A program made the position numbers and the translations under genes. 28,769 bases of DNA from a virus. Location: the IMG/VR virus record IMGVR_UViG_3300045996_001510, positions 1 through 28,769 of that record, one strand, 5' to 3'. The stretch's first letter is position 1; every line of letters starts with the position of its first letter. The notes under the pieces are model-generated. The model saw only the letters and a program-made list of their open reading frames with translations. It was not told the origin of the DNA and did not search any database. Below are positions 1 to 28,769 of this stretch, one piece after another.

Positions 1-19
1 AACAATTTTTCGACGCGGG

Positions 20-50
20 GTTTGGGGCACCGCCCCCCCCGGCCCCAAAC
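20..50. terminator. Inverted repeat downstream of the thioesterase gene
   Basis: A perfect 9-base inverted repeat (GTTTGGGGC at 20-28 and GCCCCAAAC at 42-50) surrounds a C-rich 13-base loop, 25 bases past the thioesterase stop. Read on the minus strand it is not directly followed by a T-run; the nearest A/T stretch is about ten bases further on. Termination is therefore only possible, not shown. Confidence 0.3.
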
Positions 51-75
51 ACGACGATCACTTGTTCTTAACTCG

Positions 76-498
76 TCATTCCTTGCCGGGCGGCGGCAGC
101 GAATAGGTACCGGTGGCATGGGCCACCGGCTCGGGACTGCCCGCGGAAAAAATCTTCACGTCCAGCACCACGGTGCGCCGTCCCATCTTCAGTATCTCGG
201 CCTCGGCCACGAGGTCGGCCGGCTTCGGCCGCGCCAGGAAGTTGATGTTGAGGTTCTGGGTGACCGCCATCTCGATGCGCCCGAGCCGGGCCAGCACGGC
301 GGCGTACATGGCCGCATCGGCCAGCGTCATCATGGCCGGTCCGGACAGCGTGCCGCCGGGCCGCAGCTGCCGCTCGCTGTAGGGTAGCCGACACACCACG
401 CCGCGCTCGCTCACCTCTTCCACCCGGAAGCCGCTGTCTTCGGACGCGGGGATGCCTTGCCGGATGACGTCATTGATGTCGGCGGGGCTCAGGCTCAT
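76..498 (-). CDS. PaaI-type hotdog-fold thioesterase
   Basis: A 140-residue protein of the PaaI/YbgC-like hotdog superfamily, which hydrolyses acyl-CoA thioesters in the cytoplasm. The central helix region carries the family signature: GGTLSGPAMMTLADAAMYAA at about residues 48-67, with the substrate-pocket Gly-Gly followed by the acidic residue of the long hotdog helix. A strand with TQNLNINFLARP follows at about 79-90, and the C-terminal strands end in HATGTYSLP. The length is typical of the family. It is divergent from proS, with about 200 bases between the two starts. The physiological substrate cannot be told from sequence; phenylacetyl-CoA or another acyl-CoA is possible. The family assignment is confident and the specificity is not. 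Confidence 0.85.
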   Translation of the reverse strand: MSLSPADINDVIRQGIPASEDSGFRVEEVSERGVVCRLPYSERQLRPGGTLSGPAMMTLADAAMYAAVLARLGRIEMAVTQNLNINFLARPKPADLVAEAEILKMGRRTVVLDVKIFSAGSPEPVAHATGTYSLPPPGKE

Positions 499-632
499 GC
501 AGGGAATCCGTTCGGAGAGATGAAGAGACGGCGCCGGAGGTCAGACGCAGGCGCGAGTGTACCTGAGCCGGACGGACTATGCCGAGAACCGGCCCGGCCG
601 GGCCCCGCCCCCGTTACAAAAAGGGATAACGA

Positions 633-662
633 TTGTTGGCCGCGGGTCCGGGCCCGTACAAT
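633..662 (+). promoter_or_regulatory. Putative sigma-70 promoter of proS
   Basis: TTGTTG at 633-638, an 18-base GC-rich spacer and TACAAT at 657-662 fit a sigma-70 promoter and would give a leader of about 30 bases before the proS ATG. The rest of 499-632, between the divergent genes, shows nothing else I can support. Confidence 0.45.
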
Positions 663-700
663 TCCGCCCCTTCCCTGCCACTGCTGCCACAGGATCTGCC

Positions 701-2443
701 ATGCGCGTCAGCCGTCTGCTGCTTGCCACCCTGCGCGAAACCCCCGCCGATGCGGAAGTCATCTCCCACCAGCTCATGCTGCGCGCCGGCATGATCCGCA
801 AGGTCGCCACCGGCCTCTACAACTGGCTGCCGCTGGGCCGGCGCGTGCTGCACAAGGTGGAACGCATCATCCGCGAGGAAATGGACCGCGCCGGCGCGCT
901 GGAAGTGCTGATGCCGGTGACCCAGCCCGCCGAACTCTGGGAGGAATCCGGCCGCTACGTGCAGTACGGTCCCGAGCTGCTGCGCTTCAAGGACCGCCAC
1001 GACCGCTCCTTCGTGCTCGGCCCCACGCACGAGGAAGTCATCACCGATCTCGCCCGCAATGAACTGCAGAGCTACAAGCAACTGCCGGTGAACTTCTACC
1101 AGGTGCAGACCAAGTTCCGCGACGAGATCCGCCCGCGCTTCGGCGTCATGCGCTCGCGCGAGTTCATCATGAAGGATGCCTACTCCTTCCACACCGACCA
1201 GGCTTCCCTGCAGGAAACCTACGACGCGATGTACGCCGCCTACTGCCGCATCTTCACCCGCCTCGGCCTCGACTTCCGCCCCGTGCAGGCCGACACCGGC
1301 TCCATCGGCGGCACCGGCTCGCACGAATTCCATGTGCTGGCACAGAGCGGCGAGGACGACATCGCCTTCTCCGACAGCAGCGATTACGCCGCCAACGTGG
1401 AAATGGCCGAAGCGCTCGCCCCGACCGCGCCGCGTGGCGCCGCCAGCGAGACGATGCGCGAAGTCAGCACGCCGACGCAGACTGCCTGCGCCGACGTCGC
1501 CGCCCTGCTCGGTATTCCCGTCACGCGCATGGTCAAGGCCGTGGCGCTGGTGTCCGAAACCCAGGCCGATGCAAAGTCGCCCAAAGTTCAGCACTTCACC
1601 CTCTGCCTGCTGCGCGGCGACCACGACCTGAACGAAGTGAAGGCCGGCAAGATCGAGGGACTGAAGGACTTCCGTCTGGCCTCCGAAGCCGAGATCGTCG
1701 ACGCCCTGGGCTGCAAGCCCGGCTTCATCGGCCCGGTGAAGGTGAGCGACAAGGTGCGCGTCATCGCCGACCGCACCGTGGCCGCGATGAGCGATTTCGT
1801 CTGCGGCGCCAACCGTGAGGGCTTCCACCTGGCCGGCGTGAACTTCGGCCGCGATCTGCCGGAGCCGTCGCTCGTCACCGATATCCGCAATGTCGTGGAC
1901 GGCGATCCGTCTCCCGATGGCAAGGGCAAGCTGCTGATCAAGCGCGGCATCGAAGTCGGCCACATCTTCCAGCTCGGCAAGAAATACTCGGAAGCGCTCA
2001 AGCTGTCCGTGCTGGGCGAGGACGGCAAGCCCTTCGTCGTGACCATGGGCTGCTACGGCATTGGCGTCACCCGCGTGGTGGCCGCCGCTATCGAGCAGAA
2101 CTGGGACGACAAGGGCATCCTCTGGCCGGACGCCATCGCGCCCTTCCAGGTCGCGCTGATTCCCATGAACTGGGGCAAGTCGGTGCGCATCCAGGAAGAG
2201 AGCACGAAGCTGTATGAAGAGCTGACCGCCGCCGGCTACGAGGTCTATTTCGATGACCGCAACGAGCGTCCCGGCGTGAAGTTCTCGGATGCCGAACTGA
2301 TCGGCATCCCGCACCGCATCGTGGTCGGCGAGAAAGGTCTGGATGCCGGCACGCTGGAGTACAAGGGGCGTCGCGACACCGAGTCGCGCGATATCCAGCG
2401 TGGCGAGCTGATGGACTTTTTGGCAAGCGCAGTAAAACGCTGA
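701..2443 (+). CDS. proS: Prolyl-tRNA synthetase (bacterial type, with editing domain)
   Basis: ProS charges tRNA-Pro with proline using ATP. The 580-residue protein aligns by eye with the E. coli-type enzyme along its whole length. The N-terminus [20 protein letters not shown] is diagnostic. Class II motif 2 ([17 protein letters not shown]) and the following MKDAYSFH lie near residues 138-165. A YbaK-like editing insertion spans roughly 220-390 and contains [13 protein letters not shown]. Motif 3 is [17 protein letters not shown], and the C-terminus is the anticodon-binding domain. I chose ATG 701 over an upstream in-frame extension to 557 because it matches the conserved N-terminus and has AGGA six bases upstream. 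The gene ends just before two terminators and is host chromosome, not prophage. Confidence 0.97.
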
Positions 2444-2478
2444 GGCCTCTCTCCCCCGAGGCGGTTTCATCTGCGAGA

Positions 2479-2504
2479 AAAAGCCCGCCAACCGGCGGGC
2501 TTTT
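2479..2504 (+). terminator. Rho-independent terminator of proS
   Basis: A 7-bp GC stem (GCCCGCC/GGCGGGC, loop AACC) is flanked by AAAA and TTTT, 36 bases after the proS stop. The symmetric A and T runs would let it act in both directions. Confidence 0.85.
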
Positions 2505-2601
2505 GCATTAGGTGCCGGCCGGGCAGGTTCGCGGCCCGGCATCCCTGACGGCGTGTTTCCGAAGAGAAGTTAGAGGTCCGGCAGGAGCAGAGACCCGAGA
2601 A

Positions 2602-2633
2602 ACAAAAAACGCGCCTGTCGGCGCGTTTTTTGT
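2602..2633. terminator. Bidirectional terminator between proS and the tRNA remnant
   Basis: A perfect 14-bp inverted repeat includes CGCGCC/GGCGCG around a TGTC loop, with six A's on one side and six T's on the other. It can stop transcription from either side. In the uninterrupted chromosome it would have ended the minus-strand tRNA transcript as well as read-through from proS. Confidence 0.85.
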
Positions 2634-2661
2634 GATCACGGCGTTGATGCCGTGGAGGATT

Positions 2662-2711
2662 TGGTGGGCGGTACTGGGATTGAACCAGTGACCGAAAGGC
2701 TGTAAGCCTTG
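2662..2711 (-). pseudogene. 3' half of a tRNA-Val(UAC) gene; left attachment-site remnant
   Basis: On the minus strand the bases read as the 3' half of a tRNA. The anticodon loop is CTTACAG (anticodon TAC), followed by stem CCTTT, a five-base variable loop, T-stem ACTGG/CCAGT around TTCAATC, acceptor strand ACCGCCC, discriminator A and an encoded CCA at 2662-2664. No D-arm or 5' acceptor strand (expected to begin GGGCGGT) is found to the right. The homology fades just beyond the anticodon stem. This is the usual footprint of integration into a tRNA gene: the chromosome keeps the 3' half here and the complete tRNA is rebuilt at the other end. Calling it Val rests on the anticodon loop alone. 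Confidence 0.85.
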
Positions 2712-2774
2712 CTGCGCCTGTGTTTGACTGCCTATGCTGTCTAACATATGGCAATCTGTCTAATTGAGGCGCAT

Positions 2775-2797
2775 AAAAAAGCCCGGCGAACCGGGCT
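2775..2797 (-). terminator. Terminator of the prophage late operon
   Basis: On the minus strand a 7-bp stem (AGCCCGG/CCGGGCT, loop TTCG) is followed directly by six T's. It lies about 50 bases after the last lysis-cassette stop and closes the leftward late transcript. Bases 2712-2774 hold no gene that I can see. Confidence 0.88.
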
Positions 2798-2850
2798 GTA
2801 AAGATCGTCGTAGCGGCGCGGATGATGCTGGCGGCGGCTGGGACTGTCTC

Positions 2851-2988
2851 TCACAAATCCGGCTGATCCTCGAACTCGTCCCCGCCGTCGATATCATCGT
2901 CGCAGCCGAATGCGCCGAAGATAGCCAGCAGCAGAACGCCCAGCAGTACGACCGCGCCCAGCACAAAACCGCCGATGAATGCGAACAT
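2851..2988 (-). CDS. 45-residue membrane protein of the lysis cassette, function unknown
   Basis: The protein has one hydrophobic segment (about residues 8-28, rich in Leu, Val and Gly) followed by a strongly acidic tail with Asp/Glu clusters. ATG 2988 is chosen because a perfect GGAGG lies seven bases upstream; longer in-frame versions would run through the lysozyme gene. It begins two bases after the lysozyme stop, so it is the last gene of the lysis operon. Position and topology would fit an accessory lysis factor such as a holin partner or inhibitor. There is no spanin-like coiled coil, and the Cys after the membrane segment does not make a convincing lipobox. No family is recognised. Confidence 0.65.
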   Translation of the reverse strand: MFAFIGGFVLGAVVLLGVLLLAIFGAFGCDDDIDGGDEFEDQPDL

Positions 2989-2990
2989 GA

Positions 2991-3446
2991 TCAGACCTCC
3001 ACTAGGACACATTCCGCGCCGCGCCGAAGGGTGAGCCCGCGCATCTCCCGGCCGCCGGCCTTGTTCCAGCGCATGATTTGGGGCGGCACCTCGTTCCACT
3101 CCCCCGCGTTGACCTTGCGGCGCAGCGTGGAGGCGGACAGGTTGCCGGTGCCCAGGTTGAACGAGAAGTCACACAGGGCAGCCAACCGGTGCGGTGTGTC
3201 TACGTTGGGGCAAAGGCGGATGGTCTTTGGCAGGAAATGCCGGCGCAGATGGAACACCAGAAGATCCTCTGCGCGCTGCCGGGTGATGGGCGGATCGGTG
3301 AGCTGCACCTTGCGGCCGTTCTCGTAGAAGGTGGCGCCGTAGCCGATGGTGGGCACACCGGCCGGGCACAGGTAAGGACGCAGGTACAGGCCCTCAAAGC
3401 GCCGACAGAGCGATGCGGCGAGATGCAGCACCAGCTCGAGATTCAT
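2991..3446 (-). CDS. Phage endolysin, GH24 (T4-type) lysozyme
   Basis: This enzyme cleaves the glycan of peptidoglycan at the end of infection. The 151-residue product has the T4-lysozyme active-site layout: Glu18 in RRFEG, then Cys27 and Thr33 in the segment CPAGVPTIGYGAT, with the same 9 and 6 residue spacing as the classic Glu-Asp-Thr triad. The middle catalytic Asp is replaced by Cys, a variant common in phage lysozymes with a CPAG motif. The N-terminus has no signal peptide or signal-anchor segment, so release should depend on a holin. The start is ATG 3446, whose first base overlaps the upstream stop (TGATG), indicating translational coupling. In-frame extension upstream to 3665 is a shadow of the neighbouring gene. 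Confidence 0.92.
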   Translation of the reverse strand: MNLELVLHLAASLCRRFEGLYLRPYLCPAGVPTIGYGATFYENGRKVQLTDPPITRQRAEDLLVFHLRRHFLPKTIRLCPNVDTPHRLAALCDFSFNLGTGNLSASTLRRKVNAGEWNEVPPQIMRWNKAGGREMRGLTLRRGAECVLVEV

Positions 3447-3907
3447 CACTTGCCCCGCTTCGCCAGCGCGCGGTCGGCCAGGAACAGGCCCAGGGCCGCG
3501 CCAAAGACCTCGTGATGCCATTCGGTGAGGCGGCCCAGCAGTGCGATCTCGATCAGCATGGCCACCACAGCAATAGTCGCCACGCCGGGGCGGATGGACT
3601 GGTTCCAGGCATCCACCCAAGCCACGCCGGTCTTTGTGGTGGTGGACTTGACCACAGTCACCCAAGCGTCGAGTTCGCCAGCCGCGGTGGCCGCCTCCTG
3701 CTGAACGTATATCTCCTTGATGCCGAGCTCGTGCTGCAGGCTCATCGCTTTCAGGTTGCGCTCGTGCGTGGCGGCATCGAGGCGGCCCTGCTGTTCCAGG
3801 CGCTCGAGCTCGTACTTATGCTCCTGGCGCGCTGTGAAGAAATGGGACACCTCGCCCCACACCATGCGGAAGGCAGAGCCTCCCAGGAATGACAGCAGTG
3901 CGCTCAT
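3446..3907 (-). CDS. Holin-like membrane protein with coiled-coil N-terminal half
   Basis: The 153-residue protein has a charged helical region at about 20-80, rich in Glu, Gln and Lys, that should form a coiled coil. One or two hydrophobic helices follow near the C-terminus (about 106-126 and 133-148) with a basic tail. It overlaps the lysozyme start by one base and sits between it and another small membrane protein, the usual place for the membrane-permeabilising partner. Similar proteins in phage lysis modules are annotated as three-helix holins, but I rely mainly on context and topology. A role as a regulator or chaperone of lysis is also possible. Confidence 0.6.
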   Translation of the reverse strand: MSALLSFLGGSAFRMVWGEVSHFFTARQEHKYELERLEQQGRLDAATHERNLKAMSLQHELGIKEIYVQQEAATAAGELDAWVTVVKSTTTKTGVAWVDAWNQSIRPGVATIAVVAMLIEIALLGRLTEWHHEVFGAALGLFLADRALAKRGK

Positions 3908-3917
3908 AGCCCCTCCG

Positions 3918-4085
3918 TTACCAGAGCTTGAAGCCCTTGGTTGAAATGAATCCCCACACCAGAGCAGCCAGCATCAGCGCGCCGATGGCTTTAATGCTGA
4001 ACCAGCCGAACTGAGTAGCCTTCTCATCGAGCCACTCCTTCAAGGCCTCCTTCAGCGCCTCTTTCATCTTGTCCTCGTCCACCAT
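3918..4085 (-). CDS. 55-residue membrane protein, first gene of the lysis cassette
   Basis: The protein has a charged amphipathic N-terminus rich in Lys and Glu (about residues 1-22) followed by one hydrophobic helix (about 29-48) and ends in FKLW. It stops ten bases before the holin-like gene begins. Starts at 4085 (AAGG about eight bases upstream) or at the internal ATG 4067 (GAGGA upstream) are both credible. A small single-helix protein next to the holin-like gene suggests a second holin or antiholin. This is inferred from context only. Confidence 0.6.
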   Translation of the reverse strand: MVDEDKMKEALKEALKEWLDEKATQFGWFSIKAIGALMLAALVWGFISTKGFKLW

Positions 4086-4103
4086 TGCCCCCGCCTTCTC
4101 TCG

Positions 4104-4310
4104 TTATGCGACGTAGCCCGTTGCTGCAGCAATCTGCTCCAGCGTCATACCCGGCGTGATGCCCTCCCGGCCGTCCACGTATTGCCGGATGACCCAGGCC
4201 TGTGCCGGGTTGGTGAAGGGGTCGTAGACCTGATCGCCGATGGTGAAAACGCCGCCCTGCTCGGTAACGGTGGCGCCGATGACATTCGCGAGGTGTTGGA
4301 TGATGTGCAT
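4104..4310 (-). CDS. 68-residue phage protein, unknown
   Basis: A soluble protein with no membrane segment. The end, ITPGMTLEQIAAATGYVA, looks like a small helical motif. ATG 4310 has GGGA seven bases upstream and starts three bases before the neighbouring stop codon at 4313. It lies between the tail-associated genes and the lysis cassette, so either a minor virion component or an assembly factor would fit. No family is recognised. Confidence 0.6.
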   Translation of the reverse strand: MHIIQHLANVIGATVTEQGGVFTIGDQVYDPFTNPAQAWVIRQYVDGREGITPGMTLEQIAAATGYVA

Positions 4311-4312
4311 GA

Positions 4313-5014
4313 TTAATTCCCGCAAACGTCGGTGTAGCCGCTGGTGATCGAGCCGGTCATGTCGGCGCGGCTGGTGATGAGTTCCACGATGCAGTCGCCA
4401 CCATTGACCAGCCCGTAGTCGCGAACCTGCTCAACGGCCATCAGCTCAGCAGGGGTATAGGCGTTGTTGGTGAGCACGAGCGGTACGCCGTCCGCTTCCA
4501 CGGCAAGCGCGCTGGCACCAGCGTCGAAGTAGCACGTTATGAGAACGCTGGTGCCAACCCCGGAGGCGCTGTAGCGAGACACATTGGCCGTGAAGACCGT
4601 GAGGCTGCGAGTCCCGTCGTTGAGCGTGCGCAGATGGATGCCCAGGCGCTGCGCGAACCCGGAAGTCAAAAACTCGACATACGACCAGGCGGCATCGGCC
4701 GCAGCACCACCGGACAGCGCCGGGACAGTCAACCGGACTTGCACGACCTTCTTTCCGGTGTTCAGCGCCAGCTTGGCACCCGAGGCAATCCCTGTCGGCG
4801 CTGCGCCGTAAAGCTGCATGTCACCACCGTGGGCCACCAGCGTGCGCGTACCGATCTGCTCCGTGGCGTCCATCACGAGCTTGCCGGCGAAGCCCATGCC
4901 GGCGAGTTCGCCCGCGGTAGCGTTGAGGGCGTAGGAGCAGGTGACGGCGGGGGCGGACCCGCCACTCACGGCCGCCGGCCCGAATGCGCTTCTTCCCCTG
5001 CCGACACGAAGCAT
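4313..5014 (-). CDS. Probable minor virion/tail-associated protein
   Basis: A 233-residue protein with a basic, glycine-rich N-terminus (MLRVGRGRSAFGP) followed by alternating hydrophobic stretches that suggest a beta-rich fold. There is no membrane segment and no enzymatic motif. The short arginine/glycine opening recurs in small accessory proteins encoded behind podovirus tail fibres. Its place directly after the tail appendage and the 99-residue protein argues for a decoration or receptor-binding accessory role. It starts two bases after the preceding stop. The function is inferred. Confidence 0.6.
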   Translation of the reverse strand: MLRVGRGRSAFGPAAVSGGSAPAVTCSYALNATAGELAGMGFAGKLVMDATEQIGTRTLVAHGGDMQLYGAAPTGIASGAKLALNTGKKVVQVRLTVPALSGGAAADAAWSYVEFLTSGFAQRLGIHLRTLNDGTRSLTVFTANVSRYSASGVGTSVLITCYFDAGASALAVEADGVPLVLTNNAYTPAELMAVEQVRDYGLVNGGDCIVELITSRADMTGSITSGYTDVCGN

Positions 5015-5016
5015 GA

Positions 5017-5316
5017 TTAGAGCCCCACGCCCTGCGTCACATAAACATCAGATCCCGCCACGCCGTTGATAGCGACGTGCGTATCGCCTTGGTCGAGCGA
5101 ATAGGTCTCTACACTGTTGGCCAGTTGCGGCATATCGACAGTCGTGGATGCCGTGATGGTCGAGTCGCCATTGCGCAGAAAGGCTGTTGCGGTACCGATA
5201 TTGGAGACCTTGATAACGTCCCCACTGCGGGCCGGCTGCGGCAGTTCAATGCGCTGGCTGGCACCGCTCAGCGTTACCTTCTTGGTGTCGAGCTTGTAAG
5301 GCTTGAAACTGTTCAT
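5017..5316 (-). CDS. Small beta-rich virion-associated protein
   Basis: A 99-residue protein of alternating strands (KVTLSGASQRIELP, DVIKVSNIGTATAFLRNGDS, DTHVAINGVAGSDVYVTQG). The pattern matches small beta-sandwich proteins that are widespread among podovirus and siphovirus minor structural genes, usually annotated as hypothetical. A good ribosome site (GAGGA) precedes ATG 5316. It lies ten bases after the tail appendage stop. A virion role is inferred from pattern and position; no biochemical function is known. Confidence 0.65.
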   Translation of the reverse strand: MNSFKPYKLDTKKVTLSGASQRIELPQPARSGDVIKVSNIGTATAFLRNGDSTITASTTVDMPQLANSVETYSLDQGDTHVAINGVAGSDVYVTQGVGL

Positions 5317-5326
5317 TTCATTTTCC

Positions 5327-6886
5327 TCAGCTGGCGTAGTCGCCGGTTGCAGTCACAAAAAAGCCGGTGTCAGGGTCTTCCCGCGTACCGGAGTCGTTTT
5401 CAAAATGGACCGTGAAAGTCGTCGTGGTCGTTGCCCCGATCTTCGGAGAACGAGAATTGACGCCCGCGTGATAAGGAATGACGTGGGGGCGCAACGTCGG
5501 ATAGCCGCCGGAGGACGTGTAGGTGTCGGCCATCGTGACGGTATAATTGCCGGCCGCATTGCGGACTACGCTGCTGACGCCGTAACCGTTGGTGATAGTT
5601 GGGCTTGCCGGCACAGTGGTGTTAACGAGGCAGTCCGCGCTAAGGGTGCGCTTGCGGATCTCAGGATTCTCCAGCACCCACTTAGACAGTGCCCCGCTAT
5701 AGCGGAAGCGGTAGTAGCCGGTCCCGGTGTCGCCATCGCGGCAGGCGGTATTGTCGGAGCGCACAACGGCCGTGTTGCCGTTGCCATCAACATTCAGCGT
5801 CATGGACGCGCTGTTGCCAGTCGGGCGATAGACGACCAGCGTCAAGCCGTCATACAGGCTCACTGCCTCGCGCGTAGTGACGACGGCGGCATTGGCCGTG
5901 CCGGTGTCGCGGAATACGCCAAGCCCCACGCCCAGAGCTTCGGCGCGAGCCTCCTGATAGGACGGCGGCGAGAAATCGGCGGCAGTCGCGCCAATCTCGA
6001 TCTTGATGTCCGTCAGGTAGAAATCCTTGGTGACGAAGGCAGCGCCGGGCTGGCAGCGAATCACCAGCTCAATGCCGTTCGATACGTCGCCCATGGCGAG
6101 GCCGGCATACTGAATCGTGGCGTTCGTGCTGGAGGCGACATTGGTCGAGGTCGAGCCAACAAGGGTCGTGGCGCTGAAATCGTCTGCGGCATTGGCCTTG
6201 TAGACGGCAATGGTCGTTGTTGCCGTAAGGCCGGACTCCTGACGGATAGCCGCAGAGATGGAACATGTTTCATTGGCGAAGCGGCGAGCCTCGGCAGAAG
6301 CGACCCGGAAGCGCCATTCCACGATAGAGGACGAGTCCCCCGACACCCCGGCCATCTTGGCCTGCCGGGAGGTAGAGCCCAGCCCCGACAGCGTGCCGGA
6401 TTGCATCGTGCCTGCCGTGACATTCGCCGCCACCCGACCGTCTATGCCCACGCACACATGGGGCTGAAAGGAGGTCGTCAGGGTGACGGAGTCGTCCGCC
6501 GTGATAACCTCAGTAGTCGGATTCTTGATCGGGTTGGCATTTGTGACGATGGTCTCAATGCTGTCGATTTGGGCCTGCAGTTCCGCCGCCAGGGTGACGA
6601 GCTGCTGGACATCGGCGAACTGGACATTGTCCTTGGTCCAGATTGTCACTTCGGACGAGTTCTTGAGGACCACCCGGTAGGTATCCTCGTAGGAGGCGAA
6701 GATATTCGGGCAGCGGCCAGCCGCATCAAGGGTGACACTGGTGGCGGGGACGGTCAGGGCGGCATCCGAATAGACAGCCTGCGGCGTGGTCGTGTCGGAC
6801 TCGTAAAAATAGAGCTTGCCCCCCGCCAACGGGTTGCCGTTATCATCCAGGTATTGCGGCACCGGGTTACCGTATCTTCCTGCCAT
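5327..6886 (-). CDS. Tail fibre/appendage protein with podoviral particle-binding N-terminus
   Basis: The 519-residue protein begins with MAGRYGNPVPQYLDDNGNPL and continues with LYFYESDTTTPQAVYSD, an N-terminal module of about 90 residues that fixes many podovirus fibres to the particle. A short coiled-coil-like stretch (about 92-115) follows. The long beta-rich, Thr/Ser/Gly-rich remainder should form the trimeric shaft and receptor-binding part. No pectate-lyase-like or peptidase motif is evident, so depolymerase activity cannot be claimed. Its position after the ejection proteins corresponds to P22 gene 9 (tailspike), but the distal part shows no resemblance that I can see. Confidence 0.82.
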   Translation of the reverse strand: MAGRYGNPVPQYLDDNGNPLAGGKLYFYESDTTTPQAVYSDAALTVPATSVTLDAAGRCPNIFASYEDTYRVVLKNSSEVTIWTKDNVQFADVQQLVTLAAELQAQIDSIETIVTNANPIKNPTTEVITADDSVTLTTSFQPHVCVGIDGRVAANVTAGTMQSGTLSGLGSTSRQAKMAGVSGDSSSIVEWRFRVASAEARRFANETCSISAAIRQESGLTATTTIAVYKANAADDFSATTLVGSTSTNVASSTNATIQYAGLAMGDVSNGIELVIRCQPGAAFVTKDFYLTDIKIEIGATAADFSPPSYQEARAEALGVGLGVFRDTGTANAAVVTTREAVSLYDGLTLVVYRPTGNSASMTLNVDGNGNTAVVRSDNTACRDGDTGTGYYRFRYSGALSKWVLENPEIRKRTLSADCLVNTTVPASPTITNGYGVSSVVRNAAGNYTVTMADTYTSSGGYPTLRPHVIPYHAGVNSRSPKIGATTTTTFTVHFENDSGTREDPDTGFFVTATGDYAS

Positions 6887-6901
6887 TACTGCTGCCTCAC
6901 T

Positions 6902-7132
6902 ATGAACCTGTCATATCGCGCCAAACACAACTTGGCTGTCTTTTCGGCTCGAGCCCTATCCCTGCTCATCATCCTTGTCGGGGCGTCCTTGATGGCCTGG
7001 GGCATTGATCGCTTTTTCCCCATCAAGTACTCACTGCCCGTTATCTTCTTTGCGCTCGTCCTCGTTGAAATTTATGAGCGAGACAACCTTTACCGCTCAT
7101 TCCGTCGCCGCCTGATAAAGCGCGGGGAATAA
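6902..7132 (+). CDS. Two-helix membrane protein on the opposite strand (moron candidate)
   Basis: A 76-residue protein with two hydrophobic segments (about residues 18-34 and 44-60) and a basic tail (RSFRRRLIKRGE). It is the only plus-strand gene inside an operon of over 17 kb on the minus strand, and it converges on the gp16-like gene with a 36-base tail-to-tail overlap. A longer in-frame reading frame extends left to 5303, but that part is antisense to the tail fibre. Start ATG 6902 has no good ribosome site. The location matches that of immI in P22, between genes 16 and 9. Expression from the prophage would place it in the host membrane, as expected of a lysogenic-conversion gene. The function is unknown. 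Confidence 0.6.
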   Translation: MNLSYRAKHNLAVFSARALSLLIILVGASLMAWGIDRFFPIKYSLPVIFFALVLVEIYERDNLYRSFRRRLIKRGE

Positions 7133-9469
7133 CGTCGCTGCCGGTGACGCAATTCGCCGACCGATAGCCGCCTTCTCCGCTTCTTTCCTTGCCGCTGCAG
7201 GCTCGCCCAGCAGTTCGATGCTGTTTGTTGCCGAACGCGCCGCCTTCTTCTGCATCTGCGACTTGATGCCATCAATCGTGCCGCGCACTGCCATTTCAGA
7301 GGGGCCACCCAAGAGCGGCAGACGACCGAGGGCCGACAGGATGCGCTCTGCCGTTCCGGAGGTCTGAGCAGCAGCAGGAACCTTGCTGGTGGCGTCGTAG
7401 GCAGCGCCCACGATCTTCTTGAGTTCGGCCGTGTGCTTCTTGCCCATCAGGGCGTCGACCTTCTGCCAGCCAGTCGCAAGATCGCCGCCGCCAAGCTTCT
7501 CAATGGCGCGGACCATGTTGTTGCCCGAAATCACACGCTCACCGGCCTCGTTCGTGGCTTGGCCGACAAAGGACTCATCAAGAAGATGCCGCACGAGGCC
7601 AGCGCGCATGTTGCGGACAGCCGTGGTGGCATCCCTGCGAACTGACTTATCGGAACGGAGCATCATTCGTGTCAGGCGGTCTACGTCATCAATGGATGCC
7701 TTGACGAAGGCGCGGTCGAAGATTTTCTCGGCCGCAATCATCGGGTCCGAGTCAGACGACATTTTGAGGATCTGCGAAACCGCTTTAGGGTCGTCAAACT
7801 CGCGTACATGCCGCTTCATGGAGTTGATAGCAGTGCGGTACTCGGGGCCCGTGTCGCCAACCGTGTCGAGGGCAGCAAGAATGCCCCTCTTCACATCACC
7901 GATATGAATCGCTGACGTGGTTCCGGGCTTGAAGCTCTGGTTTGCAGCCTGATAAAGCTGCATGAGCTGGTCGCCCATCATCTGGTTGCCGGTCGGCTCA
8001 TAGAGGCCATCATTGTTTTTCTTGATGACCTTGAAGCGCTCCAGCGAGCTCACCATCTGCATGATGGGGCCGGCGTCGTTGTTGGCATTGATGGCGTCAA
8101 TGTTCTTGTTGATCTGCTCCACGATGGGCGCGGGATCGATCATCACTTCTTTGCCAGTCGCGCGGGCCTTGTTGTAGGCCTGACCCACTTGCCGCCAACT
8201 GGCATCCTCGGCGCCCTGCAAGGCGCCACGCACGCTGTTGCCAACCTGATACGGGGTTGCCGCAGTCGGCTTCTGGTCGGCCGCAGCTTTCTCCAAGTTT
8301 TTTGTGATGGCGCTGTTGTTGGCAATCTCCTGCTCGCGCAACGCCTGTCCTGCGGGCATACGGGACAACATGCTTTCCGCCTGCTGTTGCTGGAAATCTC
8401 GAGTAACGGCGCCCTTGGTCAGCTTCACAGGAATGGCGAGGGATTCGGCGTTAGCGATGCGCTGGATTGCCTGCGGGCTAAGGTCGGTGGCACCACTTTC
8501 CAAATATTCGACAAGCCGCTGCTGCACTTCGCGAGACATATTGCCCGGGTCAATGCCAGCCTGCTTGAGCGATACCTGAAGGGTCGCGCCGAGGGTCTGC
8601 GCCTCTTCAGGAGCCATGCGCCGAGTAACGCTGTTGATGACACTGGAAACGCCTTGCGCGAGGCTGCGCAGAGCAGGCGGCAGCGTTGCGGAAGTCAGCG
8701 CGCCGACGCCAGCGCCCATGCTGGTCTGCTCGCCCGTGCCGATGTCAGGGTTCGCCGTAGAGGTCACGGCCGCACCAGTGGCACCCTGCGCTGCGCCGTC
8801 GATAGCCCGGCCTCTCCAGCCTTTAGTTGCCTGCTGCGCCGCAGCCGGAGAAATTTTTGACAGGCCGCCCGCCAAGGCCTCGGCTGCACGCACTTCAGCA
8901 ACTGGAAGGGTGGCCGCGATCTGGCCCGCCACACGACCAGCCGTCGCCAGGCCGCTGCCCTGCGTGGCCTCGTCATAGGCAGCGCGCTGGTTTTCAATGG
9001 CGGGCTGTGTGCTGCGCTGAATGCCAAGCGGAAGCTCGCCCTCGTCCAACGATGTGTAGGGGTCGATGCCAACAGCCTGGAAGCCCTTGTCTATCAGGCG
9101 TGCGCCGCTCTCAATCACACCCGCCCCCCAATTAGCGACGTCGCTGACGCCTTGAGCCAAGCCGAGAACAGGCTGCGCAACTTTTGGAGCCGGCTTTCCG
9201 CGCAAACGTTTGAGCCCGAGAGAGCCGTCTTGCCCCTTGACGATGTACAGCGTGCCGCCATCTGCTGCAGGCAGCACATAGGCGCCCTTCGTGCCGGCTT
9301 TCGGATCAAAAGTGCCGCGCAGGCGCTGGCCGCCAACTTCGACATCCCATGTTTTCGGGAGCTGCTTGGGATCAGAGTCGGCCATGCGGACCGATACCGG
9401 CTGCGGCGCCTCGTCCTCAAAGACAAAGCCCCCGCTCGGCTGCTCCTCGTCCTCGAATACAAAGGCCAT
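7097..9469 (-). CDS. Large internal/DNA-ejection protein (P22 gp16-like position)
   Basis: A 790-residue protein that should be packaged in the capsid and ejected with the genome to help DNA cross the cell envelope. It opens with a doubled acidic motif, FVFEDEEQPSGG then FVFEDEAP. The body is helical, Ala/Gly/Gln-rich and without enzymatic motifs; no transglycosylase Glu signature was recognised. It is third in a block of three ejection-type genes and lies just before the fibre gene, exactly as gene 16 does in P22. ATG 9469 overlaps the upstream stop (TAATG) and has GAGGG seven bases upstream; GTG 9487 is a weaker alternative. The assignment rests on synteny and composition. Confidence 0.72.
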   Translation of the reverse strand: MAFVFEDEEQPSGGFVFEDEAPQPVSVRMADSDPKQLPKTWDVEVGGQRLRGTFDPKAGTKGAYVLPAADGGTLYIVKGQDGSLGLKRLRGKPAPKVAQPVLGLAQGVSDVANWGAGVIESGARLIDKGFQAVGIDPYTSLDEGELPLGIQRSTQPAIENQRAAYDEATQGSGLATAGRVAGQIAATLPVAEVRAAEALAGGLSKISPAAAQQATKGWRGRAIDGAAQGATGAAVTSTANPDIGTGEQTSMGAGVGALTSATLPPALRSLAQGVSSVINSVTRRMAPEEAQTLGATLQVSLKQAGIDPGNMSREVQQRLVEYLESGATDLSPQAIQRIANAESLAIPVKLTKGAVTRDFQQQQAESMLSRMPAGQALREQEIANNSAITKNLEKAAADQKPTAATPYQVGNSVRGALQGAEDASWRQVGQAYNKARATGKEVMIDPAPIVEQINKNIDAINANNDAGPIMQMVSSLERFKVIKKNNDGLYEPTGNQMMGDQLMQLYQAANQSFKPGTTSAIHIGDVKRGILAALDTVGDTGPEYRTAINSMKRHVREFDDPKAVSQILKMSSDSDPMIAAEKIFDRAFVKASIDDVDRLTRMMLRSDKSVRRDATTAVRNMRAGLVRHLLDESFVGQATNEAGERVISGNNMVRAIEKLGGGDLATGWQKVDALMGKKHTAELKKIVGAAYDATSKVPAAAQTSGTAERILSALGRLPLLGGPSEMAVRGTIDGIKSQMQKKAARSATNSIELLGEPAAARKEAEKAAIGRRIASPAATLFPALYQAATE

Positions 9470-10743
9470 TACTTGACCCTCATCCACTGGCTGCCGTTGC
9501 TCTGGTAGCGAATGCCGGTCTTGGTGTCGCGAATAATGCGGCCCTTGTGCTGCGCCGGATTAGGGAGCGTTGGCATGGGCGCAGATGGCGTGCGACTAGT
9601 CGGCGCGGACTGCGTAGCCCCGCCATAGCCCTTAATGGCGTTCTTGAATCCGCCTTCCGCTGCGGCGATGCGGCCCTCAAGCAAGCTCTTGTAGGCGTTG
9701 AGCGCAGCCTTGTACCGCTGCGGGCTGCCCTTCTTAGGGTCGGAAATGATTTCCCGAATCATGTCCCATTCGGAGTTTGACACGCCGCCCATTGCGGACG
9801 GCTTGGCTTGCGGAAGCAGGTTCGCGGCCAAGGTGTGAATGCTGCCCGTGTTGGCGTAGCGAGGATCATCAGCGCCAATGCCAAACGCATCTGCAAGCAC
9901 CATGCGCGTGCGGTCGTCCAGCGTGCCTGAGTAATAGCCCTGATCCGCGAGCACCATAATCCGGTCAATGGCGGCAATCTGGCTGCCGGCATTCGTGGCA
10001 TCAGCCTCCTTGCCCGCTTGTTGCTTGCCGCGCTCTGCGCCTCTGGCGCCTGCCTCTCTAACCCTCTCCTCCTGCCCGGCCTGTGCGTTGTCATCCATCT
10101 GCCACTGCTGGTAATCGGTCGGAATGACATCGAATTCGCGCACGGGCTCGCCGGTATACGAGTTTGCCCATACCTTCTTGCCATCCAAATCCATGAGCTT
10201 CAGCTCGCTCATAGGGTCGCCATCCAGCGGGATTAGCTTGCTCCCGCCTGCGCTACTGGTGACATGCTTATAGGCCTTGCCATCAGACCCTTTGACGAGC
10301 TTGTAATTTCCGTACCACTTCTCGGCAGCACCACCAGAGGCGCGATTGCCCAGAGATTCGCGGTAGTCATCGCTGACGAGCGCAGAGGCGCCCTCCAAAT
10401 CCGCAATGCTGTACAGCCGATTAATCGCACCTTGACGATCGAACTGCGCGGGCTTTGCCTCCTGCGCCTGTATCAGCTGCTTCTGCTTAAGCTCAATCGG
10501 AGTCAAGGAGTCGATACTGGCTCGCAGCTTTTCCGCCACGCCCTGAGGCTCTACGCCGAAAAGTCCCGGGACAGCTTCCTGCGCGGGCGTGAAGGATTCC
10601 TTCAGCACTTGCTGCCGCTGCTGCATCAGCTGCTTCTGCCGCTCAAGCTCCTGCAGTTCGGCCTGCTTCTTCTGAAAGCCGTAGAGCCGGTCCATCGGGG
10701 AGCCGTTGTTAGCAGGGACGTAAACACCGCCTTGGAATGGCAT
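9469..10743 (-). CDS. Ejection protein (P22 gp20-like position)
   Basis: A 424-residue, Gln- and Ala-rich protein with a strong coiled coil at about 23-50 (QKKQAELQELERQKQLMQQ) and further helical segments. The last 60 residues are Pro/Ser/Thr-rich and end in a basic strand. There is no membrane segment. It is the second of the three ejection-type genes, starts three bases after the preceding stop codon (10747) and is coupled to the next gene through TAATG. In P22 the equivalent protein gp20 leaves the virion with DNA. Identification is by order and composition rather than clear sequence similarity. Confidence 0.68.
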   Translation of the reverse strand: MPFQGGVYVPANNGSPMDRLYGFQKKQAELQELERQKQLMQQRQQVLKESFTPAQEAVPGLFGVEPQGVAEKLRASIDSLTPIELKQKQLIQAQEAKPAQFDRQGAINRLYSIADLEGASALVSDDYRESLGNRASGGAAEKWYGNYKLVKGSDGKAYKHVTSSAGGSKLIPLDGDPMSELKLMDLDGKKVWANSYTGEPVREFDVIPTDYQQWQMDDNAQAGQEERVREAGARGAERGKQQAGKEADATNAGSQIAAIDRIMVLADQGYYSGTLDDRTRMVLADAFGIGADDPRYANTGSIHTLAANLLPQAKPSAMGGVSNSEWDMIREIISDPKKGSPQRYKAALNAYKSLLEGRIAAAEGGFKNAIKGYGGATQSAPTSRTPSAPMPTLPNPAQHKGRIIRDTKTGIRYQSNGSQWMRVK

Positions 10744-10746
10744 GAC

Positions 10747-11475
10747 TCAGGCTCCGAAGAACATCATGGCGGCTTTGCCGAGATCGAATCCGCCAGAGCC
10801 GCCTGCGCCGCCTGCCCCAGGATCCATGCCACCCATAATCGCGGCAGCCCCCTGATCAGCCATTGAGCCAACCGCGTTCCACTTCGACATTTCTGCATTG
10901 GCTTGGTTCGTGCCAATGCCGCTGTAAATGTTGCTCATGTTGCTGTAGCTGTTGCCCATGCCGTTGGAGATGTTGCCGTAGCCGTTGGCATAGTTCTGGC
11001 CAAGATTCGCCGTCGCCCCTGCTGCGCTCTGCCCCGCCTGCTGGAAGCCGAAAAGACGGTTGACGTAGTTGCCGAATTCCTGCGATGCCGTGTTCTGGTT
11101 GTAGTCCGACAGCGCCTTGCCCGTGGAGCCGGAGAAGAGGCCGCCACGCGCCGCTGCTTGACCCTGAAGGGCGTCACTTCCCTGCTGCAGGCGGAACTGG
11201 TAATCCGGCGACTCCATGAAGGCCGACATATCTGCCGTGCCGTCATCGAAGCCGTACAGGCGCGAGAGCGTGCTGTTTGCACCCTTGCCGAACTTTCGAT
11301 ACGGCTTGAGCTGCTTATTCCCGAACTTGAACATCTCCCCCTGCAGGGCCAATGCCTCGCGCTGCTGCTGAAGCGCAGCCTGCTGCTGCTGCATCGCCTG
11401 CTGGCTCGCCGCATACTGCTTGTCTTCCGCGTTTTCTGCGCCGATCATGCCGGCGGCATCGCCCAAAATACTCAT
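10747..11475 (-). CDS. Ejection protein (P22 gp7-like position)
   Basis: A 242-residue protein. Its N-terminal region is Gln/Ala-rich (YAASQQAMQQQQAALQQQRE, about 20-39). The middle has the pattern LQGQAAARGGLFSGSTGKAL, common in podovirus ejection proteins. A Gly/Asn/Ser-rich segment follows, and the end, GKAAMMFFGA, is hydrophobic. The start ATG 11475 overlaps the upstream stop as ATGA; an in-frame ATG at 11487 is possible. It is first of the three ejection genes, which in P22 is gene 7. Hydrophobic, glycine-rich ends suit a protein that enters the membrane on ejection. Confidence 0.72.
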   Translation of the reverse strand: MSILGDAAGMIGAENAEDKQYAASQQAMQQQQAALQQQREALALQGEMFKFGNKQLKPYRKFGKGANSTLSRLYGFDDGTADMSAFMESPDYQFRLQQGSDALQGQAAARGGLFSGSTGKALSDYNQNTASQEFGNYVNRLFGFQQAGQSAAGATANLGQNYANGYGNISNGMGNSYSNMSNIYSGIGTNQANAEMSKWNAVGSMADQGAAAIMGGMDPGAGGAGGSGGFDLGKAAMMFFGA

Positions 11476-11699
11476 TTCGCCACCCATCCGGTATTCGTGC
11501 CGTTGCCAGACTCTTTGACGTACAGGGTCGTTCCCGCGCCGCCGCTGCGATTCGTGTAGAGGTCGCCAACATCACCTGTCACCGCGCCTTCAGGACTGCC
11601 CGTGCCGGTGTAGGAGTTGGGCGAGCGCGCAATGATTTCCTGCAGAAGCAGAATCAGCGGCTTCGGCAAATCAAGACGGGGGAAGACGACCTTAAGCAC
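11472..11699 (-). CDS. 75-residue virion protein in the tail-needle position
   Basis: A short protein with a helix near the N-terminus (LPKPLILLLQEIIARSP) and a C-terminal motif, GAGTTLYVKESGNGTNTGWV, which recurs near fibre and needle tips in many phages. It occupies the slot between gp10-like and gp7-like genes where P22 carries the needle gene 26. At 75 residues it is far shorter than gp26 (233), so it could be a plug or knob only. GTG 11699 is preferred: GGAGG lies six bases upstream and the overlap with gp10-like is eight bases. The longer frame to 11771 lies inside that gene. Confidence 0.65.
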   Translation of the reverse strand: MLKVVFPRLDLPKPLILLLQEIIARSPNSYTGTGSPEGAVTGDVGDLYTNRSGGAGTTLYVKESGNGTNTGWVAK

Positions 11700-13086
11700 G
11701 GAGCGCCTCCACTTCGGCTTCTGCGCTGATGATGGCGCGCCGTACCGGGGCTGAAATCCGCAGGCGCACAACGCGCTGATAGAAGCGGCCCAGGCGATTC
11801 CATTTCACGCGCTTGCGGTACTGCCCAATCGCGCCCAACGAGCCTTCGCGGTCGTTGCTGTAGGTCCGACCGCCGTCGTCGCTGTAACTCATAAGAATCA
11901 TGGGGTCGTCGCCGTTCTCGAGACCAACGCCCGTCTCCGCAATCACCTGCAGACAAGACATCAAGACGGGCTTCGCATTCGCGCTGTAAACCATGCTGAT
12001 GCGCGTGGAGATAATGGGCTCGCCGAACTCGGTGTAGGTGTCGAGATCGAGATAGCCCACCCTTCCGGAGAAGGAATCGAAGACATACAGTCGACCGAAA
12101 GCCTCAACGATGTGCGAAGGCCGCCAGTAGCCGTCCTGCTGATTGATGCGGCTGGAGCGCTCATGCCACTGGCCAATCGTGGAGTCGTAAACGAAGGTGA
12201 GGTCGGCAGCGGGCAGCGTCAGCACGAAGAAGTTATGGCCTTCCTGCGAGTAGGTCAGCGCATACGCGCCTGTCTTGTCGGATTCGTTCAGCTGCGTCTC
12301 TATGGCGTGCGTAGAGATGCGTTGCGGCTGGTAGCCCTGCGCGGCATAGACAACGCCATCATTGCCCAGCCAGAAGACGGTATTGGCCATGCGGGCACAC
12401 ACATCACGGGAATAGATTCCCTTCTGCAGAATGGCGCCGTTGATGCGCTGGAAGGGGTTCGCGGGGTCGCCCGTGTTGCTGTGGACTTCGGCATTGAACT
12501 CGCCGAACAGCCAGACCTCCCCGTTATCGGCGAGATTGCCGACAATCAGATCCGGATTGGCTTCGGCCGAGTTGACGTTGAGCGCGTCATAGGTCGCGCC
12601 ATCAGCAAGCGCCGACCAGAAATACTGCTGCGACGACTGCTTGACGTGCACAAAGCGCTGATTGATGAAAGCGACGCCCTGGCTTGGCTGGAAGCCCGCA
12701 GAGGTGATTTGTACGAGCCCGCCGGACAGGCTGTAGATGAAGCTACCCGCATCACGCGACACGATACAGACGTCGAAGCCGTTGCCCGCCATCGATAGAC
12801 GATCCGTGCCGCCAATCGTGCCGAGACTGGTATAGGTGCCATTCGCGATGATGCTATAGAGCGTCGTGCCGATAACGGCATAAATGCGGCCGTCCATGTA
12901 CAGCGCGCCACGGCAGCCGCTTGAGCCGCCGATATCCACCCATTGCACAGTGCCCGGCGTCCCGAACATCACGAGAGCATCCCGCGCCTCCGCTTCTGCC
13001 CGCTCGGGATAGAGATTGATCGTGCGCTGACACGAGAACGGCAGCGAGCGTGACTGATAGGAGGGGCCGACGAGAGAGAGCTTCAT
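11692..13086 (-). CDS. Packaged-DNA stabilisation/tail hub protein, P22 gp10-like
   Basis: A 464-residue beta-rich protein related to P22 gp10, the hub that seals the portal-gp4 channel and carries fibre and needle. Features shared with that family are the opening that lists the path to NLYPE (about residues 20-30) and repeated blade-like stretches such as CRGALYMDGRIYAVIGTTLY, VFWLGNDGVVYAAQGY and LTFVYDSTIGQWHERSS. The last resembles the GxWxxR segment found in gp10 relatives. ATG 13086 overlaps the gp4-like stop as ATGA. An N-terminal extension to 13107 is possible but lacks the coupled start. The identification is well supported by sequence pattern and order. Confidence 0.85.
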   Translation of the reverse strand: MKLSLVGPSYQSRSLPFSCQRTINLYPERAEAEARDALVMFGTPGTVQWVDIGGSSGCRGALYMDGRIYAVIGTTLYSIIANGTYTSLGTIGGTDRLSMAGNGFDVCIVSRDAGSFIYSLSGGLVQITSAGFQPSQGVAFINQRFVHVKQSSQQYFWSALADGATYDALNVNSAEANPDLIVGNLADNGEVWLFGEFNAEVHSNTGDPANPFQRINGAILQKGIYSRDVCARMANTVFWLGNDGVVYAAQGYQPQRISTHAIETQLNESDKTGAYALTYSQEGHNFFVLTLPAADLTFVYDSTIGQWHERSSRINQQDGYWRPSHIVEAFGRLYVFDSFSGRVGYLDLDTYTEFGEPIISTRISMVYSANAKPVLMSCLQVIAETGVGLENGDDPMILMSYSDDGGRTYSNDREGSLGAIGQYRKRVKWNRLGRFYQRVVRLRISAPVRRAIISAEAEVEALRA

Positions 13087-13775
13087 GACGAAAGTCCCCG
13101 CAGCCACCAGTGCAGATCATTGCGCTTGCGTGGCAGGTCAAACTGCGCTGGCGAGAGCGACTGCGACAGGTTCATCGCCTTCATCGTGGCGACGGCCTCG
13201 ACGTACTTAGCCTGCAGTTCTTCGTTCCACAGCCCCGAGCCGAATTCGCTGCACACATCGCGGGCCAGCGAATAGCGCAGCGCCTGCTGATACTCAGCGG
13301 GGTAGACAATGGTCGTGCTCAGGGAAAGCTCGGAGAACGGCACAAGGGCCATCAGGCGAAGCGTCTGCGCTGTCGATGGCACGGGCCAGAGCCGTACCTT
13401 GGAGCCGCGCACGTAGTTGATAATCAGCGGCGTGCCTTGGTCCGACTTGTCGGAAATGTCCTGATACTGCTGCTCGGTGTAGATCGTCAGCGGCAGGTCA
13501 GTCCCGTTATCACGGACATACGCCTCTTCGATTCGCGTGATGTCGTAGGCGATGTTGTTGCCCGTGCCGACCGTGTACTCGCCATCGCCCGCGGTGAGCG
13601 CGTGGCTGATCTCCGTAACCTGATAGATCGTGTTCGGCTGAGCCGCCCACATCCCCAGCAGGGAGTTGAGAGCAAACAGCGTCGTCTGCGCATCAGAGGC
13701 AGAAGGCGTCTCGTCCGCGTCAATGACGCGAATGGTCCGCAATGCCGATTTAATGATGTCCAGCGCCGTCGCCAT
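13083..13775 (-). CDS. Head-tail connector/DNA stabilisation protein, P22 gp4-like
   Basis: A 230-residue protein that should bind under the portal after packaging and form the adaptor ring. The N-terminal helical region (ALDIIKSALRTIRVIDADE) and the later ALNSLLGMWAAQ with YPAEYQQALRYSLARDVCSE match the gp4 fold of helices around the tube. It is longer than P22 gp4 (166 residues), with an extra middle segment at about 70-120. AGGGG precedes ATG 13775. It sits directly downstream of the coat gene across a terminator-like hairpin and is coupled to gp10-like by ATGA. Confidence 0.8.
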   Translation of the reverse strand: MATALDIIKSALRTIRVIDADETPSASDAQTTLFALNSLLGMWAAQPNTIYQVTEISHALTAGDGEYTVGTGNNIAYDITRIEEAYVRDNGTDLPLTIYTEQQYQDISDKSDQGTPLIINYVRGSKVRLWPVPSTAQTLRLMALVPFSELSLSTTIVYPAEYQQALRYSLARDVCSEFGSGLWNEELQAKYVEAVATMKAMNLSQSLSPAQFDLPRKRNDLHWWLRGLSS

Positions 13776-13791
13776 CGCACGCCCCTACTGC

Positions 13792-13816
13792 AAAAAGGGT
13801 GGGCCATCCGTGGCCC
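13792..13816 (-). terminator. Weak terminator/attenuator behind the coat gene
   Basis: On the minus strand a 6-bp stem (GGGCCA/TGGCCC, loop CGGA) is followed after four bases by five T's, between the coat stop and the gp4-like start. The late operon must continue past it, so it probably acts as a partial terminator that keeps coat mRNA more abundant than that of the minor proteins. Confidence 0.6.
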
Positions 13817-13831
13817 GAGGGAGTGATCCGA

Positions 13832-15034
13832 TTAGCCGATTACGCGGCAGGCCCATTCCTTGCGGGCGGTCTGCCAGCCGAACAGCACATCCAGACGGGT
13901 CGGCAGCTTGTCGTTGTTCACGTCATAGGCGCGCACCATGCGGATGCTGAGGCCGTTGTAGGACTTGCGGGCGGCCTTATCGACGCCATCGGGCAGGTAC
14001 AGCTGCGCCATCGCGAAGGCGAACGCATCGGGATGGAACAGCAGTGACGTGCTGTAGGCGGTGGAGGCCGTACCGGTGATGGTCAGCGCGGCATTGTCAG
14101 CAGGAGCAGCATTGACGTTCTTGAACTTGCCGGTGGTCACGATGGAGGGGCTGATGCTGATGGTCATGTTGCCAGCAACATCAGACGCACCAACCGCCGT
14201 CGCCGTGAACTGGCGCAGGCGGCCCGTGCTCTGGCCGGTGATGGGGTTCACGGCATACACATTGGCAATGGTGAATACATCACCCACTGCCAGGCGATTG
14301 GCCACGGCCGCAGTCCAGCCATCGGTGATCAGCGATGCGCCAGTCTGCGCCGCACCATTCACCAGCGGCGTGCCACCGAGGGCGCCGACCGTGTGGGACG
14401 GAGTGTTCTGGCTCATGAAGTGGTCGAAGCCGAGCGCGCCCATGCCCATCAGGCCCTTCTCGTACTGGTCGCCGATCTTGCCGGTCGAGTTGAACAGCGT
14501 GGACAGGCCGCCCACGAGGGAGGCGTTGTGCGCCGGGGACCAGATGGCATTGCGCTGACCGTCACGCGGGCAGGCCTCGTCATCCAGAACGCGGCCGCCG
14601 TCCAGAACGAAAGTCGCCGCATTGGGCGCAGTGCCTGCGGTGCCGACCTGATTGGCGATATCGTCGTACAGGGCGAGGCCCTGGCGGTCGATTTCGTTGG
14701 CGATGGTGACGATGCGCGGCTTCAGGATGCGCTCGCTGAACTTGGCGATGTCCAGCGTCAGCTCCTTGGTGGTGAAGTTGCAGTCAGCACCGCCCTGGCT
14801 CAGGGTGACGGTGACGCTGTCTTCGGTGACGTCGTCAGCAGAGAACGTCGCACCAGAGCGATAGGTGCCGCGATCCGGGAGCCGGATTTTGACGGAGTCG
14901 CCGTTCTGGTGATCTTCGTTGGCGAACATGTCGTCAACGGGGCGATGCACCTTCTTGGCAAAAACGATTTCGTTTTCGAGGACCGCAAGGGCCTCATTGG
15001 TGATGTCGTCGTTAGTAAGCAGCGTATTGGCCAT
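13832..15034 (-). CDS. Major capsid protein, P22 coat (gp5) family
   Basis: The 400-residue protein forms the T=7-type shell. The order portal, scaffold, coat, gp4 and the length (P22 gp5 is 430) identify it. Sequence features of the family include the N-terminal arm, the segment GDSVKIRLPDRGTYRSGATF, the long-helix region NFTTKELTLDIAKFSERIL, and a beta-rich insertion domain at about 225-340 with TNAxxG-like turns. The C-terminus ends DVLFGWQTARKEWACRVIG, like P22-type coats that end with residues describing the acquired platform (LFGxxxxRPE). ATG 15034 lies 11 bases after the scaffold stop. Confidence 0.88.
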   Translation of the reverse strand: MANTLLTNDDITNEALAVLENEIVFAKKVHRPVDDMFANEDHQNGDSVKIRLPDRGTYRSGATFSADDVTEDSVTVTLSQGGADCNFTTKELTLDIAKFSERILKPRIVTIANEIDRQGLALYDDIANQVGTAGTAPNAATFVLDGGRVLDDEACPRDGQRNAIWSPAHNASLVGGLSTLFNSTGKIGDQYEKGLMGMGALGFDHFMSQNTPSHTVGALGGTPLVNGAAQTGASLITDGWTAAVANRLAVGDVFTIANVYAVNPITGQSTGRLRQFTATAVGASDVAGNMTISISPSIVTTGKFKNVNAAPADNAALTITGTASTAYSTSLLFHPDAFAFAMAQLYLPDGVDKAARKSYNGLSIRMVRAYDVNNDKLPTRLDVLFGWQTARKEWACRVIG

Positions 15035-15044
15035 TTGATCTCAC

Positions 15045-15854
15045 CTATTTGAGATTCTTGGCCCTCCACTTCCTGTATTCCGCAGGGTCAGTGGGGGCCT
15101 TGTCAGAGGTCACGCGGCCACCATTGCCCTTCGCCGTATTTGGCGGAGGAGGCGCCGCAGTCAGCTTCTTGGACTCGAATAACGCTTCGAGCCTGCCGAT
15201 CTCGCGGGCCTGATTGAGAGGGGAAAGCTGCTTCAGCTTGGCAACTTCAGACGGGTTTTTGCCCAGGTAGTAAAGAACGTCCGCTGCCTTCTCGGATTCC
15301 AGTGCAACGTCAAGGGCTCCTCGGATTTCGTCAGGATTTGCGACAGCCTCAATGGCCTGCAACGTCGTGTCGAAGTCCTTGTAAGACTCGGCACCAGTGG
15401 TCATGACAGACTCAACCCGGGCCGCCTTGCGCGACTGTTCTTCGATCTGCTTGGCTTTCTTAGCCTCGTCGGCTGACTTCTTTGTTTGCGTCTGAAGTTT
15501 CTGATCCACCAGCCAGTCAGCGCGGGCGTCCAGATACAGTTCATAGCTCTCAAAGTCTTCCGCCTTCGGGGCTCCACCTTTGCCGGCACGCGCTTCCTCA
15601 AGCTGTCGCTCAAGATCCGCTCTCGCCTCCGCCTCTGCCTTCGCTCTGCGCTCCGCCTCACGGGCCTTAAACGCGAACTCGGCAAGACGCTTATCCCGGT
15701 CCGACTTCTCCTTTCCGGATTGGTCGATTTCGGTCTTTTGCGTCTCGTCTGTCGTGGCCGTCACGACCTCTTTGACATCGGCAACAGCGCCACTGGCGCC
15801 TTCAGGTGCAGCCCCTACTTCGGGTGCGCCCTGAGCTACTTCACTGCTGCTCAT
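15045..15854 (-). CDS. Scaffolding protein, P22 gp8-like
   Basis: A 269-residue, highly charged helical protein that would fill the procapsid during assembly and then leave. It has a long coiled coil (about 55-95, rich in Glu, Arg and Ala) and the segment GAPKAEDFESYELYLDARAD. A flexible Pro-rich linker precedes the basic C-terminal helix (EYRKWRAKNLK), which in gp8 binds the coat. The length is close to gp8 (303). It lies between the portal and coat genes. A strong promoter with two palindromes is found directly upstream, unusual inside a late operon. Confidence 0.8.
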   Translation of the reverse strand: MSSSEVAQGAPEVGAAPEGASGAVADVKEVVTATTDETQKTEIDQSGKEKSDRDKRLAEFAFKAREAERRAKAEAEARADLERQLEEARAGKGGAPKAEDFESYELYLDARADWLVDQKLQTQTKKSADEAKKAKQIEEQSRKAARVESVMTTGAESYKDFDTTLQAIEAVANPDEIRGALDVALESEKAADVLYYLGKNPSEVAKLKQLSPLNQAREIGRLEALFESKKLTAAPPPPNTAKGNGGRVTSDKAPTDPAEYRKWRAKNLK

Positions 15855-15874
15855 GGCTACTCCATGGGAACAAT

Positions 15875-15891
15875 CGGATATCAGCTATCCG
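15875..15891. repeat. Hairpin in the scaffold leader
   Basis: A perfect 6-base inverted repeat (CGGATA and TATCCG, five bases between) lies 20 bases upstream of the scaffold start and downstream of the predicted promoter. In mRNA it would form a short 5' hairpin that could stabilise the message. Confidence 0.5.
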
Positions 15892-15905
15892 TGGGCTTTG
15901 CACGA

Positions 15906-15943
15906 TTTATAATCAGTTTCACTGATAAGTCAATACTATTGAC
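15906..15943 (-). promoter_or_regulatory. Scaffold/coat promoter with two palindromic operators
   Basis: On the minus strand, TTGACT (15933-15928), a 16-base spacer and TATAAA (15911-15906) make a strong sigma-70 promoter. Two 15-base palindromes are superimposed. GTCAATACTATTGAC at 15929-15943 covers five of the six -35 bases. ATCAGTTTCACTGAT at 15912-15926 fills the spacer. Both fit RTCARTNNNAYTGAY and their centres are 17 bases apart, so a regulator could occupy two sites side by side. The regulator is not identified; the sites do not resemble the repressor operators at 25.2 and 27.4 kb. Confidence 0.65.
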
Positions 15944-15962
15944 CTACAGAAAGCTGATTGTT

Positions 15963-18068
15963 TTAGGCTATTCCGCCATCCTGCGGCGCAGGTGGCAGTT
16001 CGGCAGGGATTTCTGGCTCGGCAACGGGCATTTCAGGCGCCATTTCCGTAGCAAATTCATCGCCCGGCAGCGCGGCATCCGCCAGCTCCTCGTCGAGGGC
16101 CTGGGTTGCCTCCAGCTGCATATCGGCAATCAGTGTTTTGACGATCTCCGCGACACGACCATCCGTCATGGCCGCTTCCTGCAGTGACTTCAGACGCTCG
16201 TTCTCGGCCTTGTCTTCCTCGATCTTGAGCTTGCGGGCGTCCAGGCCGAGCTTTGCCCACTCCAGGCGCTTGTCTTCCTTGAGCTGGTCAATCTGCTTCT
16301 GAAAGCCCTGAGCCTGCGCGGCCATAGCCTGCTGCGCCTGCTGGGCCACCTGCTGCACCATGGCCTGCGGGTTGCCTTGGTTCGGGACGAGGGACTTCAG
16401 CTCTTCGGCAAGCTCTTCGGCGCCCTCCCAATCCTGCAGCTTGGCAAGACGCGGCCCCACGAACGGAGCGGCCGGCTGGTAGGCCTGCATGAACTCGAGC
16501 ATCGCCTGCGAGACTTCCATGCGCTTGGTGGCAAAGCTCGGACCCGTGGTCACTTCCACGTCGTACTTGCCGAGCGTCACGTCGTTCAGCACCTGCATCA
16601 CGCCGCCTTCGATGGGCACGCGCTTGTTGATGAACTCCAGCGAATACTGGCCGTCCTCGCCCAGCACGCGCACAAGGCGCTCGGTGTCGTAAATCTTGGG
16701 GATCAGATCCAGGATGACGCGACCGCACTGCGCTTTCGCTCGAGCAAGGTTGTCGGAGTAGTTGAAGGTGGCCGTATCGCCCTGCTTCTGCAGCGCCAGA
16801 ATGGCCCGGCCCGACTGCGACCCTTCGTTTTGCCCGAGATAGGGGTCGCGGATGCCGATGGATTCCTTGATGTCCATCTCGGCCTGCTGGTTGGCCATGA
16901 TAATGGGCGTTACGTCGGCATCGGCACTGACGCGCTGCGGCGCTCCGGGGAACTGAGCATCGGGGTTGAAGGGCACAAACGGATACGCCCGAACATTGAG
17001 GTGGTTGTAGATGGGCTCAAAGCCCTCGATCATCTTGGGCGTTACGAAGAGCGGAGCCTTCGGCGCGAGCGCGATCTTCTCGGCCATCGCCGTGCGCCAG
17101 TAGTTGAACATCTTCTGCGGATCGCGAGCGAAGCGCACGAGGCCGAAGATATGCACCTTGCCGGCCACGTTCAGGCGCTTGCCGTACACCGGGAAAATGG
17201 GGATGAAGCGCGAGGGGAACTCAGTTTCCGACAGCACGCGGTCGCCGCAGAGCATGTACATCGTGACCTTGTGCACGTAACCGTCACGCTCACGCTCGAT
17301 GGTGGCTCCCGGAGGCGTTTCGTCGCCCTCAAAGCGCGTCACACCATCCGACCAGAGCTGAAGCTTTACCTTCTCGCGCTCGCGTTCCCAATACTCGCGC
17401 TTGTAGATGTAGTCATCGTCATGCCATGCCTCGGCATAGCTGTCGGGCACCGCATCGCTGTTGTACTTGCCGTGCTCTTCCTCGAACTCGTCACGCGGCT
17501 CCTTGTCTTCCACGAACGCCCAATTGGCGTCCGAGCCGTCAGGCATGGAGGAATCGCAGTCCAGCTTGACCGCCAGGAAGTTTTCGAAGGTGCGGATGCG
17601 GATGTCCTGCTCGAAGGTGTCTTCGTCGGCGTAGCAGGTAATGACGCCGAAATAGCCCACGCCGCCCGCAACGCCGCCCTCATAGGCAGTTTCATAGGCG
17701 ATGTCGGCGCGAGAGTTGTACTCAATATTGCGGATCAGTCCCGTCTCGATGCGGGCCACTTCCTTGTCGGACTTGCCATCGACGCCGACAACCTTGATGG
17801 CCTGCTTGGCCTGGCGCTGCTCATTGACGACCTGATTGATGTACTGCGCGAGCTTGTTGACGGTGAGGCAGGGGCGGCCTTCGCGATCCCCCTTCATTCC
17901 TTCGTCCCACTGCTGGCCGAGTAGGGCGAACTTATGGTCCTCCAGCGCCGCCTTGGCGTTCTCGCCCATCACCTCATCCCATCGCTTGAGGCGCTTCATG
18001 GCACGCTCAAGGACGGCTGTGTGCTTGGCAGACTGCTTGGAAACAGGCTTCTCGCTGACTTCTTCCAT
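15963..18068 (-). CDS. Portal protein, P22 gp1-like
   Basis: A 701-residue dodecameric portal candidate, close to P22 gp1 (725). Recognisable segments include the N-terminal helical entry with QWDEGMKGDREGRPCLTVNK, the wing region YETAYEGGVAGGVGYFGV, and YGKRLNVAGKVHIFGLVRFA near the stem. Then come YLGQNEGSQSGRAILALQKQ and a long C-terminal coiled coil rich in Gln/Ala/Glu (about 570-650) that could form the barrel. A Pro/Glu-rich tail follows. Placement between terminase and scaffold agrees. There is no good promoter just upstream; 18069-18125 is AT-richer and holds only a 6-bp inverted repeat. Confidence 0.9.
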   Translation of the reverse strand: MEEVSEKPVSKQSAKHTAVLERAMKRLKRWDEVMGENAKAALEDHKFALLGQQWDEGMKGDREGRPCLTVNKLAQYINQVVNEQRQAKQAIKVVGVDGKSDKEVARIETGLIRNIEYNSRADIAYETAYEGGVAGGVGYFGVITCYADEDTFEQDIRIRTFENFLAVKLDCDSSMPDGSDANWAFVEDKEPRDEFEEEHGKYNSDAVPDSYAEAWHDDDYIYKREYWEREREKVKLQLWSDGVTRFEGDETPPGATIERERDGYVHKVTMYMLCGDRVLSETEFPSRFIPIFPVYGKRLNVAGKVHIFGLVRFARDPQKMFNYWRTAMAEKIALAPKAPLFVTPKMIEGFEPIYNHLNVRAYPFVPFNPDAQFPGAPQRVSADADVTPIIMANQQAEMDIKESIGIRDPYLGQNEGSQSGRAILALQKQGDTATFNYSDNLARAKAQCGRVILDLIPKIYDTERLVRVLGEDGQYSLEFINKRVPIEGGVMQVLNDVTLGKYDVEVTTGPSFATKRMEVSQAMLEFMQAYQPAAPFVGPRLAKLQDWEGAEELAEELKSLVPNQGNPQAMVQQVAQQAQQAMAAQAQGFQKQIDQLKEDKRLEWAKLGLDARKLKIEEDKAENERLKSLQEAAMTDGRVAEIVKTLIADMQLEATQALDEELADAALPGDEFATEMAPEMPVAEPEIPAELPPAPQDGGIA

Positions 18069-18125
18069 TGCCCTAACTACCCAATACAGGACTATGGTTA
18101 AGAAATGTACAATAGTCTAAGGCTA

Positions 18126-19385
18126 TTAACCAGCCCAGCGGGGGATGCTGATGTTTATGGCCGGAGCTTGGTTTCCGAGCTGGTCCGCAACGAGGCAGAG
18201 GTAGCGAAAGGCATCGGCGGCGTGGCTGTACTCGTCGTGCAGGGGATTGCCGGGCTCGTTGGTCTTGGGGCTGATGTTGCGACGGTAGCGCTTTAGGCAC
18301 TCAATCAGGCGCCTGACACCCTCCGACTCTGTGTTGAACCAGATGCGCGGGAAGACAAGGCGAGCCGTTCGGATTCCCGCCTCTACCTCGATATTCCCAA
18401 CTCTCTCCACCTTGCGCCCCAAGGCTTCCAGCACCTCATTATCGCTCTTGCCGGTCTGGTGGCGCTTGGCAAAGCCATCGTGCGGCAGCCAGTCCTTGCC
18501 CCAATTCAGGTTACGACTGGCGAGCTGCTGCACGTAGTCCGGCAGCGGCCGGTGGCTGTCCTCGATGTAATCAATGATGCGGATCTCAGAGGCTGCGCGC
18601 TGGGCAATGATGATGGCCATGGCGTCATTCCACCCCAAATCCCATATGGCGTGAGCCTTCAGGATCGGGTCATACGGAACACGGCCAAAGCGGCCGGAAG
18701 CCTCAGCCTGAGCCACCTCGTTGAAGTAAATGGCGCCCTCCACAGCGGGCTTGCAGCGGCCTTCCCATATGTGGGCGTATTCCTCGGGGATCAGCGTCTC
18801 TTTGGCGTGCTGCCGCTCCAGCTCAAGCACCTGCGGGAACCACGGATTGTCGTGGTAGTTCATCTCGATGCTGAGCGTGCCAGGGGGCGGATTAATCACC
18901 GCCATCTGGTGAATCTCGTCCGTCTCCAGCTCGGGGTTGTAGGTCGCCCATATCTCGGAGCCTTCAGCGCGAATCGTCGGGATGAGAATGCGCAGAGAGC
19001 GCTTGGTGATGGTCTGCGCCTCCTCAATCCAGACACGAGTGCAGCCCTCGAAGGACTTGATCGTGTCGGCCGTCATATCGGACAGGCCATTGAAGTAGAT
19101 GCGTGTCCCGTTCAGTCCCCGGATCTCGGTCTGCAGGATTTCGTAGAAGCTTTCCAGTCCCAGCGCCTGTATCTGGTCGCTCAAGAGCTGGTGAACGGAT
19201 TGCTTGATGGACTTCTGGACTTCGCGGGTACAAAGGATGCGCTGCGGGGACTGAGCGCCTTGTATCAGCAGCGCACGGGCCACGCCCCAAGACTTGCCAG
19301 AGCCGCGGCCGCCGCGGATGAACTTGTAGCGAGATGGCTGGAACAGCGCCCGCAGCTTGGCCGGAAACTCAGCCTGCGTCGGCAT
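18126..19385 (-). CDS. Terminase large subunit
   Basis: The ATPase-nuclease that packages DNA through the portal. The 419-residue protein shows Walker A GGRGSGKS at about 25-32, Walker B RVWIEEAQ at about 117-124 and the coupling-type segment ATYNPELE. The nuclease half contains IWDLGWNDAMAIII, where the first Asp is a metal ligand candidate, and ends with the HDEYSHAADAFRYL motif typical of terminase nuclease domains. ATG 19385 is chosen because the protein then starts like family members. A longer frame to 19484 lies inside the small-subunit gene, which it overlaps by 17 bases. Confidence 0.93.
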   Translation of the reverse strand: MPTQAEFPAKLRALFQPSRYKFIRGGRGSGKSWGVARALLIQGAQSPQRILCTREVQKSIKQSVHQLLSDQIQALGLESFYEILQTEIRGLNGTRIYFNGLSDMTADTIKSFEGCTRVWIEEAQTITKRSLRILIPTIRAEGSEIWATYNPELETDEIHQMAVINPPPGTLSIEMNYHDNPWFPQVLELERQHAKETLIPEEYAHIWEGRCKPAVEGAIYFNEVAQAEASGRFGRVPYDPILKAHAIWDLGWNDAMAIIIAQRAASEIRIIDYIEDSHRPLPDYVQQLASRNLNWGKDWLPHDGFAKRHQTGKSDNEVLEALGRKVERVGNIEVEAGIRTARLVFPRIWFNTESEGVRRLIECLKRYRRNISPKTNEPGNPLHDEYSHAADAFRYLCLVADQLGNQAPAINISIPRWAG

Positions 19386-19662
19386 CGCGGAATGACACTT
19401 CAATGGACTGGCGGACCGGGCCACCTTCAGCATCGCCGCTGACAATGATCTGCTGCGCAGTCTTGCCATCCAGCCTATCGCCAAGCTCCTTGATGGCCGC
19501 CAAGTCCCCCTCGGCAGCTTTCTGGATGAGCTTGTCCGCTATCTCGCGCAGCTTCTCCGGGTCGCCCTGCGCTATAGCGCGCTGAATTGTATTGCGCCAT
19601 AAGCGATTGTCTTTGCTGGAATTGGTATTACCTTCAGGGGCGCCAGCCTTGCCATCAGCCAT
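19369..19662 (-). CDS. Probable terminase small subunit
   Basis: A 97-residue protein that would recognise the packaging site. It begins MADGKAGAPEGNTNSSKDN, a pattern seen in phage small-terminase or DUF5681-like proteins, and continues with helices rich in Lys and Glu (LREIADKLIQKAAEGDLAAIKELGDRL). ATG 19662 has AGAGG upstream, better than the in-frame extension to 19680. It overlaps the large subunit by 17 bases. The assignment depends on position and on this N-terminal pattern; I do not see a classical helix-turn-helix. Confidence 0.7.
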   Translation of the reverse strand: MADGKAGAPEGNTNSSKDNRLWRNTIQRAIAQGDPEKLREIADKLIQKAAEGDLAAIKELGDRLDGKTAQQIIVSGDAEGGPVRQSIEVSFRDADAG

Positions 19663-19894
19663 TGCTAACCTCTTGTGCAATAAACGCCTTAAGCATCCTT
19701 AGCGCACCCAGCGGCGCGTAGTGGACACCCCTCGTTTTGTCGTAATAACTTCCGGCCTGTAGGAAATTGAGCAGCCCATGAATCGGAGGTATGGGCCACC
19801 GCAGCCCAGCCCCATCCTCAATGTCCTCGTACATGAACCAAGCATCCCGTTCGATGTGGTAGACGATTGGAAAGCCAGGACCTTGGATAGCCAT
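19655..19894 (-). CDS. 79-residue phage protein, unknown
   Basis: A small soluble protein rich in aromatic residues (IVYHIERDAWFMYEDIEDG; GSYYDKTRGVHYAPLGALRM). ATG 19894 overlaps the co-chaperonin stop (TAATG) and has GGGGGA seven bases upstream; the stop overlaps the start region of the small terminase. The tight coupling places it in the packaging operon. No known family is recognised and no function is claimed. Confidence 0.65.
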   Translation of the reverse strand: MAIQGPGFPIVYHIERDAWFMYEDIEDGAGLRWPIPPIHGLLNFLQAGSYYDKTRGVHYAPLGALRMLKAFIAQEVSNG

Positions 19895-20226
19895 TACGAC
19901 ATCCCCCACGCCTTACGATTCTCGGTCGGCCCTATCTGGGCATCGTCCGGCAGGATGGCCATGATGTCGGCCTCACGCATGATGAGGTAATCCTTACCCT
20001 CAACCTTCTCATCCATCCCGGCGCGAAAGCTGAACAGCACGCGGTCGCCGGGCTGCACATCTGGTGTGTCCCGGTATTCCTTGCCGTCCTGCCCCCTGCG
20101 GAGCTTGCCGGGCCCAACATGGGTCACGCGCCCTACGTGCTGCTTGTGGTTAGCCAGGATCAGGCCGCCAGCGGTCGTCCCCTCTTCGGCTTCCACGAAT
20201 ACGATGTCATCAATTGGCCTGATCAT
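19894..20226 (-). CDS. GroES-type (Cpn10) co-chaperonin encoded by the phage
   Basis: The 110-residue protein has the Cpn10 layout. IRPIDDIVFVEAEE at residues 2-15 corresponds to the GroES opening IRPLHDRVIVKR. A mobile loop with AGGLILAN (19-26) puts Leu22-Ile23-Leu24 in the place of the GroEL-binding Ile-Val-Leu tripeptide. VGRVTHVGPGK, the strand VQPGDRVLFSF and the closing LIMREADIMAIL follow in order. It is slightly longer than GroES (97) because of an internal insertion and a tail after the last strand. It should cap host GroEL, perhaps to enlarge or alter folding of the coat or portal, as T4 gp31 does. It begins the packaging operon behind a possible promoter. Confidence 0.87.
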   Translation of the reverse strand: MIRPIDDIVFVEAEEGTTAGGLILANHKQHVGRVTHVGPGKLRRGQDGKEYRDTPDVQPGDRVLFSFRAGMDEKVEGKDYLIMREADIMAILPDDAQIGPTENRKAWGMS

Positions 20227-20250
20227 TACTGCTCCATATGATCTATTAAA

Positions 20251-20279
20251 TTTATATCACTTGGTCAATTAATAGGCAA
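20251..20279 (-). promoter_or_regulatory. Putative promoter of the co-chaperonin/packaging operon
   Basis: On the minus strand, TTGCCT (20279-20274), a 17-base AT-rich spacer and TATAAA (20256-20251) match a sigma-70 promoter. It lies in a 63-base gap, one of few in the operon, with GGAG six bases before the co-chaperonin ATG. It could be the start of late transcription or an internal constitutive promoter. Confidence 0.5.
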
Positions 20280-20289
20280 AGGCAATGGC

Positions 20290-20616
20290 CTAAACCTCCT
20301 GAATCTCCACCCCATGCAGGTACTTCATCAGGTGGCGCTTGAGCATGTAGAGCGGAGTGCGCATGCCCTTTACGTCCTCCACGATCACCTTGCCCCGGTC
20401 GTCCTGGTACACGAAGTCGGCGATGTAGGCCTTCTCCGGCACATGGCGGCCACAGATGCGGGTCTTGGGCAGGAGGACGTACTTCACCTGCAGGCGGAGG
20501 TTCTGGATAAGCCCGGCCTTCTGCATCAGCTTGAGATCCTGATAGCGCCCGGCCTCCTTCTTTGAGTCGAAGGTGATGCCGTCCACTTCGGTCTTCTTGG
20601 CGTGGTATTTGGTCAT
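20290..20616 (-). CDS. DUF1064 PD-(D/E)XK-type phage nuclease
   Basis: A 108-residue protein of the DUF1064 family, believed to have the PD-(D/E)XK nuclease fold. The key pattern is visible: Glu21 in SKKEAGRYQDL, Asp67 in AYIADFVYQ, and Asp81-Val-Lys83 within VIVEDVKG, with an N-terminal KYHAKKTEVDGITFDSK stretch typical of the family. The start ATG 20616 overlaps the HNH gene stop as ATGA; longer frames upstream are antisense or out-of-phase shadows. It lies with NinB and a Ref-like nuclease, so a role in recombination or DNA processing before packaging is reasonable. Confidence 0.8.
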   Translation of the reverse strand: MTKYHAKKTEVDGITFDSKKEAGRYQDLKLMQKAGLIQNLRLQVKYVLLPKTRICGRHVPEKAYIADFVYQDDRGKVIVEDVKGMRTPLYMLKRHLMKYLHGVEIQEV

Positions 20617-20897
20617 CCCAGCAATCCCCGAACCTGCTCGAGCAATTCCGCCTCGGTCCCGAACTTGGCTTCCCACGTCCGTTGCCCGGCGTGCAGAGCA
20701 ACACCTACGCCTCCAGTGCGGTGATGGCCGGGGCATAGCGGAATCACATCGAAGTTACTGGCGCGCTGCGACAGGCCGGCCAGCGAACGCGGGTGATGCA
20801 GCTCGGCCGGCGATTGTCCAAGGTCCAGATTGCGGCAGACGATGCAGCCCAGGCGGGCTACGGTGTCCATGTGGCGAAGTTCGGCTTTAGTGGTCAC
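20613..20897 (-). CDS. Ref-like HNH endonuclease
   Basis: A 94-residue protein similar to P1 Ref, a RecA-dependent nuclease that cuts displacement loops. Zinc and catalytic residues are visible: Cys18-x2-Cys21, His34-His35 in AELHHPRS, and Cys55-x2-His58-His59 in PLCPGHHRTGG. HAGQRTWEAKFGTE closes the fold. GTG 20897 is the start, overlapping the NinB stop as GTGA with GGAGGG upstream. The core without long extensions is typical of phage recombination modules. It could process recombination intermediates together with NinB. Confidence 0.82.
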   Translation of the reverse strand: MTTKAELRHMDTVARLGCIVCRNLDLGQSPAELHHPRSLAGLSQRASNFDVIPLCPGHHRTGGVGVALHAGQRTWEAKFGTEAELLEQVRGLLG

Positions 20898-21328
20898 GCC
20901 GCCCTCCGCTCATCGCCACGCACCGGGTCCGGCACGTAAATGCCTATCTCGGCCGAACGGCGCTGAATCATGTTGTAGAAGTCGCAGAACTGGTCCCACG
21001 GGATCACATCCCGCTTGCCGTTCTCGTCTCGAGTTGTGGTGCGCCGTGGCTTCACCTTCTTCTTGCCCATCACCAGCGTCTCGCGCCAGCCGAAATATTC
21101 CCCGCAAAAATAGGTATGGACGTCTTCCGGGTCGTTGCCGCTCTCTCGCTCGATAGCCGGGTAGGCCACGCCCCATAGCGCGTTGTTCTGCGCCTCGGTG
21201 CGGTCCTTCTTGTGCTTCTCGATCTTCACGGACCACTCCGTGTCCAGCGACAGGTCGCCAAGGAACTTGGTCAGGCTGGCGAGGATGCCTAGCCGTGCCG
21301 TACCCTTGCGAAGGATGAACTCGCTCAT
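20894..21328 (-). CDS. ninB: NinB-like recombination mediator
   Basis: The 144-residue protein resembles NinB/Orf of lambda, which binds single-stranded DNA and helps load recombinase. The family segment EWSVKIEKHKKDRTEAQNNA, in which RTEAQNNALWG echoes the RTRPQNDY-type motif, lies at about 32-57. FGWRETLVMGKKKVKPRRTT and WDQFCDFYNMIQRRSAEIGI follow. ATG 21328 overlaps the upstream 42-residue gene stop (ATGA) and has GGAGG six bases upstream. It forms a coupled trio with the Ref-like and DUF1064 nucleases. Confidence 0.82.
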   Translation of the reverse strand: MSEFILRKGTARLGILASLTKFLGDLSLDTEWSVKIEKHKKDRTEAQNNALWGVAYPAIERESGNDPEDVHTYFCGEYFGWRETLVMGKKKVKPRRTTTRDENGKRDVIPWDQFCDFYNMIQRRSAEIGIYVPDPVRGDERRAA

Positions 21329-21453
21329 GCCATGCCTCCCGGCCAATCGTCATCGCGACCAGCACCCTTGCTACCGCCATGAACTACCGCCCACACAGCA
21401 AGGGCAATTACGGCCCACACCAGAATCCACGGCAGCCATACGGGGATGTTCAT
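21325..21453 (-). CDS. 42-residue single-helix membrane protein
   Basis: A short gene with clear coding signals: GGAG seven bases before ATG 21453, overlap with the upstream stop (ATGA) and overlap of its own stop with the NinB start (ATGA). The product begins MNIPVWLPWILVWAVIALAV, one hydrophobic helix, and ends in a Gly/Asp-rich soluble tail. No function is recognised. Coupling at both ends argues that it is truly translated. Confidence 0.65.
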   Translation of the reverse strand: MNIPVWLPWILVWAVIALAVWAVVHGGSKGAGRDDDWPGGMA

Positions 21454-21737
21454 GCCGCTCTCCTCGCTTCAAATTCCGTCATCCGCTCACGCAGCCGATT
21501 CGCTACGGGCGTAGACAGGATTTCATCAACGCTCCGCACGCCGAATTTCCAGAAGCCCAGCGAGCCCAAGTAATTCGCACACACGACACAGCCGCGCCGC
21601 ACCGTCTCGTGATGCACGCCGAAGCGCCGCGCTATGGTTTTGTAGTCAGAGCCGGCCAGTAGGCGATCCAGAAACTGCAGGTAGGTTGGCAGACCAGTGG
21701 GCACGCCTTTGACGCAGCGAATCTTGGTGACGTTCAT
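21450..21737 (-). CDS. Helix-turn-helix-like phage protein, possible regulator
   Basis: A 95-residue basic protein. Residues around 33-50, YKTIARRFGVHHETVRRG, look like a helix-turn-helix in which a sigma-70-like or resolvase-like recognition helix follows a tight turn. Two Cys flank it (CVVC). ATG 21737 has GGAG seven bases upstream. It lies between the replication initiator and the NinB module and is coupled at both ends. A transcription regulator or Q-like antiterminator role would be attractive at this position, but I cannot show either. Confidence 0.6.
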   Translation of the reverse strand: MNVTKIRCVKGVPTGLPTYLQFLDRLLAGSDYKTIARRFGVHHETVRRGCVVCANYLGSLGFWKFGVRSVDEILSTPVANRLRERMTEFEARRAA

Positions 21738-22555
21738 TGCTGTCTCCAGGGGCCGGGACCGGCCTTGTCGAGAACGGCGAGCTTGAAGGGGATAAACCCA
21801 CCGAATCTGTCTTGGTCGATGCCAAGTTCTTTGCCCTTGTGCTCGATGCCGGAGGGTGTTTCCCACCAGTTGCCGGTGATTACGGGCGTGTGCACGACAG
21901 GGTGCGAGAAGCTTGGAGGCTCAGGAATCTTTGCCCAATTGGTGCGAATGGCGTTCTTAAACGCCTCGTCCCAATCGAGGTACTGGTAACCTCTGGCCTT
22001 GGCACTTCCAATGAAGTGCTCCAAGTGCTTCTCAAGGCTGTGGTGGTTGTTCTCCTTAGCCCACTTCCGAACTTGTTCTGAGATTCCAAAGTCCTCAGGA
22101 AGCAAAGTCTTTTTGGGCTTAGCCGCCGGCTTGCACAGCGGCTTATCGCCTACGGATACGTCTTCGACTACGGATACGACTAAGTGAGCATCTGCTGTCT
22201 TTTGCTTATCATCTGCTACGCATTCGATTGGCAGATTCGGGAATCTGCTTTTCTTTGCTCGCACCTGCTGGTTAAAGTCCAACAGCTCCAGGTAACGCTC
22301 CCCGTCCTCTGCCGGGTACACCCTTACAAGAGCCGCTTTTTCAGTCGCCTGAAGCCACTTCTCAATGTCCGAGTCGGAAACCTTACTAAGGTGTCTTGGA
22401 TAACAGGCGGCACGAAGCAGGCCAGGATCGGCAAAGTACCGGCCGTAGTCGTCAACAACGGACATGAGGCGCCTGTAGAAGCACTCCTCTGCCCAGTTGA
22501 GCTTTGCGATGCGAGAGCTGGTCACAATGCCCTCGCGGAGGATGCGGTTAGGCAT
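21734..22555 (-). CDS. Phage replication initiator/replisome organiser
   Basis: A 273-residue protein with a winged-helix-like N-terminal half (SRIAKLNWAEECFYRRLMSV; YLELLDFNQQVRAKKSRFP) and a middle linker. A DnaT/O-type C-terminal segment includes LPEDFGISEQVRKWAKENN and YLDWDEAFKNAIRTNWAKI, which in such proteins binds DNA and recruits helicase loading. No DnaB- or DnaC-type gene is seen nearby, so host helicase is probably used. It starts directly after the methyltransferase stop (TAAATG). An origin may lie in this region as in lambda O, but no iterons were found. Confidence 0.78.
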   Translation of the reverse strand: MPNRILREGIVTSSRIAKLNWAEECFYRRLMSVVDDYGRYFADPGLLRAACYPRHLSKVSDSDIEKWLQATEKAALVRVYPAEDGERYLELLDFNQQVRAKKSRFPNLPIECVADDKQKTADAHLVVSVVEDVSVGDKPLCKPAAKPKKTLLPEDFGISEQVRKWAKENNHHSLEKHLEHFIGSAKARGYQYLDWDEAFKNAIRTNWAKIPEPPSFSHPVVHTPVITGNWWETPSGIEHKGKELGIDQDRFGGFIPFKLAVLDKAGPGPWRQQ

Positions 22556-23209
22556 TTACGCGGCCTCCGCAATACGAGGCCGATTGGCTTCGTGCGCAGC
22601 TAATGAAAAGCCGCGTGGCGTTGTGCTGCGTTTGTTGGCGCGATCAGGACCCGGCGGACACTTATGAATCCTGTCGTCGGGCTGCCCAAGGCCCTCTGCC
22701 ATGAATTTCTCAGGCATGACAAAGCCCCCCCCCGTCCAAAGACAGGTTTTCTTTGTGTAGTTGTCCGAGGGTTCGTAGCCAGTGAATTCGAAGGGATGCA
22801 TGGTGTAGTCAGACTTTCGCCAGTAGGTGCTGATCGTGCTGACGGGGTTTTCAATAACGAAGGAGCATCCGGCTGCGCCGAAGAATTCGGCGGCAGTTGC
22901 GAACATTTCAATGGACCAAGCGAGCATTCGCAGCCCCTTTCCCTCAAACCAGCGCGCGCCACTGACGGCGAGGTGGTCGCAAGGGCAAAAGGCGGCGCCA
23001 AAAGCAAGTGGGCGTGCCGAGTAAGGCCATTCGCGCGGCAACTGGAAGCCGGGGCGAAGGTCTGCTTGCAGCGTCCAGATATTATTTCCGCGATAGTTCA
23101 GCCCTGGCGGGTGCTGGATATCAACCAGCAGGCAAGGGTGCCCTGCATTTGCCCACGGCTCAGCCATGATTCCCGTCAGGTCGAAAAGGAAAACGCAGGG
23201 GCCATGCAT
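22556..23209 (-). CDS. C5-cytosine-methyltransferase-like phage enzyme
   Basis: A 217-residue, compact member of a phage methyltransferase group. FDLTGIMAEPWANAGH (9-24) stands where motif I normally reads FxGxGG, followed by acidic Asp30. FCPCDHLAVSGARWF (74-88) carries the Pro-Cys of motif IV. IENPVS (119-124) is the ENV-like motif VI. YTKKTCLWTGGGFVMPE closes the core. No obvious target-recognition domain follows, so specificity is unknown. ATG 23209 overlaps the upstream stop (TGATG) and lies behind GGAGGG. A G9 run encodes Gly160-162 in frame. Modification of phage DNA to evade restriction is likely, but methylation is not proven. Confidence 0.78.
   Translation of the reverse strand: MHGPCVFLFDLTGIMAEPWANAGHPCLLVDIQHPPGLNYRGNNIWTLQADLRPGFQLPREWPYSARPLAFGAAFCPCDHLAVSGARWFEGKGLRMLAWSIEMFATAAEFFGAAGCSFVIENPVSTISTYWRKSDYTMHPFEFTGYEPSDNYTKKTCLWTGGGFVMPEKFMAEGLGQPDDRIHKCPPGPDRANKRSTTPRGFSLAAHEANRPRIAEAA
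22725..22733. repeat. G9 homopolymer inside the methyltransferase gene
   Basis: Nine C's on the plus strand (G9 in the gene) encode three glycines. In this sequence the frame is open. Loss or gain of one base would truncate the last quarter of the protein. Confidence 0.9.
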
Positions 23210-23523
23210 CACGCCGCCCTCCGCCATTCCATAACGCGGTGAGCGTGCGTCTTTGCTGCCTTGGCTTTCTTCACCTGGCCTGTGGGCTCGATAAGGCCGC
23301 GACGGGACGCAGCACCACAGAGCGCACCCCAAGCCTTGTGGGAGGCTGGCTGAGGCAGTCCGTTATGGGTGGCGTAGTCGCGGAAATCTTCGAAGAGGAA
23401 AGGGACGGCCTGCGTGATACCCAGGAACCGATTCAGATAATCAAGGGCGAGCGTCTGCCAGTCGTTGCCGGCGTGCTCTAGGGCAATCTGCTGCCCATGC
23501 TCTTTTAATTCATGTCCGTTCAC
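23209..23523 (-). CDS. 104-residue phage early protein, unknown
   Basis: The protein is mainly helical with the segments DWQTLALDYLNRFLGITQAV and LPQPASHKAWGALCGAASRR and a basic C-terminus rich in Lys/Ala. The alternating pattern could be a winged-helix DNA-binding fold. The likely start is GTG 23523, five bases after a GGGGG ribosome site. Its stop overlaps the methyltransferase start. It is the first gene after an unexplained gap of about 240 bases. No family is recognised. Confidence 0.6.
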   Translation of the reverse strand: MNGHELKEHGQQIALEHAGNDWQTLALDYLNRFLGITQAVPFLFEDFRDYATHNGLPQPASHKAWGALCGAASRRGLIEPTGQVKKAKAAKTHAHRVMEWRRAA

Positions 23524-23760
23524 GCGAACCCCCGATAACGAAGATCCGCATCCCTGCGTCTTAACCGGCTGACTCCCTGTCGGCCTTGTTGGAATTAGTT
23601 GGTATGCGATGGCCGGACTCTCACCGGCGGCTCGCGCAGTCCCGTCTCTGGGCCTTAACCTAGATCACCACAGGAGCCGTCCTATGCCTTCCGTAGGTTC
23701 GCTAGAGGTGGTTACCCATGTGCTCTAAACACCGCACCACATACCCAAGAGCTGCCGGTA
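23524..23760 (-). other. Unassigned 237-base gap with several potential RNA hairpins
   Basis: No reading frame of useful length covers this stretch, though almost every neighbouring gene overlaps the next. Read on the minus strand it can form many stems: AACCTA/TAGGTT, AGGA/TCCT with loop CGGC, GCCGG/CCGGC, CGCA/TGCG with loop GGGA, and GGCxGAC/GTCxGCC. It adjoins the long hairpin at 23740-23800. I could not fit it to tRNA, tmRNA or a known riboswitch. A structured RNA or regulatory leader is possible. Confidence 0.4.
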
Positions 23761-23800
23761 TTACGTGTCCTTTGGGGACTCCAGCAGCTCTTGCGGTATG
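23740..23800. repeat. Long imperfect hairpin
   Basis: CATACCCAAGAGCTGCCGG (23740-23758) pairs with the opposite arm at 23781-23800, with one bulge and one mismatch, giving about 18 base pairs around a 22-base loop. The loop itself can pair (GTCC with GGAC). No T-run follows on either strand, so it is not an ordinary terminator. Confidence 0.75.
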
Positions 23801-23850
23801 TCCTCGTTAGAGGCGTCAGAGCTGGCCGCCGTCCGTGGCAGCCGTCGCAT
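23761..23850 (-). CDS. Possible 29-residue acidic peptide
   Basis: ATG 23850 overlaps the stop of the 80-residue gene (TGATG) and opens a 29-codon frame containing SDASNEDIPQELLESPKD, ending with TAA at 23761. The coupling is like that of other genes in this operon, but the frame runs into the large hairpin and the peptide matches nothing that I recognise. It may be fortuitous. Confidence 0.3.
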   Translation of the reverse strand: MRRLPRTAASSDASNEDIPQELLESPKDT

Positions 23851-24092
23851 CACTTGCCCTCGGGGCGCTTGTCCAAGCCCTCGTCAGCGAGAATTTCCGC
23901 AACGTCGTCAATGTGTAGGCAGTCCACCATGCAGGCGTAATCGTTCGGCACTTGCACCGACGCAATGTTGCCGTTGCAGTAATCATTGCCGGGCGTGGCG
24001 CTGTGCAGCACACCGAAAGCGACAACCTTTCCGCCTTCCAGTTTCACAATCTTGTCGCCGTTCTTTGCCTCGCGGCCGTTTCTGTAATGCAT
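23850..24092 (-). CDS. 80-residue phage early protein, unknown
   Basis: It begins MHYRNGREAKNGDKIVKLEG, a strand-rich opening shared by small uncharacterised phage proteins, followed by VVAFGVLHSATPGNDYCNGN and an acidic helical end (IDDVAEILADEGLDKRPEGK). AGGA lies about eight bases before ATG 24092. A small beta-barrel domain is plausible. It is part of the leftward early operon. The function is unknown. Confidence 0.7.
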   Translation of the reverse strand: MHYRNGREAKNGDKIVKLEGGKVVAFGVLHSATPGNDYCNGNIASVQVPNDYACMVDCLHIDDVAEILADEGLDKRPEGK

Positions 24093-24111
24093 TTCTCTTT
24101 CCTCGCTGTTG

Positions 24112-24204
24112 TTAACCCATCACCACAGTCATCACCGCCACCGTGCCGGCAATCGCCAGCAGGATGGCTAGTGAAATTTCTAGGACGTTGAATTCGCGGT
24201 CCAT
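24112..24204 (-). CDS. 30-residue single-helix membrane peptide
   Basis: MDREFNVLEI is followed by a hydrophobic helix of about 20 residues ending in MG. ATG 24204 overlaps the stop of the frameshifted upstream gene (TGATG), provided that gene is read in its shifted frame. This supports both genes having once been translated together. The function is unknown. Confidence 0.5.
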   Translation of the reverse strand: MDREFNVLEISLAILLAIAGTVAVMTVVMG

Positions 24205-24432
24205 CACTTCGCAGCCTTCACCTCAGATTTCTCTTTCTTGCCGGGGCGCAGGCTGGGCAGAATCTCGATGCGATGAAGGCCGCAGTAGAATTCCCCCCCC
24301 CTCCCCCTTGCCGAATTTCGCTTTCTTCAGCGTCGAATCCGAGGTGTGAACACGGATTGGCGCGGTTGTCTTTCCGCCCGCGTCCAAAACCTTGGCAATC
24401 GCTTCGATGTCGCTTTTTATGGTTCCAGCCAT
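24204..24432 (-). pseudogene. Small early gene broken by a one-base excess in a G9 tract
   Basis: From ATG 24432 (GGGGGT six bases upstream) the frame reads MAGTIKSDIEAIAKVLDAGG to KFGKGEGG, then meets G9 at 24293-24301. Staying in frame gives a basic, low-quality tail that ends at 24223. Removing one G restores EFYCGLHRIEILPSLRPGKK and a stop that overlaps the next start as TGATG. The length of 229 bases is 76 codons plus one. The downstream piece is clearly the natural continuation. Cause: mutation, slippage switch, programmed frameshift or a homopolymer sequencing error. The function is unknown. Confidence 0.75.
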
Positions 24433-24457
24433 TTCGTTACCCCCGATGGCCCACAAT

Positions 24458-24502
24458 GAGGCCCTCTTTTTCTTTCCTTACGAAGGCTCTTTTGAGGGCC
24501 TC
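24458..24502. repeat. Inverted repeat GAGGCCCTC/GAGGGCCTC
   Basis: A perfect 9-base inverted repeat with 27 bases between the arms spans the end of the 71-residue gene and the short gap before the frameshifted gene. A third copy of GAGGGCCTC lies at 24705-24713, at the stop of the 65-residue gene. The two GAGGGCCTC copies therefore bracket the 71-residue gene. Confidence 0.6.
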
Positions 24503-24693
24503 TTTCGTCCCACGATGCTCAGCACCGGGGCTTTGCGTTCTTGCTGCTTCACGATGTCCGCAAGGCGCATCGCAAGGCCCTCTTCCACTACACGCTCTGT
24601 CGCCTCGCTCAACGTGAGACCACGGCGTGTCGCTAATTCCTGTATCGCGCCAACTACATGCGGCGGGAGTTCATCAATATCGAATGCGGACAC
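24478..24693 (-). CDS. Small early protein, possibly ribbon-helix-helix
   Basis: A 71-residue protein. GTG 24693 has a perfect AGGAGG six bases upstream, better than the in-frame extension to 24756. SAFDIDELPPHVVGAIQELA and LTLSEATERVVEEGLAMRLA look like a strand followed by two helices, as in CopG/Arc-type regulators or antitoxins, with a basic tail. No partner toxin is seen. It may regulate the early operon, but this is inferred from shape only. Confidence 0.55.
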   Translation of the reverse strand: MSAFDIDELPPHVVGAIQELATRRGLTLSEATERVVEEGLAMRLADIVKQQERKAPVLSIVGRKRPSKEPS

Positions 24694-24712
24694 TTGACCC
24701 TCCTGAGGGCCT

Positions 24713-24910
24713 CTAGGCCGCGATATGTTTATCTCCGCGCAGGGTTTCGCACGCACCGTTCTCCACGGCCCACACGATCAGCTCGTGCAAGAAAGTCGCG
24801 TGCTGCTTGCCGGCCAATGTGGCCGAGCGCTGCAGCAGTCGATCCATCTGCGCGTTAAACCGGACCTTGCGGTCCTTACTTCGTTTATCGGCGGGGTTGG
24901 TGTATGCCAC
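24713..24910 (-). CDS. Small basic early protein, possibly Arc/CopG-like
   Basis: A 65-residue protein with a Lys/Arg-rich start (NPADKRSKDRKVRFNAQMDR) then LLQRSATLAGKQHATFLHEL and a final helix. The strand KVRFNAQ followed by two helices is consistent with a ribbon-helix-helix DNA-binding protein. GTG 24910 is chosen for AAGGAG seven bases upstream. It is the first gene after the tR1-like terminator. Confidence 0.55.
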   Translation of the reverse strand: MAYTNPADKRSKDRKVRFNAQMDRLLQRSATLAGKQHATFLHELIVWAVENGACETLRGDKHIAA

Positions 24911-24936
24911 GGTGGTGCTCCTTGGTTGCTCCGAAT

Positions 24937-24962
24937 AAAAAAGGCCGGTCAGAGGACGGGCC
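24937..24962 (-). terminator. Weak terminator after the Cro-type gene (tR1-like)
   Basis: On the minus strand a 7-bp stem with one C-C mismatch (GGCCCGT/ACCGGCC, loop CCTCTG) is followed directly by six T's, eight bases past the Cro-type stop. A weak terminator here would restrict early genes until antitermination, as tR1 does in lambda. Confidence 0.6.
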
Positions 24963-24969
24963 AACAGGG

Positions 24970-25164
24970 TTAGTGCTTGGGTTTGTGCTTCGCGGGCTGC
25001 TTGGACTGGAAAAGCTCAGGGTGTTCGAGCTTCACCTTGGCGGGGATGCCGCGGGCCATCCAGTTCTGGACGCGCTGGACTCCGCCCTGCTTAGGGAAAT
25101 TAAGGAGTTCGGCGACCCGAGTAGGGCCGCCAAGGCGCTGGATGATTTCGCTATCTACATGCAT
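24970..25164 (-). CDS. Cro-type repressor (YdaS-like helix-turn-helix)
   Basis: A 64-residue protein divergent from the repressor. It contains IIQRLGGPTRVAELLNFPKQ, then GGVQRVQNWMARGIPAKVKL, the pattern of small YdaS/Cro regulators. The recognition helix spans about residues 26-38, and a Lys/His-rich tail closes it. It should bind the same operators as the repressor and favour lytic growth. Transcription is from the PR-like promoter that holds an operator in its spacer. ATG 25164 lies about 30 bases from the predicted start of transcription. Confidence 0.85.
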   Translation of the reverse strand: MHVDSEIIQRLGGPTRVAELLNFPKQGGVQRVQNWMARGIPAKVKLEHPELFQSKQPAKHKPKH

Positions 25165-25193
25165 GGCAATGTCCGGCCGTGGTATTTCCGAAC

Positions 25194-25222
25194 ATTAAAC
25201 ACGGTGTTTAAATGACTGTCAA
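25194..25222 (-). promoter_or_regulatory. PR-like early promoter
   Basis: On the minus strand, TTGACA (25222-25217), a 17-base spacer and TTTAAT (25199-25194) form a near-consensus promoter for the Cro-type gene and the early operon. A perfect operator palindrome covers the spacer and all but the last -10 base. Confidence 0.85.
25195..25211. promoter_or_regulatory. Operator palindrome in PR
   Basis: TTAAACACGGTGTTTAA is a perfect 17-base palindrome with one central base. Weaker matches to the same site lie at 25218-25234 (centre 23 bases away) and at 25233-25249 (AACATCATGTT core). Together they look like a three-part operator for the divergent repressor and Cro-type protein. Confidence 0.8.
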
Positions 25223-25235
25223 CGCCACGTGTAAC
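25207..25235 (+). promoter_or_regulatory. Possible repressor-maintenance promoter (PRM-like)
   Basis: TTTAAA (25207-25212), 17 bases and TGTAAC (25230-25235) are a weak but well-spaced promoter for the repressor. The PR operator ends one base short of the end of its -35, as expected if bound repressor also activates its own gene. Confidence 0.4.
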
Positions 25236-25268
25236 AACATCATGTTTAGTTGTGGCAGCCTACTAAAC

Positions 25269-25925
25269 ATGCATGAGCAAATGATCCGCCTTTACAAGGC
25301 AGCCAAGGAATTGAAAGGGGTAGAAGCCCCTTCGGATCTGGCTGATCTACTGAATGAATCCCCACAGACGATCAATAACTGGGAAAAACGCGGCATTTCC
25401 AAGGAGGGTCTTTTGGATGTCCCGGACATTATTGGATGCCGGTTAAAGTGGCTGAGATATGGCGTTGGCCCCATGCATTTAGATGCTTTGCCGCGCCCCG
25501 GCGAGATTGCCGTCCCCCAATACGAAACCGGCGGCATGGGCGGCACCAACGGCCTAATCCTCAAGGATCAGCCCGGCGTTATCCGGGATTGGGTTGTCAG
25601 CCCGGAATGGCTCCGCGCCAACGTCCCGCTCTACTCCAGTCTCGGTAATCTATGTCTGGTAACGGGCTTTGGCGACTCCATGCCAGACCTCTACAACCCA
25701 GGCGACCCGGTCTTGGTCGATAAGGGCGTGCGGGCGTTTGACGGGGATGGGATCTACTTTTTCCGGATTGGCAACGTGGGCTTTATCAAGCGCCTGCAGC
25801 AGATCGGTACCAGCCTCCGGGTGATCTCGCAGAACAAGGAATATGAGCCTTGGACCATGCCAGAAGACGCCGACTTTGAGGTGCTGGCCAAGGTGCTGAA
25901 GGCGTGGAAAAGTCGGAACATCTAA
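25269..25925 (+). CDS. Lysogeny repressor with S24-type C-terminal domain
   Basis: A 218-residue repressor. The N-terminal helix-turn-helix is at about 20-45 (SDLADLLNESPQTINNWEKR). The C-terminal LexA/S24-like domain has Ser137 in GFGDSMPDLYNPGD and Lys174 in VGFIKRL, the expected catalytic pair. No Ala-Gly or Cys-Gly dipeptide occurs anywhere, so the usual self-cleavage site is absent. ATG 25269 fits the start of related repressors but has no ribosome site; ATG 25242, close to the predicted PRM start, could be used leaderless as in lambda cI. It probably represses PR and PL and leads the lysogeny operon. Confidence 0.88.
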   Translation: MHEQMIRLYKAAKELKGVEAPSDLADLLNESPQTINNWEKRGISKEGLLDVPDIIGCRLKWLRYGVGPMHLDALPRPGEIAVPQYETGGMGGTNGLILKDQPGVIRDWVVSPEWLRANVPLYSSLGNLCLVTGFGDSMPDLYNPGDPVLVDKGVRAFDGDGIYFFRIGNVGFIKRLQQIGTSLRVISQNKEYEPWTMPEDADFEVLAKVLKAWKSRNI

Positions 25926-25937
25926 AGAGGGGAAGCG

Positions 25938-26348
25938 ATGAAAAAGTGGATTCCCTTGGCGGCGCTGCTGCTAGCAGCTTGCACCCAGCATCAATGGGTA
26001 AACCAGACTGCCAATGACCCCGGGGCGCTGAATATTGCATCGGGCGAATGCACAGCAGAGTCCTACAAAGTCGTCCCCGTCCCCCGGCTTCAAGAGCCTG
26101 CACGCCCTGTCTATGGGGCTGCCCCGCAGTACAAGACCGATTACCAGCTGCAGAGCAGCAGCGGCGCCAGAATAACCGGAACATCCACGACAACCGCACA
26201 AAACGACATGTGGCTTAAGCAGCAGGAATACCAAGCTGCGAAGTCAGCCCATGACAGCCAGCTACGCCGGGCCTCGCTGGCAAGACAGAGGGTCTTCAAT
26301 GGCTGTATGCAGGCTAAGGGCTGGGCATACGTTAAGGTTGAGCGGTAA
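25938..26348 (+). CDS. Prophage lipoprotein, probable lysogenic-conversion factor
   Basis: The N-terminus MKKWIPLAALLLAAC is a clear lipoprotein signal with a Leu-Ala-Ala-Cys lipobox and Cys15 as the lipid site. The mature part is hydrophilic, with a Ser/Thr-rich centre and a helical end carrying FNGCMQAKGWAYVKV. Residue +2 is Thr, so outer-membrane delivery is expected. It starts 12 bases after the repressor stop behind AGAGGGGAAG and is probably made in the lysogen. Phage lipoproteins in this setting often block receptor use or DNA entry by related phages; here that is only an inference. Confidence 0.8.
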   Translation: MKKWIPLAALLLAACTQHQWVNQTANDPGALNIASGECTAESYKVVPVPRLQEPARPVYGAAPQYKTDYQLQSSSGARITGTSTTTAQNDMWLKQQEYQAAKSAHDSQLRRASLARQRVFNGCMQAKGWAYVKVER

Positions 26349-26375
26349 GCCGCCGATTAGAAAGTGGAAGGAAAA

Positions 26376-26681
26376 ATGAGCGAAGAAAAAAGGCCAACAA
26401 CCTTTGAGACGGCTCAAGACCTCACGGGCACAGAAGTGGGAACGGTGCTGGAAGATGTGGGCGCCGTCATTGTGTGTGAGTCATGCGAGCGAGGGAAATA
26501 TGAGGTTGGGTGCATGGGGCCGCGAGCTGTACCAGTAGCCTTACCCATCCCCCCTGAGAATGAGCAGGCGCTTTGGTTCTTCACGGCAATATGTTCTAAC
26601 TGTGGCCATACCCGATTCTATTTTGCCCCCTTCATAGCCCAGAAAATTATAGAAAAGCGAGGCAGCAATAGTGACAAATAG
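26376..26681 (+). CDS. Small zinc-ribbon protein of the lysogeny operon
   Basis: A 101-residue protein with two CxxC knuckles, Cys34-x2-Cys37 and Cys73-x2-Cys76, plus Cys46, separated by a Pro-rich segment. LWFFTAICSNCGHTRFYF gives the second knuckle the look of a ribbon. ATG 26376 follows AAGG; GTG 26364 is a weaker choice. It lies between the lipoprotein and membrane-protein genes on the repressor transcript. Zinc-ribbon proteins of this type bind nucleic acid or protein. The function here is unknown. Confidence 0.7.
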   Translation: MSEEKRPTTFETAQDLTGTEVGTVLEDVGAVIVCESCERGKYEVGCMGPRAVPVALPIPPENEQALWFFTAICSNCGHTRFYFAPFIAQKIIEKRGSNSDK

Positions 26682-27042
26682 CATCATTGAAGGGGCATTC
26701 CCGTACCGTGACAACGGCGGGAATAGGGGCCAGAATGGTGGAAACCCACCTGAGGGCCCATCTATGGAAGCCCGCGTAGCGACCCTAGAGGCGCGGCTAG
26801 ACTCGACGTTACCGAACTTGGCAACTAAGGCCGACCTCCATCAGTCCACTGCCAGCATGATTAAATGGGTTGGCGGCATCGGCATAGCTATCGCCTCTCT
26901 CTTGGTGACTGCATTCATAACCTTGTACAACAAGGTCGATGATGCTCCAGCGGCCCAGTCCACACAGAGCGCGCCCATCATCATCCAGGTTCCGGCCTAT
27001 CAGGCTCCAGCCGCCCCCGTCGCGCCAAGCGGTCAGAAATAA
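26671..27042 (+). CDS. Coiled-coil membrane protein of the lysogeny operon
   Basis: A 123-residue protein. A Gly/Asn-rich start is followed by a short coiled coil (MEARVATLEARLDSTLPNLA, about 32-51), one membrane helix (about 64-86) and a Pro/Ala/Gln-rich tail. GTG 26671 overlaps the zinc-ribbon gene by 11 bases with GAGG upstream. The architecture recalls XhlA-like or other prophage membrane proteins. Being transcribed with the repressor, it may act in the lysogen, for example in exclusion, but this is not shown. Confidence 0.7.
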   Translation: MTNSIIEGAFPYRDNGGNRGQNGGNPPEGPSMEARVATLEARLDSTLPNLATKADLHQSTASMIKWVGGIGIAIASLLVTAFITLYNKVDDAPAAQSTQSAPIIIQVPAYQAPAAPVAPSGQK

Positions 27043-27061
27043 CACTTCTCCATAAATCGCG

Positions 27062-27084
27062 GCCCGCCAAGTGCGGGCTTTTTT
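27062..27084 (+). terminator. Terminator of the lysogeny operon
   Basis: A 6-bp GC stem (GCCCGC/GCGGGC) with a five-base loop is followed by six T's, 20 bases after the last stop. On the minus strand no T-run follows, so it acts only on the rightward transcript. Confidence 0.9.
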
Positions 27085-27088
27085 GCGC

Positions 27089-27286
27089 CTACTCCGGCCT
27101 CTCCGTCAGGCTCTCCCGCCAATCACCGGTATAGCCAAAGCTCGGGGCACCTATCGACTCCGCGAACCAGAAGTCGGTAAAGGCCGCCACGTCTGGCGTG
27201 CAGTACCAGTGCGCCTGCCCATTCGCATCTACCGCCCACCACCGCGCCCGCTTAGGGGCCTGTCGCCAGTCCACGTCCTTGTGCAT
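27089..27286 (-). CDS. 65-residue Trp-rich phage protein, unknown
   Basis: A convergent minus-strand gene of 65 codons. It is rich in aromatic residues: DWRQAPKRARWWAVDANGQA, then HWYCTPDVAAFTDFWFAE. The opening resembles small phage proteins in which a WWAxDxxGxxxWY core is conserved but uncharacterised. ATG 27286 has GGGAG seven bases upstream. It is transcribed away from the PL-like promoter and has no terminator of its own that I can see. Confidence 0.6.
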   Translation of the reverse strand: MHKDVDWRQAPKRARWWAVDANGQAHWYCTPDVAAFTDFWFAESIGAPSFGYTGDWRESLTERPE

Positions 27287-27422
27287 TGCCGTCTCCCTCG
27301 CTGCTTGAGTCCAGATTAGCACCCATCCCCCGTCACACACATCACGCCCCTCCCCTCTCGCGGGTTTGGTGTCGATGGGCGCCTGCTAATGACTGCTCGG
27401 TCACAAATATTAAACGCCATGA

Positions 27423-27439
27423 ATAAACGTAGTGTTGAT
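27423..27439. promoter_or_regulatory. Second operator at PL
   Basis: ATAAACGTAGTGTTGAT matches the operator consensus imperfectly and covers five of the six PL -35 bases. Its centre is 23 bases from that of the main PL operator. A further half-conserved site lies at 27410-27426. Confidence 0.6.
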
Positions 27440-27463
27440 AATTAAATAAACGTGGTGTTTAAT
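27435..27463 (+). promoter_or_regulatory. PL-like early promoter with operator in spacer
   Basis: TTGATA (27435-27440), 17 bases and TTTAAT (27458-27463) start the rightward early operon. The operator ATAAACGTGGTGTTTAA (27446-27462) covers the spacer and five of six -10 bases, exactly as in PR. An 8-base inverted repeat (CTCCATCG/CGATGGAG, 27466-27493) follows and holds the ribosome site of the first gene. The remaining bases of 27287-27500 show nothing more. Confidence 0.85.
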
Positions 27464-27500
27464 CACTCCATCGAATCGCCGCACACGATGGAGAAGAAGA

Positions 27501-27827
27501 ATGAGCAGCTCCAGCCGGTACACCGCTGAATTTGGCCCGAACGTTGAGCAGATCCTCTGTCAGGGCTCGCGCGTTGTGCGAGGCCGCATCCCTGCGCAGG
27601 TGCGTAAAGAGCTGATGGCGGCGGTTAAAGCTGGCGTGCTTGGTCGCCTGAAGAAAGAAGGCCTGAAGCCGGAAATCTTCTTTCACCCGGACCACAAAAA
27701 CGGGGCTGCCGACCGTCAAAAACGCGAAGCGGCCTACAGCATTGAATGCATCAGCACGGTCATCGCCGTTAAGCCTGTCGATCAGCGAATTGACGAGGCA
27801 TTAGCCGGCCTGCGCGTGGAGGCCTAA
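27501..27827 (+). CDS. First gene of the PL operon, unknown
   Basis: A 108-residue basic protein, beginning MSSSSRYTAEFGPNVEQILC and continuing VRGRIPAQVRKELMAAVKAG, then a region with HPDHKNGAADRQKREAAYSI and an alternating end. GGAG lies eight bases before ATG 27501. The position is that of lambda N, but the composition and length do not show an arginine-rich RNA-binding start, so an antiterminator role is only possible. No family is recognised. Confidence 0.7.
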   Translation: MSSSSRYTAEFGPNVEQILCQGSRVVRGRIPAQVRKELMAAVKAGVLGRLKKEGLKPEIFFHPDHKNGAADRQKREAAYSIECISTVIAVKPVDQRIDEALAGLRVEA

Positions 27828-27829
27828 CC

Positions 27830-28120
27830 ATGACCGCCCGCCTCGTCGGCTTTGAACGCAACACCACTCCCCGCGACCTCGCCTCTGATCGCAGCGAATA
27901 CATCCGCGCTGAGGCCGAACGCCGCTCCGAAGGTCCGTATGACGGCGACGAGATTGATTGCCACCTCGACAGCCTGCGCGACAAGCAGACGCTGAAGTTG
28001 ATCGCCCACGCGCTGAACACGAACGACGCGCTGCCGCTGTTGCAGCTGATGCAGAAGGCGTTCGAGCCGCGCCGGCAGGATTACCACGAGAGCGAAGTGG
28101 AAAGAGAGCTGGGGCTTTAA
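27830..28120 (+). CDS. Second gene of the PL operon, unknown
   Basis: A 96-residue, charged, mostly helical protein (ERNTTPRDLASDRSEYIRAE; LRDKQTLKLIAHALNTNDAL; FEPRRQDYHESEVERELGL). ATG 27830 lies two bases after the previous stop with GGAGG seven bases upstream, so translation is coupled. No motif of an enzyme or DNA-binding fold is evident. It is expected early after infection or induction. Confidence 0.65.
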   Translation: MTARLVGFERNTTPRDLASDRSEYIRAEAERRSEGPYDGDEIDCHLDSLRDKQTLKLIAHALNTNDALPLLQLMQKAFEPRRQDYHESEVERELGL

Positions 28121-28154
28121 AAATCAAGCGCATTGCGCATTCAGGGGAATGATC

Positions 28155-28769
28155 GTGACGAAGAAGAAAGCAGAGGTCATCACGACCTACAAGGGTTTCG
28201 ACAAGAATCTGGCCTGCCGTGGCTTTCAGTACGAGTTCGGCAAGACCTACGTGCACGACGGCGAAGTCAAGGCCTGCAACGGCGGCTTTCATGCCTGCGA
28301 GTACCCACTGGATGTATTCGCCTATTACGCGCCCGCCGACAACCGCTTCGCCCTGGTTGAGCAGAGCGGCGACCTCTCGCGCCATGGCGACGACAGCAAG
28401 ATCGCGAGCCGCAGCATCACGGTCAAGGCCGAAATCAATCTGGCCGACATCATCAAGGCGGCGATTGAGTACACCACGAAGCGTTGCGATCCGGCCAAGG
28501 CTGCGCACACCAAGGGCAACGGGCTTGCCAACGCCACAACCGGAACCAGGTCCGCGAGCAGCGCCACCGGGGACAGCTCCGCGAGCAGCGCCACCGGGGA
28601 CAGGTCCGCGAGCAGCGCCACCGGAACCAGCTCCGCGAGCAGCGCCACCGGGGACAGGTCCGCGAGCAGCGCCACCGGGGACAGCTCCGCGAGCAGCGCC
28701 ACCGGGGACAGGTCCGCGAGCAGCGCCACCGGGGACAGCTCCGCGAGCAGCGCCACCGGGGACAGGTCC
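28155..28769 (+). CDS. DUF7666-like repeat protein, cut by the window edge
   Basis: An incomplete gene of at least 205 codons with no stop. The first 125 residues match a phage domain that I recognise as DUF7666-like: TTYKGFDKNLACRGFQYEFG, then KACNGGFHACEYPLDVFAYY, EQSGDLS and SKIASRSITVKAEI. After this the sequence turns into nine-residue repeats, SASSATGDR and SASSATGDS in alternation. Relatives carry similar Ala/Ser/Gly repeats that may form a beta-solenoid or flexible stalk. GTG 28155 is preferred since AGGGG lies seven bases upstream; ATG 28149 is too close to it. The function is unknown. Confidence 0.78.
   Translation, partial: MTKKKAEVITTYKGFDKNLACRGFQYEFGKTYVHDGEVKACNGGFHACEYPLDVFAYYAPADNRFALVEQSGDLSRHGDDSKIASRSITVKAEINLADIIKAAIEYTTKRCDPAKAAHTKGNGLANATTGTRSASSATGDSSASSATGDRSASSATGTSSASSATGDRSASSATGDSSASSATGDRSASSATGDSSASSATGDRS
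28548..28769 (+). repeat. 27-bp tandem repeats (54-bp higher-order unit)
   Basis: Eight complete 27-base units and part of a ninth follow one another to the window edge. Odd units start AGGTCC and even units AGCTCC, giving an alternating Arg/Ser in the protein and a 54-base super-period. Seven units end GGGGAC; the third ends GGAACC, as does the degenerate piece before the array at 28530-28547. Confidence 0.95.

Follow-up and report, generated by a model that had tools for sequence, protein, structure and literature searches.

Genomic context of the intergenic block

The window analysed here is a complete stretch of 28,769 nt, a 28.8 kb virus record encoding P22-like portal, coat, scaffold and head-closure proteins as well as a CI-like repressor. 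The coat protein shares 41.5 % identity with its counterpart in Pseudomonas phage PAE2 and 42.8 % with the one in Xanthomonas phage PBR31; the repressor gave two weak, partial matches in the search for relatives. Leftward from the repressor lie a Cro-like DNA-binding gene (phrog_8008) and five small ORFs, the last encoding an 80 aa protein, followed by the block considered here. To the left of the block are, in order, a gene for a 104 aa protein, a DNA methyltransferase gene and a gene for a replication initiation protein (Table 1). The 326 nt gap at 23524–23849, between the 80 aa and 104 aa genes, is the sole large gap in this early operon; the remaining seven gaps among the nine ORFs from 25164 to 21734 measure −124 to +21 nt. 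A C-rich run, its Cs interrupted by one T, is present at 24293–24307 within a 77 aa ORF (24223–24456).

Table 1. Features in and around the intergenic block (window coordinates)
Feature	Position	Strand	Basis or remark
Upstream 80 aa gene	23850–24092	−	Stop codon borders the block
18-bp hairpin	23741–23799	−	Fold; 18 pairs, −32.4 kcal/mol
Proposed tRNA-like RNA element, 145 nt	23601–23745	−	25 nt identity, 11-bp closing stem, shape descriptor
Closing (acceptor-like) stem, 5′ strand GGUAUGUGGUG	23735–23745	−	11 contiguous pairs with 23601–23611
D-like arm GUGUU-UAG-AGCAC, following 2 nt linker CG	23720–23732	−	Constrained fold
T-arm-like hairpin GCCGG-UGAGAGU-CCGGC	23612–23628	−	Sequence identity elsewhere
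Closing stem, 3′ strand CAUCGCAUACC	23601–23611	−	Abuts the T-arm without a linker
ACCA at the 3′ side	23603–23600	−	Sequence
11-bp hairpin with several G-U pairs, ending at the GTG start of the 104 aa gene	23524–23549	−	Fold
Downstream 104 aa gene	23209–23523	−	GTG start; PHROG search
DNA methyltransferase	22556–23332	−	PHROG match
Replication initiation protein	21734–22555	−	PHROG match

Close relatives of the window phage were not found at the block locus; searches with the 104 aa and replication proteins gave none. The 80 aa protein has no Pfam, PHROG or NCBIfam match, and 354 relatives of its gene in viral contigs were confirmed by tblastn. The 80 of these that were kept encode proteins of 79–91 % identity in very different gene contexts. 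The block is absent beside the 80 aa gene in these 80 fetched relatives, with blastn homology stopping at the gene. In PBR31, genes at 679–984 and 981–1199 and the replication gene at 1204 run on without a comparable gap; thus, judged by layout, the 80 aa gene and the block look like an insertion.

Coding potential, known RNA classes and folding

The longest minus-strand frame opening in the gap has 30 codons (23761–23853; a 29 aa peptide from its ATG), and longer plus-strand frames (e.g. 116 aa) lie antisense to genes. A short coupled peptide of 29–30 codons beginning at the stop of the 80 aa gene is very improbable. Its start does overlap that stop, with GAGG upstream; however, the frame spans only 93 of about 326 nt and the peptide has no tblastn match at E≤10 in 50,697 phage records.

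No Rfam family reached its gathering score anywhere in the window. At E≤5 within 23300–24100, only two sub-threshold eukaryotic RNAs were listed, and ARAGORN predicted no tRNA or tmRNA. Group I, group II and cobalamin-like RNAs were considered on the basis of their motifs; Rfam lends them no support. The minus strand of the block folds at −138.3 kcal/mol (z −3.7), a value reached by none of 100 shuffles, and the plus strand has a z of −3.05 (1 of 100 as low). An 18-bp hairpin supplies much of the excess stability. The initial annotation, made from the letters and a list of reading frames, had proposed a structured, apparently non-coding block fitting no RNA class, and had suggested an Rfam search. 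This description agrees with a frameless 326 nt gap that folds better than shuffles and for which Rfam and ARAGORN are empty. Its extent of about 240 bases was too short, since the structured part reaches 326 nt. The 18 pairs of the hairpin were likewise recovered by folding 23741–23799.

A proposed tRNA-like element within the block

Among plasmids (361 nt query against 7.3 Gb), the block gave a single weak blastn match of 25 nt, 100 % identical, with an E value of 0.03. It is located in unannotated intergenic DNA of CP092847, a 46 kb P. aeruginosa plasmid with phage genes. At both sites the 25 nt form a T-arm-like hairpin that runs directly, with no linker between them, into the 3′ strand of a long closing stem. 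In CP092847 the 25 nt end a perfect 87 nt cloverleaf (z −4.77; 0 of 200 shuffles), made up of an 8-bp closing stem, a 2 nt linker, a D-like arm, a second arm and the T-arm, again with no linker. The element in the window has a middle domain of about 90 nt. This tRNA-like architecture was missing from the initial annotation.

The closing stem of the window played no part in choosing the 25 nt match. A stem as long as its 11 bp occurred in 4 of 3000 shuffles (p about 0.001; 0.0013–0.0017) and in none of 2947 other minus-strand genomic stretches. The minimum-energy fold had instead paired AUGCGA at 23850 with UCGCAU as closing stem; this stem was replaced by the 11-bp stem because it was non-significant, with equally good scores in 35 % of shuffles. 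As in tRNA, a 5-bp T-arm with a 7 nt loop sits on the acceptor-like stem and a 2 nt linker leads to the D-arm, in a fold that is not the most stable one: forcing stem and T-arm puts the element 3.1 kcal/mol above its own minimum. The minimum-energy fold of the full block omits the 11-bp stem (probability 0.00), and the 145 nt element alone has a z of −1.0, with 81 of 500 shuffles as stable. Neither the tRNA covariance model (RF00005) nor ARAGORN recognizes the element. A shape-only descriptor picks it out, along with two other places in the window; shuffled windows matched in 35 of 400 cases when only the 11-bp stem was required and in 8 of 400, with a match as strong as that of the element, when few G-U pairs and a 5-bp D-arm were also required. 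The evidence from shape is moderate.

The 3′ arm of the 18-bp hairpin includes GGUAUGU, which is common to the closing stem. The partner of these seven bases is either the upstream ACAUACC, giving the hairpin, or the downstream GCAUACC, giving the closing stem; the initial annotation did not report this competition. Thus, the two structures are partly exclusive, although 13 bp of the hairpin can coexist with the stem. When forced, the closing-stem alternative is within 2.5 kcal/mol of the minimum for the full block (−138.0 vs −140.5). With two possible partners for GGUAUGU, the modelled RNA may be bistable. Additionally, the 3′ arm of the 11-bp hairpin holds GGGGG directly before the GTG start of the 104 aa gene, which from its sequence is a possible, putative ribosome-binding stretch.

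Such a layout raises the question of control in cis. HK022 put-type antiterminators suppress termination in cis without a protein. The block lies on the same strand as the next gene and directly ahead of it, the 11-bp hairpin abuts the GTG start, and the two near-equal folds share GGUAUGU. The block could act in cis in antitermination or attenuation, or as a leader controlling translation of the 104 aa and methyltransferase genes, possibly by alternating between closing stem and 18-bp hairpin. However, no U-run follows the 18-bp hairpin, and a scan of the minus strand of the window from 22500 to 25400 found no terminator-like site; together with the findings from Pseudomonas phages described below, this makes a cis-acting element unlikely.

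Recurrence in other phages

Scans of viral contigs for the 17 nt hairpin core returned 18 stretches, with 21 for a looser stem and 63 for a looser loop (overlapping sets). Many of the matches are Pseudomonas prophages carrying a conserved flanking frame and many others are probably due to chance. The scans added Pseudomonas loci and, besides these, L092 and L250 (10-bp stems) and L219 and L239 (8-bp stems). Comparable RNAs are present in contigs of unrelated phages. The T-arm hairpin sequence is identical in Pseudomonas phages and L092, and the 2 nt linker is also present in PsA, PsB and L092. The identical 17 nt serve as the T-arm of an ARAGORN-called tRNA-Arg within a tRNA cluster in L099.

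In an unbiased test of 60 distinct sites, the pairing of the bases following the T-arm with any part of the 240 nt upstream was scored against 200 shuffles. Closing stems with p≤0.015 were obtained for the window, for Pseudomonas loci L082, L084, L085, L091, L149 and L201, and for L092, L239 and L250. Most of the 60 sites have no significant closing stem; L101 (p 0.8) and L111 (p 0.7), whose stems carry a mismatch, are among those that fail. Shared interior sequence is weak: as many 9-mers in common with the Pseudomonas inserts as the window element has are found in 9 of 300 random segments, and as many 10-mers in 42 of 300. The basis for the proposed kinship of the window element with the Pseudomonas RNAs is the 25 nt match and the architecture.

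It is unlikely that the block has no functional RNA and is a GC-rich leftover between genes, with a single strong hairpin and a 25 nt match due to chance. The modest z of the element itself is compatible with such a leftover, as is the ease with which sites of the 17 nt motif arise: all 10 matches in a reference-genome scan look like chance, lying in coding DNA with unconvincing stems. The z of the whole block and the agreement between match position, closing stem and linker argue against it.

Ten stitched rows were compared for covariation, namely the window, three Pseudomonas variants, L092, L250, L219, L239, L101 and L111. In these, 92.3 % of cells pair and both sides change in 9 of 13 pairs. 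The covariation score is 0.627, with strands chosen for pairing, against 0.177 when shuffled and at most 0.243 when slid. As the stem strands were picked in this way, only the T-stem change from GCCGG/CCGGC to GCGGG/CCCGC is exempt from that choice, and it was obtained through a pattern search. Same-locus relatives of the block do not exist among those found. In tRNA numbering, the loop retains U54, R57, A58 and U60 of the T-loop and the 53–61 G-C pair; the consensus UGARANU keeps the T-loop-forming bases, and not the two that dock on the tRNA D-loop.

Several other arrangements near phage tRNA genes were observed. In L219 and L239 (cores at 3055–3072 and 454–471), an RNA with an 8-bp closing stem lies directly before tRNA-Thr, in large phages also bearing tmRNA and tRNA arrays. 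A different common sequence, GGGCTGA(A/G)ACA...GCCGGTGAAA(A/G)TCCGGC, adjoins phage tRNA genes in L218, L227, L234, L241 and L242. A match in L238 was set aside, as by eye it resembles part of a group I intron.

A cassette slot in Pseudomonas phages

Fifty-nine Pseudomonas phage records match one variant; in many of them the match is split in two around a different middle. Scanning for the 3′ frame of this slot gave 94 stretches, and among the fetched loci 114 of 122 3′-frame matches have the 5′ frame too (redundant records included). The inserts comprise 53 different sequences in 13 classes by shared 7-mers, the largest of which mixes two types. Class representatives have z values of −1.3 to −4.8, certain interiors alone being no better than shuffles. 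Within Class C (15 variants), two pairs are kept through compensatory changes on both sides. The window shares with these RNAs the core GCCGG-UGARANU-CCGGC, directly adjoining a closing stem that is 8 bp or longer; the flanking frame CAATGGGGATG...CATCCCCACCCTA is absent from the block. No description of the slot or the RNA family turned up in literature searches of a collection with few subscription papers and few bioRxiv preprints.

In the loci read, the slot sits just past a gene's stop and ahead of a terminator-like hairpin. This hairpin resembles an intrinsic terminator and has a T-run, and its place after the cassette would suit a cis-acting element. However, thirteen unrelated inserts occupy one frame and, in the loci read, one terminator-like hairpin follows them; a payload acting in trans accounts for this better than a switch does.

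In PAE2 the slot is located in the left early operon beside a further tRNA-like sequence with a GGTTCGAATCC arm, for which the Rfam tRNA score is marginal (29.9, cut-off 29). Likewise, extra tRNA-like sequences with the canonical GGTTCGAATCC arm lie downstream of the slot in L126 (approximately 1600–1760) and L132 (approximately 1700–1820), none of which is called by ARAGORN. One phage, PACT201, has two cassettes of different class about 270 nt apart (L129, 1533–2029).

Interpretation and proposed mechanism

The initial annotation had offered a phage small RNA, a cis-regulatory leader, an origin-like element and an antitermination site as candidates. Of these, a small RNA is the best fit, since other phages repeat the plan of T-arm and closing stem. 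The pattern, with its compensatory changes and T-loop consensus, is RNA-like, which makes an origin unlikely. The favoured reading, still tentative and short of probable, is that the block encodes a tRNA-shaped noncoding RNA of a little-noticed kind, found as swappable cassettes in Pseudomonas phages.

Such an RNA would be read from the minus strand and have tRNA topology, with a hairpin of 13–18 bp ahead of it: a long closing stem, a 2 nt linker, a D-like arm, an enlarged middle and a T-arm-like hairpin stacked on the closing stem. It would be produced within the cro/replication early transcript and cut out by host RNase P and RNase Z, leaving its ends protected. The stacked T-arm and closing stem correspond to the part of tRNA read by these enzymes, which recognize the tRNA elbow (PMC4810234); phage regulatory RNAs are also processed by RNase P (PMC4919922). 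By analogy, the T-arm on the closing stem is a plausible maturation and stability module. The functional portion would be the middle domain, which at the Pseudomonas slot is exchanged as a whole from phage to phage. The RNA would most likely be used in trans, as a mimic or decoy for a host factor that binds tRNA or cuts RNA, or as a C4-like immunity RNA. Wholesale exchange at one slot is, we infer, typical of host–phage conflict genes, and the role may be anti-defence, immunity or cis control.

Phage accessory genes searched for anti-defence or host-takeover functions are mostly those of proteins. The slot retains the frame of an RNA, and its core is swapped between at least 13 structured types; such a slot would be a reservoir of RNA effectors invisible to gene finders and Rfam. 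A more general and speculative proposal, which we regard as unlikely as it stands, is that temperate phages carry hypervariable tRNA-shaped RNA effectors, in which a constant acceptor/T-arm scaffold hijacks host tRNA processing and an exchangeable middle blocks different bacterial defences or host RNA-binding factors, cassette-swapped like anti-CRISPR genes.

Comparison with known systems

The immunity RNAs of phages, C4 of P1 and P7 and the CI RNA of P4, are natural comparisons. An RNA of this type, processed like a tRNA and bearing antisense loops that pair with phage leader RNA, is rather improbable here. The variability of the cassettes would suit immunity specificity. C4 is likewise a phage noncoding RNA, which RNase P processes out of a longer transcript, with variable targeting loops on a constant scaffold; cleavage is 5′ of the P1 stem at GGW (PMC5320573), and the window stem also begins with GGU. 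However, C4 is about 77 nt with three stem-loops (PMC5320573), and the window element has 145 nt. At E≤5 neither the window block nor L082 gave a C4 match, nor did 13 Pseudomonas-slot loci at E≤1. Additionally, no antisense target of the window element was found in the rest of the window, where the longest complement is 12 nt against a mean of 12.5 nt for 60 random segments, C4 pairing being possibly shorter than this comparison detects.

tRNA and tmRNA share with the window element the closing stem, the 2 nt linker, the D-like arm, the T-arm abutting the closing stem and ACCA at the 3′ side. Unlike them, the element has an enlarged middle domain, is not called by ARAGORN or Rfam and has G-A at loop positions 55–56, where tRNA has U-C. 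RNA anti-CRISPRs (Racrs) are also small phage RNAs mimicking a host RNA (PMC10651486); they mimic CRISPR repeats, whereas the window element has a tRNA-like plan. The Pseudomonas slot has an identical T-arm core, the same topology and the same position past a stop codon within a run of small genes. It differs in its conserved frame, its nearby terminator-like hairpin, its closing stem (GGGGAUG/CAUCCCC) and its location, in the left early operon of PAE2 as opposed to the cro/replication operon of the window.

Follow-up and report, generated by a model that had tools for sequence, protein, structure and literature searches.

The two-cluster immunity switch is a well-known arrangement, as in phage lambda, where CI and Cro are divergent and 17-bp operators are found with O1 and O2 spaced by 23-24 bp. 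In lambda, OR2 is centred 42 bp 5' of the leaderless cI start, and from there CI contacts RNA polymerase. In HK022 and phiKO2, repressor clusters flank the repressor gene and looping was shown in vivo (PMC8053113). The PaaR2/YdaS/YdaT system of CP-933P, from E. coli O157:H7, sets a leaderless CI-like repressor against a YdaS-type Cro, both of which bind the same intergenic repeats (PMC8630535). At immB of PY54, the cI and cro transcripts are leaderless and only one operator can be recognised (PMC4488713).

The window, meaning the whole stretch of DNA analysed here, is an IMG/VR fragment of 28.8 kb from a temperate phage whose portal, scaffold and head-closure genes are P22-like; its replication genes are on the minus strand. 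Judged from sequence, its immunity region (Table 1) is very probably a lambdoid CI/Cro switch: one operator cluster lies between divergent CI-type and Cro-type genes, and a second cluster of the same type is found at an early promoter past the repressor operon. The switch is a widely shared new variant of the lambda arrangement. It has the divergent CI and Cro genes, the 17-bp operators and the O1-O2 spacing of lambda OR and OL, and an OR2-type site 42-43 bp before a cI gene predicted to be leaderless (43 bp in the window). The OL-like cluster past the repressor operon is 2.25 kb away, compared with 2.3 kb in lambda (PMC5880393, PMC8053113). Unlike in lambda, O3 lies 15 bp from O2 instead of 23 bp, so that it would cover the -35 and spacer of the repressor promoter and not the -10 as in lambda PRM; the proximal cluster is thus no lambda OR proper, with three operators at a spacing of about 23-24 bp. 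Further differences are that relatives of the window usually lack the distal third site, that the Cro may be of the YdaS kind, that no cII, which lambda-type establishment would place after cro, is recognised (no CII family match among the ORFs tested) and that the operator sequences are unrelated. The starts of cI and cro are 104 bp apart here and 97 bp apart in CP-933P, in which four equally spaced 18-bp repeats and toxin-antitoxin genes in the repressor operon set it apart (PMC8630535). The CP-933P half-site GTTTAGTAA looks similar to GTTTAA here. HK022 and phiKO2, like the window, have clusters flanking the repressor gene and differ in operator sequences and arrangements, with clusters about 700 and 630 bp apart (PMC8053113). 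Leaderless cI and cro, as in PY54, are predicted for many relatives of the window; that phage differs in its single recognisable operator.

Table 1. Features of the immunity region and neighbouring early genes in the window
Feature	Position	Strand	Remarks
Cro-type protein, 64 aa, PHROG 8008 / YdaS-like	24970..25164	-	Related to repressor HTH
Early cro promoter (PR equivalent), TTGACA-17-TTTAAT	25194..25222	-	-35 25222-25217, -10 25199-25194; conserved in relatives
O1 operator, TTAAACACGGTGTTTAA	25195..25211	.	Perfect 8-bp arms; on -10 and spacer of cro promoter
O2 operator, centre 25226	25218..25234	.	Overlaps cro-promoter -35; centre 43 bp 5' of cI ATG
O3 operator, centre 25241	25233..25249	.	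On -35/spacer of putative repressor promoter
Putative repressor-maintenance promoter (PRM equivalent)	25233..25268	+	-10 position by comparison with relatives
CI-type repressor, 218 aa	25269..25925	+	Phage_CI_repr-like HTH and Peptidase_S24 domain
Lysogeny operon after cI	25938..27042	+	Three ORFs: 25938-26348, 26364-26681, 26671-27042
Lipoprotein-like ORF	25938-26348	+	Second gene of lysogeny operon
Zn-ribbon-like ORF	26364-26681	+	
Membrane-type ORF	26671-27042	+	
Intrinsic-terminator-like hairpin and T run	27061..27084	+	3' of lysogeny operon
O3', degenerate third distal site, centre 27418	27410..27426	.	By site model; same offset in few relatives
O2' operator, centre 27431	27423..27439	.	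Overlaps distal -35
Distal early promoter (PL equivalent), TTGATA-17-TTTAAT	27435..27463	+	-35 27435-27440, -10 27458-27463
O1' operator, ATAAACGTGGTGTTTAA	27446..27462	.	On distal promoter
Inverted repeat CTCCATCG-N12-CGATGGAG	27466..27493	+	Just 3' of distal -10
First distal early operon gene, 108 aa	27501-27827	+	Read rightwards from distal early promoter

The first-pass annotation had proposed two opposite-strand promoters of the form TTGA(C/T)A-17-TTTAAT with superimposable operator clusters, and all of its coordinates were verified in the sequence. By analogy with lambda, the promoter at 25.2 kb, which would drive cro, is named PR and that at 27.4 kb PL. Both have TTTAAT, without the usual A at position 2 of the -10, and a standard promoter scan therefore lists neither. 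The palindromes do cover five -10 bases as proposed, but only 12 of the 17 spacer bases and not the whole spacer. The second sites proved to be centred exactly 23 bp from O1 and O1', and the third sites, expected 13-15 bp further out, lie 15 bp beyond O2 and 13 bp beyond O2'; the two clusters can thus be superimposed for O1 and O2 and not for the third site. Since O2 and O2' each span five of the six -35 bases, O1 and O2 together span both promoter elements on each side.

That the six sites are of one operator type was borne out by a site model that never saw the window. This model was trained on the O1 of 39 distinct relatives, which were retrieved by repressor protein only and in which palindromy upstream of the start was the sole criterion for O1; the six sites took ranks 1 to 6 over all positions of the window. 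A second training set, retrieved in part with a pattern derived from the window's own O1 sites, gave an identical top-six ranking. In shuffles of the window, the exact palindrome pattern with up to 3 mismatches was expected 0 times. The proximal O2 (8.6 bits, compared with a mean of 10.2 for the best chance site of a shuffled window) is accepted as real because its position is fixed in relatives, and not because of its score. Additionally, a composite promoter/operator pattern, which carries no protein information, matched 79 IMG/VR stretches, versus 2 matched by the same pattern reversed. In most of the 79 an adjacent gene encodes a repressor with the same DNA-binding domain, and several others are short pieces.

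The same layout was found in more than 80 distinct relatives, which establishes it as real and shared. After retrieval by protein only, the proximal O1 was present upstream of the repressor in 46/46 distinct loci and the distal cluster in 42 of the 44 loci whose flank extends for 1.3 kb or more. O1 and O2 are spaced by 24 bp in 59 loci and by 23 bp in 17 (76 of 82 distinct loci), O3 lies 14-15 bp beyond O2 in 66/82 (background 0.0009) and the distal pair is spaced by 23-25 bp in 64 of 65 relatives, only 6-7 of which have the distal third site at the 13-bp offset. The divergent neighbour in the relatives is the cro gene. A match between the 23- or 24-bp spacings of one phage's two clusters (Fisher p 1.6e-5 as tabulated) was discarded, because only one independent pair lies on well-supported branches of the tree.

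Shewanella phage vB_Sb_QDWS, a possible laboratory model, also has the array, as do genomes belonging to the order of Curvibacter. When 399 genomes from that order were scanned with the strict pattern there was no match, but a protein profile matched 6 of 200, so the strict pattern overlooks close variants. A phage DNA search returned nothing closely related to the immunity region of the window, and a literature text search with the operator sequence returned no relevant paper. Environmental viral contigs commonly encode the repressor family and records of cultured phages hardly ever do, with 5 matches in the phage collection; the array provides a readable and conserved operator code for it. 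Two records of equal length (47,902) carry the same repressor match, OK094664.1 (Shewanella phage vB_Sb_QDWS) and OP650936.1 (Hujiaoplasma phage zrk29-1); their stated hosts belong to different phyla, which makes one host assignment doubtful.

The protein sequence places the repressor in the lambda CI type, that is, an HTH followed by a C-terminal domain of the self-cleaving S24 type (Pfam S24 match, E 1.8e-16), with cleavage predicted. Its structure model (mean pLDDT 90) resembles 186 CI, LexA and the lambda CI C-terminal domain, the last with a TM of 0.71 by target. The Cro-type protein matches the DNA-binding protein family PHROG 8008 (E 4e-20) and, at E 0.014, which is weaker than Pfam's cut-off, the YdaS family PF15943; the HTHs of Cro and CI align. 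Among 78 complete relatives, the S24-type domain is present in 59 and absent from 19, and this trait requires 13 changes on the tree of DNA-binding domains; an earlier count, with part of the S24 set left out, gave 11 changes, 5 of them forced by well-supported branches. The scores of O1, O2 and O3 do not differ between relatives with and without S24. By sequence comparison, C-terminal domains of either kind have been swapped repeatedly and the operators have stayed fixed. The same array is served by repressors with and without the lambda-type domain, which makes it a natural test case for what cooperativity and looping require.

In 74 of 81 loci, O1 lies 64-68 bp from the cI start, only 5/81 have an SD-like sequence before cI, and relatives carry a GANAAT-like -10 located 8-13 nt 5' of the cI ATG. 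The repressor mRNA is probably leaderless, with O2 about 42-43 bp before its start. At the corresponding position the window has a weak CAGCCT, as opposed to GANAAT in relatives, and no recognisable -35; the weak -10 fits an activated promoter and proves nothing. In the window cro has a leader of some 24 nt, but roughly half of the relatives have an almost leaderless cro.

The proposal of a lambda-style two-cluster switch is strongly supported by the conserved geometry of O1, O2 and O3, the distal O1' and O2' and the linkage of the operators to one repressor family, and as a reading of the region it appears mostly right. The missing A in both TTTAAT elements, and the weak repressor -10 and unrecognisable -35 of the window, count against it. 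We infer from sequence that the CI-type repressor would bind the single type of 17-bp palindrome as a dimer, as well as the order in which the sites fill and where transcription starts. From O1 and O2, CI would silence the cro promoter by occupying its -10 and -35, and from O1' and O2' it would do the same to the distal early promoter; with the same coverage at both, one protein would silence both lytic operons. From O2, CI probably activates its own weak promoter. Because O3 overlaps this putative promoter, Cro or excess CI bound there would stop repressor synthesis. The Cro-type protein, whose HTH is related to that of CI, probably recognises these sites too and would tip the switch to lysis; its binding to the operators is predicted from homology only.

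Cooperativity and looping between the two clusters are plausible, and the chances are about even that a CI-bridged loop could form across 2.25 kb. Pairing of neighbouring dimers in the lambda manner is doubtful between O2 and O3, which are only 15 bp apart. With a probability falling just short of even, there would be two clusters merely because two promoters need repression, with neither a loop nor cooperation between clusters. In favour of this reading, the cluster distance, 2251 bp in the window, ranges from 679 to 3394 bp (median 1365) in relatives, most of which have no distal third site, and relatives without the S24 domain retain the same array. A test for 10.5-bp helical phasing of these distances across relatives found none, which also favours it; phasing is, however, unnecessary for kb-scale loops, and its absence does not decide on cooperativity or looping. 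HK022 and phiKO2, moreover, loop despite different operator sets (PMC8053113).

A different assembly on the same operators, in which the repressor would form a 186-type higher oligomer (a wheel of dimers) gathering several sites, in place of dimer pairs and an octamer loop, seems unlikely. It draws on the DNA-binding domain, which matches the Phage_CI_repr family, to which 186 CI belongs, and on a Foldseek search with the full-length repressor model, in which 186 CI was the best PDB match and the lambda-186 hybrid repressor was among the top matches. However, the E-values for LexA, 186 and lambda are only a few orders of magnitude apart and the full-length superpositions are poor, and the O1-O2 spacing of 23-24 bp is that of lambda. 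The hybrid lambda-186 CI loops OL-OR in vivo (PMC8053113), a point in favour of such an oligomer which also implies that exchange of the C-terminal domain need not abolish looping. A broader proposal, possible and put forward tentatively, is that a large clade of phages, most of them uncultured, retains a fixed array (O1, O2 at 23-24, O3 at 14-15 and distal O1'/O2') and has repeatedly exchanged the repressor C-terminal domain, including for short domains without a recognisable S24 fold. In that case the DNA layout would dictate cooperativity and looping and could accommodate several unrelated oligomerising domains, and a phage could switch between SOS-inducible and non-inducible immunity with its operators unchanged.

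It is very improbable that the Cro/YdaS-type protein is the main user of the palindromes, with CI on other sites. The Cro HTH is related to that of CI and cro is the divergent neighbour in relatives, but the operators go with the CI family, by which the loci were searched, O2 and O3 lie at fixed distances from the cI start, and in CP-933P both proteins bind one region (PMC8630535). Finally, chance or mere AT-rich promoter sequence, which would account for some similarity, since the operator arm GTTTAA includes the -10 and TTTAAT is nearly invariant, is effectively ruled out by the shuffles, the reversed pattern, the protein-only retrieval and the window-independent site model.

Just downstream of the distal -10, the right arm of the inverted repeat contains the GGAG ribosome site of the first distal early gene. 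Across 65 relatives, each arm fits its own partner better than arms from other loci (0/5000 permutations, z 7), and a downstream control was negative. In 19 loci a strong stem contains an SD-like sequence beside the start codon. The left arm starts 3-6 nt before the canonical transcription start (-6 to -3), and two readings are therefore kept: either transcription starts earlier and the repeat forms an RNA hairpin, or the repeat is a DNA site. By eye, CTCC...GGAG-like inverted repeats were also seen ahead of the homologue of ORF 27501-27827 in L197 (~2895-2945), L193 (~2950-2990) and L188 (~2960-3000), three loci with other promoters and no operator of the window's type.

In the lysogeny operon, the lipoprotein-like product carries a LAAC lipobox and may be encoded by a superinfection or lysogenic-conversion gene. 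The hairpin that follows the operon is, by itself, not above the count expected by chance. Between this putative terminator and the distal operators, a minus-strand ORF (27089-27340; PHROG 14495, E 4e-9) is directed back toward the operon. Elsewhere in the window, a phage-encoded homologue of the GroES co-chaperonin (PHROG 3188; 19894-20226, minus strand) is located near the terminase, and a tandem coding repeat of SASSATGDS/R units (28530-28769, plus strand) continues past the fragment end.
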